Positions 1 through 64,000 of a stretch of 64,000 bases of DNA are shown here, one piece after another. A model generated the notes under the pieces. It did no database searches. It saw only the letters and a list, made by a program, of their open reading frames with translations, and was not told the DNA's origin. This DNA comes from Proteromonas lacertae. Taxonomy: Eukaryota; Sar; Bigyra; Opalinata; Proteromonadidae. The stretch's first letter is position 1; each line of letters opens with the position of its first letter. The DNA lies in the NCBI GenBank assembly GCA_002245135.1, contig NGBS01000607.1:1-64000 (forward strand), read 5' to 3'. The translations under genes and the position numbers were made by a program.

Positions 1-2474
1 TATTGGAATTGTTATAATTGGATTAGATCTGGATTTGACTAATGGAGGTAATTCAATTAATCATCTTCAGGAAGAATAAATTCATGATCTTTGATATTCG
101 TAATAAAAATTACATTTGCTAAATTCATTTTATCTTTTTTGACTTTGAATTATCTCTTTTATATACATATCCTTCTGGAATAAACACTTTTGATTGTATT
201 GGTTTTGGTTTTATAATTCTCTGTTTTTCTTTCTTAGTATTTTCTAATTCTTGAAGCTTTATTGAATATATTCTTTCAATTTCATTAATCTCCTTTTGAC
301 AATTATTAATATCATCTATTATGCCTCCAAAATCATTTCTTATTCCTTTTTGATATTTTTGGAATATGAAATATATGAATAATAATCATTTACAGAAGCA
401 AATAATTTTTTCATAAATATTTTATATATATCTTCTGTTAATCTACTCATTTCAACTTCATTTGCTTTTGTGCATTTCTTGGTATTGAAATACTTTGAAA
501 TTTTTAAGTAAGTGAACATTTTGATTAATAGGAAATATGTTTATATCTGAATCAAAATATGAATTATGTAGATTAATTCCATTATATCCATAATTATTAT
601 CAAATAAATATAATCTATAATCTTTATTTGAACTTCCAGATTTATTTCCACCTTTAAGTAAGAATGAATATTCATTAAACAATTCTTTATTAAAATCAGT
701 TGCAATCTAATCTCATTTTCTTTACAGAATTTTATCATATTTAACATCAAAGAACGAGAAAAAATAATCATTTTATTATCTGAATTAAATGGATGATATT
801 TATATTCAATTTCCACAGCACCATATTTCTTTGTTATTTCAACATTCACATCATAAGTTGATAATGGCAAAACAACATATAATTCTTTTCTTTCATTACT
901 TAAACCAAATTCATTCCTTATCCAATCTCCCCATCCTTCTTTAGAAGAAATATTATTTCATGATTTGTAAATCCCAATATAGAATCATCACCACAATGAA
1001 GTTTAAATTTGAAACTAGAATTCTTATTATATCTGAAAATAACAACTTTGAAATAAATAGAATCTGGTTCTATATTGTTTAATTTTGACTTGATAAAATC
1101 TGCTAAATTTGATTCATATGAATTAGTCTTTTCAATCATATGATTTATTGATTCATGATAATATAATGTCAAAATATAATTCTTAGCTTCTCTATTGATT
1201 CTATTGATCCATATTTCTTTTCAAATTCTTTATTATCTCTTTCAACAGCTTTTTTAGCATCTCTTTTTAATTTATCTTCCATTTGTTTATAATTATTTTC
1301 TAATTTGTTTTTATTATTCTTCAATTCATTATACTCTTTTTCTAATCTCTTTATCTTCTGATCTATTCCTTCTATTCCATTTTTATATTCATTTTGAAGA
1401 TATTCATCTGTTTTGGAATTATATCATCTATTGATTTTAGAATAGGATTTGTTTTAAAGAAATCTTTCAATGATATTTCACTCAATATTTCTAACACAAT
1501 ATCTGATAATTCATTGTGTAATAATGGACATATTAAAACTAATTTATCATGAAATGGCAGTGAAGAATTATATATTCCTTCATAGATATAAAACAAAGGT
1601 TCACTTTTCATATTATAATTTCTAATTTGATATTCATACTTTAAATCAGATGATGATACTATTGTTCCTGGTTCACATTTACTTGTGTAATTGTATGGTT
1701 CTAATGATAATATCTTATGTAAATCCAATTCTCTTTCATTTTCTTCTTCTACATATCTAATGATTCTCAATGCTTGTAATTCTAATTTATCTTCATAATA
1801 ATCTGTATTACATTTATCAATTATATGTGATAAATCATAATCAACTCTCCCATTGATAAATCTTTGTTTCGATTTAATCCATTCATTTCTAATAAAGTAT
1901 TTATGCACTATCTAATTGTTCTTGAGTTATTTTTCATGAATATAAAATGGAGCTTCTTTAATTATGGAATAATAATGATTCAAATCTACAGTTTTAGCAT
2001 AATAATTGATTCTAGCTGTCACATATATTTCTAAAGATTTTTTCATTACTTCAAAATTCTCAAAATCATGAATTAACTTATCTTTTGATATTTCTAATTC
2101 TCTCAATAATTCATAATATTGAACTATTGCTGATGCTGTATTTGACACTTCTAAAGCATATAAGAAATGACTACATTCTAAATATAATCTTGCATTATTA
2201 TCTTGAATTGATATAATCAATTATTGTATCTTTTATTTGTTTTATATCTTTAATAAATCATAAGCATCATCATCTATTCCTTCTATATTATTCTCTTCTT
2301 CAAAATCATTAACAAATTCACTCTTTATATTTGCTAATTCTCTTTTGATTTTGTTATAATTCCATTTGTCTTTGTCTTTTTCTTTTCATCTCTTATCATT
2401 GATATGCTTTTAAATCTTTCATTTCAGTATAAAATGATGAATATTCTTCAAAATATTTATCCATTCCATAGAAT
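1..2474 (-). pseudogene. Frame-broken 3' continuation of the giant kinase-AAA gene (coiled-coil tail)
   Basis: Below the stop at 2475 the minus strand keeps coding for sequence homologous to the relative at 11393-12478, but the frame breaks repeatedly. The first break is a T5 run (2483-2487) where the relative has T4; another is a missing A near 2402. Open pieces lie at about 2220-1927, 1908-1372, 1172-918, 870-541 and 682-458. Joined conceptually they give an alpha-helical protein with a Lys/Glu-rich coiled coil around 1390-1200, followed by a beta-rich part of unknown family. The gene runs off the left edge. The breaks are single-base and often in homopolymers, so this may be an intact C-terminal region damaged by consensus errors rather than a true pseudogene. 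Confidence 0.6.
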
Positions 2475-5400
2475 CTATTCAGTTTTTAAAGTTGTATCTT
2501 TCATTGTTTCATTAAATTCATCATATATTCTTTCAATATCATTAAATAATAAATCAGTCATTCCTGTGTTTTCTTTTGGTCTTCTTGATATATTTGATGA
2601 ATAACTTTTCAATAATCGAAGTGTTTTGTTTATTATATTCTCTATTACTTCTATTGGACCTAATTCATCTATCTTTTCAATTATATCACTAAACACATTT
2701 TGATATTTATTCCATTGAGAATCTTTATTATTCAATAATACTTTATCTTTACCTATTATATAACATAACAACAATTCATCTGAATCTTTTTTCAATTCAT
2801 AATATTCTTTTAATTTACATATTTCATTATCTTTGATATTAATCAAAGGGCATTTGTGCATTGACTTTAACTTTTCTGATGAAGATAGTTTGAAATATTT
2901 GAATAAAATCCATCTTTGAAGATTTGGATTACATTCAATTATTGTAGTATTTTTACCAAAATTCTTATTCACTGTTGAATATATCTGATAAAGTGGATAA
3001 TATAATAATGATGATGTGTAGTTAGAATTGATTATTTGGTATATTTGGGAATGTTCACTATTACTTCCTTTCCTGTTAAACATCAATATACTATCATTCA
3101 TTACTTGTTCTATCAAATCTTCAATTTTATCAACATTCTTATCTTTCAATCTTTTGATTAATATACTTATATTTGATGTATTAATTTCTGGAGGTTTTAC
3201 TAATATTGGGTATTTTGATTCTCTTCTCATATGAAATTCAAATTCATAACTTTCATCATTTGGATTATTCAAATATCTCAGTATATTTCTGAAATTGATT
3301 GGAATTTCTTTTCCAAAACATTTCACTTCATTTTCTCTCTCTTTTATATAACACAATTCTTGAGCAGATTCTATTGTGTTTAATGGATTAGCATATATCT
3401 CTATACAACGACTTAACAATGGAGCTGGAATTGTTGCTAGATTGGTTGTTGAAAAAGAGAAATAAATTCGGAAATTATCATGAATTCTATATTCAGCTTT
3501 GGGATTATCTCTTGTATATCTTATTTCTTCATCTCCATTTTCACCATTATATTCAGTTATTTTCAATTCTGGATTTTCTTCACATAATGAGTTTAATCTT
3601 TCCAAAATATCACCACTTGCTAGATTTATATCTTCTATTACTATCCAACATCCTTTTTCTATAGCTGTTAATAATGGACCTTTCTTAAATTCAAATGAAG
3701 TTTTCTTTTCTTCTCCACATGAAACTAATTCCATTCTACCTATTAATAAAGAACTTGTACTTTCACTATTCAATGGAACAACTATCAATGTCTGATTATA
3801 TAATTGTGCTAATCTTCTTAATACATAACTTTTGCCAGATGGAGATGGACCATATAATATCACTGCTCTTTTGGATATATATGATAAAGCTATTTTATAA
3901 GCTAAGGATTTTTCTGAGGTTGTAAATTGATTAAAATCAAATCCACAAGATTCTTTTGAGAATGGAATTGACCAAGGACCTGTTAATAATGTATTTTCTT
4001 CTTTACCTATCAGTTTTATATCCATCTTATTATTGATTGATAAAACTTTCTCAATTTCTTGAATATCATACTGATTGTATTTACATCCAAATGTCAACCA
4101 TAAAGCTGCTTTTATATCAGCTTTTATATTAAAACTTCTCCACACTTCTATTGCTTTGATTGGTTCTCTCAATGTAAATCCAATACCTATTTGTTTCCCG
4201 AGTCTTAAGGATTGTTCAAATAATTGATTGATTATTTGATTGAACTTTTCTATATCTTCAGCTCCATCTTCTGGATTTTCACTTTGCTTTAATATTTGTT
4301 TGCCTATTGTCAATAATTCAGATAATTGATATGATATATCATTATGGTATAAACTAATTGTTAATAAATTACTTGATAAAGAAGATCTGTTACTTGTCAT
4401 TGAAGCAGGATTTAAAGTACAAATTATATGAACTTTCTTTGGCAATTCTATTGTTCCATAACCATGAGCATCAAATGTTGTTTTATTCTTATCAGTACAA
4501 CATTTTATAAATGTGTAAAACTCATCCAAGACATCAGATGGAGCTAAATTCAATTCATCAAATAGAAATCCTATTTCTTCATCATCTTTATGATTTTCTA
4601 ATTCTGTTGTTATTATACCTGGTTTTCTTTCTTGATTTTGATCAGATCCAATTGTTAAACTACCAAATAATTCTTGAATTGTTATATTTGGTGATAAATT
4701 AAATCTGAATATTGGAATATCCAAAGCATTATAAACATGTTGAGCTGTTACTGATTTACCAACACCTGGATCACCTTCTAATATCACTGGTAAATTCGAT
4801 TGTATTCCCAATAATAATGTCAATATCATATGAACTGTGGTTGGAACTATATAAAATGATTCTTGAATATTCTTATTCAAATAATCTTGAATCTTATCAT
4901 ACACATCCATAAAATTAACACTAAATATTTCTTTCAATAATCCATCAACATCCAAATTCGCTGATACTTCTTCAGAATTCTTATTATCTAATTTGAATAG
5001 TCTTTGTAATGGTTGAGAAACAGATTTGGCTTTCTTAGATCTTAGTAATTCATATCTTGATTGATGATTTCTTGATATATAATCTAAATAAAACATTGAA
5101 TCAATTGGATTTCTAAAATACTTCTGTATTCTATTCTCTAATGTGTAAAAGTGTAATGAATATCTAATTATATCTTTACATAATGGAAATCTTCTGATTA
5201 ATTCTGTTTCTGTTGGATTTGGACAATAGATTGGCAAGAATAAAGATTTATCATTAATTCTATTAAAATCACTATCACTTATTACTCCTATCATCTTGGG
5301 TGGAACATAACTTCTTATATTCTTTATTTGATTCATTATATCTTCATAAACTGAATAAACATATTGATTGTCAATATTCTCCTGATATTTCATTGAACCT

Positions 5401-8400
5401 TTATATAATTCCAATAATCCTGTTATTCTGGGTAAAACAGATTCACTTATAAGATCAAAATGATTTAATATCAATGTTTCATCAGTTATAAAACTTGTCA
5501 TTATCAAACCAGGTTTGAAGAATAAACAAGATTCTTCATTATATTTCATTATTTCCTCCATATTATTCTTCCATTTAACAAATGAATTACTTGGATTTCC
5601 TTTATTGTAATTGTTATATGATGTTGCTATTTGATTCATTGTTGTTAATAACTCAGATGGACTGGAAATTAAAGTACTTCCTATCAAATAAGAAGAATCA
5701 TAAGATCTTGATAATTCGATAAATCTTCCATTATCTTCATATAAATCATTCATTAAAGACATTTGGAATGATTCACATGTGATATATAAAACTGGTGCTT
5801 GAAAATCACTTGATGATAATAACGATAATCGAAATAGACTTTCCAAATACCAATTATCTTGATTGTTAAACAATTCTTTTAATTCACATGTTGTTGATAT
5901 GTTATACTTTGATAGAGTATAATGATTCTTTTCTTTTGTGATTTGAATTTTACTTTTCAAAAATGTTTCTATTGTTACTTTTTTGATTATATCTTTGAAT
6001 ATTTCATCTAATAATGATATTTTACTTTCATCACAAAATAAACCAAGCAAATAAGGGAACTTATCTTTATATATTGATTTTAATGGAATTAAATAATGAA
6101 GTTGAGTCATTGAGAATAAATCATTTTCAAATATTTCTTTTGGTAAGTCAAATATCTTACTCTTTTCTTCATTAGTATATTCTTTTATTTCAAAACTTGG
6201 ACAATAACAAGGTATTGATTGAGTTGGTTTTTTATCACCAGATGTTGTGAAATTGAATATCACTCTGAAGGATGGATGTATTTTGAAGGTTTTATTCATA
6301 TATTCAAATTCATTAGTGGTTGGATCAATAAATGTTTCAAACAATTGTAATATATCACTTGATAATAAATGAGAATGTTCAATCACCAATACTACACCTT
6401 CTTCCATTGCAGATATAACTACACCTCGATGAAATTCTCTATCATCTGTGAAAAATCCTAACAATTGATCAATTTCAGTTTCTGGAGAGATATATAATGC
6501 TAGAGATTTTATTGGATTATAACTTCCATTCAATAGTTGTTCTATTAAATAACTTTTACCACTTTCTTTATGTCCAAATAAAGCTATTGATCTGTGTGTG
6601 ATTAATGATATTAATATTTCACTTAATAACTCTCTTCTTTCTTCAACTCCTTCAAATAATCCTTCATAACATTCTAAATATCTTGAGGGTTCTTCATAAT
6701 ATTTTGTTAATTCATTTATATGTTTCTTTGTTTCTTCTTTGAAGAATGATTCACAGAAAGTTTTTATCATCTCTTTTTTATTTTCATCACTTTCTTCAAA
6801 TGCATTTTCTATTTTTTCATCTGGTAAAGTAACTAATATAAATCTATTAATCAAAGCAGGAGAGAATTTCATTAAACCATTTTTTGAAACACTTGCAATT
6901 ATTCTGAAATTTGGATGAATATCAATTTCTGGTTCTTCAATTCTTTCATCAAATCTCACTTTCTGTTTACATCCATCATTTGGTATTATTTCTAACAAAG
7001 AATTCAATCTTTCGATTGAATTAGATTTCATATTATCTAATGATTGAAGAAAACAAGTTTCTCCATTGATTATACTTTTTACTAAAGGAGAATCATGCCA
7101 TTTTGGGGCTATTTTAATATCATTTCCACTTTCTTCATTATTATTATTTCCTTCTAATTGAAACATTCCAACCAAATTCTCAGTTGTTGTTCCACTTGTA
7201 CATCTTATAATATTGAGTTTTTCATTATCATGAATAGATTGGAGATATGATAATACATACTTTCTAGCTGTAAATTCATTCTCACTACATAATAAAATAT
7301 GACAACCTGATTTAAATATTGCTTTTATGTATTGACAAAGATTATTCCAAATAGTTTCATTCAATGGAAATAAAGTAGATTTACTAATTTCAAATGGTTT
7401 AGATAAATTCAGTTTATTTGTTGGTAATATATCGCCATAAACAATCTCTGTAGCTATTTTTGAAGAACATTTAGCTGATGTTATTAGAGTATTTGCTCTA
7501 ATACAATCTCTCAATGTATAAACTCTATCTGGATGATTGGCTAATGCATTTTGATGAGAATTTAAAATATCATTCACATTACTTTTTGAGATTTTTCCAA
7601 TTGATTCTAATATCTTGTTTAATTCTTCTCTTGTTATTTCTGGGAAGAATCTTGAATCAATATATCTGAATCTAGACATCATTGTTTCATCAATTTTGGT
7701 TCTTTTGTATATTGAAGCAGCTTGATTTTGAGTTGCTATTATTCTGAAACTTGGATTCATATCATATTTTGTATAACCACTTCCTATTGAATCAACATAT
7801 AATTCATGAGAATCTAAAACATTCATTATTGCTTGAACTACTTCAGCATTTGTTAATGACAATTCATCCAATAATATCACTTTTCCTTCAATAAAAGCTT
7901 CAGAAAATGGACCTAATTGGAATATTGGAGTTGATTTACCATCTATTGTTTTTATTATCACATTTCCTATCAATTCATCAATTATTGATGATGGACTGAA
8001 ATTATATCGAATTAACGGAATTTGACCATTCATACACACTTGCTCAACAGTGAATGTTTTGGCACTTGAAGTTTTACCTTCAACTAATAATGGAGTATTC
8101 TTTTCTATTCCATCTTCTATGATTTTCATTCTTTTTAATGCATTTTCAGTTAATACAGCTTGAGATCTTTTATTTATAGCTGTTACATCTCTATATGGTT
8201 CACAGATTATTTTCTTTCCTGTATCTTCATCAATTACTTCCAATGATTCATCTGGAGAATGAATAATCATTATATCAGTATGACAAGTAACAGATTTATT
8301 TCTTAATAATGGAAAACGATAGGATTTTTCTTTACATTCACATATTTGATAGAAATATATCTTTTCAGGAATAATGTTATTATCACTTCTTGTTTCTAAT

Positions 8401-11228
8401 AACGGTAATGTGAAATTGTTTCTTTTATTTTCTTGTCTATATTGAAAACCAATCTTAGAATCTTTTACTACATAATCTAATCCACAAATTAATGTTGATG
8501 GTAAAGATGAATATACTTTTCCTTCATTATTCTTAATGTATAAATTATCCAATAAAATACAATCAATTTCTTTAGTATCATTATATTGAATCAAAATAGA
8601 ACGCTTCACAAATGGATGATAATGAATTACATCTTCAATGGTAAAACCTGTTTTTATATTTAGTATCTTGTCAAATTTATATTCTATTTCAAGTTTTTCT
8701 TCATTATCAGAATCTGAGCAATATGAACTATCAGAATCTGAATCAGGATTCATAGCTCTTCTTCTTCTCATTCCTTTCTTGTGTTTATTTTCAGTTGGTA
8801 TATTACCATTATTATCTTCAGGTTTATTATCAACTATATGCTGTTGTTCTTCACTTATCGAAGATGGAAGGGGAGGATTTGAATTATCAAATGTTGGAGG
8901 AGGTGGTGGTAGTGGATTTACACCAAATGCTGGAGGAAATTGTTGAGGATTTACATCATATGGTGGTGGAGGTGGAAAAGGTTGATTAACACCAACATTA
9001 GGTGGTATAGTAGGATGAGGTTGTTGTGAATTTGTAGGAACAGGGGGAGGTGGATTTGGATATTGATAATTTGATTGAGGAGGTATAACATTTGAAGGAT
9101 TTTGATAAGCTGTTACAGGTTGTTGGTTATTGATATAAGGATACTGGTTTGTATAATTAGTTTCTCCATTATATTGATGAGATGTATTATTCGAATAATT
9201 ATAATTGTTATTACAGGAATGAAGTGGAGAGAAATTCTTCGAATTATTATAAAAGGATAAAAATTCTTCGAATATTTTTCTCATTCCTTTAAATCTATTC
9301 AGTTTGTATATTGGATCTTTCATTGTTTCATTAAATTCATCATATATTCTTTCAATATCATTAAATAATAAATCAGTCATTCCTGTGTTTTCTTTTGGTC
9401 TTCTTGATATATTTGATGAATAACTTTTCAATAATCGAAGTGTTTTGTTTATTATATTCTCTATTACTTCTATTGGACCTAATTCATCTATCTTTTCAAT
9501 TATATCACTAAACACATTTTGATATTTATTCCATTGAGAATCTTTATTATTCAATAATACTTTATCTTTACCTATTATATAACATAACAACAATTCATCT
9601 GAATCTTTTTTCAATTCATAATATTCTTTTAATTTACATATTTCATTATCTTTGATATTAATCAAAGGGCATTTGTGCATTGACTTTAACTTTTCTGATG
9701 AAGATAGTTTGAAATATTTGAATAAAATCCATCTTTGAAGATTTGGATTACATTCAATTATTGTAGTATTTTTACCAAAATTTTTATTCACTGTTGAATA
9801 TATCTGATATAGAGGATAATACAATAATGATGATGTGTAGTTGAAATTGATTGTCTGAAGTAATAATTCCATTTCATCTTTATTATACTGTGAAATATTT
9901 TCATGTACTATTTCTACTATTAAGTTTTCTATTTTCCCTTCATCTGATTTTAGTTTTTCAATCAATTCATATAAACAATTATTTATTAGAAACAACGGAT
10001 GAGTTTCTTGCACCAAAAGATGAGGAGTTGTAGTAATCTCTTTCAATATTTCTATAGCATCTATAATATCAATTCTATTTTCTCTTTCTTTTATTAGAAT
10101 TCTATTTATCAAGTTATTTATTTCTTTACTGAAATCTCCTCCAAATTTTTTATATTTACACTTCATAATGTTATTCATTGTTTCAAAAACATTATTACCT
10201 TCAAATGCATTAGTTTTACTTATTATATAATAACTAATACAACCAATTGACCAAATATCACTTTCTTTACTTATCTCTTTGTTTTCTAATACTTCAGGTG
10301 ATACATAAAATACATCATCATTATTATTTGCAACTACTCTCTTAAATAACTCAAGCTTACAATAATCACTCAAATAATAATGACTACCTTTGTCTATAAG
10401 GATATTGGAGGGTTTAATATTACCATGAATAATATCATTGGAATGTAAAATACTTAAACCAGTGTATATGCCTTTTAATACATCAAATACATTAACATCT
10501 TCAAAAAATGTCACAATATTGACTTTATCTAATGATAATTCGTATTTCTTCATAGCGAATAACAAATATTCTGAATCATTTTTTATATAATCATATTTAA
10601 CTATATTTGTAGAGTATAGTTCATTAATTATCTCAAGCTTTGATTTATATTGATTTATACACTCTTGTTGTATTTCTTGAATATTATATACTTTTAACAT
10701 TTTTTTTGAATGATTCTGAACATTATCAACAATATACGTATTTGAATATCTTGAACTGGGTATTTCTTTCAAAATCTATAGAGATTTATTATTGAAGGAA
10801 TACTTTATAATAATATTGCATTAATGAGATAAACCTATAATTATTTGATGGATCATTAACCTTTAATTGTAGATTAGAAGCTGTTTTTATGAATTTGTTT
10901 TCTTTTGGTGCTAATAAAGCATTTGGATGTATTACATTTTCTCCCATGTTTTGTTTGATATGATGCATTTCAGTGGAAATCTTTTCAACGAGTATTTGAC
11001 AATTTGGTACTAAATAGCTGCTGATTGGGTATTCGCATTGTAAAATTGATATTCCTCTTATATCATAGATTTTAAGTAAATTTTTATTCTCTTTTATAAA
11101 GTTCTAAGAAATAGTTCATAAAACAATACAGCCACCTCTTCATACAACACATTACAGTTATCATAAGAATTCAAGTTTATACTACCTATTAAATATCCAT
11201 TATATATCAAATTCACACTAAAACTCAT
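2475..11228 (-). CDS. Giant pseudokinase / Pro-rich / six-AAA+ (midasin-like) protein
   Basis: One frame stays open for 8.3 kb. It has no ATG of its own; a 28-nt intron (10776-10803) joins it in frame to an upstream exon starting at ATG 11228, which itself needs one base correction. Numbering from 10772, residues 1-250 are a protein-kinase fold with a Lys in the VAIK position, but the catalytic loop reads HGNIKPSNIL (Asp to Asn) and DFG reads DYC, so it is a likely pseudokinase. About 310-490 is a helical domain, 530-650 is Pro/Gln/Asn-rich with poly-Pro, then six AAA_5-type modules follow: Walker A GKTSSAKT (~894), a degenerate one (~1165), GHKESGKS (~1404), degenerate (~1665), GDPGVGKS (~2000), GPSPSGKS (~2309). 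Walker B motifs such as FDELNLAP resemble midasin. No MIDAS domain is seen. The helical domain recurs at the C-terminus. Function unknown. Confidence 0.75.
2496..2963 (-). repeat. 468-bp direct repeat, copy A (C-terminal copy in the giant gene)
   Basis: Base by base identical, as far as I can see, to 9315-9782 at a constant offset of 6819. It encodes the C-terminal copy of the helical domain. Positions 2488-2784 are also identical to 12006-12302. First difference from copy B on the right side is at 2964 (C versus T). Confidence 0.9.
9315..9782 (-). repeat. 468-bp direct repeat, copy B (between pseudokinase and Pro-rich linker)
   Basis: Identical to 2496-2963. Its flanks are still homologous but clearly diverged (for example KLNRFKGMRK here versus KLNRFYGMDK after the other copies), so the perfect block looks like a recent conversion tract. 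Confidence 0.9.
10776..10803 (-). other. 28-nt GT-AG intron that joins the N-terminal exon to the giant gene
   Basis: On the minus strand the segment begins GTATTCC and ends CTATAG. Removing it joins an upstream exon (ending ...MQYYYK) in frame to ILKEIPSSRY, the start of the kinase fold. Without it the 8.3-kb frame has no ATG. The size is typical of introns in this window. Confidence 0.75.
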
Positions 11229-11392
11229 TCAATTTAAATCTATTTTGAAAGATTACTTTTCATTTTAAATTTCATTTTTTGTGATATTAAAAAATAACTA
11301 ATAAGGAGTTATTATGATATTAAATGTAAGTCATTCGATATATTAGATTATAATTTATGTTAAAAATCCAATACGAAGTTAATTACTCTTCA

Positions 11393-12478
11393 TCTTCTTC
11401 ATAATCTACACAACACTTATCAGTTACATGAGATACATCACAAATCATGTTGCCATTATCATTTTTTATCTTCTTGAGTAATGTTTCTACAAATACCAAA
11501 TAATCCTCTTCTTATTTTTATATAATAATGATTGAAACTACCATTCTTTGCATAATAATTGATTCTAGCTGTCACATATATTTCTAAAGATTCTTTCATT
11601 ACTTCAAAATTCTGAAAATCATTAATTAACCTATCTTTTGATATTTCTAATGCTGTATTTGATACTCCTTATGCATATAAGAAATGACTACATTCTAAAT
11701 ACAATCTTGCTTCTTTATCTTGAATTTGATGATAATCGATTATTGTGTCTTTTATTTGTTTTATATCTTTTAATAAATCATAAGCATCATCATCTATTCC
11801 TTCTATATTGTTTTCTTCTTCAAAATCCATTTCAAATCCACTCTTTATTTTTGCTAATTCTCTTTTGATTTTGTTATAATTCATTTGTCTTTGTCTTTTC
11901 TTTTCATCTCTTATCATTGATAATGCTTTTAAATCTTTCATTTCAGTATAAAATGATGAATATTCTTCAAAATATTTATCCATTCCATAGAATCTATTCA
12001 GTTTTAAAGTTGTATCTTTCATTGTTTCATTAAATTCATCATATATTCTTTCAATATCATTAAATAATAAATCAGTCATTCCTGTGTTTTCTTTTGGTCT
12101 TCTTGATATATTTGATGAATAACTTTTCAATAATCGAAGTGTTTTGTTTATTATATTCTCTATTACTTCTATTGGACCTAATTCATCTATCTTTTCAATT
12201 ATATCACTAAACACATTTTGATATTTATTCCATTGAGAATCTTTATTATTCAATAATACTTTATCTTTACCTATTATATAACATAACAACAATTCATCTG
12301 AAGGCTTATTACATTCATAATATTCTTTTAATCTACATATTTCATTGTTTTTTATATCAGTCAAAGGATGGTTGCTGAGTAATCTCAGTTGATCAGCACT
12401 GAAAGATTTAAACAAATAAGATATTATCGAAAATATTTTTTCTTTTGGTTCTGATGTATAATTATCACTTAAACTCAT
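11393..12478 (-). pseudogene. Truncated relative of the giant gene's helical domain and tail
   Basis: It starts at ATG 12478 and reads 269 residues homologous to the helical domain and the following tail of the giant gene, without kinase or AAA modules. A TAA interrupts the homology just after ...ECSHFLYA at about 11669. Related sequence then continues to about 11393, ending with a stretch similar to the tail piece near 1800 (SHVTDKC versus SHIIDKC). It shares the exact 297-bp block with the giant gene. It could be a short standalone paralogue or a decayed copy; the internal stop and later indels favour decay. Confidence 0.6.
12006..12302 (-). repeat. 297-bp repeat, copy C
   Basis: Identical to 2488-2784 (offset 9518). 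Past 12302 similarity drops sharply, while on the lower-coordinate side homology to copy A continues with single-base indels. Confidence 0.88.
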
Positions 12479-12754
12479 CGTTGTGTAGAAATTGCAGTAT
12501 TTACATACACTTTTACTTACTCTTTTTACATAAAAAAGAATAATGAAAATTAAGCATACATTTCATTCGATAATTCATTAATTTGATAAATTCATATTCA
12601 TTTTCATTCATTTTTTTATAATGAAAATTATATTCGTTACTACATATCAAATCATTTTTTCTATTCAAACCAAAGATTATAATGAAATAATATATATATA
12701 TATAATATAGATTATAAAATCAAATAAGTAATATTAGATTAGATTTTAATTATC

Positions 12755-14507
12755 TTAATCATTTTCTTTTTCATTATAGGCTTTCTTACATAAGGGACAA
12801 ACATTATTCTCTTCAAACCATCTCTGCATACAAGCCAACTGAATTTTTATTAAAGAACACTTAACATAAATGAAATAAAAAAAGGATATATGATAGAAAT
12901 GTCTACATTTCAATAACACTATTTTATCACCTTCTTTATATAAATCCAAACAAATTGGACATTCATTTAATTCAGGATGTTTAGATTTATCATAGATTAC
13001 ATATGGTAATTTCTTTATTTCTTCTTTATTTATTGCATGAAGTGGAGGTAATACAATTCGATGAGTTAAAATACCCCAAAATTGATCATTATCTTCAACA
13101 TTTGCTTCTTCATCATCTTCTGCTAAATCAATTTCAATTGAACCTCCTGTTGTGCCTACTCTTCTTCCCATTCGAGATGATGATGCAGATAACATTGAAG
13201 ATCGACGAGTTGTTTTGTTTCTTCTATAAAATATTACGACTAATAAACCAATTAACATCAATATGATTAATAATGAGATTATGATTATTATGATTGTAGC
13301 ACTTTTGGAATTGGAAAAATCACTTTTAGCTTCTTCTATTTATATATTATTAATAGTTATATATATATAGAGATATACTCAAAGGAAACGACTCTAGTTT
13401 TAATATTAACAAATTATTCTCATTCAAACTATGACCATATTGACTTTTACCTCCATAACTATATATTATTGAATTATCTTTTATTGATAATGAATGAAAA
13501 CATTTGGATGGACTATTACTAACATCCAACTATATAAATATTATATATTATATATATATACTTCAAACCATTCATATTTATTTGTATTTAATGGCATTAC
13601 TAATATCTTATTTGAATATCCATGTTCTTTCGCTCCATTTGAATAATAACCACCATAATAAACATAATATTCATTATTATAGATTATACTATCACCATTA
13701 CTTCGACTAAATCGAATATTATCAGGAGTTATTTCAACCCATTCATTTTTATTTATCCTATATTCCCATACATCACTCATTAATAATTCTCGATCATTCA
13801 CATCTAAACATAAACCACCATATATTATTATTGAACATTCACTGATTGTTTTACAATATAATATTCCATTATGAGCATATCGAGGTAATATATTATTCTG
13901 ATTATTATAATGGATTTCTTTCAATTCGTATGTCATTAGATTTATGGTGTATAGCGATGAAGATATATCGTTATTATAATTCAATCCTCCAAATATGTAT
14001 AAATATTGATTATTGTAATTTACTATGGAGTATTGAGATAAGTACGGATATGGAGTATTCTATTCATGACAATATTATATGCACTTATACTTTATTGCTT
14101 TTTTCTTCAATTGTGTTATTTTTAATGTTATAAATGAGTAAATGGTTTTTATTGTTTGCTTTGTCACTGTAATATATTGCTATATATTCATCATTGTTCA
14201 TTGTAAATGTCACCTAACCAATTATACATATTAAAAATACACTTGTGGATAAATCTGAGTTTAAACATTGTTCTTTTAGAAAATATGGTTGAAAATTGTT
14301 AGATTTTTCATCAATATCATTAAGGGATTTAATATTTAAGGGAGAGCAGGTATGTGAGTGTTTTATCGATAAAGTGAGTAAATCACTGTTCGTAGAAATT
14401 ACATATTGACTTGACTCGACAACATCATCAAGATTATTTAGGTATTTCCACTCTAATCCACTAGAGGAATAAAGCAACACGCAAAAAATCAAATTAAAAA
14501 ATAACAT
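12755..14507 (-). CDS. Signal peptide / kelch-like repeats / TM / RING-H2 protein (E3 ligase candidate)
   Basis: Starts at ATG 14507 with a hydrophobic signal peptide. Kelch-type beta-propeller sequence follows (YIFGGLNYN, IIYGGLCLD, VYYGGYYSN, IYSYGGKSQ), then a Ser/Thr linker, one Ile/Leu-rich membrane segment (around 13310-13230) and a cytoplasmic RING-H2 with CPIC, CRHFYH, C and CPLC ligands. The spacing matches the RING-H2 rule only after removal of a non-GT intron at 12839-12889. Other introns are short GT-AG, near 14220-14246, 14043-14073, 13528-13559 and 13330-13373. Expected role: membrane ubiquitin ligase whose lumenal or extracellular propeller recognises a ligand. This topology (propeller outside, RING inside) is inferred from the order of segments. 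Confidence 0.78.
12839..12889 (-). other. Minor-class (U12-type) AT-AG intron, 51 nt, in the RING domain
   Basis: On the minus strand the intron starts ATATCCTTT, the U12 5' splice consensus, and ends TTCAG. A branch-like TTCTTTAAT lies about 11 nt before the end. Splicing it out joins CRHFYH directly to LACMQRW, giving exact C-x-H-x2-H-x2-C ligand spacing. The alternative GT-AG choice (GTTAAG to the same end) would insert extra residues into the zinc site. Confidence 0.82.
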
Positions 14508-14693
14508 CGATTTGAAACGATCATATTTTTTATATTACCCCATTTCTATTCTTCATTTTAAATTCTGAACTTACTATAAACTGTCATGTTAATGTAAAAA
14601 AGGTATAATAAACACAATATGCATTTTAGAAGATTAGAAAAAAATAGAATTAACAAAAGCTTGAGAAGTAAGTTTGAAAAGAATATATTCTAA

Positions 14694-15616
14694 ATGGAAT
14701 TTAGCGATCTAGGAGCACATTGTGCATTAGAAGGATGTAATCAGAAAGACTTCTTGCCATTTGAGTGTGAATATTGCCATAAGAAATATTGTTTGGAGCA
14801 TAGGTTGGTAGCAAAGCATAACTGTGAAAAGTTAAGTGAAATTAATAACATAGTATGAATAGTAAATTAATTTTAAAATAGAAAATTGATTTTGATAATC
14901 CTCAATTAAAGAAATGTCCTGTAAAAGGATGTAAAACCAAGCTGACAATGAGTAATAGAATTGAATGTAAACGATGCCATAAATATTTTTGCATATCTCA
15001 TCGAGATCCACAAGATCACGTTTGCACAGGTCATCCTTTAGCAAATAAAACATTTACTCAACCTCATCCACCATCTTCGAATAAATCAAATAGAAAAGAA
15101 GTATGCCCCTTTTGTGGTGAAACTTTTTCAGATGTAATCTCATTAATCAATCATACAGAATCAAAGCATAACAATGGTACTCCATCTATATCACCTCCAC
15201 CTAAATCTCATCCTATAGCTAAACCATATAATTCACCAACACAACAACAAACACAAGCTTTAGTTTATTCACCAGATGAAATATTTCCTATATGTAATCA
15301 GAGATTTAGAAATACAATTGATTTGATCAATCACTGTGAAAGTATACATAATGGAAATAATACATCAGTGACAACAACTCATTCTACTTTATCACAAAGA
15401 GAGATATGTGATGTTTGTGGTAAATCATTTGCTACAATCAATGAATTAATTGCACATGGAGATCAAGTTCATGCTCATAACAATAGAGGTAATAATGGTG
15501 GAAGTGAAAAATGTCCCAAATGTAATGCTAGTTTCAGAACTCCAGAGGAATTAGTTGATCATTATGAGAGTAGTCATAACAACTGTGCAACTGGGAGTGG
15601 ATGTTTAGTTATTTAG
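14694..15616 (+). CDS. AN1 zinc-finger protein with C2H2 fingers and CaaX end (ZFAND2-like)
   Basis: Two exons (intron 14853-14881, 29 nt) give 297 residues. Two AN1 fingers come first, each with the full C-x4-C-x9-C-x2-C-x4-C-x2-H-x5-H-x-C ligand pattern, followed by four C2H2-like fingers (CPFC, a degenerate FPIC, CDVC, CPKC). The end CLVI is a CaaX box, so prenylation and membrane attachment are predicted. Tandem AN1 fingers plus a prenylated tail resemble AIRAPL/ZFAND2B, which links the proteasome and p97 to ER-associated degradation. The C2H2 array differs from the animal proteins, which carry UIMs there. Function by analogy: proteostasis adaptor. Confidence 0.82.
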
Positions 15617-15773
15617 AAGGTAAAATATTATTTTTCCTCATAATATTATTTATTTATTCAAAATATGTGTTATTCTAACAATATATCTGAAATTTATTAA
15701 TTTAGTATCTCAAAAAAACAAAAATAAAAATTTATGAAACGAATATATTTTTTTGTTATTTTTTGAAAGTTTT

Positions 15774-16506
15774 ATGAGTTCTCCGCGATATGATATCATT
15801 TTTAAAAGTATTTCATTGTGAAGTATAATTAAAATCTTAGTCGTAATAATTGGTGATTCAGGAGTAGGAAAGTCGAACTTATTTCTTCGATTTGTCAAAA
15901 ATGAATTCAAACGAGAAACAAAGACTACTTTGGGAGTAGAATTCGCAGCAAAACAAGTGGGTCTTAAAGATAAAGTGATAATGGCTCAAATCTGGGATAC
16001 CTGTAAATATTTATTTATTATTTGATCTAGCTGGTGTTGAAAGGTATAGAAAGACAATTGGTAAATATTTCAAATCATCTTCAGGTGCATTAGTCGTTTT
16101 TGATGTAACAAGTCGACAGAGTTTTGAAAATATACCAAAATGGATCACTGAACTTCAAAATATAACTGATGCTGGTTTATGTGTAGTAATAGTAGGAAAT
16201 AAAACAGATCTTAAAGAACAAAGGGTTGTAACTAAAGAAGAAGCTGAAAAATATGCTAAAGCCAATGGCTTTCAGTATATTGAAACATCAGCCTTAGTAG
16301 ATGATGGAATAAAAGAAGGATTTATAAATCTCACCAATGAGATTTATACGTTAGGATATGAAAATAATGATTATACAGGAGATAAACCTAATGTGAAAAT
16401 TAATAACGATGATGATCAAAATGATGATAATATGAAGAAGAATGCCAGTAATTCAACAAATTCTAAACAAACGAATGTTAATGGATGTGGTTGTTATTTA
16501 ATGTAA
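15774..16506 (+). CDS. Rab-family small GTPase with an altered switch II
   Basis: Three exons (introns 15808-15840 and 16003-16030) splice to 223 residues with no frame break. The G-box motifs are GDSGVGKS (P-loop), a TTLGVEF switch I, WDTSGVERY switch II, GNKTDL and ETSAL. The C-terminus GCGCYLM offers prenylatable cysteines after an Asn/Asp-rich hypervariable region. It is Rab-like in length and in the sequence around switch I. The canonical WDTAGQE is changed to WDTSGVE: the catalytic Gln is Val, and the intron falls inside this motif. Expected role: vesicle-trafficking switch with low intrinsic GTPase activity. Confidence 0.88.
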
Positions 16507-16683
16507 TAATAGTAATATTATTAAGTAAGTCATAAATTAAACATCTTATATAATGTCTTATATATATATGTAGTCAATTGTTGTGGTTTATTTTTTGGAT
16601 ATAAAAGAGATTGGCTTGATAACTAGGCTTGAAGAGTTGTATATGACGTAGTTATTTACATAAAATACATTTTTCTTCTAAAA

Positions 16684-17631
16684 ATGATACTTGACTTTGT
16701 TTTAGCGTATACCACTCTTAATGTGATGGCATTCTTGTATTTTTTGTATTTATTTATTCTAGTTATACATTCTATGCTTGTTTTACTCAACAATACACCT
16801 TCTTCTATCTTGTTGATTGTATATCCTTTAAATATATGAAATATATATTTTGTTTCTTTAATTTATGCAAATTACAAGGTATTATTTTAAAATCATTCCC
16901 AGAGTTAGTAAAAAATCAGAAGCTATAGAGAAAGGACCAATATTATACTTCTGCAATCATCGTTCTTGGGCTGATTTTTTCTTAGATAGTGCTTTAGTTG
17001 GAGGTGCTTCATATTTATCAAGATTGTTAGTTGCTTTAGCTTGTCCAATGCCAGCATTAATAGGATACTTATCTGCAGTATATTCACAAATGCTAATATT
17101 ATTTAATAGTCTGTTTGGTTTTTTAATAGACGTCCAGGAATAAATAGAGACTGGTTAGCTAAATTTTTCCTAGACCATTGGAAAATACGTCCAAAATCTG
17201 GTGTTATTATATATCCAGAAGGTCATAGGAATTTGAATGAAAAATCATTGAAATTAAAGACAGGTTGCACAGAAGTATCCTTCAAAACTAATGTTCCAAT
17301 ACAAATAATTATATGTACAAATAAAGAGAGTATTATGAATGAAAAAGAATACACTGTTCAAAAGAATGTTACAGTTGTTGCTAATGTTTCAAAACCAATT
17401 TATCCTAAAGATTATAAATCAAAAGAAGAGTACTTCCAAGCTGTACAAGACTTGTGGAATAAAACATGGGATGAAGCTTACAGTTGTCCTGAATCTGAAA
17501 CATTAGAAGGATCTTACCCGTTAAAAGGATGTGATATTTATTTTAGTAAATGTCCAAGGAGCAGAATTATTCCATATAGAATATTAGTATTGGTTATATT
17601 TGGATGGATTGTTAAGAAGATTTTCTTTTGA
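16684..17631 (+). CDS. 1-acyl-glycerol-phosphate / lysophospholipid acyltransferase (LPLAT, LCLAT/AGPAT3-5 type)
   Basis: Exon 1 (ATG 16684) encodes a hydrophobic N-terminal segment. After a non-GT intron (16821-16875) the catalytic part follows: NHRSWADF (the H-x4-D acyltransferase box), YPEGHRN (block III) and a C-terminal membrane anchor before the stop at 17631. Near 17122-17127 the frame shifts between ...LFNSLFG and RPGINRDWL; a T6 run there would restore it with one more T, or a 17-nt intron would have to be assumed. The family transfers acyl chains to lysophospholipids at the ER. Substrate cannot be told from sequence. Confidence 0.82.
16821..16875 (+). other. Minor-class (U12-type) AT-AC intron, 55 nt, in the acyltransferase gene
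   Basis: The intron starts ATATCCTTT and ends AAATTAC, with a branch-like TTCTTTAAT about 14 nt before the end. Exon 1 ends two bases into a codon (ATT GT) and the join gives I-V-R-Y-Y-F in the frame of the conserved domain. An AT-AG end three bases later (16878) is also in frame. Opening with the upstream GT (GTATATCC) does not keep the frame. Confidence 0.8.
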
Positions 17632-17773
17632 TTTGTGATAATGTTATGTAGTTTTTTTTCGTTTATAAGAAGTAATAAAAGTGATATGATATTAAGTTGT
17701 TTTTCTTCTTTCAATAGAAATAATACTAATCATAACATAATTTATATCATTACTATTAAAACTATTACAATAC

Positions 17774-19409
17774 TTACCTAAATGCGACTTGGAGTCTTTG
17801 AATATGATCATAATGTCGGTGTTTAATGTAATGGTTGTAATTTATATCACAATAAAATACAGAATTAAATATAGGAAGAGTTACAGGAAATGTTATACCA
17901 ACACCAACAGCTCCTCTTAATTTCACCATTGAATTTGACAAATCAAAAACTATTATAAAGATATAAAGAATATATATATATATATTTTATACTCTTCTTC
18001 TGTTTACTTGACCAATTAAATAGATTACCTGCACTTACATAGAATCTCACATCAATATCATTTGGAAGTGGAAATATCAATGAAACATTTCCACTGTATA
18101 ATATATCTCCACCTAAGAAATCTCCATGTGATTGTCCATCTATTAACAATGATAATAATAAATATGATAAATACGTTGAATTTGTGCTCTTGGTCCTAAA
18201 CCAGTACTACTAAATCCATAAATATAATTTGTATCAATTTTTAATTTATCTGATAAATGAATATTGTTTATATTACTTTCATTATTACTTAATGAATTAT
18301 ACTTTAGTGGATAAACTATTCCACCATTAAAACCAATAGTCACTAATGCACCATTCTTTGATTTTTCTATTGGAATTACTCCTTTATAATAAAATAACTG
18401 TTTGATATAATTTACATCACCATTAAATCCAGCATATTCTAATATGTATTTTACTCTTGATTCTGTATAATTAGAAATCCAATCTAATACAATAAAAATA
18501 ATAATAACAATGAGGAATACTTGATTTGAATTGATATGTAATTGAGTTCTTAATGGATGGTCTTAATTCCTGTAACATTCTATTAAAAAATTAAATATAA
18601 AAAATGAAAATTAATAAAGAAAAATACTCTGCTGATATTTTATAATTATTATGATTTATTCTAAACGCTGGAATGGAATCTCTTAATGCTGAGCTTACTG
18701 TGACTATATGTTTGAGATTAGGCTCGAATGATATATATAATCCATTCTCATGTGCTAATATTGAAGAACTTCTTGATAGATTTAGTTGAGCACTATATTT
18801 AAATAAATTATATGTAGATTTTTATACTGTAATGCTGTGATTTTTAAGCAGTTTTAAATCTCCAAATGGGTTTAATAACAGCTGAACACCATATTTAGGG
18901 TTTTTAAGTTGAACATCTGTATTGTATTCAAACTTAATTCTCTCATTTTGCCCAAATATTGATCGAATCTTTAAATACATACTCGATCGATATTTTCCAT
19001 CAGATGCTGGTGCTCTTGATATGCCGAATGTGTATAGTGGATAGTGTTTTAACAAAAAATTCACATGTACATTGTCTATACTACTGCTTTTTATTGGTAC
19101 TATATATGAATTATATTTTAAATAAATACATAATCCTATATGTATGTCTATATCCTTGAATAAGTCAAGGGATTTCAATCTTTTATATACAGCTGATGTT
19201 TCAGCAAATAACCTTGCAAAATTACAGTCTTTTGGAATTGACTATAAATGATATGTTTACTAATACATTTTTGATAAAATCTTCAAAGATTGTTTGACTA
19301 GTTGAATATAATGGTAGTTATACTGGTTATCATCATCACTATGCACATTGATATTACCAACATGCAATTCTTTGTCTCTGAGTACCTTTGGCAGATTAGC
19401 AAACTTCAT
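17774..19409 (-). CDS. Sam50/Tob55, mitochondrial outer-membrane beta-barrel insertase (Omp85 family)
   Basis: The C-terminal half has the family signature: GFSSTGLGPR, then GDFLGGD, a PLPNDIDV strand and VSAGNLFNW, and it ends with a beta-signal (IQRLQVAFR). The N-terminal part, from ATG 19409, matches a single POTRA domain followed by early barrel strands. Several short introns are visible (near 17940-17999, 18145-18179, 18490-18530 and 18585-18625). The frame needs one base near 19310, and the join around 18795-18830 is not fully resolved. Sam50 inserts beta-barrel proteins into the outer membrane of mitochondria and mitochondrion-related organelles, so it is direct evidence that this organism keeps such an organelle. 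Confidence 0.85.
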
Positions 19410-19560
19410 TTTAAATTTTTTTCTGTCATTTCATAGTAAAACAAAAATCACTTGTTTCAAATGTAATACAAACAAAATAAACACTTAATAATATACAGTA
19501 CATAAGAATAAATTTAAGGATCAAACCATATATAACAATAAATATCATCATTCAACAACA

Positions 19561-22500
19561 TCACTTTTTCCCTTTTTTATTTGTTGAAATAAACTCATCT
19601 AAAGCATCATGTTCTTTACCATCATCTTCATCATCATCAAAACTATCCGAAAACTCATTATTCTTTCCATCATCATCAAAATATTCTTCATTCGTTGATT
19701 GGATAGTTTCTAGTTTACTATGTCTAGGAGGAGGTACATTTAAAGCAACTTGATGTTTACCAGCATCTTCCATAGAACTATAATAATCATAAATTAATTT
19801 GTTATTTCCCATTAATTCACATGAAACATCACCACTATATATATATTAAATAAATGAATAATAAATAATTAAAAATATACGAAACATCAAAGGGCTGATC
19901 AACATCATAAAATCTAGAATCACCAGTCAATATAATATCATCATCACAAATATTATCCAATTTTAAACCAATCATATTACTGGATTTACTTCGTGATGGT
20001 TCAAAATCAGTTGGTGATTCGGATGAACTATTGTGAGAATAATGTGCTGAACTGATTCTACCAACCTTTTGACCTGGTGTTAATGGATCTAATATAGATT
20101 TACCACTATATAAAACAATATATAAATAATAATAATAATATATATACGCTTGTTTAATAGATTGTTTCAACACATCTTTTTCTTTCTTTGGTGTAAAAAC
20201 ATTCGATATTTTACTAGGAGTCATAATCTTACTGAATTGTCTTGTTGGTGAAGATGATTGAGATGGTACAATATGTGGTTTGTTATTATTATTATTAAAC
20301 CTACCACGAGGTGTAATAAATTCATTTTCATCATTACTATTTGTAGTAGTTGGTTTGCGTGGAGTTTGAGACTTTAATGATTTAACAATTTCAAATTGTT
20401 GATGTAATTCTGATTTCAATATTTCCTGTTCTTCTTCTAATTTATGGCACATTTCAGCTAATTCATTGTAAGATGATGCATTACTATTACTATTATTAGA
20501 TTTGGCTTTAGAAGGTGACATTATAGGTGATTTACTACGAGTAATATCATAATGATGAGGTGTTGCTTGTATTGGTGAAATATTATTATTATTATCAACA
20601 TTAATAGAGGGTTTATGGAAGATTGGGATTTCTTCAGGATCAATTATATTATCATTACCTTTTACAGGTGAGATATAACTGACTTTACTATTATTGCTTA
20701 TTCTTTGTTGTTGTTGTTGTGATGGATGTTTTACGTTTTAATGCTGAATTTGGCTTTGGTATTAATGATGGTTTTATATTGTTATTGTTATTGTTGTTAT
20801 TATTATTTGTATTGAATCTAGGAGATTGTTTTGATTTGATTATCCTTCTATCTTCTACTTCATCATTGTCATCCTCCTCTTCCTCTTCTTCTTCGTGTAG
20901 TATTTGAACTTCTTTATTGATTGAAACATGTCTCTTTGGCTTGTTATTGGCTTCCCTGCTTGTTGGCTTGACTACATTATTAGAAGGTGTGGGTGTCATT
21001 TTTGTTGCATGAATACTTGCTCTTTTTACAGGTAATTTCACTGGATTTAATTCTTGTTGTATTTTTGACTTTTTCTTTTATTCTTTTTTCTCTTTCTTCT
21101 GCTTTTCTTTGTAATTCTTCTCTCTTCTTATCTTCTATTGCTTTCATTCGATGTGCTACATCATTATTGTACTTCTCTCTTTCTTTATCTTTCTTATAAG
21201 CATCAACTACTTTTTTCTTTTGTTTCTTTGGTTTATCTTCTCGTTGTTCATCACTATCATTATCTTCATGAATAACATCATTTTTAGATTTCTTTTTTAT
21301 ACTTAAAGAACGTTTTGGTTTTGATTCTACTTTAGCTTTGTTATTACTTTCATTGTTATTTTCGTCATTATTTTCTTCATCTAGTGGATTTGGGTTTATA
21401 CACTCTTTTTAATAAGTTTGATATACTTTCACCAGTATCTGGTATTGAAGGTAATTCTTCTTCATTATTATTAGTTGTTAAACTGTTGTTGTTGTTGTTG
21501 TTGTTGCATTTGTTGATTTGTTGATTCATATTCATCATCATCATATGTTGTTGCTGTTGTTGTGGTTGATTAATACTATTTATATTCATATTCATGTTAT
21601 TATTGTTATTCATCATCATTTGTTGTTGTTGATGAGATGGTGAAAATTGTTGGTTGTTGTTGTTGTTGTTGATTCATCATCATATTCATCATAGGATTAT
21701 TATTATTATTATTATTATTATATTGTATCTGTGGTTGTTGATTATTATATTGTGGAAATGGAGAGATACAAATTGGACCTTGTTGAATTGGTTGTTGTTG
21801 ATTCATCATTAAACCAGGAACATTTGTTGGATGTACAACATTATTACCATTATTATTATAACTCATATTTGGTTGCATTTGTTGTTGAAATTGAGGAAAA
21901 TTGGAAGGTAATGGAGATGGTGAATAATAATTCATATTATTCATTTGTGGCATAGCTTGAGGCATAGGCTTGAGGATTGAACTGTTTGTTGAACTGGCTG
22001 TGTTGTGGTTGGTGGGTAGAATCCATTGTATCCTTGATTCTTTAACTCTTCTTTACGGATTTGCTTCATCTAATTCTCTTTTTTCTTTGGCTTTTCTTTC
22101 TTGTTTTTCTTTTATTTGACGTTCTATATCCATACGGAAATTTTAATTGTTCTTGACGTTTTCTTTCTCTATCATCGAATGAAATTCCTCTCAATTCATC
22201 TAAAGCAGCTCCTCTAACCACTCCACCAGCACTTGGTGGAGCTTGTGCAGGAGGCTGAGGAGTATAGTTGTAATTATTAAAAGACTGTTCTGGTTGTTGT
22301 GCATAGTTTGGTTGCATTTGCTGAGGATATTGAGGTTGAGATGTATACATATTCTGATTCATAGGTGAAGGATTCTGTTTAATAATAATAATCAGTTATA
22401 CAAATAAATTACGATTAACAGGCATATTGCCTTGATCAGCTCTCATTCGATCTCTTTCAGCAATCTGAGATTCTAATCAGAATAAAAATTAGTATATACG

Positions 22501-22579
22501 CCACTCTTGTTGTAGTTGTTTCTGACGCTCAATCTTAGCTAATCTCTCTTCTTGTGAAAGGTGCAAATAAAGAGGCCAT
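19561..22579 (-). CDS. Large Asn/Gln/Met-rich coiled-coil protein, function unknown
   Basis: From ATG 22579 the exons read a basic helical start (EERLAKIERQKQLQQEW), a Pro/Gln stretch, a conserved-looking block GISFDDRERKRQEQL followed by charged coiled coil, long Asn, Gln and Met runs (21960-21480), a motif IPDTGESISNLLK, more coiled coil (KYNNDVAHRMKAIEDKKREE), Ser/Thr-Pro segments with TPRK/TPSK/TPKK sites, and an acidic end. Short GT-AG introns sit near 22480-22500, 20110-20150 and 19840-19880. Frame breaks near 22556, 22140, 21660, 21050 and 20700 need one-base corrections. It may be two genes. The coiled-coil/low-complexity plan is common in centrosomal and ciliary proteins such as CSPP1, but I see no decisive match. 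Confidence 0.55.
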
Positions 22580-22677
22580 AATATTTATTACTATTTACAA
22601 TGAAGAATCGATGTGATATTTTTAAAAACAGAAATATAGGCTTGATTGAGCTTGAGATTATTTTTTTCTTTTAAAGA

Positions 22678-23901
22678 ATGAAGTTATTGATATTCTGTTT
22701 GTTTATAATGCATATGGTAATGGGATCATATGATAAAAGTCATAGTACCTCATGGAATTACGATTCTCCTGTTTCAATCAACACTTTTCGAAGTAGAGAA
22801 GATTATATTGAGACTTTGGTTGGAAGTGAAATGGTAGAACGTGATACAGAAGAAATGGTAGATGCATATGGAAGAAAATACACTTGTGAGCTTCCTTATC
22901 ATGAACCAGAGGAAGATGATTTAAACACATATATTCCATTACTAGAATTAAAAGATGAATGTACTTCAATAACATATTTGAGTTATACTTATGAAATATG
23001 TATAATGAATCAAATTCGAAAATTAAAGAAAGATGGAAATGAAAAAGTAGGTGAAGTTATAGGTAAATACAATAAATCATTATCACAAGCCTATAATCAA
23101 ACATATGTTTCTTCAACAACAAATGGAAGTGTTATGTATAAAACATTTGTTTTTATCTTTCTTTTAAAATAGTTTTAATTGTCCAGCAATAGATTCTCAA
23201 CAATTAAAAAAGACACCTAATACAAATACACTCTCTATATTACGTATAATAATATAATAATAGATTAATAGATTATTTACAATCAATAACAACTCCCAAA
23301 ATCACTTCCATTCAATTCAAAGATACAAACCATATTGAATTCAACATAACCACCCTTCGAGCCTGTTCAAACTATAATAATTTGAGTATAATATTCAGTG
23401 AATTAATGAATTACAGTTGTGTTAGTAAGAATGATGGTTGGTGGAGTTATACAGTATGTCCTGGTGGTAAGATATATCAATATCATAGTACTAAAGGTAA
23501 AGGTGATTATTGTGAATATACTTTGGGAGAATATAATCTTAATAGAAATATTGAATTGAATGAAAAAGTATATTTTTATTTATTTATTTTAGAATGAAAG
23601 CTTTGTTGAAAGTGATAATACCAAAACAAAAGATCCTTCAAAGATAGCTTATTACAAGGAAATTTATGAAAATGGAACTGAATGTGATATAAGTAATGTA
23701 AATAGAAGAGCAACTGTGTTATATACTTGTAAAGCTGATGGTGAAACGACATTGATAAGTGTAACTGAGTTTAAATCGTGTGAATATCAAATTGTTGTAG
23801 GAAGTCCAATTATATGTTATCATCCATTAATGGTGAATATAAATGAATTGAATAATCCAAAGAAGAGGGATTCAGTGATTAATTGCTATCCTAAATCATA
23901 A
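22678..23901 (+). CDS. ER lectin with two MRH domains (erlectin/OS-9 type)
   Basis: A signal peptide is followed by two mannose-6-phosphate-receptor-homology domains, the arrangement of erlectin (XTP3-B). Domain 1 opens with KYTCELPYH and has YEICIMNQIRKLKK where lectins have a Gln followed by Tyr-His, so its sugar site looks lost; it closes with TLRACSNYN. Domain 2 keeps GWWSYTVC, QYH, NRRATVLYTC and CEYQIVV, carrying the Gln, Arg, Glu and Tyr needed to bind trimmed N-glycans. No KDEL-type tail is seen. The introns include one of only 25 nt (near 23571-23595). A T4 run just after the first intron needs one base removed. Expected role: recognising misfolded glycoproteins for ER-associated degradation. 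Confidence 0.83.
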
Positions 23902-24038
23902 TTTTCAATAATTTATCTTGTATAGGATGTTTTTATGTATAAATATGTTAAAATAAACACAAAAATAAGTTAAGAAAAGGGAAACTCACTTAAAAGTCTA
24001 TAAGTGAAAGAATTGAATGAATTATCATTATATTTAGT

Positions 24039-25241
24039 TTACAATTGAATAGTTCTTTGGTTTTCACAAGCATATCCGTAATATCCTTGGAAACAAGTAC
24101 ATAATCCAGTCTTTGAATCACACTAAACCTCTTCCAGCAACATAAAGTTGGTGTTAATTTCAGCTGATGCAGATATGTACCAGTTTACCATCTGATTTAT
24201 ATATTTTACCTTCTACTGGCGTAAATCAGTACTATTGGATATGTCCATTAGTCCTTCAGCAGCATGCTATTTACTTCGGATGATGTAAACTTGCTTGGAT
24301 CTGATGATTCAACAATAATATCAATCTGAGCTTCTGCTTCAGCAGTATTAGCATGATATTTGAACTGAAGATTGAGTTAGTGGAGCAACTGTTTGTAATT
24401 GCTCTTTTCATTCTCTTCTTGATAAGTATTGGCTAGGTTGTAGTCTTTATACAGTAGCATTGACATCATGCTTGTGTGCATTAACATTGCTAATGGCACA
24501 GCTCTTATTACTGGTGTTGGATATGTTACTCCATCATAAGTTACTTGCAAATAATATGGATCATGTAAGTTTTGATACTTGATTTGTATGTTCAAGTGTA
24601 TATTTCATTGTAGAACCAGAGAATTTCACTGGATCTAAACCCATTGGACATTGTCTCAAACTACAATCAACACCTTCATATCCAGCGTCACATTTACAAG
24701 GTAAAGAATTTATCTAATTCCCATCCATAATATGAACTACCTTGTTCTTTGGCATATGCTGTACTACTCATACAAACACCATTTCCACTACAACTTACTC
24801 CTTCTACACTACTAGGACAACTACGACGTTGACAAGCACTTCCTTCATATCCTTTATAACATACACAATCACCAGTTGTTCTATCACAACTTCCACTGTT
24901 GGAACATTCAGCATATCTGTGATGCTCTGCTCTTTGTGACATATCCTTTCAAATTTTCACTCAATCCATACTTAGGTCTCCATTCTGTCTTTACTACTGT
25001 ATTGTCTACATCACCATCATGATCTAAATCTCCCAGTGGAATATCGACCAAGGCTTCACCATAGGGACATGCTCCTATACTTATTATACTGTTAGAATAT
25101 ACTTAAAGAGCAATCAGCACCTCCCCAACCCATATAACACTCACACTTGTCTTTTGGACCACAATTACCATGTCCGTTACAATACTTGTAACAACCTAAT
25201 ACGCAAGATAAGTATAAAACCAACAAATAGATAGCTTTCAT
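24039..25241 (-). CDS. Secreted EGF-like repeat protein (tenascin/teneurin-style Cys modules)
   Basis: Starts at ATG 25241 with a signal peptide and an EGF-like module (CNGHGNCGPKDKCECYMGW), a DLDHDGDVDN segment, then AECSNSGSCDRTTGDCVC and CSGNGVC modules, another partial one (CKCDAGYEGVDCS), a beta-rich region near 24590-24200 and a last module ending CTCFQGYYGYACE before a stop at 24039-24041. The AECSN-x-G-x-CDR-x-TG pattern recurs in secreted proteins of many algae, ciliates and oomycetes. At least five single-base frame breaks occur here (for example near 24955, 24710 and 24580), so the exact product is uncertain; it may be decaying. Role unknown, probably surface or extracellular. Confidence 0.65.
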
Positions 25242-25408
25242 CGTCAAAATGAAATTTTCTAGTTTGAGATACGTTGATAGGGTTTTATAAACGAATATAA
25301 GAAAATTATAACCATTTTGTTATTTCTCTATAAAATATAACATAAATAAAATAAAAATGATAAATATAATAATAAATAATACACTACAACAACATTATTC
25401 TATATTTT

Positions 25409-26662
25409 TTAGTTTTCAATATTATATGTCACATTTAATCTATCTAAAATCATTAACACAACCTTATTAATTGTATTATTCAAATACACCAATCCATCAT
25501 CAGCAAGCCAACCAGTTTTACATACATTATCATTTCTTCTTCGATAATGATATATTATTCCTTCACTCTTCTTATCTACATTTCTCTCGTTTATTATTAA
25601 ACTACCATATGCAATATTATGTATATTAATATGATGGAATTTGTTTGTCATTATGGATAATATACTTTTGGAACTTACTAGCTGCCCATTCACAGTTTGA
25701 ATGGACTTTAAATATATCAAAATCTTTCATTCGATTAATTAACCATTTATTTTCATCATAATAAAACGTACGATAATCTTTACGATAGAAATAATATATA
25801 TCACTTTGATGATTATCGATTTTAGTTAATAATTCATCAATTGTTTTGATATTTCTATTGATTGGTACAATTATTTCATCCTGATCCATCATTATTATAT
25901 TCTTTGAATTTCCTTCGATATCTGTAAAAACAATCGTTCAATTTGATTGGCTGACCATAAAATGAATCTTTTGTTCGAATACTACTGTAAAAGGTGTAGT
26001 TTAATTCAATAATATCGATTATTCCCAGTTTATTGTAATATTTCATTATTTTATCAATTTCTTCATTCCATGACATCTTATATACTGCAAAATGATCAAT
26101 TCCATACAATCTATTGATTTCTAACCACTGTGTGAATGAATAAGAAACTGAATAACCAATGAATGTTGATAAACACATTGTATAATTGTACTTGATCAGG
26201 TTATTAGGTGAATTCATTATCTCTGGAGGTGGAATTCTCAGACACTTTTCATTTAAGATCAAAATTGTGGGTGAAAAATGTAATTTAGGAAAATAAATCC
26301 ACATATTGAAATAATTCTCAATATAATGATTATAAAACTTCAAAAATGCTTCACATTGTATTGAACTGTATGTAGATTTCAATTGACAAGAATATGGAAC
26401 GAGGCCTGTGATTTGTACCATAACCTAATATCCTATAATGACCCATTCTTTCATCATAAAACAATGATGTGATATAAATACCATCTTCTATCTCGAATGA
26501 GTTCATTTTTTCATAATCGAATATTGAACAATTATACCTGGTGATTACATGTAATGGTGGCTTGAGAGGATAAGTATACAAATTATAAAATGTGAAGAGC
26601 GGAAATGTGATGATTAGTATAAGGATCAGCGGCGGTATCTTCATAATCACCCTAAATCGCAT
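25409..26662 (-). CDS. GT92-family (DUF23) glycosyltransferase, type II membrane protein
   Basis: A short cytoplasmic tail and one hydrophobic anchor (MKIPPLILILI...) start the protein. The catalytic region shows RIPPPE, an FTQWLEINRLYGIDHFAVY stretch, the NDC motif and MDQDEIIVP, the equivalent of the D-x-D metal motif of GT92 enzymes, then HYR near the end. Four open pieces overlap in different frames; single-base corrections near 26420 (extra T), 25928 (extra T) and 25670 restore one protein of about 410 residues. GT92 members act in the Golgi, for example as galactosyltransferases on N-glycans. Acceptor unknown. Confidence 0.75.
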
Positions 26663-26793
26663 ATACTAAAGACAATGAGCAAATGATAAACATTTTCATT
26701 GAAAAAATATATCACTTTTCTTAACTGTTATTTTTTAAAGAAAATTATTTTTATTTTGTTGTTGATATTTATTGTTAGTAAAAGTTATATAAA

Positions 26794-29700
26794 ATGAATG
26801 GACTCTTCTCAGAACAACTTGGCACACCGTTAGTTAGGCCAACAGCAACCAAATTCCCAGATGATCTTGTACCGAAAAGACCTAATGGATCAAGACCTGT
26901 GTCATCTATGAGTACACCTAGAGCAGGCAATAATCAGGATATTACAGCTATGTCACCAAGAAAAGCGAGATATTATCAAGGCTTAAGCAAATCAGAGGTT
27001 TCGCCTGAGTTATTATTTCATTTTGAAACTATTGAAAATGAAATACCTTATTTTTATCAAGTATATAGATGAAGATTATAAATTAATAGGGTGATGTTAC
27101 GAATTATACAACACAAACTGTGGCAATGAGATATGTATTGAAAAATAATATACAAATAAGAGGTGTAATAAAACGATTCTGGGATACACATACTAAAACA
27201 AAAAGTGGCGAAATTAACAAAGAAGAATATACAGGATTCTTAATAAAAGTACAGAGAGCATTATATGAAGATTTTGACTATGCCAAAGCAAAAGATATAG
27301 CTGAGAAAGAGTGGAGTCACGATTGTTCAAATTCTGATAGGTATAGATATAGATATATATGATAATATTTGGTTATATATGTGTAGTATGAATTTTCATG
27401 AATATTTTGATGCAATGTTTGAAATGGTAGATACTTGGACTGATGATATATCCGTTGAAAGTTATGTTGACTTTCTAGAGAAATTATATTCACGAATAAC
27501 CCAACAGAAAATGTCAGCATTCTTAATGGCATTGAAATATGGTAGAAAATGGAGGAATTTAATCAAAAAACAAAGTATCAACAGAAATTAACTATTATTT
27601 TATAGAAGTAGTAGATGGAATGGGTCAAAAAGGAGAAATGAGTGAAGAAGAAATCATGAAAGCACGTTTAAATATAGTATATATACAACTTAATTTATAA
27701 TTGAATTAATTAGACTGAAAAATATTCAAAGTTAGTAACAGCAACCAATTCATTATTATCCATCGCATGTCAAGAACGAGATATAAACGCGATCAAAATT
27801 ATTTTAGAAGATAAAAAAGGAGATGTTAATGAGATAGATAAAACAGGAGCAACATTACTAATGAAAGCATGTTTCAAAGGATATTATGACGTATGTAAGT
27901 TACTAATTGATTTAAAAGTCGATATAAATGTCCAAGATAACAATCAAAACACTGCACTTCATATAGCATGTAATAGAGGTTATAAAGATATAGTAGAATT
28001 GCTATTAACCAGTGGTGCATTAAGATTAAAGAATAAAGTAGGAGATAGACCAGCAATCCCGTAAGAAATTAAGACATTTTGTGAATGATAATGCTGCTGA
28101 TGCTTATGCATTGAAGAATGGTGGTAATAGAAGGAAGAGTAAAGTTGGTAATGGTAAAAGAAGATCATCCTATTGCTAGGAAATCAACTGTTGAAGATGA
28201 TGAAGCACCAAAGAAACCAAAGAAAGGACCAAAAGTATATATATATTCTTCTATTTTTTTTCTATTCTTTATTTTTATTTATTAAATATTATATAATAAA
28301 TAGAAAGGTGAATTAGTATCAGCAGTTAAATATGGCAATTTCAAATTAGTCTCATCTCTCTTAGATGATGGTGCAGATCCAAATGAACGTGATGTTGCTG
28401 GTAGTACAGCTTTAATGTTAGCTGCTTGGAATGGAGATCTCAGAATTGGTAGAGAATTAATCAAAAGAGGAGCTGATATAAATGCACAGAATCTAAGGTT
28501 AAATACTGCATTTACACTTTGCTTATGAGAAAGATAGAACTGCTTTTATTAAACTATTAGAGTCAAAAGGTGCAATGAAAACTGCCAATGCTTTAGGACA
28601 GATTCCATTAACAAAGAATGAGATATTAAGTCAAGAAAATTCCAATTTAAATATTGAATCAAATATTAGCTCAAGAAAATCTAAAAGCAAAGTATCGAAT
28701 GGCTGGTTTAGGTGTGTTAAGTGTAGCTGCTTTAGAAGGTAATGTAGAACAAAGTGATGAAGTGTTTATCTAAAGGATGTCAAGTCAATGAGAGAGATAA
28801 TAATGGAAGTACTCCTTTACATCATGCTACTTGGTATGGTAGAGTAGAAGTGGTAAGAATATTGTTACAATCAGGAGCTGATCCAAATGTATATATATAT
28901 ATATATATTATTTCTATATTTATCTTTTGTATAGTCTCAGAATATGAGAGGAAATACAGCCTTTACACTTTCGCCTATGAAAAGAATAATAAAGAAATCA
29001 TCTCTTTACTAGAATCACATGGTGCACAAAAGCTTCGTAACAGTTTAGGTCAAATACCAGGCCATCAAGCCAATAAAGAATCAATTAGCTAAAAAAAGAG
29101 AACAACAAAAACAACAACATAAATATAGTGCTGAAGGTTTAGCAATAGCCTGTAAGAATGGTGATATAAAAGGAAGTTACTATGATATTAGCTGCTGGTG
29201 TTAGTCCAAATGTACAAGATAGTAATTGTAGTACTCCTTTAATGCATGCTGTTTGGAGAAGTAATTATCAATTGTGTGAATTATTGTTAGATAGTGGAGC
29301 TGATCCAAATGTATAAATATGATGTTTTATATTATTATTTTATTTATTTATTTAGATTCAAAATTTGAGAAAGAATACAGCTCTTCATTTCGCTTATGAA
29401 AAAGATAATGAAGATATTATCAATTTATTAGAAACAAGAGGCGCTAGTAAAATGAAAAACTCATTAGGTGTATATCCAGGTGAAAAAATAGCTCCAGTGA
29501 AGAATGATAATAAAATAGACTTACCAATTAGCATAATAGATGCATCAAAATCAAATAATTTAGATTTGATAAAGACATTATTAAAACAGAAAGTAGATGT
29601 GAATATGAAAGATCCAAGTGGTTCAACTGCTTTGATGAGTGCAGCTTGGAATGAGAATAAAGAAATTATTGAAACTTTATTATTGAATAATGCTGATCCA

Positions 29701-31498
29701 AATGTATAAATATATTATTATTATTATTATTAATAGATTCAAAATTTGAGATTAAATACTGCTTTACACTTTGCCTATGAGAAGAACAATATTGAAATAA
29801 TCAAATTATTAGAAAAATATGGTGCAAAAAGAGTGAAAAATGCACTTGGTCTATATCCAGGAGATGTATTAAAGAAACAAATAGAGAATAATTCTATAGT
29901 TCTAATCACTAAAAATGATAGTTTATGTAGTGCAGTAAAATCAGGAAATATTGAGAAAGTGAAATATTTAATTGATCATGGAATAGATATAAATGAAAAA
30001 GATAAAAGTGGAAGTACACCAATGATTCATGCTGTATGGAAGAATAGATTAGATATTGTGAAACTATTGATAGAGAATGGATCAGATTTAAATGTATATT
30101 TTATTAATTATTTATTTTATATATAGTTGGCAAATCTACAAGGAAATACTCCACTCCATTTCGCTTATGAAAAAGATAATAAAGAAATAATCGAATTATT
30201 AGAAAGTAATGGTGCAAAGAAAGTAGCTAATACATTAGGTTTAAAACCAGGTGATACAATTCAACATCCTACAAATTTAATACCAACACAAAGTTTATCA
30301 GATGCAGTAAAAGGTAATGATTTTGATACTGTAAAGATATTAGTGGAAAATAAAGATTCCATTAAGAATTTCAATATTAATGAGAAAGATAAAAGTGGTA
30401 GTACTCCACTAATACATGCTGTATGGAATGGAAATATAGAAATAGTGAAGATATTGGTGGAAAATGGAGGAGATGTAAATGTATATATATAAACACTATT
30501 ATTTTTATTTTTATTATTTATAGATTGCTAATCTAAGAAAGAATACACCTCTTCATTTCGCCTATGAAAAGAAATATCAGAATATAATCGACTATTTAGA
30601 ATCACACGGTTCAATCAAATCACGTAATTCACTAGGTTTATTACCAGGACAAGATGCTAAAACATTACCACCACAAAACCTCAATACCTTAGATGAAAAG
30701 GAATTAGAAGCTTTAGAAGCCTTTTCATTTAATGATGTTCAAATACCAGACGAACCAATGTCTAGAAGAACAAGTATGATGTCATCAACAGGTAGAAACA
30801 GTGTAATGTCAGATAATAGTTCAATCAATAGATTATCAAAGTTAGAAAGGTATAACAAGGTAGGTATGAAAGAATATATTGATACAAATAAACCAGAAGT
30901 TATATTCTTAGATCCACCACAGACTTTATCACCATTGGCTAGTAGTTGTGCTTGTGGAGATATTGAGAAAGTGAAAGAATGTATATTGAGAGGTGATTTG
31001 ATTGATTTGAGAAGTAATGGTGGAAATACTCCGTTGATGTTTGCTGTATATATTATTTATTATTATTTATTATACTTAGTGTTGTAATGGTCATATTGAT
31101 ATTGTAAGATTCTTAGTGAATTGTGGTGCAAATATTAATGTATATATATTTTATTATTCTATTTTATTCTATTATTTATTTATTAGTATAAAAATAAATC
31201 TGGTCAAACAGCAGTTGATTTAGCAGATATTTATGAAAATACACAAATAATGAATTATCTAAATGGAAGTAGGAATGTTGAAGATATGTTATCTTCAGAA
31301 GAAGAAATAAAATATAAACGAAATATAAATTCTCCTGTTAGACCTAAAACTACACCATCTCCAAGAATGGGAATGAGAACGAGAAGAGTGAAAGAACAAT
31401 TATGTAGTACAACTCCCAGTAGAAGATGGCAGGAAAGTAGATTATCAGATAGAGGATCTTCCTTTAATCAATACAAACAAGAAGTTCATTTTCATTAA
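26794..31498 (+). CDS. Large ankyrin-repeat protein with an N-terminal EF-hand-like region
   Basis: The first 270 residues have a Pro/Ser-rich start and a helical EF-hand-like region (DTHTKTKSGEINKEEY, MNFHEYFDAMFEMVDTWTD). About 20 ankyrin repeats follow in two-repeat modules of roughly 350 bp that share the motif NTALHFAYEK and G-A-x-K-x-x-N-x-LG. From 28.9 kb onward the intron in each module sits at the same place, between D-P-N (or D-V-N) and I-Q-N-L-R. Introns include 27061-27089, 27341-27386, 27575-27605, 27677-27713 and 28235-28303. A Ser-rich, basic tail ends at 31498. Single-base breaks occur near 28062, 28180, 28515, 28690, 28755 and 29175. Probably a scaffold; partners unknown. Confidence 0.75.
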
Positions 31499-31676
31499 TT
31501 TAATACTATAATTGATATTAAGTTGTTTTTAATTATATTGCTGTTTTTTTAATATAAAATGAATTAAACATAATGTAATTATAAAGAATTAAAAATGTAA
31601 TCAAGGTTTCAATGTAAAATATTTAACTTACAAATCAAAAGAAAAATGTTTGATGAATCTTCTTCATTTATTTGTT

Positions 31677-32501
31677 CTATTTTATCTGTTTGAGTTTATC
31701 ACCTGTTTTATTATCAATATAATACACTTTCCCATCTCCATCATCTTGGGTTGTCTCTACTCTTCCATCTGGATATTTGGTTGTTGTTGTTCTTCTTGTT
31801 ACTTTCTTACCATTTACATAAATTGTCTGTGTACGTGTTGACTTGGATATTCCACCTCCACCACCCATTGATGAAGAGGAAAATGAACTAAACGTTGAAC
31901 TACCACCTCCGCCAAAACCATCATCAAAACCTCCAAATCCACCAAATCCACCAAAACCACCTCCAAAGAAATCATCTCCAAATCCTCCAAATGGATCAAA
32001 GCCATGATGATTAGATCTATTATTGTTTCCTTTTCTTGGATGACCAAAACCATCAAAATCATCGAAATCATCGTCGAACATTTCAAATGGATTTCTTCCA
32101 CCAAAAAATTGTGAAAATATATCAGCAGCATTAGCGAATGAAAAGTCATGAAATCCACTATAATCCACCATCTCCTCCATCTCCTCCAACTGTTCCATAC
32201 ATGTCATATTCTCTACGTTTCTGTGGGTCACTCTAGCAAAGTAATTATATAAATATACTAAAACAGAGTAAGCTTCACCTATTTCTTGGAATTTTGCTGA
32301 AGCAGCTTCACGATTGTCTGGAATTTTTATCCTACAATATAATTGAATGGTATAGAAATACTGGATGCCATTTTACTATAAAAAATACAAACAAATAAAA
32401 AACATACAAGCTAATTTCCTATAAGCTTTCTTAATTTCATTCTCATCTGCATCTTTAGATACTCCTAATATCTCATAATAGTCTTTCTTGTTAGAAGGCA
32501 T
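31677..32501 (-). CDS. DnaJ (Hsp40) co-chaperone, DNAJB6-like
   Basis: From ATG 32501 the J domain reads [20 protein letters not shown], then across two tiny introns [18 protein letters not shown], so the HPD motif that stimulates Hsp70 is present but split by an intron (phase 0, right after HP). A third intron (32231-32257 region) leads into [14 protein letters not shown] Gly/Phe-rich region ([11 protein letters not shown]) and a Ser-rich segment follow, then a beta-rich tail ending at 31677, an order typical of DNAJB6/B8. An extra T near 32331 and one base near 32165 break the frame. Cytosolic or nuclear anti-aggregation chaperone by analogy. Confidence 0.85.
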
Positions 32502-32633
32502 AACAAATAGAAAAATAGATTATTCTAGAAAAAATACATGTATTTACAGTTGTAATTTACACTAATTTACATATTCAAAAAAAACATACAACTATGTAAA
32601 AGAATAAATAATATATATTATTATTACAACTCA

Positions 32634-33139
32634 TTTTCATCTGTCTTTACACAAGGCATATTGTAATTCTCTTTGATAAAATTATCAATATTATCAAAAG
32701 TTGGTTCATCTTCAAATACTACAGGATCTGTTTTATCACATCTACTGAAATACTATTAATAAATTATAACTATATAATTGTTAAATACTAATAAATAAGG
32801 AACATCACTAATTCCTAAATCAATTCCTAACTTTTTATATTCTTCAAAATGCATTCCAGCTAATACTAACAATTTATCTTTTTCATATTTTATTCCTAAT
32901 TTCATCCATTTTGGAGCTAAATCAATTGAATGATCACTCCTAAAATGTAATTTATTAATAATATTCATACCAGCTAGCAAATACATTTAAAAATACATCT
33001 TTCTTTTCATCATATACTATTTTTCTGAAGTTTTTGGCATTAACAGGAACAACTATTGCCTATAAGATATATAATATGAAAATACATCAGCAGTTAATAG
33101 CGTTAGTAGTAATATTATGAAAATTAAATAATTATTCAT
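32634..33139 (-). CDS. PDI-like thioredoxin-fold secretory protein without catalytic cysteines
   Basis: Four exons (ATG 33139, stop 32634-32636) encode about 140 residues: signal peptide, then AIVVPVNAKNFRKIVYDEKKDVFLN-type beta/alpha start and FASWSDHSIDLAPKWMKLG. In protein disulfide isomerases this segment reads W-CGHC-x-x-LAP; here CGHC is SDHS. The cis-Pro loop (DVPYLLYF) is kept. The protein is one thioredoxin domain long. All three introns are short GT-AG and splice without frame breaks. It should be an ER or secretory-path protein that binds clients or glycoproteins without redox activity. Confidence 0.72.
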
Positions 33140-33277
33140 TGAGAAAAAGGAAATTCAAAAAATCAAGCAAAGCTTGAAAATCTATTCTGAATTAATTGAT
33201 TATTTGATGAATAGAGTGTTGAAGCGTAGTATTTTTAGTTGTATCGAAATATTTGTTATTGTAATGATTAATTAGTC

Positions 33278-33561
33278 ATGAAAGGATTCTCTCAAAAAGA
33301 AGTAATAGCTGAAAAAGTGTTGCCTTTAATTGTTGATCCGTTAACAAAGGTATAAGCATATATTATGCAATATTTAATAGGAGAAATTAGTTTATGACAA
33401 ATCACAGAATATATTGGTTAATAACTCACTAAATTTGGCTTATATATCTTTTTATTATATATTATTATTCATTTATACACTTTAATGCAGTTTAAAGAAT
33501 AGAAGATGGAATTGTTATCTTAGATCCTCACGAAGCTATACCTTTAGATAGTTCAAAATAA
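33278..33561 (+). CDS. UPF0434 / PREY (Trm112-like) small protein
   Basis: Three exons (introns 33350-33380 and 33444-33495) splice to 66 residues. Motifs match the bacterial YcaR (UPF0434) and eukaryotic PREY/PYURF family: VDPLTKEKLVYDKSQNILV and NLAYRIEDGIVIL, aligned without gaps to the family's LAYPIxDGIPVML. Family length (about 60-70) fits. PREY is a mitochondrial and GPI-synthesis accessory protein that supports methyltransferases; the small Trm112 fold is known to stabilise partner methyltransferases. The second intron is not GT-AG. Role assigned by similarity only. Confidence 0.72.
33444..33495 (+). other. Probable minor-class intron (AT-AA), 52 nt, in the UPF0434 gene
   Basis: Starts ATATCTTTTT (one change from U12 ATATCCTTT), has CTTTAAT about 10 nt before the end, and ends GTTTAA. 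The join L-A-Y / R-I-E-D-G is in frame (phase 0) and matches family spacing. An alternative start two bases later with an AAAG end (33446-33498) is also in frame and would give an Ile, but then the 5' end no longer fits the consensus. No GT-AG choice restores the motif. Confidence 0.55.
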
Positions 33562-33764
33562 AATTTTTGAGTAGCTTTATTTAAATATAATGATATTTAT
33601 GACATAAAATGTATTATTTCAAGAAAAATCATTCATTAAACAAAAAAAGGATTTGAATTTAAAAATTCGCGCCTTACTATTTAAAAGAGAAAATATCATG
33701 ACTGCAGTTGAAATTTCTGAAATAGTTTATTTTAAATTACCTATTCAGTGAGTGTCAATACATT

Positions 33765-36594
33765 ATGACAAACGAAGCATGCTTATCTTCAGTAATTTAT
33801 ACTGTTGAGATAAATCCAGCAGTTAAAAGGTTTTAAAATACTCTACTGACATTATCCCTAGGTGTAGAAATATTGTAACCAATGTTGAAGACATAGACCA
33901 GCTTAATGTCATTATTTCTGCTGCTTCTTGTTCAAATCTCAAAAATGAAGTAGAATCGTTAATGAATAATTATGTTCGAATAGATAATGAATGTAGTAAG
34001 ACTATAAATGTATATATTTTACTTTTTTATTAATTAGGAGCTTATAGACCATATTATCGAAGAAGATGAGAAAAACAAAGGAAAGTATGACAATGACAGT
34101 GGATCAGAAACAGAATGTGATTCAGAATATGACATTCCAACAGAAATGGGCAAACTCTCAAGCTTACCTGACTATTCAACCCCTTACGTTCGAGTCGCCA
34201 AACATTGTATATAGATATAAATACATTATTATAGCAATATGAATGTGACAAGTGTAAATCGAAGATTGATTCATACTCAGAGAATAGATACAAGTGTATA
34301 GAATGCCACAACATTGATTTATGTGAAAACTGCTATTTAAGTGGTGAAAGTATATATATATATATATATAATTATAAATAGAATATGAAAGTAAAAACCA
34401 TAAACAGAAACATCAAATAATAAAAATCCCAAAATATCAAACAATCAACAACTTACACTACAATCCAAACTTCCATTGCGCATTGGAAGATGAATTATCC
34501 ATTTTAAATGCAATTATTCTCTGTGGTTTAGATTTCGAAAGAATTAGTGTAATATGTGGTAAAGGAAATTATAAAAACTATGAAGAATATTTCTATTTGA
34601 AGTTATTACCATTATTCTCTAATAAAAATGATAATAATTATGGAAATGATGAAGAAGAAGATATGAAATATATCAATAGAAGTGTTGATTATAGTGTGGG
34701 GTATGAAAAGAATGAAAATATTTTCACACCCCAAGTCAAAGATGTAATTATTGGTAAATATGACACTAGAGATGGTAATAATAATAATAATGCATTTGAT
34801 TTATTGATTAGTAATTATGTCATTAATAATATAAGTGAATTGAAGAGTAAGAGAAAGTATAAAGATAAGAGTAAATATGATGTTGATCAATCATATATGT
34901 ATGGAATGATATGTATATATTATAAATAGTGTTTTATTATTAATATATTATAGGGTTATTCTTACCTGAAAGTAGTACTTTATCAGTATTAACGATAGAA
35001 AGATATAATGAGAACAGTAGTAAGTTCCAATTAAGATGTATTACTATATATTATAAATATTATTATAAATAGTAAATCGTGAAAGAATCTATACCAAATT
35101 AGAAGAGAGTGACTGTTGTAGTTATTTATACACAAAGAACAAAGAAATAATAAAAAGATTACAGAATAAAAGGAATAAGAAAATAAAGTTAGTGAAGAAT
35201 ATTACTATTAACGAAGATAGTGATAGTGATAGTGAAAGTGATGAAGACTCCATAAAGATATTTGACAAATATTTAAAGAAGATAAATGTATCAAAAATGA
35301 AAGAAAATGATAATAAAGTTGTTGTGAATAAAAACAGCAATAATAATGTTTATATAAAACCATCTATTACTTCATCATATCCATTATTGTATCCAATTAA
35401 TATCAGTAATATAGACTACTGTTGGGTATGTTTAAATAATAATAATAATAATAATCAAAACAATCCATTATTAGAATGTAAAATATGTTGTGGAGTTATT
35501 CACAAAGTATCTATCTATCTATCTATATCTCTCTATATATAATAGTATTGTTATGGATATAAAGATATCAATATAATCGATATTAATAAGTGGATTTGTG
35601 ATAGATGTAGTTATTATAAAGAAAAGTATTTAGATCATAATGAGTGTGCTATCTGTCCAATCAAAGGTAAAGGTGTAATGAAATGTAATTCAAAAGGCGA
35701 AACTGTCCATCCAGTATATATTAATATATATATATATATATAGTTGTGTTATTTCAGTAGTAATAATAATGGTAATTTCAGTAATATAAAAATAATTGAT
35801 AAAAATGATAATGATTTTATTATAGAGAATAATAGGAATAGTTTAATGCCAAAGTGTAAAATATGTTGTAATTTATATGGAGATGTTGTTTATTGTGGTT
35901 GTATGATTAAGAAATGTAAGTTCCCATGTCATGTTCAATGTGCTAATCTACACAATATATCATTTATATATATAAATATTATAATTATTATGTATTCTTT
36001 AATATTATTGTTTTAATTATGTTCAATTATTCAGAATGATGATGATAATAATAATGTTAGAATCACTCCTTATTGTCTTACTCATTATGAGAATAAACAT
36101 AAACCTGTTATTAATCATGAAATTAGTAACGTGATATTTCATTCGTGGAGTCCTGTCGTTATTTTGAAAACTAATGGTTATACATTTATTAAACCTTTAC
36201 CTTTTATTGCTCCTTGTTATTTGAAAGAAGAGAATAATATAAAGAAAGAAAAGGAAGAAGGAATTGAAAAAGAAAACATTAATAATTCTATTATTCTACC
36301 ATCTTCCAAACGTGTTGAAGTAAAAAGAGTATTAGCATTACATAATACTAATGTGAAAGAAGAAAATGAAGTAAAGAAGTGTAATGAAGAGAAGAAAGGA
36401 AAAGAGAATAATAATGAAGTTGTTTTACCATCACCAAAATGTGTAAAAGTAAAGAGAGTATTACCTATTCAAAATAGCAATATGAAAAAGGAGAAAAAAA
36501 GAAAAACAGCAAGAAGTAAAAGTATTCTGAATGTATATCCAACAAAAATTACAAGATCTATGAGAGATGATGATTTAATTATGGGTTTATTTTA
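33765..36594 (+). CDS. ADA2-type ZZ-SANT protein fused to a BRPF/JADE-type PHD-ePHD (PZP) module
   Basis: After an N-terminal region (ATG 33765; the true start may be further upstream) and an acidic linker comes a ZZ zinc finger (YECDKCKSK, YKCIEC, LCENCY, then His pair), then FHCALEDELSILNAIILCG, a SANT domain as in ADA2. Two in-frame introns (34914-34954 and 35010-35062 region) lead to a Lys-rich acidic linker and a PHD finger (YCWVCL, LLECKICC, H, then CYG, WICDRC), a zinc knuckle (CAICPIKGKGVMK) and an extended PHD (PKCKICC, VYCGC, FPCHVQCANLH). This PHD-knuckle-ePHD order is the PZP module of BRPF and JADE. A Lys-rich tail follows. One base near 34207 is uncertain. Expected role: histone-reading subunit of an acetyltransferase complex. 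Confidence 0.75.
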
Positions 36595-36639
36595 AAACAC
36601 AACACATTTATTATAATAACAATCATTTTATTATTTTGA

Positions 36640-39600
36640 TTATTCTTCATCAAATTTATGAGAAATTTCTTTGTATTTAGTTCCATCTTCATCATTTCCC
36701 TATTGTAATATATCTTTATAACTCATATTTATACACATAAATAAAAACTATCAGATAAACCTTTATAACATAACATCTTTTCTTTGTTACTTTCTGCAAA
36801 TTCTGTTGCTTTACTGTAATATGATATACTTTTTACTGTATCTTTCTATATTATCATTATTATTTTATTATCAATATACCATTTTCAAATAACAATTCCC
36901 TATCTCATTATTACATTCAAATCTTTCTTTATCTAATGAACAATTACTTAAACATTTCATCAAATATTCAATGGCTTCTTCTGGTTTATTCATTTGCATA
37001 TAACATAATCCTATATTTAAATCAGTTTCATATTTATTATCTCTAGTTTTTGCCTTTTCAGATGCAATAGTCAAATGAGATAATGCTTCTTCAAATTCTT
37101 CCTATAACAATACAACAACAATCATATATATATATATATTTACCATTTTACAGTAACAATCACCTATTGAAGATTCACAAATGAAAATTTCTTCTTCATC
37201 TTCTGCTGTTTCTAGTTTTGACTCAAATATTGGTATTGCTTCTTCATACAACCCCTATAACTATGTAATTTCTAAATGTAATACAAGACTATGATATGTA
37301 ACAGCAATATTTATATCATCTTCAATTTGTTTATCCTCATTTATAATAGATTCAATATTTATATTATTCTCTCTACATTGCTTTATATTTTCCTTTTAGT
37401 TTATATAAATATTTAAAAATACAATCTCTTTGTAACATAATTCTAACCTGCCATTCGCTTCACTCTTTTCCTCTTCAGATGATGAATATTTTATACCCTC
37501 TTTAAAATATGGGATAGCTTCTTCTGGTTTATCCTATTCATATATTATATATTTGTATATAGTATAAATACTCTATAGAAATAATATTGTCCTAAATTTA
37601 TATTCGCAGCATATTTTTCATCCTTTGCTTTTGCATTCTTTGACAAGAATATCCAATGAGGAAAAGCTTTTTCTTCATTATCCTATTACATACGAATATA
37701 GAAAAAACAATATACTAAATTACTATAACAACTACTTAATAATCTTCTGCATCTAATTATATCATCTTCATTATTTAATAATTTCAATTCATCTTCACAA
37801 TATTTTGCTGCTTCAATATCATCTCCCTATACAACAACAATAGAAACAAAAATACTATAGCATAACACATATTAGTAATAATATCCAACACTGCTTTTCG
37901 TTTATCGTCTGTTGATGCATATTTAAGAGCTTCTTTACAGTATTTAATTGTTGATTTGTAATCTTCCTAAAATTGTTATAACATATACATACAATTGAAA
38001 TATATTCTTTTGCTAAACTAAAATTACAATTATATCCTTCATCATCTGATGAAACATACTTTAAAGCATCTTTATATGTTGGTCTTAGTTTTTCTTTTTT
38101 CCCCTAAATCATTAATAACAATAAACATACAAGTTTTGTATAACAATCAATAACCATCATTTTACATTTATATGATTCATTCTTATTTGATGTATTATCT
38201 ACTGCTTTATTAAGATATTTAATTGCTTCATCATATTTTGACTATTATAAACATAATTATTGAATTAATACTGTCGCAATACACAATCCTGCTGCTGTAA
38301 AATCACATAAATACAAATTTTCTTTTTCACTTTTTGTGGCATATTTTTCTGCTGTTGTAATATACTTCAATGCTTCTTCAAATTCATGTTTTCAATATTA
38401 AACAGCGACCTAATTTGAAATTACTGTCAAATTTTAGTAAATCGGATTGGGCATGTTTTAATGCTTCTCTTAGATATGGAACTTGTTTCTCATATTCTTT
38501 CTATTATTTATATTATCAGATATTAGTTTTATACTAAATTGTAATAACATTCACTAATTCCATTATTTATATTCCATAATTCTTCTTCATTTAAAGATTC
38601 GTTCAAACATTGTTTAAATAATTCCATTGACTATTTATCAAATATACAAAATAGATATACTTTTTCATATTCTTTATTTTCTAATAATGAAACAGCAGTA
38701 TCTAAAAGATTATCAGAATCTGATTTTTCACCATTTTCATTCATATTCTGTTTTATATACTCTTTATCTTCATTAGATGTATTCTCTTCTATCATTTTTT
38801 CTAAATCATCTAGATGTTTCATTTCATTAGAGTCTTTTGCATATATTTTTGATTTTTGAATATAGTTTTTGGACTTTTCAGTATTTCCCTATTAAAGAAC
38901 ACAAAATATTAATACGATTTTTTCATAAGATAATCCTAAAATAATACTAAGCAGAATACTTTTCAATTTCAGATGAAGCATACATTAAACTCTTTTCTTC
39001 ATATTGTATTGCTTCTTTAGGTTTATCCTATAGACATAAATAAATATTTATCATAAAATACAATTGAGTAATAGCATGATCCCAAACCAGCATAAGCTAC
39101 GTATTTGTCATTCTTTGTTTGTGCATTATTTGCTACATATAACCAATGTGGAATTGCTTCATCGAATTTTTTCTATGAATAATAATATAACATGTTTTAA
39201 TACAATTTTCATATAACAACCAGCTAATTGTCTTCTACAATCAAAAATAGTTACTTTATTTGTAGAAATTTTTAATACACACTCTATAGTTTGAATAGAT
39301 TCTTCATATTTTCCCTATTATTATTAAATATGTTTAAAGAAATACTAAACCAAACTGACTCAATCCAATTGTGTATAATGGTGGAACTTTATCAATTTCA
39401 TTTGTTATATGATTTAATGCAAATTTGCTATATTTTATTGCAGTATCATATTCTTTCTACATCATAACAATATATATAAGTAGATATACAATTAGATATA
39501 AACATTTTCCTAACATTTTATTACATTCAAATTTTTCATCTTCTGTCGTTGAATCTTTAATTGCTATCTGGTAATATTCTATTGATTTATCATATTTTTT

Positions 39601-40331
39601 CTATATAATTATATTATTCGATTAAAGAATATACTGTTTTGAAATAACATTCAGCTACATAAAAGTTTGATACCCACTTTTCGTTTTTACTATGACTGTA
39701 TTTTATTGCTTTGCTAAAGTATTCCAATGATTGTTCCCAATTTTTCTAAAGCAGAAAATTATATATATATATATATATATACTAAATTATATAACAAATC
39801 ACCAAATGAAGCATAACAATGATATCTTTCTTCATCATTACTTGAAGAAGAAAACTTCTTATCACAGCAATCTTTTGCTTTTGTTATCATTACCCTATTT
39901 TATGTAAAAAAATATTGATATAGTACAATTTTGAGGTATGTACTAATTAAATCAGAATATAATTTATATTTCTTTGCATTATCATCTAGTTGATTGAATT
40001 GCAGCAAATAAGTATGGAATTCTTTTTTCATCCATATTCTAAAATCTGTTATATAAAACTAATACCAATGATTTATAACATTCATTGATATTTATACAAC
40101 AGCTATTTACATGATCTATATCTGTAGCATATTTAATGGCATTTTCAAAACATTCTATAGCCTATTAATATAAATATCATACTATACCTTCATGTACTCT
40201 TTCTGAAAACTGTAATCAAAAGCTTTACTGTATTCTATTCGATACTTCATGAATAAATCATCAGAACGTTTATTCACGGTTGTTAATTTTTTCACCATTT
40301 CATCTAGTTTCTTATTGCTCCCTTTATTCAT
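36640..40331 (-). CDS. Multi-TPR protein built of about two dozen one-repeat exons
   Basis: ATG 40331 opens a helical start (MNKGSNKKLDEMVKKL). Almost every later exon is about 105 nt and holds one TPR of about 34 residues with the pattern (E)EAI-x-Y-x-x-(A)-x-x-x-(D)EKY-x-A-x-x-x-LG-x-CY; introns of about 30-50 nt fall at the same repeat position. Exon 38822-38640 carries a charged non-TPR spacer. Neighbouring exons recur as blocks: CRRQLAGC followed by IPHWLYVANNA (about 39300-39100) matches CRRLLSSC followed by FPHWIFLSKNA (about 37820-37600). Some junctions (near 38395 and 39990) need a base correction. The stop is at 36640. Likely a protein-interaction scaffold; partner unknown. Confidence 0.72.
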
Positions 40332-40486
40332 TACTTAATGTCAAATAAACATTTAATAACAAGCCAAGTTTTTTATTCATTTTTTTCAATAACCAAATTT
40401 TTTAAAATCAATTATTTCTTTTCTCATTCGTTAAAATAATAATAACAAGCAAACATTAATCTCAATAATATTTATATTTTTAAAAA

Positions 40487-42421
40487 TTAAGCAATATTAA
40501 CATATTCATTAGAGATATTCGTACTTCCTATCTCTTCACTTGTCAATGAGTTCATTGTTTCAGATTGTTTCACTTTTATATAACACATCACTCCAATTAG
40601 TATCACAATCACTAATAAACCACCTACTACTCCTAATATCACTTGTATATATTGTTCCATTATCTTTTACCATTATCATCATCTCCATCTTCATTTAATT
40701 CATGTAATATATCACTCACATTACCATTTTGAATTGTTTGCCATTTGAAATTCCATAAATCAGGTTGACCATCATGTTTTATATCTTTTAATTTACTTGT
40801 ACTCCATTGAAATGGAGGAACCATATCATTATAAGGAGGACTACTGATTATTTCACTTCTCATTTCATCTTCATATAGTTTATAACTCGTTACTTTGCAA
40901 TCTATTGTCATGGCTGATCTAAAACCAATTCTTGGATTGGGATAAATACCATCTGGTGGATTTAAATCAGCTCGAGATGCGATCGCTAAATAAGCATTCT
41001 CTTTTGGAATACAATTCTCACAAATACTAAATTCATCATTTTTATAATTGTTTTGTCTCATTAATTCTCGAACGCCTTTTATATCTTTTATCTTTACATG
41101 ATCTCGATTAAAAATCTTTGCTCGATTATTTTTAACATAATCATAATAATCACCATATTTATCTATCAATTCTTGAATATTATTTATCTCACGAATCTCA
41201 GAGAAATAAGCTAAATTATAAGATGGCCAGTAACTCTCTTCTCTCAAACGATTGGTCATATCTCGATATATCACTGTTCCAGGCATTTGTTCTAATATAT
41301 ATAATAATCCATCATTCAACTCATCTTTTCCTACTTCGAATTTTGATAAATCGACTATCATAAATTGATTATTATAACATCCATTATTATATTTCTTAAA
41401 ATATTCACACCATTCTTTACCATCTTTAGATAATCTATTAGCTATCATCGTTCTAATCCATATTGACATCAAGTTAGGTTTTATATATTGATTCAGTGTG
41501 ATGTTGTTATTACTCAAAGTTGTTTCTGTTACTACCATTTTGTTAGATAACATGTAGAAATCATCCTCACTGAATAAAATACCAAAATAGGATGAAAAAG
41601 AGATTGTTTGGTGATTTACCTTCTCTTCACTATTTGCACTTACTTTCCAAGGGAAAGTAAACACTTTCCATACTCTTAGTAATGTCTCTGGAACTATCCA
41701 AGTATTATGTGAAATTATTATATCTTCAAAATTTGGTAATATCTTTATTAATGCACTACATCGATCATATTTTACTAATTTACCTTTTAATATCTCTTGT
41801 ATATCTCTTATATCAGGTGAAAATATCATGTGATAGACTTGTTCTTTACTTAATACTTCGTTCTTATTCATGAATTTTTCATATCCATCTATCATTCCTT
41901 CACTTTGTTTTAATAATAAATGAACTTGATAATTATAAGGATCATTTAAATCTTTCGTTAATTCATTCATGAATTCTTTATTCGATTTTATAAATTCAAT
42001 CAATTAAACACAATGTTAAGGTTAAAACTAAACAAAAAACAAAAAACAAAAAAAAATAAATAAAAAAAATAATAAAAAATGATATTTTTTCATCAAATTC
42101 ACTTGGACCAATAAAATTGTTATATAACTCATACATTCGATGATGAGTAAAATAAGATTCTAAGTAACCAGCAGCATAAGCTTGTTCAGCATCACTGTAA
42201 CTATCATTCGTTTTTATACGTAATACACTCCAACCATTCTTGTCAATTGTGTCATTGAAACTACCATATGCAACACTAGTTTCTAACAAAACACCTTCAA
42301 CTACTTTATATTCGTTGTTTTCATACTCAACTGACGCGAATTCACCACCTATTATTTAATCTATATCAACATATATTATACAACAACTCACTATCAACAA
42401 AATCAAAATTAAATAATACAT
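40487..42421 (-). CDS. Phospholipase B-like (PLBD/lamina ancestor) hydrolase with C-terminal membrane anchor
   Basis: From ATG 42421: signal peptide, one GT-AG intron (near 42348-42383), then SVAYGSFNDT and AYAAGYLESYFTHHRMY, a poly-T non-GT intron (42004-42085), and the main domain with the DRCSALIKILP block, which holds the Cys expected to be the N-terminal nucleophile after self-cleavage, followed by ISHNTW, MPGTVIYRDMT and RADLNPP. Family members are lysosomal Ntn-hydrolases acting on lipids or amides. After the domain an acidic segment and, with a one-base shift near 40667, a membrane span (VILGVVGGLLVIVILIGVMCY) and short tail ending at 40487 follow. PLBD1/2 are soluble, so the anchor is unusual. 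Confidence 0.85.
42004..42085 (-). other. Probable minor-class intron (AT-AA), 82 nt, in the PLB-like gene
   Basis: On the minus strand it starts ATATCATTTT (one change from the U12 consensus), has a perfect U12 branch core CCTTAAC about 12 nt before the end, and ends GTTTAA. The join SEFDEK / LIEFIKSNKEFM is phase 0 and fits family spacing (human PLBD2 has an equivalent uninterrupted helix). The intron is mostly poly-T. No GT-AG pair gives an open join. Confidence 0.58.
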
Positions 42422-42543
42422 AAAATGACAAATACAATACAAGTGTATTGTATTGTATTTGTATTTTTTATTTTTTCATTTTTCTCTTTATTTCATTTAT
42501 TAAAACAACAATTTTATCACAATAATATCATCTTTTAAGGAAA

Positions 42544-44968
42544 TTAATTATTTCCTACTCGCACTCCTTTATATCTTTCGGAACTACTATTTTCTTCATC
42601 TTCACTTATCATAAGACTCTTCTTTCTTTGCATTACATGCTTCACTGAACATTTTCGAATATAGCAAATCATGATGAGGATTAGAATAATATTAGAACAT
42701 AATGTTACTCCAATAACAATTCCTATTATTTCAGCTGTTGTTAAACTACTTTGATTTTTATCTGATGTTGTTGGATTAGGAGTGCTTGGATTACTGATGT
42801 TGGTTTTATTGTTGGATTTGTTGTTGGATTTTCTGTTGGATTTATTGTTGTCGGATTTTCAGAATCATCTCTTATTCCTTCTTCTTTTCTTATTTGTTTG
42901 ATTCTATCTTCAAATTGTATAATCAATGCTATTCTTCAAATCTTCATTACATTCAACATATTCATTTTCTTTTATTCTATCATCTACATATTTATGATAA
43001 GTATTTGAATTGTTTTTAATATAACTAACCATCAAACCCTTCAACACTATTTAAATAATTTATATCATTATGAGTATTATAGAATGTATCTTTTCTTTTC
43101 TTGGAACTAAATTTTAATGCTGTCTTTGAATCTCCAACTGTATATACAGATAATAATAGAATATATTATTATATAATGACAATAGTATATCTTTTGATTT
43201 ATCAATCTCATAATACTTAATACATTTATTATCAGGTATTGGTTTTGTGATATTTGGTTATACTTTCGATTACTCTATTCAGTTCTGTTGCATCTAATTA
43301 GAACATTGAAATATGTAATACACTGTATTCACTAGGGATATTTTTTTAGAATCCAATCTTTAGTTTCATCATACATAACCTCTATTATAGATATTTATCA
43401 AAGATGTAACTAGCTATATATCCTTTCTAGATAGACTTTGTAATTTCAGTAGCATATTAATTCCACAAACCTATCATATTTATTCTTTATCTTTTAATGG
43501 AATAAATCTACTACATGATTGCATCATAATCTCCATTATTATCAATAATTTGGTTCTAACTCCACTCTTTTCTTTATCAATAGTTTACTTCTAATCATCT
43601 AAACTATTAATGTTGTATATATATCACCATAGTCATTAGTATTATTCAATTTAAAAACCTAATTTCACTTGTATCAATGTCTTCTGGATTATACATATAA
43701 CCATCTTCACTACTTTGTTGTATTATGTATATGTCACTATATGCATCAATCACAAATATCCTCTGTAATATCCATCATATGTTTCTCTTACATCTTCATA
43801 ATAATATCCATATGTGATGTTACTTTCTTTTATCACTTATTCTTTTCTTCTTCTTCTACTAAATATCTTCTTAGATTAGTTTCTGTTTGAATTAGATTTC
43901 TCTGGCATCATTATAGGCTTTGTTGTAAAGACTATTAAACTCACTATCAAAGTCATGAACGTTTTTCATATACATCATAATACATCCAATTGTCTTCATA
44001 ACTATTTATTCCTAATAATGTGTTTACAAGTCTACTGTCATAACATAAATAATAATAATCACCATCATAAATATAATTTGTTTCATTCTCTAATCTCACA
44101 AATCTACGATTAAATGTAAATATATTATTATTATATTCTACTTCCATGTATTTTTCATTTGTCATTTTCATATATCCACTAGAAGATTTAAAAACAAATT
44201 CTGTTGATGGAGAATAACTACCTATCTTCATGTTATTCACTATGTAGTTAATTTCATCCAATGTATCTATACAGCGTAAGTATATTATATATTATATACG
44301 ATTTTGATAAAGATTAGTAAATGAAGAAGAGGATGATGAAGATCCATATGGAAGATCTATTCTGAACAGTTATGATCACATGAAGATGTTTGATGCTTTC
44401 TTTAGCTACTTTTATCATTTCTTCTATCTCATCAACTCCTAAGTATACATTTCATTTTCAATTCTCTATAAAGATGATATGTGTTATAAATATTTATACT
44501 TATAACTGTATTCTTTCTCTAACTCTGCTTTACAAGCACCTAGATCATTATTTTCAGCTAAATAAGAACTTTGAATTATTCTCATCTATTTTTATATCAC
44601 TTAAGATATAGTGAATTATTCTTCACTTCAGATTTGTATGTAAATACCCATTTGTAATAATAATCATAACTTCTACCAATCACATATATTGATTTATCAG
44701 TAACAAATAAGAAATATCTTCCATAAGAATGATCACTTTCACCACTGAGGTGTAATAGAGTGTCTGGTAGTGGTGAATCTTTAATAACTGTCTTTCTCAT
44801 ACCTTTAGATCCATCTGAATTATCAAAACGAGGAGATTTTTCGCTCAAATCAGATCGAATATTCTTTCTACTCTCATTTAAACAATTAATGGGTAATAGC
44901 AGAATCAAAAACAGTAAAACTATTATCATTATATCAATATTATTATATATACTTCGAAAATTCAGCAT
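42544..44968 (-). pseudogene. Type I surface membrane protein, frame-broken
   Basis: ATG 44968 begins a signal peptide and an N-terminal domain (GRYFLFVTDKSIYVIG). A related-looking beta-rich piece lies at 44261-43953 (FVFKSSSGYMK, YDGDYYYLCYDS). Between about 43940 and 42940 reading frames change constantly. At the 3' side a Thr/Pro/Asn-rich stalk (TENPTTINPTENPTT), one membrane span (IIGIVIGVTLCSNIILILIMI) and a basic cytoplasmic tail ending VGNN with stop 42544 are readable. The density of breaks is higher than in neighbouring housekeeping genes, which favours real decay, though errors must contribute. Family unknown. Confidence 0.5.
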
Positions 44969-46703
44969 TTTTGTTAAGCAAGTTTTACGGATTTAAATAG
45001 GAATTACATACTTCACTCAGATCTTTACATCCATATTTTCAATTTTTTTGATCTTTTCTTTATATTTTTAAACATTATCCATATTAATCTCTTTTTTTAC
45101 TGATTATAAGTTGAAATTATTCAAATTTTGTATATTATACATCTAAATTTAAAATTTCCTTTAAAAAAATCTTACTTCTAATACATAAACTCATAGAAAT
45201 TATGTTTCTTTATATTTTAATATACTTCAATGAATATTAAGTCATTATTCATCAATTACTATTAGCAAATTGAAATTGATTCTACAACTTATTATCTCAA
45301 CTAGTAATTCTTTATATAATAATAACAATAATCCTCAAAATTTTGTAATACGGATAAAATTGATAATCTTCCTTATTCATTATTAATCTATTCATTCATT
45401 TTCTTATATAAATTCAAGCTTTTAACTAGCAGTATCCTACTTGAGAATATAATACCTATTTCTTTATTCTAAGTACTGTAGAAAATCCATTCTTTACAAC
45501 AACATTTCTATAACCAAATTACTTACATTACTTTTATAGACAGGAATATATTCAGGTATGTTTATAATCACCTCTATGATATAAAAATACATCTGTCTAT
45601 ATGGATGTATTGTATTATGCGTTTGTATAATACCATAAAACCAATTAAAGTCTTAATACCTACCTCATATCACATATAAAATTCTTTCACTGTTCATTTA
45701 AGCAAAACTCTAATGTTACTAATATTATACATATAAATATTTTATTGATAATAGCATTATGATTATTATATATGCATATAACAGACATTACTTTTCATAT
45801 GCAAGTTTTACGGATTTTTATAGGAGTTATATACTTTGTTTAGATCTTTTTACTCATTTTCTAATTTAGCATTTTAGTTATCCATCTATATGATGTTCTT
45901 ACTAACTCGCAATGTTTTTTTTGATTTTATTTCTGAATATTGTAGATTTAACTCAAATTTCTGTTATTATGGAAAATACTACTTCAGATGATAATATATC
46001 ATAAACTAACATGTAATAAAGTGTAATTGAAGATGCTAAGTAGATACTTTTGAAAATACATTCATTATAAATAATAATCTATTTAAACTATTTCAACATG
46101 TTGTTGTTTATATCATCATCACTTCAGTAAATTCAATACATGTTTATCATTCAATTTAAAACACTTTTTAATTCAATAGAAAATTTTCACTTATTTATTA
46201 TCAGCTTATTGGTTTCACTGTGTAATCCATCACAGCTTCCCTTTACTGTCAGTTATAATCAATTGAATACAACATAATAGACAGTTTTAGCATCATTTTA
46301 TGCATGATTAATTTTAACCATACTGATTTTTACTAATTTCTTTTTCTTGAATTTTTAATTCTAATAAAAATATTTGAATAATTTTATGGGTTATAATTTC
46401 TTTATTCTTTTTAACAATCAAAATCACATAATTCCATTTGCTATAATTTGCAAATCAATACACCGACATTGTACAATTTTAATTCTAAGTATAGAGTTTT
46501 AATGAATAAGGCTTACTTTAATTAATCATAAAATTTGAATTCTCTTCATTGATTGTATGGATATATATTATTGAATAATAAAACTATTAAATAACAACTC
46601 TTTCATTAAATACATTTTTTGTGTATTTTTTATCAAGTTTTTACTTGGCTTGTTTGGATTTGAATAATTAAATTTCAAAAACTCAAAGCCGTTTTCATAT
46701 TTT
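44969..46703. other. Gene-poor AT-rich stretch with a decayed upstream copy of the neighbouring gene
   Basis: No frame of note in 1.7 kb. One block of about 50 bp just upstream of ATG 44968 (from GCAAGTTTTACGGATTT at about 44974) recurs at about 45802 with a few changes, again followed on the minus strand by CAT and AT-rich sequence that has a faint echo of the 44968 protein start (CLNE...). I take 45000-45850 as the remains of a duplicated 5' end. From 45850 to 46700 I see nothing beyond AT-rich spacer and the promoter side of the IFT70 gene. Confidence 0.45.
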
Positions 46704-48688
46704 ATGGCGTCTACATTCATTATTCCAGAAGGAGAGTATTATTTTTAGTTATTATTATGATTAGATTTACCAAACATATATATGGATTGCTGAAAGATCA
46801 GAAATATATTGATGCTGTTGATATCTTAAGTGCTCAATTAGCAAACTTTCCCAAAAGTAGAGCTTGCTTATCCTTGTTAGGATACGCTTATTACCATCTT
46901 CAAGCATTTCCAGAAGCAGTTCAAACTTATGAAGAGTTAGTAAAACTATGTCCTGATGTTGTAGAATACAAAGTATATTTAGCACAAAGTTACTACAAAG
47001 CCACAAATTATATTGAAGCAACAAAAGCAGCGTTAAGAATTGATGATCCACAATACCAACAACGTCTATTAATGTTAAGAGTTGCAATAACATTTGAGCA
47101 AGAACAGCTAGAAGATTGTGAAAGTTTAGTATCTCAATGCCTACAAGATGATCCAACTACAATGGTTAATAAAGCAGCTTTATTATTCAAAAGAGACAAA
47201 TTCAATGAAGCAAAGAATGCATTTATTGAAGCAAAGAATGCATTATCTTACTCACCTGACTTAACATACAACATTGCCTTATGTAATTACCGATTACTTG
47301 AATATAAAGAAGCCCTTGAACATATCTCAGAAATAGTGGATGATGGATTAAGAAGACATCCTGAACTCAGTATAGGTAGTAATACAGAAGGAATTGAAGT
47401 TCATAGTGTTGGTAATTCTCAAGTATTAAAAGAAACAGCATTAGTAGAAGCATTTAATCTAAAAGCAGCAATAGAATATAAAATGAAGAATATTCCAAAT
47501 GCTAAAGAAGCTCTATCTGATATGCCACCACGTAATGAAGATGAATTAGATCCAGTAACTTTACATAATACGGGTTTAATCAATATGGATGAAGATCCAC
47601 AAGGTGGATTTAGAAAATTGAATTTCTTATTAGCAAATCCACCATTTCCACCAGAGACATTCTCTAATTTATTATTACTCTATTGTCAATATGAACAGTA
47701 TGATTTAGCTGCTGATGTATTGGCGGAACAAGCACATCTAACATTGAAACTATTAACACCAGAATTATATTCATTTATTGATGCTACAATTATTATACAA
47801 ACAACTCCAGAAGAGAGTTATCGTAAATATGAAGAGTTAACTAAACAACATATTGAGCAGTTACGTAAATGCACAAAATCAATACAAGATGCAAGACGAA
47901 GCCATGACACTGAGGCAATCAAATCAGCCTTGCAAGAATATGATAGTGAATTAGATAAATACATGCCAATATTAATGCATCAAGCTAAGATTTACTGGGA
48001 TAGAGAGAACTATGCGATGGTGGAGAAGATATTTAGACAAAATGCAGAGTTTTGTTCTGAAAGAGATGAATGGAAGTTGAATGTAGCTCATGTGTTCTAT
48101 ATGCAAAGAAATAAATTCAAACAAGCTATTCATTATTATGAACCTATTGTAGCCTCACATAAAGATAATTTATTAAATATTACTGCAATTGTATTAGCTA
48201 ATTTATGTGTATCTTATATCATGACTTCTCAGAATGAAGAGGCTGAGAATTTAATGAGAAAGATAGAAAAGGAAGAAGAAGATTTAGCAACTACTCATCC
48301 TGAAAAACCATCCTATCATCTGTGTATTGTTAATTTGGTTATTGGTACATTATATTGTTCGAAAGGTAACTTTGAATTTGGTATTTCTAGAATATTCACC
48401 AGTTTCCGTGACTTTGATAAACAATTATGTATTGATACTTGGTATCATACTAAGAGATGCTTCTTAGCATTATTTGAAAATATTGCTAAGCATATTGTGA
48501 TATTGACTGACTCTATATTTGCTGATTCTATAGCATTTTTAGATAAAATTGAAGAATTTGGTAAGAATATGAATGCTTCCGAACCTCCAGTTAATATTCA
48601 GGGAGTTGCTGATAATTTGAAGCGCAATACAATAGCTGATGAAGCTAAATTGCTTCATGCTTTCTTACTAAAAACAAGATTTCATTAA
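46704..48688 (+). CDS. IFT70: IFT70 / TTC30, intraflagellar transport complex B subunit
   Basis: Exon 1 (46704-46735) reads MASTFIIPEGE and a 29-nt intron (46736-46764) joins it in frame to FTKHIYGLLKDQKY, matching the conserved IFT70 start; the internal ATG at 46757 lies inside the intron. The spliced protein has 651 residues, close to the family's 660, and consists of TPRs throughout (for example SRACLSLLGYAYYHLQAFPEA, MVEKIFRQNAEFC) with the conserved C-terminus ADEAKLLHAFLLKT. IFT70 wraps IFT52 in the IFT-B core and is needed for ciliary assembly. No frame breaks. It sits divergently from nothing obvious; upstream is the gene-poor stretch. Confidence 0.95.
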
Positions 48689-48894
48689 ATTTCTTCATAT
48701 TTTTAAATTAATTTTGTATTTGTAGGGTATAATGGGGTATTTAAATGAAAGTAACAAGTTTATATGTAATTCAAAGTATTGTATTTTGTACTATAAAAGG
48801 TGTAACTTTCTCAAGCATAAGTTCGTCATTTGAACCAATAGAATTGCATAATAGAACAAGATTCTTTTTTAGATAAAGTAACTAATGCCAGGCA

Positions 48895-49376
48895 AGTTTG
48901 ATGACAATATTTATAGAACGTATAAAAATGAATATTATTTGTTTAGAGTCTTTTTGTCATTTAATGTAGGAAGACATATAAAAATTACTAAGAAGAAGGT
49001 AGAATGGGGAATGTTGTATAATAATCAAGTATAAAAAGATATATTCTAATCATATTTAGGAACACGTAGTAATGCTTAAACAATCCATTATTACAGGCAA
49101 AAAACAGATTTATTTAGATAAGCGTGTAATATTTGAAGATTCTAAGGTAATTATCTACTCATTAATTCTTAAATAGATGTTAGAAATTCAATTTAATCAA
49201 GAAATTGCTTTTGATGGAATGCATGTAGTTATATCATGCGAAATTAAAGATAAGGAAATCATTCATCGTATAGAATTATCTATATATTTTATGATTAGAT
49301 TTATCAATCAATGAAAAACCATATGAATCATTACCTTATTTAAATCGTGCCCAAGTAGCAAATGCTCAAAGATACA

Positions 49377-49418
<42 letters not shown>

Positions 49419-50240
49419 AGAGAAAAATTATTCCAGCCTGTTTATTATATGATGTTCCTCCAGGTGAGAATATTTCAATGTTTGAAGCCTCTAAGACAGA
49501 TCAAGCTGTAGAAAGAGCAAAAGCATATTTAGAAGATAGTTCCAGTGATGAAGAAGAGGAAAATGATGAAAGTTCATCTGATGATGATGATTCAAGTAGT
49601 TCAGATGAGGATAAGAAGAAAAAGAAGAGTAAAAGTAAGAAATCAAAGAAAGCAGCTAAAAAGAATAATAAAAAGAAATCTAAAGATAGTGATGATGATT
49701 CCTCTTCTTCTTCTGATGATGATGACGACGATTCAAGTAGTGACGATTCATCTGAAGATGAAAGTAGAAAGAAAAAGAAACAATTAGCCAAGAAGAAAGC
49801 TTTAATATCACAACGTAAGAAATCAATGCCTGCTGCAATATTAACTCAAAGAAAGAAGACAATGCCAGCTACAATTAAGCCACGTGCTAAATCTACTGTT
49901 AAGAAGGTCACTTGGGCTGAAAATATTGGAGATGACGATGATGAAGATGATGATGATGATGATGATGAATATGTTGTGACTAGAATTAATAAGACGAAAG
50001 TTAAAGTTCCTTTAAAACATTCCAAATTTATTTCTAGAAGCAGTGGAGAAGAATCATCTTCAGATGAAGAGGATTTACCAAAGAATAGAAAACCTATTAA
50101 AAAGATGACAAAGAAAAATATTCCTAAAGCACCAGCTATAGAAAAACCAGCTGCACAAGGTATTTATTTATATTATATACATTTTTTAATTATCATGTAT
50201 TTATATTCCAATAGATGATTTTGATGATTTATTTGCGTAG
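48895..50240 (+). CDS. FAIM-like beta-domain protein with a long acidic/Ser-Lys tail
   Basis: Several short exons (introns near 49033-49063, 49147-49176, 49270-49301, 49379-49420 and 50160-50214) give an N-terminal beta-rich domain: VEWGMLYNNQEHVVML, GKKQIYLDKRVI and HHLSINEKPYESLP. The order W...H-x-V...GK(K/R)-x-I-Y-x-D resembles Fas apoptotic inhibitory molecule (FAIM) repeats, which fold as a beta sandwich. From 49478 on the protein is almost only Ser, Asp, Glu and Lys with RKKSMPA/RKKTMPA repeats and ends DDFDDLFA at 50240. The intron at 49379-49420 is a pure (AT)n run. FAIM identity is tentative; the tail suggests a nuclear or phospho-regulated protein. Confidence 0.55.
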
Positions 50241-50387
50241 TATACTTCTATGTATATAAAAATTTGTTTCTAGATATATTCTGTTATGTTTTTTATTAAA
50301 AATTGTCAAAACTTGGGCTTATTTTTATATACAATCTCTATTTAATTACTATATCTGAAATTGTCAAAATTCATATTTGTGTTGTAA

Positions 50388-51425
50388 ATGGAATCTACAG
50401 CACTTGCATTCTTTTTAACATTTCTTGCTGCAGCATCTACTACATTAGGATCAATTTCAATTTGTTTTACTGGTTTATTTCATGGCAAACAATATAAACT
50501 GTATTTATCAGGTATATAAAACTAAATTTAATTATAAAATAGGAGCTCTAAGTATGGCTGGAGGAGTTATGATATTTTTGTCATTCGAGGATATTCTAAA
50601 AGAATCAATCACTCATTTTGAAAGAGAACCTAAATATAAAAAGCATGCTACCAAATTTGCTTTGTATAAATTGTAAATATTCATTTAAATAGTGTCTCCT
50701 TTTTCTTAGGATGTATATTGGCAATGTTTCTTAGTTACATCACAACACTTCTCAGTAATACACAAAAATACATAAATAATAAGAAAACAGATAGAAAGAA
50801 GTTTAATAGTCTAAGTAGTAGTTATGATAAAGAAGAAGAACAAAGGTTTTTGAGTGATATAGAGAAAGGCAATTCCGCTAGTAATTTATACGATTCTCAA
50901 TCAGATTTAACATTATCTGGTATAGAAAGGAGAATAGAAAACAGTGAAGATGAGATTTCTGAAGAAGATAGAAGAAAGCTGTTTTTAATGAGCATTATAA
51001 CAACTGTAGCACTAAGTGTACATAATTTTCCAGAAGGAATTGCTCTGTATACTGCAACTATTGACGATGTTAAGCTAGGATTAACTTTAGGAATAGCTAT
51101 GATAATTCACAATTGTCCTGAAGGAATAGCAGTAGCAATACCAACCTATTTTTCAACAAGATCAAAGAAAAGAGCAATATTAATCACAGCAATTTCAGGA
51201 ATAGCAAATCCTTTGGGTGCTTTTGCTACTTGGAGTTTATTAAAAGATGGAGTTAGTGATTTTACATTCGGTGCGATGTTTGGATTAGTTGCAGGGATAA
51301 TGTCATTTATTACTTTACAGGAACTGTTACCAAGTGCTTATAAGTATGATAAAGAAGATAAAGTTGCTAGTAAATTTGTGTTTTTAGGAATGTTATTGGT
51401 CGGAAGTATAATGATGTTTTTGTAA
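50388..51425 (+). CDS. ZIP metal transporter 1 of 4 (ZupT/ZTP29-like)
   Basis: Three exons (introns 50512-50542 and 50664-50692) splice without breaks to 325 residues with eight predicted membrane spans. TM4 carries HNFPEG and TM5 HNCPEG, the ZupT-type metal-binding pair, followed by the AISGIANPLGA and GLVAGIM segments typical of bacterial ZupT and plant ZTP29. The long loop between TM3 and TM4 is charged and Ser-rich instead of His-rich. ZIPs bring zinc, iron or manganese into the cytosol. It is the most divergent and the first of a same-strand tandem array with shared intron positions. Confidence 0.92.
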
Positions 51426-51545
51426 TTAATTATTCGTAATTCATTATAAATAATAATATAAAGTGTTTGTAACTAATCCAAACTCTACAATAGTCACTGT
51501 TATATCCATAATTAGCAAAACACATTATTTCTTGGTAAAAAATCT

Positions 51546-51576
51546 ATCGAGTCGATCAAATACTCGACTTATCGAT
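51546..51576. promoter_or_regulatory. Inverted repeat upstream of ZIP 2
   Basis: TCGAGT and ACTCGA face each other around a 9-nt centre about 90-110 bp before the ATG at 51660, with ATCGA/TCGAT flanks extending the symmetry. It is one of very few CG-containing palindromes in this AT-rich DNA. The spacer before ZIP 3 has a looser AATCGATAAAAATCGGTT. A metal-responsive site is only a guess. Confidence 0.3.
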
Positions 51577-51659
51577 TTGCGTTTTATTAATAAAACCATA
51601 TAAATTATGCCTCATCTATCAAACCTTTCTCAAGCAATTGTGTTGTTTATAAAAAAATA

Positions 51660-52650
51660 ATGAACGATAAGGTGTTTGCATTTCTACTAACATTTGCAGC
51701 TGGTGTAGCTACTTGTGTTGGATCACTTACAGTGTTTTTTGCACATTTATTTAAAGGTAGAGCATATAAACTGTATCTTGCAGGTATTTTATTATTATTT
51801 GATGCTTTTAGGTGCATTAAGTTCTGCAGGAGGTGTTATGTTATTTATTTCTTTTGCGGATATTCTACCTGAAGGAAGTTGAGCATTTCAAAGAATATAG
51901 TCCAGAACATGCTACAAAATTTGCCTAGTATATTAATGCCTTTGATATTTATAATAGTTTGTTCTTTTTCCTTGGTTGTCTATTAGCTGTTGTGTTAGAT
52001 TTCATTACTGCTTCATTTACTGCAGAAAGACACTGAAATAACTGATGAAATGATTGAACAAATTGCTCTAGAACATAATCAAAAGCAAATGAAAACTATA
52101 AATCTTTTAGAAAAAAATTCACCTCAAGAATCTGATACATTTATACCAATTCATAAAGATGATGGTGGTGATGAAGTGATTTCAGAAAAAAGATAGAAAG
52201 CATTTACTATTTGTTAGCATAATAACTGCTGTTGCTTTGAGTGTTCATAATTTCCCTGAAGGTTTAGCTACATTTACTGCTGCTATGGATAGTTCTAAAA
52301 TGGGAATTACTCTAGGTATTGCCATGATTATACACAACTGTCCAGAAGGTATGGCTGTAGCAATTCCCACTTATTTTGCTACTAAATCAAAGAAGATATC
52401 TGTTCTTGTAACTGCTATATCTGGTGCTGCACAACCTATTGGTGCTTTGTTTGGATGGTTAATATTGAAGAATGAAGTAAGCCACTTCACATTTGGTGTA
52501 ATGTTTGGTCTAGTTGCTGGAATCATGACTTTTATCACCTTAGAAGAATTATTACCTAATGCTAATCGCTACGATAGAGAAGATAAGGTTACTAGTAAAT
52601 TTTTACTATTAGGTATGTCAGTGGTTGCTGCTATAATCATGTTTACATAA
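51660..52650 (+). CDS. ZIP metal transporter 2 of 4 (with single-base breaks)
   Basis: Same architecture and intron sites as its neighbours, ending at 52650 with HNFPEG in TM4 and HNCPEG in TM5. The frame breaks at about 51870 (extra G in DILPE-EVEHF), about 52033 and in an A6 run near 52187 where A5 would restore SEKDRKHLLF. Each is one base and homology continues on both sides, so the gene is probably intact in reality. A 153-bp block (52239-52391) is nearly identical to the fourth copy. Confidence 0.85.
52239..52391 (+). repeat. Conversion tract, copy in ZIP 2
   Basis: 153 bp aligned without gaps to 54681-54833 (offset 2442); 151 positions are identical, and both differences lie in one codon (AAC here, GAT there). 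Flanking exon sequence is clearly diverged on both sides. Confidence 0.9.
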
Positions 52651-52837
52651 TTCAATGAAATTTCAATTTTCTTTTGTCTATTTATGTGTTTATTTGAGTA
52701 ATAAAAAATCGATAAAAATCGGTTTTATTCGACGCACCGAAAATGTGTTAATTAACAATATATTATAACATTAAGCCTCTTACATGTTTTTAATTCAAAT
52801 CTAAATTCAAACTTTTTTCATTTTTTGTTTAAACTCG

Positions 52838-53887
52838 ATGGATCCTAGAGGTTTTGGATTTTTATTAACAGTTTTAGCAGGTGTAGGCACTTGTTGTGGC
52901 TCTATAACTGTTTTTTTCGCTCATTTGTTCCATGGTAAAGCATATAAGCTTTATTTATCAGGTATACAATGAATAAATATATAAATCAGGAGCATTAAGT
53001 TCTGCTGGTGGCGTTATGTTATTTATATCATTTGCAGACATCTTGCCTGAAGCTCTTGATCATTTTGGTCAAGTAGAAAATCTTAAAAACCACAAAACCA
53101 AATTCGCATAGTATGAACATACTTATTTATTATTTCATATAGTCTATTTTTCTTTACAGGTTGTTTATTAGCTGTATTCTTAGATTTTATAACCGCAAAG
53201 TGCAGTCCTAAAGAAACAGTTATAACAGATGAAATGATGGAAGAGATTGCAAGAGAACACGATGAACTTCAACAGCAAAAGAGATTAAAAGCAATGGAAG
53301 AAGGAAACACTACTCCATCTATTGAAATGTCTCCTAAAACAGAAGATGAACTTGCTAGTATAAGATTACCAACTGAACTAAATAATCAAATTGAATTACA
53401 ACATGAAAGGGATGATATATCAGCCAAAGATAGAACTCATCTTTTATTCGTTAGCATAATAACAGCAGTGGCATTGAGTGTTCATAATTTCCCTGAAGGT
53501 TTAGCTACATATACAGCTGCAGTTGATGATCAGAATATGGGTATTGCTTTAGGTATTGCTATGATCGTACATAATATACCTGAAGGTATGGCAGTGGCTA
53601 TTCCTACTTATTTTGCTACAAAGTCAAAAAAAATAGCTGTTCTTGTAACTGCCATATCTGGTGCTGCACAACCTATTGGTGCGTTTTTTGGATGGTTGAT
53701 CTTGAAAGATGGTGTTAGTCACTTCGTTTTTGGAATGATGTTTGGTTTAGTTGCTGGAATCATGACATTTATCACCTTAGAAGAATTATTACCCAATGCA
53801 AATAAATATGATCCTGAAGATAAAGTCTTCAGCAAATTTTTATTTATTGGAATGTTAGTTGTAGCTCTTATTATTATGTTTATCTAG
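52838..53887 (+). CDS. ZIP metal transporter 3 of 4
   Basis: Exons 52838-52961, 52990-53110 and 53143-53887 splice cleanly to 329 residues. Features: N-terminal span, SFADILPEALDHF, long acidic loop with TEDELASIRLPTELNN, TM4 HNFPEG, TM5 HNIPEG, then AISGAAQPIGA and a C-terminal MFI. The intron positions equal those of copy 1, so the array arose by tandem duplication after these introns were in place. Closest to copy 2 in TM4-TM8. Confidence 0.92.
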
Positions 53888-54010
53888 TTTTTGTACATTT
53901 GATACTCTTGTATTTCTTTTTATTGTGGTTATCAATTTGACACAATTGAAGAAAAATAAAGAATAAGAACAGCTTGGCTTGAACATTTGTTTTTTTTCAT
54001 TCTAAATTGA

Positions 54011-55092
54011 ATGGATTCTAAAGTGCTTGCCTTTCTTTTAACTATCTTATCATTTGTTTCTACGGTGTTAGGCTCATTTACCATATTTATTGCATATAGG
54101 TTCCATGGCAGAAAATTTAAGCTGTTTCTTGCTGGTATAATTTTCATGTGTTATATGTTACAAATAGCAGCACTAAGCGCTACAGCTGGGGTAATGCTTT
54201 TTATTTCGTTTGTTGACATACTAAATCAATCAATTCAGCATTTTGGTAATATAAAAGGTCAAGAAAAACATGTTTATAAATGGGCATTGTATGAATAAAT
54301 TATTTATAAATAATTATATAATATAGTTTATTCTTTTTCAGTGGATTGTTATTAGGTTTTATTCTAGATGTAGTATTAGAAAAAATAAGTCATGAATCTC
54401 ATTCAGAAATGACTGAAGAGATGTTAGAAACATTAGCATTACAACATCATGAAAAACAACTAACATCTCAAGAAGATGATAGAAAGATAATAAAAATTCA
54501 ATTGAAATAGATATTGACAATATAAAACCAGCTGATAGTGAAACAGAAAATAAAACTGAAAGAAACTCGTCTATAAGACATAGTAGATATTCAAATATAC
54601 AAATAAATAACGATGAAACAATCACAGATTCAGAAAAGAAGAAATTATTAAGAGTTAGTATTGTTAGTGGCATTGCTTTAGAGTGTTCATAATTTCCCTG
54701 AAGGTTTAGCTACATTTACTGCTGCTATGGATAGTTCTAAAATGGGAATTACTCTAGGTATTGCCATGATTATACACGATTGTCCAGAAGGTATGGCTGT
54801 AGCAATTCCCACTTATTTTGCTACTAAATCAAAAACTATAGCGATTGTAGTAACTGCTATATCTGGAATATCGCAACCGCTTGGTGCATTATTTGCTTGG
54901 CTGATAATCAAAGACGGTGTTAGTGATTTTGTGTATGGTCTTTTATTTGGATTGGTTGCTGGAATTATGACTATGATTACATTGGAAGAGCTACTGCCAA
55001 GTGCAATTAAATATGATCCAGAGGATAAAGTTACTACAAAAGCATTAATTTTAGGAATGGGTGTAGTTGCATTGATATTAGCTTTTCTATAA
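54011..55092 (+). CDS. ZIP metal transporter 4 of 4, with HDCPEG in TM5
   Basis: ATG 54011; introns near 54137-54169 and 54289-54325 match the sister genes. TM4 is HNFPEG but TM5 is HDCPEG, an Asn-to-Asp change at a metal-site residue. Single-base breaks occur near 54484 and at about 54680 just before HNFPEG. The N-terminal half is the most diverged of copies 2-4, while 54681-54833 is nearly identical to copy 2, indicating gene conversion. Confidence 0.85.
54681..54833 (+). repeat. Conversion tract, copy in ZIP 4
   Basis: Partner of 52239-52391. The only differing codon, 54778-54780, changes HNCPEG to HDCPEG. Confidence 0.9.
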
Positions 55093-55208
55093 TTGCTACA
55101 AATGCGAATGTATGTTAATATTTAGTATATATGTTTTACTTAATGTGATATTTTTGTTTTTAATTTCAAACATGTTTGATCTTATTTTTCTTCTATAAAG
55201 CTTATAAA

Positions 55209-58200
55209 ATGAGTAAATTATACAATATAAATAGGATTGAGAAAAGACCTATAAAAGCTACTGATTTAGATGTATAATTTGTATTGTAGCTCATTAATTT
55301 TAGAATTCTGCTGATGTAGTGAAGAAAATATCTAAAGTTCAAACGTATTATATTCTTTGATAGTATTATTATATTTTAGTGTTGAATTATCATCAATATC
55401 AGAAGTAATTCCTTCCACTCCTCTTAGTTTGAAATCTTCATCGTATGAACAATTGGTATGATATGTATATTTACTAGTATTATATCATTCAAATCACCAT
55501 ATTCCGCAACTACAGCAATTTCAGAAGATATATCAATCCCTCCATGTGAGATGTGTGACAACACATGTAATGAACATTGTCAATGTCCTTGTCATGGAGA
55601 TATATTACAGTATAAATATTTAATATATATATTATAGTGGAGAAGATTATTGTCCATATTGTGATTCATATTGTAATGAAAAGTGTGAATGTTTTTGTCA
55701 TGACGGATATGAAGAATATGAAAGGCAAAATTACTATTATATGTATATTTCTAACTATATAAAAAATTATAGTGGAAATGATCATTATTATCCAGATGAT
55801 TTAATAAGAGATAGTGATAATGATTATACAAATAAAGTGAATGAAATTAGTAAAGATGAAGAATTGAATGAATATTTTGATCAGCCAGAGGTATCTAAAG
55901 ATGTTGATAAGTTGGAGACAATTAATGAAGAAGAAGATAAAAGTATAGAAACAAATGCAAATACTGTTAATAATCAAGAAAATCAATATAAAATCAAAGT
56001 AAGACCAAAAAGAAGAAAAGATGATTTAAAACCGTTTAATCCACATGTTGGTCATAAATTCACTCCATTAACATATGAAGAAACTCAAAGAAAGAATCAA
56101 GAAGTATGAATTATTATTATTATAAACTAGAATATTATAAGGCAGAGAAGAAAAAGAAAAGAATTGAAAAATAAACAGAAAGAATTTGTAAAAGAAATAA
56201 AAAAAGAGAAAAAAGATAAACCTCCATCTATACTTCAGAATCCAGATTTAGTATTTATTTTTATTATTGTTATTATTATTAGCAAAATGCAAAAGGATAT
56301 AAAATAGGACTAGATTTAAACAAAGTGAAAGAAAATCTAGAGAATGAGAAAAGGAAAGAAATAATAGAAAAAATAAAAGCAAAAAGACAAAGAAAAGAAA
56401 TAATGGAACAAATGAAAGATATTGATATTATAAAGAAAGATCCTACCAAAATAGAATCAAAGAATACAAAACAGTACAAATTCACTGGTGATGAATTTGA
56501 GGAGAAAAGAAAGAAATTGGAGGAAGTATTATTTATGTTATTATATATATTATTATTAGGAAGAAAAAAAGAAAAACAAGAAGAGGATTTGTTAAAGTAT
56601 AAAAGAGAACAATATAGATTAGAAGTTCTAGTATTTATATATAACATTATTATATTATATTGAAATAGAAACAACAACAAGAAAAAGAAGAATTAGAGAG
56701 ACAAAAGAAAGAAGAAGAAGCAGAAAAACAAAAGCAAAAAGAACCAACAGAAAAAGAGATTAAATATAATATGATAAGAGAAATGAATAAAGGTAAAATC
56801 ATTGAAATTGGACCAGGATATTATAATCCAAAACCAATTCAAGAAAAAGAACCAGAATATACAATATCAAAAGCAGATAAAGAAATTAAAAAGTATTAAT
56901 ATAAAAATGATTTATATTATTATTTGTTTAGTCCAAAAGCTGATATTCCTGGTCCAACAGATTATAATATAAAAACACCATCACCAAAACCAACTACAAG
57001 AGTGTATAGACCATTTGGATGTATAAATTGTAAAGGAGCTGGTTGTGAATTATGTAGAGAAAGTATAATAATAATAATTATTATTATTTATTTAAATAGG
57101 AGATGAGAAATTAAAGGAAAGATTAGAACTTCGAGACATTCTTCAATCAAAGCCTGACTTATATATTGATGAGTATGTAAATGAAGCGAAAATAGAAAAA
57201 ATCAAAAAACATAAACACAAAAAAAGAAACATAAAAGAGTACATTTTGAAGATGAAAGAAAAGAGAATGAGCCAAAATCCTTCAATAAATCTGAGAGTAA
57301 ATTCTCAGAAAGCAAAATGCAAGAAGAGGATGAATTTAAAGATGATTTCTTATCAGAGAGTAAAAGAGAATCAACATTATTTTCAGAAAGTAAGATTTCC
57401 GAAGGTAATAAAATCAGTTCTTCTTCATCATCTTCATCTTCTAGTGAAAGTGAAAGTGAGAGTGAAAGTGAAGAAATGATATTCAAACGAAAAGAACCAC
57501 AACCACCAAGACAAATGTATGATGAAAGAGTATTAACATGGAAAGAAAAAAGAGCATTTTATAATCGTCAGAAAGATGAATCAGATCAAAATAGATTTTA
57601 TTACGATATTAACTATAATTTAGTAGAAGAAAGACCAATAGTAAAAGCAAATTTCCAACAAGAAATGATTTCTAGAAAAAGTGTAGAAAGAGACTTAGGT
57701 AAATACAGAGAAAGGAATGAAATATTGAAAAGACCACCAGAAGGGTTTTTAGAACCACAATTACATCATGAATGGGATATTGGAAAGAATATTCCATCAC
57801 CAAAACCATACAATCCACCAACACCTATTAAAGAAAGAATTGAAGCAATAAAAGAGATGAATAAAGAATACGATGGATTTTATGAGAATCAATACCATCA
57901 AGAATGGAAACCTCCTGATATCGTTTATACTGATTATGATAATATTAAAGGAAGAGAAGCTAAAGAGATTAAATATAAAAATGATGTAAAAATTATTCCA
58001 TTTGATGAGATTATTCCTGAAACACCAAAAGATGATGAAAGTATTAAATCATTATCTAATGAATGGTTGAATATAAAAGGTGGTGAATTTGGTAAAGTAT
58101 TTATAATATAATATATATTCTAATGTATAAATCAATAGAATGTTCCTCGTAATAAAGCTGCTGGACCATTTGGAGAAAGACCAGAAATAGCAGTAGAAGA

Positions 58201-59405
58201 AGAGAGAAAATTGACTGTATTTGTTGTTTATATCTTTTATTTTTATTTATATAGGAAGAACCTTATTATGATGTAGAAAAAGGTCAAAAGTATTTAGATC
58301 CTGATAGAGGTTATACATTCCCAAAAGCAGTAGAGAAAGAAAATATTGATCATGATGGTGACAATATCGTATTAGATGTAAAAGATGATTTAGTCAAACC
58401 AAAAGTTCCGCAATATGTGAATTACAAAGCAGATAAAGTAAAAAGAATAAATCCAGAAATAGAAGGAAAAGAAACAGAATATGAAGTGAAATTAGAACCG
58501 AATTATGATTATGGTAAAAAGAAACAACCAGTTTTTTCATTCCCCAAACATGAAGATAAACCGCCAAGTCCAGAACCAGAAAGATTAATATTAAATCCGA
58601 ATTATGATTTTGAAAAAACTAAAGTTCCTGTTTATGTAAATATGGCAAAACAAGTATTTTTTTATTATTGTTGTTTATTTATTAAATAGAGTAAAGATAA
58701 ACAACCAGATCCAGAATTTGATGAGAATTATAAACATGCTGAATATGATATTGATAAAGGATTAAAGTATTTAGAAAAACCAGCTCCAGTATTAGTGAAT
58801 ATGAAAAAGGATGAAAAAAGATGGACTGAACCAAAACCAAATGAAGAACAAATATTAATACTCAATCCACAGAAAGTAGAAACAAAACCAAAAGCATTAA
58901 TTGATATGGGAAAAGCACCTCCAAGATGGAAAGATCCAATTCCAGGTGAAGAGAAAGAAGGAGATGTTTTAGATTTAGAAGTAAAAACAGGAGTAACTTC
59001 AGAATATAAAAGACCAGTAACATTAGTAGATATGTCTAAACAATTAGGTAGAATGAGTTTGAATGAATTAAGACAATATAGTGAGGAGTTAATATTGAAT
59101 ATTGAATCTGCTCAAGACGCTGTTAAAACTCGAGTTGTTACTGCTCCTCCGTTGAATAAACAGATTAGTAGAGATGCTCCTGTTATTGGTGAAAAGAAAA
59201 CGACAGATACTTCCAATGTTGATTTTACTGATGTAGAAGCTGCGAAAGTTAAAGCTGGACATAAAGAGTTTATTCATGAAAAACCAAAACCTTTACCATC
59301 TGTTGAAACATTGTTGAAAGAAGAAAAAGAACCTGTATATTTATTGTTATTGTTATTATATATGAATAGGTTAAACGTAATCGTAGAAGGAATAAGAGGA
59401 AATAG
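55209..59405 (+). CDS. Long charged, Cys- and Pro-rich coiled-coil protein with PG-type motifs
   Basis: A dozen or so short exons from ATG 55209. Two Cys-rich modules come first (CEMCDNTCNEHCQCPCHG and CPYCDSYCNEKCECFCHDG), then a Lys/Glu coiled coil (56300-56900), SPKADIPGPTDYNIKTPSPKP with a third Cys cluster (CINCKGAGCELC), a Ser/Glu tract and a Pro-rich region with loosely repeated (V/I)(N/D)M-x-K elements: VYVNMAKQ, VLVNMKKDEKRW, ALIDMGKAPPRW and TLVDMSKQ. The PGPTDYN element recalls sperm-tail PG repeats of axonemal proteins, so a flagellar role is a guess. The last intron (59335-59369) gives a basic end KRNRRRNKRK at 59405. Frame corrections are needed near 56565 and 57225. Confidence 0.6.
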
Positions 59406-59615
59406 ATGTAGCAGAATTCATTTTTTCAATATTCAAAGTAATTTGTCATAATTTAATAAATCTAAAAGTGTGTATGTATTTAATTACTACTTATTGTATA
59501 TTATACCATTTAAAGGAAACTGCAAGCTTTGTCTTTTTCACAAAAGAACAAAAGAATGTTTTAGAATTTGAAACGATTAGTTTTTTTAAAACAAAATAAT
59601 ATCTTTTTCATTTCA

Positions 59616-61243
59616 ATGGTAGTTCCATACAAAAAATCAGAAAAAACACAAGCTGTACTTGACAAACTTCGTGGAGGTTTAATTGTCTCATGTCAAGCTC
59701 ATGAACCTGATGGTTGTTATGGTGTTGATGTAATGACAAGAATGGCTGTTGCTGCTGAAATGGGAGGAGCTTCAGGTATTAGAGCTGATGATCCTGATCA
59801 TGTTGCATCCATTCGTAAAGCTGTGAAATTACCAATCATTGGTATATACAAACAAGATATCGAAGGTTATGCAACAAGAATCACATTGAATATGGACAGA
59901 GTAGCAGATATTGTCAATGCTGGAGCTGATATTATTGCTATTGAAGCAACAGACCGTCCACATCCATTCAACACAACTGGATTTGAACTTATCACGCAAA
60001 CAAAAGCTAAATATGATGTAGTTGTAATGGCTGATTGTTCAACAATTCATGAAGCTGAATTAGCTTACAAAGCTGGAGCTGATATCTTATCATCAACAAT
60101 GAGTGGATATACACCTTATTCATTGACACGTTCCAACACCAGATTATGAAATGGTTGCTGAAATGAAGAAGAGATTCCCTGATAGATTCATCATCTGTGA
60201 AGGTAGAGTAAATTCCCCTGAACAAGCTGGTAGATTAATCAGACACGGTGCTGATGCAGTATGTTGTGGTTCAAACATTACTCGTCCAATCTACGTCACT
60301 CAACATTATGTTGCTAAAATGAAACCATATCCATCAGGTTCTCCAATTTTAGCTGTTGATATTGGTGGTACAAAGATTGCCTGTGGTGTTGTATTACCTG
60401 ATGGAACAGTCTCTGGTGTAGAGAAAGTACCAACTCCAAGTGATACAGCTGAACATATTTATGAATCATTAATTGGAGTAGCAAAGAAGGTATTTAGTAT
60501 GTGGAAAGGTGATAAGATTGAGAAATGTGGTATTAGTACAGGTGGAACTATTAATTATAAAGGTGATATTATCTATGCAACTGATACATTAACAGGATGG
60601 AAAGGATTCCCATTAAAAGAAAGAGTTGCTGAAGCTTTGAATTTAACTGTGACTGTAGTTAATGATGGTAATGCTGCTGCTTTAGGTGAAGCTACTTATG
60701 GTATTGCCAAGAACTGTCATTCAGTATTAGGTATTACTGTTGGTACTGGATTTGGTGCTGGTGTTGTTATTGATGGTGAAATATACAGTGGAACTTTAGA
60801 TAATGCAATTAATATGGGAGCTATTATAGCACAAGTTGGAGGTAAGAAATCAGATAAAGTTGTTGGTGCTTTAGAAGCTTATGTTAGTGGCAGAGCTGTA
60901 TATAATGAGTATGTTGATAGAACAGGAGATGCTAATAAATATACAGATGGTAAAGCTGTAGGTGATGCTGCTTTAGCTGGTGATTTTGATGCTAAAAAAG
61001 CTGTTGAGAAAGTATGTGAATGGTTAGGTATTGGTATTGCCACTATTGTTGCTTGTCATAATCCAGAGATGGTTGTTATTGGTGGAAGTGTTGCTGATCT
61101 AGGTGATATGTTTATTGAGAATGTAAGAAGAGAATTTAAATCTCATGCTTTCCCTGCATTGAAAGAGACTCCAATTAACTTGGCTGAATATAAATCAAAT
61201 GCTAATCTTGCCTGGAGCTGCTGTTTATGCTTGGACACATTAG
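59616..61243 (+). CDS. nanEK: NanE-NanK fusion: ManNAc-6-phosphate 2-epimerase + ManNAc (ROK) kinase
   Basis: Uninterrupted by introns. The N-terminal 230 residues are NanE: GGLIVSCQ, PIIGIYKQD (catalytic Lys), EATDRPHP, MADCST, GADILSSTMSGYT and EGRVNSPEQA. The rest is a ROK kinase: AVDIGGTKIACGVV (phosphate loop), GISTGGTI, VNDGNAAALGE (catalytic Asp) and GITVGTGFGAGVV. The usual GELGH and CxCGxxGCxE zinc site of ROK kinases is replaced by NMGAIIAQVGGKKSDK. One-base breaks at about 60132 (restoring VPTPDYEMV) and 61210 (restoring LPGAAVYAW, stop TAG 61241-61243) look like errors. ATG 59616 fits NanE better than 59568. Together the activities turn ManNAc into GlcNAc-6-phosphate in sialic-acid breakdown. 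Confidence 0.9.
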
Positions 61244-61413
61244 ATGATTTGATATTATTTTGTGTATAGTGTAATAATAATAATATTGTCTTTGTTTTTG
61301 GTTTATAAATACAAACAAAATTTTAAAATAGAAAATTATAACAACAATCATTTTGTGTGAAGAAAAAAAGTATGCAATTTCCAACTAATACTTATCTACA
61401 AAACATTATTTAT

Positions 61414-61704
61414 CTAAAAATCTGTCAATGGCATTTTAGCAGCTGCTTTAATAAAACCAAGGAATAATGGATTTGGTCTTAACGGATGACTAGTAAATTC
61501 AGGGTGATATTGTGTAGCAACAAAGAAAGGATGTACTTTTGTGTCTAATTCAATAATTTCAACACGAAGATTATTGTCTCCCATTCCTACTATTCTTAAA
61601 CCATCTATAATTATAAAATAATTACATAATTAATATACTTGATTCTAATTCTTCTTTATAATCAAGATTCACTTCATATCTATGACGATGTCTTTCTCTA
61701 ATAA

Positions 61705-61745
<41 letters not shown>

Positions 61746-63194
61746 TTATACTCATATTCTTTGGTTTATGATATACATTATAACAAATGCAATCTTTTGT
61801 TAACAGAGTTGTATCTTTACCACCTAATCTCATTGTTCCACCAATAATAGTTGGATCAATTTCAGGCATAAATATAACAACTGGATCTCTTGTATTTTCA
61901 TCAAATTCAGTTGAATTAGCTTTTGGCTTTTTCAATATATTTCTAGAATATTCTATAACAGCTAATTGCATTCCCAAACATATTCCTAAGTATGGCATTT
62001 TATTTTCTCTTGCATATTTAATAGCAGCTATTTTTCCTTCAATTCCTCTTTCTCCAAAACCACCTGGTACTAATAAACAATGAGCTGTTTTTAATATTTC
62101 CCATGCCTCTTTATATCTTTCCTTTGCTTCTTCATCATCTTCTTTGGGTTTTTCTAAATCAGATGATTCAATAAATTCAATATTTAATCTATGTTCAATG
62201 GTAAATGATGCATGTAATAATGCCTTTCTTACTGATAAATAAGAATCTTCTAATTTTGTATATTTACCTACAAATGCCACTCTAATTTCAGGTAAAGATT
62301 CATCACCAATTATGCTGGTGATTTTATTCCATTCCTTTAAATCAATCTCTTTTCTTGGTTCTAATCCGAATTTCTTTAAAATAATTTGTGCAGCGTTTTG
62401 ATTATTTAACATATTTGGAACACCAAATAATATTGGACAGTCGTGTAAAGACAAACAATTCTCAGTTGCAACATTTGTGAATAATGATATTTTTGACTTT
62501 GTTTTTTCATCTAATTCAATTGGACATCTTAAACATAATATATCTGGGAATAAACCTACATTTCTTAAAGTAGCTACACCATGCTGAGTTGGTTTTGTCT
62601 TTAATTCACCAATCATTGGAACTAAAGATACGAATCCTAAACAGGTATCTTCCTTTGGTTTTGATTGGATGAATTGTCTTATTGCTTCTAAGAAAACTGC
62701 ACTCTCAATATCACCAACAGTTCCTCCTACTTCAATTAAACAAATGTCTGCTTTTCCTAACTCATCTATGTCTTTATCTGCTACTCTTTCAATCCATTCA
62801 ATAATGCAATTTGTAACATGAGGTACAATTTGAACGGTATGACCATTATATACTCCTGCTCTTTCTCTTTCAATTACAGATTGGTAAATCTTTCCTGTTG
62901 TGATATTATTATCTCGGCCTAATTTAACATCCAAAAATCTTTCATAATTACCTAGATCTAAATCACCTTCACAGCCATCATCACAAACAAAGACTTCACC
63001 GTGTTCATAAGGTGACATTGTGCCTGCATCAACATTCTGTGCATAATTAGAATTAAAATGTATACAAGGTAAGGATCAATCTTTATTGATGTGACTCTAA
63101 ATCCAGCCAATTTAAGTAGAACACCAATGGAACTGATGGTAGTTCCTTTACCAAGTCCACTAATTACTCCTCCAGGAAGAATGAAGTATTTCAT
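61414..63194 (-). CDS. CTP synthase (glutamine-hydrolysing)
   Basis: ATG 63194 starts [17 protein letters not shown], the amidoligase ATP site, and a 29-nt intron (63031-63059 region) splits [20 protein letters not shown]. Further hallmarks are [29 protein letters not shown] and the class I glutaminase triad, Cys in LGICLGMQ with His/Glu in QYHPEF. Two introns near the 3' end (61705-61751, an (AT)n run, and near 61605-61636) lead to the final exon ending MPLTDF at 61414. No frame breaks. It makes CTP from UTP, ATP and glutamine in the cytosol. It is convergent with the NanE-NanK gene, about 170 bp apart. Confidence 0.95.
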
Positions 63195-63346
63195 AATGTC
63201 AAACAAAATGCAAATTCACAAGCCAAATCTATTTAAACATGTATTATGGAAATATAAACAGAAAAACAGTATTTAGAAGATGGAAAATTTTATATTACGA
63301 AATAAAAACACCTAATAACGATATATAATTTCTAACATCACAATCC

Positions 63347-64000
63347 TTATTCGAATAACAAATACTTACAGTTAGAATATGCAATACTCCTAATGGGTAA
63401 AGAATTCCTATATTCATCACAATCTATAAGCTCACTAGTTTTTTTCAACAAATCATTAACGGTAATTTCTGGATTTAATTCAATACAATTAGTATATACC
63501 TTTACAATCTTTGTATCTAATGGATTAACTGATTTCATAATATATTTTATTGTTTCTAGTAGAATTTGAATTAAAGATTCATTGGTAGTAGTTGTTTCTG
63601 ATAGTTGTGGTAACACTCTAATCACAAAATTGGAAGTAATATATATCGAAGATAATGGTAAAATATCTATTATACAAATTATAAAAAAATATGATTAAAA
63701 ATATACGATCAATATAATTAGAATGATTTGCAATATAATCATAACTATTTAACAAACATAAAATAGAATGAACACATTCACAATATTTCCATTGTATTAC
63801 ATTATTTTGACAATATAATATGAAATTATTCAAAGTATTTACTTCTCCATTATAAACTAAATAATATATATCATTATCTGTAGTATATCCAAATATTTCA
63901 CATATATTTGGATATTTCAATTTACAGTAATTCTTACATATTTCTTGTGGACTTACAGCGGATGTTATTGCTTCAGGAATTGTTATTTCTAATATTGAAA
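63347..64000 (-). CDS. Partial pseudokinase-like protein (runs off the right edge)
   Basis: Two readable exons joined over a short GT-AG intron (63666-63705). The upstream part resembles the kinase N-lobe after helix C: KYPNICEIFGYTTDNDIYYLVYNGEV, with a helix where kinases have the E-helix. The position of the HRDxKxxN loop reads IDHILPLSSIYIT, without catalytic Asp or Asn, so it is a likely pseudokinase. A helical C-terminal extension ends at 63347. The family is that of degenerate kinases as at 10.7 kb, but the two are not close. The 5' part is outside the window. Confidence 0.5.

Follow-up and report, generated by a model that had tools for sequence, protein, structure and literature searches.

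We found a continuous predicted coding sequence that joins a catalytically degenerate protein kinase domain, a copy of a region normally found after the AAA chain, a proline-rich linker and a chain of midasin-type AAA modules. It lies on the minus strand of the window, the whole stretch of 64,000 nucleotides analysed here. The best overall explanation, and a probable one, is that a modular pseudokinase was recently plugged into a midasin-like ring protein. CTR is our name for the region normally found behind the AAA chain, and CTR′ that for its internal copy.

The ORF at 2475..11228 is real. The ORF scan gave an uninterrupted frame of 2,766 codons at 2475-10775 (minus strand), and removal of two GT..AG stretches (11135-11104 and 10803-10776) joins it to an ATG at 11228, for a product of 2,897 aa. 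Kinase and AAA parts thus share one reading frame, as originally predicted, with the ATG reached through two putative mini-introns. The 5′ part of the gene is as follows.

11136..11228, minus strand: exon 1 with the ATG start, 31 codons; may be a divergent ubiquitin-like start of the AAA family (intron sited as in four paralogs)
11104..11135, minus strand: putative intron 1, 32 nt, GT..AG (like-placed introns in paralogs)
10804..11103, minus strand: exon 2 (open frame and intron removal)
10776..10803, minus strand: putative intron 2, 28 nt, GT..AG, immediately before the kinase (intron removal model)

Paralogs on contigs C139, C80, C824 and C140 have introns of 27-31 nt at a place like that of intron 1; the same intron script found none in the first copy on C31 and missed the start of the second copy there. 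On C459, a GT..AG stretch of 30 nt, identified by eye, precedes a kinase relative at a place like that of intron 2. Introns of about 30 nt are described as typical of Blastocystis. The N-terminus of the window gene has a weak likeness to the family (z 1.3 to 3.6 with three close paralogs, -0.7 with C140) and 0 matches in a Pfam scan. When four N-termini were scanned with Pfam, C824 alone scored (Sde2_N_Ubi, E 4e-5, below cut-off), with ubiquitin-type matches at E 0.08-0.2 in C139 and C80; a ubiquitin-like first exon of the AAA family is possible. As a separate observation, the window also holds a TTC30 homologue whose best organism-named match is from a bicosoecid stramenopile (60%).

Pfam Pkinase (PF00069) recognises the kinase domain with E 9e-27, at residues 10-238 of the long ORF, and the domain also matches PDK1 (E 4e-18). 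All three features below rest on the PDK1 alignment and motif table, the first also on PF00069.

10059..10748, minus strand: degenerate protein kinase domain, Gly-rich loop lost, VAIK lysine kept
10419..10427, minus strand: HGN replacing HRD, catalytic Asp changed to Asn
10359..10367, minus strand: DYC replacing DFG, Asp kept

A kinase lacking both the catalytic Asp and DFG had been predicted. The first loss is borne out, and a change from HRD to HGx recurs among pseudokinases in the accounts consulted; the second is only partial, since DYC keeps the Mg-binding Asp, as the domain keeps the VAIK Lys. With a kinase fold recognised by sequence and at least one catalytic motif lost, the domain has two sequence marks of a pseudokinase. 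Its retained Lys and Asp allow the proposed nucleotide- or partner-sensing role, and loss of the Gly-rich loop speaks for ATP being bound weakly or not at all.

The genome contains at least 150 relatives of this kinase. Some are fused, with the kinase in front, to Hsp70 (E 6e-64), thioredoxins (Thioredoxin_8, E 3.5e-43), LRRs or CTR. Motifs were surveyed at 13 loci, of which L036-L038 are one repeated gene. All 13 have the VAIK Lys and DY(C/L/M) at the DFG site, the HRD Asp is Asn in eight (three being the repeated gene), and a Gly-rich loop occurs in none of the 12 with letters there (L060, the thirteenth, is cut off). The C459 gene has a kinase retaining the Asp, then CTR, with AAA absent; its CTR contains a TGA in frame, and to join kinase and CTR a 26-nt intron, recognised by eye, has to be removed. 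The fusions therefore recur, at C459 and with other partners elsewhere, and because the same kind of degenerate kinase stands before differing proteins, it looks like a reusable plug-in part.

Downstream of the linker, the AAA chain was divided as follows.

7374..8216, minus strand: AAA1, GKTSSAKT with Ala for the second Gly, LLDELSL
6699..7373, minus strand: AAA2, both Walker motifs lost
5889..6698, minus strand: AAA3, GHKESGKS, Walker B degraded
4929..5888, minus strand: AAA4, both Walker motifs lost (assigned from position and pattern)
3969..4916, minus strand: AAA5, GDPGVGKS, FLFDELNLA, canonical
3099..3968, minus strand: AAA6, GPSPSGKS, Walker B IEDINLA

Pfam AAA_5 matched five stretches of the ORF (E 2e-56). 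Among AAA1, 2, 3, 5 and 6, seven of the ten profile pairs reached at least 85% probability and three fell below 20%; AAA4 aligned with none of the other modules (five pairs, 2.7% or less). Structure prediction, run on the kinase and AAA4, gave no structural support: the model of the kinase alone was useless (pLDDT 37.9), and that of AAA4, for which the remaining modules of the window gene served as alignment, reached pLDDT 48.5. The best Foldseek hits of the AAA4 model were MoxR AAA+ proteins, at E 0.1 or worse, and are biased by the alignment rows. Of the six modules predicted, five are thus detectable and the sixth is a deduction, because AAA4 has no profile partner among the others and is poorly modelled. 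In a Walker-motif survey that covered the family, the window gene has both motifs at AAA1 and AAA5 and is without Walker A at AAA2 and AAA4.

The AAA part is one of about 11 loci, with six further close and four distant, and belongs to a lineage-specific family of giant midasin-related proteins. Together with the many relatives of the kinase, this overturns the idea of a stand-alone new machine. The family layout is a short first exon (which may be ubiquitin-like), a Q/P-rich linker, AAA modules, CTR and an unclassified C-terminus. A kinase match occurs at no other locus of the family, and the N-termini read at five close and one distant paralog have none (0/6).

Between kinase and AAA chain, an earlier sequence-only reading overlooked a copy of the CTR.

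9237..9965, minus strand: CTR′, copy of the post-AAA6 region, about 240 aa, between kinase and linker
9188..9231, minus strand: CTR′-to-linker junction stretch, 44 bp
8700..9187, minus strand: Pro-rich linker, approximate, common to paralogs
2428..3033, minus strand: start of the CTR after AAA6, twin of CTR′

The predicted proline-rich linker is there, though CTR′ intervenes between it and the kinase. The DNA of 9248-9852 is 96.7% identical to 2428-3033, with no difference over 468 bp (9315-9782). Such repeats within one locus invite assembly errors, and a C459-like kinase-CTR gene could have been misjoined to a first-exon-linker-AAA gene through the shared CTR. The kinase-AAA junction (8645-11228) is present on the window's contig, C674, alone, so that it rests on one contig of assembled genome sequence; C377, which overlaps the AAA part, stops before it at window 8644. 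Single-base errors cluster at contig ends, and the six paralogs read are without kinase. A switch inside the repeat, however, should leave its partner join elsewhere, as the kinase's CTR running on or as AAA6-CTR followed by linker, and C377 confirms the AAA6-CTR order. In a genome DNA search that skips very common words and that short stretches can escape, no close copy of the kinase was found and the 44-bp stretch matched nowhere else; its lack of a match is unlike a simple join of two extant sequences. No stop interrupts the frame at the junction, and C770 and C825 carry the two outer flanks side by side. We consider an assembly chimera unlikely.

We consider it very unlikely that two genes were read as one, a kinase-CTR′ gene with its stop made otherwise (polyadenylation-type) and an AAA gene starting downstream. 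Published accounts of Blastocystis, a possible relative by its introns of about 30 nt, describe stops created by polyadenylation and chimeric gene models, and C459 has kinase and CTR without AAA. CTR′, however, is only a fragment of about 240 aa, so a separate kinase-CTR′ gene would be truncated, and by eye no family-type first exon was seen next to the linker. The motif TGTTTGTT, which we take to be that for polyadenylation-made stops, occurs 0 times on the gene's coding strand and 4 times in the window against 5.9 expected.

The 3′ end of the gene runs off the contig, window position 1 being the end of C674.

1..2474, minus strand: CTR continuation, frames broken at the contig end, open in C377
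11300..12478, minus strand: left-flank gene consisting of CTR only, found on C770 and C825 too

C377 and the window show no difference over 5,279 bp (2488-7766); the 34 differences found over 990-8644 all lie inside 1014-2487 and 7767-8554, near the two contig ends. The stop at 2475 most probably reflects an error at the end of the contig, and C377 continues the gene by about 1,770 aa, to a total of about 4,660 aa. A pseudogene made by frameshifts at 1-2475 was ruled out by this comparison, the frame being open in C377 and the differences near contig ends. The chain had been called one without MIDAS. None is in the window, and Pfam and PDB sequence searches recognised no vWA/MIDAS domain in the tested tail pieces of the paralog C139; the apparent C-terminus behind that claim, however, is due to the contig ending at window position 1. 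By eye, DxSxT-like strings occur in the C377 continuation and DxTxS-like strings in C139 and C377; a vWA/MIDAS domain suggested by these was dropped and is not claimed, because the searches of the C139 pieces were empty.

C674 and C377 represent one locus, given the 5,279 bp without difference and outer flanks that are adjacent in C770 and C825. In these two short contigs the gene is absent, so that it is present in one of three assembled copies of the region, and the locus looks polymorphic for presence and absence. The end of the ORF coincides with the breakpoint. Compared with the intact paralog C139, the gene is without the last ~566 aa and ~80 aa internally. Because of these losses and its absence from two apparent haplotype copies, the gene may be dispensable or decaying. 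The one-in-three presence, the short 3′ end and the breakpoint at the ORF end would suit a non-functional rearranged copy, a recent recombination product in decay that is open by youth and not by selection. Against it are the open frame of about 4,660 aa, contig-end differences apart, and the recurrence of the kinase beside CTR at C459 and beside other partners. We hold this alternative to be possible but doubtful; it overlaps the preferred reading, which makes no statement on present use.

Under that preferred reading, a recent plug-in, a kinase-CTR segment would have inserted into an AAA-family gene, behind the first exons and ahead of the linker, and the internal CTR copy would have been homogenised recently. 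The AAA ring may be a remodelling machine driven chiefly by AAA1 and AAA5, the modules that have both Walker motifs; AAA3 and AAA6 would probably bind in a regulatory role, and AAA2 and AAA4 would be structural. On its flexible Pro-rich tether the pseudokinase could be a non-catalytic, interchangeable adaptor for docking a client or partner, with weak nucleotide binding as a possible gate, and CTR′ may mimic the ring-proximal CTR or compete with it. The Hsp70, thioredoxin and LRR fusions would follow the same adaptor logic. A wider proposal, which we put forward tentatively, is a combinatorial adaptor system in which an expanded HGN/DYC pseudokinase is recombined N-terminally onto AAA ring, Hsp70, thioredoxin-like and LRR proteins, giving each engine a partner-sensing or client-selecting head, with new combinations arising as presence/absence variants among haplotypes, like immune receptor families.

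That no described protein has this order holds in the protein sets and literature searched: the architecture was not recognised in the top listings for midasin/AAA+ with kinase or pseudokinase fusions, midasin-like expansions, pseudokinase fusions confined to one lineage and the Blastocystis kinome. RNase L (PMC4718504) likewise has a degenerate kinase and another activity in one chain; as far as that account goes, the partner differs and no sequence kinship is shown, and the kinase relatives here join several partners. The Phytophthora infestans kinome paper (PMC3019232) reports predicted-inactive kinases and novel kinase-accessory-domain combinations, one inactive kinase being joined to a methyltransferase; these stramenopile kinase fusions resemble ours, but neither AAA nor Hsp70 is mentioned in that text. 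Should transcripts bear out the junction, this would be the first pseudokinase–midasin-like AAA protein within the searched literature and data, and would stand beside several other cases in which related degenerate kinases are fused to unrelated engines. Hsp70, AAA ring, thioredoxin and LRR would then form a natural series in which to ask what a pseudokinase head does to its partner.

The chain had been likened to midasin or dynein. At E 0.001 the AAA region hits six distinct PDB sequences, five of midasin (best E 6e-49) and one of an uncharacterised protein (2r44), presumably MoxR-type; Dynein, RNF213 and VWA8, which are multi-AAA or AAA-plus-vWA giants, are not among them. The midasin half of the likeness thus stands and the dynein half does not, midasin being the only named match. 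One Pfam match to AAA_7 (dynein motor region, E 2e-9) is weaker than AAA_5. Pfam scans of the window ORF (E 1) and paralog C139 (E 0.1) found no RING or RZ finger E3 module of the RNF213 type.

Midasin (Rea1/Mdn1) has a role in 60S ribosome assembly. The window gene resembles it in its MoxR-type AAA modules in one giant chain, similar length class and long tail after the AAA modules. The modules, however, are not one-to-one: AAA1 is nearest midasin AAA3 and AAA2 nearest AAA4/AAA6 (midasin numbers taken from position). Intact-looking sites are AAA1 and AAA5, whereas Rea1 is described as using AAA2-AAA5. In place of the helical NTD there are kinase, CTR′ and linker, or in the family a short exon and linker, and the MIDAS domain went unrecognised in the C139 pieces. 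This giant AAA family is an unexplored branch of midasin-type machines; when its ~2,600-aa tail was searched against 5.77 billion proteins, with length and shared words limiting the search and 1,387 candidates scored, no relative was found. The AAA lid PF17867 (AAA_lid_7) has no match in the window ORF at E 1; its only matches in the genome are three in a probable true midasin on C528 and a fourth on C1006.

The window carries an uninterrupted minus-strand frame of 2,766 codons (2475-10775), and with two putative introns removed the reading frame reaches back to an ATG at 11228, for a product of 2,897 aa. In this ORF Pfam recognises a kinase domain at E 9e-27 and AAA_5 at E 2e-56, the latter in five stretches. 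The original prediction of kinase and AAA modules in one open frame was largely right, with the corrections given here. Of six paralogs tried, four (contigs C139, C80, C824 and C140 of the same assembly) accommodate an intron of 27-31 nt at a corresponding position in the first exon; none comparable was fitted in the first C31 copy, and the start of the second was missed by the intron script. Between the kinase and the Pro-rich linker that precedes the AAA chain lies CTR′, a copy of the region (CTR) that follows AAA6.

Features in and beside the window gene
11135-11104, minus strand: putative intron 1, GT..AG, 32 nt, joins exons in frame
10803-10776, minus strand: putative intron 2, GT..AG, 28 nt, joins exons in frame
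9237-9965, minus strand: CTR′, copy of the post-AAA6 region, between kinase and linker
11300-12478: small upstream gene, a further CTR copy

The HRDLKPEN of PDK1 aligns to HGNIKPSN in the window kinase, so the catalytic Asp is replaced by Asn, as predicted; the predicted loss of DFG is only half right, since DYC stands at that position and retains the metal-binding Asp. The VAIK Lys is kept and the Gly-rich loop is gone. HRD to HGx is described in PMC4718504 as a recurrent change among pseudokinases. A DNA search of the genome found no close copy of this kinase (best partial matches 66-77%); at the protein level its C-lobe has at least 150 matches (E 1e-8), a lower bound from scoring 150 of 1,147 candidates. 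Motifs were read at 13 loci including the window, a non-random choice made up of the highest-ranking matches plus three others chosen for their long open frames. All 13 keep the VAIK Lys and have DY(C/L/M), and none of the 12 with letters at the Gly-rich loop shows it (L060 is cut off there). The HRD Asp is kept in five and replaced by Asn in eight, of which L036-L038 are a single repeated gene; the helix C Glu varies within the clade.

Kinase fusion recurs in this genome, with different partners. Among the loci read for motifs, the partner scan covered L036, L039, L042, L060, L061 and the C1152 kinase.

Partners of related kinases
C1119:370654-374400 (L036): kinase and Hsp70 ATPase domain (E 6e-64), joinable in frame via short GT..AG introns
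C1050:2979-6764 (L042): related kinase and LRRs
C604:101400-104100 (L060): related kinase and LRRs
C713:99900-102300 (L061): related kinase and two thioredoxin-like domains (E 3.5e-43)

At L039 the Pfam scan shows the kinase alone, and for the C1152 kinase, which by eye has a Cys-rich tail, Pfam gives no partner domain. On C459 the kinase is followed by a CTR region without AAA modules; the join requires a 26-nt intron that was picked out by eye, and the CTR contains one in-frame TGA. The kinase-CTR pairing is thus found twice, the window gene having the linker and AAA chain in addition. We judge a recurring pseudokinase module on unrelated engines more interesting than the window gene by itself.

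CTR′ DNA (9248-9852) shares 96.7% identity with 2428-3033 and does not differ from it at all over 9315-9782, and such a long identical repeat is a place where an assembly might switch; the stretch from kinase to linker (8645-11228) is on the window contig, C674, alone. An assembly chimera is nevertheless an improbable source of the fusion: the frame is open across the kinase-linker junction, a genome search finds no other match for the 44-bp stretch that separates CTR′ from the linker (9188-9231), the partner join expected from a switch inside the repeat was not found in genome DNA searches, and both outer flanks are adjacent in contigs C770 and C825.

C674 ends at window position 1. Contig C377 as fetched matches window 990-8644 with 34 differences (18 substitutions and 16 single-base indels), all within 1014-2487 and 7767-8554, near both contig ends, and none in the 5,279 bp between. 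To us C674 and C377 look like the unmerged ends of a single locus, poorly sequenced at the tips, and the stop at 2475 is therefore very probably not real. In C377 the frame continues to 155554, and the whole locus product, about 4,660 aa, is shorter than that of the C139 paralog, by ~566 aa at the C-terminal end and ~80 aa internally. The C-terminus that had been described as without MIDAS is thus a contig-end effect; vWA domains suggested in the tail by short DxSxT-like strings gained no support from Pfam and PDB searches with pieces of the C139 tail. In this assembly single-base differences cluster towards contig ends (window 1-2475; C377:~165900-167017), so that a gene break close to such an end needs checking before a pseudogene is called. 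A Blastocystis-type stop made by polyadenylation was not supported, since the coding strand of the gene lacks the motif.

At E 0.001 the AAA part matched six distinct PDB sequences, of which 2r44 is an uncharacterised protein and the other five are midasin (best E 6e-49). Among 81 proteins scored against the window ORF the best are midasins or unnamed, with 20-34% identity over short parts, and three are kinases. A genome search with the ORF gave six more close loci (C139, two on C31, C824, C80, C552), 91-97% identical over most of the AAA chain with lower values where it is broken up, as well as four that are distant (C140, C584, C172, C5; 42-51%); C377, also matched, we take as the window locus itself. 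At none of these loci does the match extend to the kinase. N-termini, read partly by eye in five close loci and one distant, have a short first exon, then a Q- or P-rich linker, with a kinase in none of the six; that of C552 is out of reach, the contig ending inside the AAA chain. C139 holds an intact giant paralog (L010 and L033, C139:271002-285302; 4,799 aa), and for the part that follows its AAA chain, scoring 1,387 candidates from a 5.77-billion-protein set gave no relative at E 0.001. The last ~226 aa of its product recur, whole or partial, on ten other contigs. C528 has three AAA_lid_7 hits (a fourth is on C1006) and probably carries a true midasin, which makes the window group a separate family.

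Six AAA modules had been proposed; Pfam finds five AAA_5 stretches, and in profile comparison AAA4 aligns with none of the other five (at most 2.7%). Within the set of AAA1, 2, 3, 5 and 6, seven of ten pairs reach at least 85%, led by AAA1-AAA5 (99.4%), AAA2-AAA6 (99.0%) and AAA3-AAA6 (98.9%); AAA3-AAA5 (19.6%), AAA5-AAA6 (2.3%) and AAA2-AAA5 (0.1%) fall below. Across six or seven aligned family members, Walker motifs are canonical in AAA5; AAA1 has LLDELSL and a Walker A with Ala for the second Gly, AAA3 and AAA6 have GKS/T and an altered Walker B, and AAA2 and AAA4 have neither motif. The functional sites of Rea1 are in AAA2-AAA5 according to PMC6286127. The window modules have no one-to-one correspondence to those of midasin.

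In C770 (16 kb) and C825 (11 kb) the left flank, comprising a kelch-like gene (by eye), a RING gene and a CTR-only gene, runs directly into the right flank of C377, and the giant gene is absent. Identity to these contigs is 91% over 11300-13800, 98-99% over 13900-15700 and 97-98% in the right flank. About 14 kb including the giant gene is present in one copy and missing from two (loci compared: window 11300-15700, L055, L052 and L053), and both edges of the segment share a 34-bp direct repeat (33/34). Window 13900-15700 occurs in three places only in the genome and the right-flank gene has three close copies (C377, C770 and C825, the last in two pieces; other matches 23-31%). The simplest interpretation is that haplotypes differ in the presence or absence of the segment, though the copies may instead be segmental duplicates.

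The earlier idea of a new mechanochemical machine is reduced to a new domain combination, found in a single member, polymorphic as it appears, of a midasin-like family that has expanded. AAA1 and AAA5 would drive a midasin-type ring for client remodelling. The pseudokinase, on its flexible Pro-rich tether, could be a non-catalytic head docking a partner or client, perhaps gated by weak nucleotide binding; CTR′ might bind the ring where the true CTR does. RNase L, whose pseudokinase regulates a fused activity through ATP binding, offers a precedent (PMC4718504).

Elsewhere in the window, ZIP zinc transporter genes lie in tandem at 50670-53887 (Pfam hits 50670-51422 and 53117-53884), with a similar ORF at 52180-52650. 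NanE and a ROK-family kinase occupy overlapping frames at 59565-61269; they are probably NanE-NanK, perhaps a bacterial-type fusion joined via an intron or frameshift.
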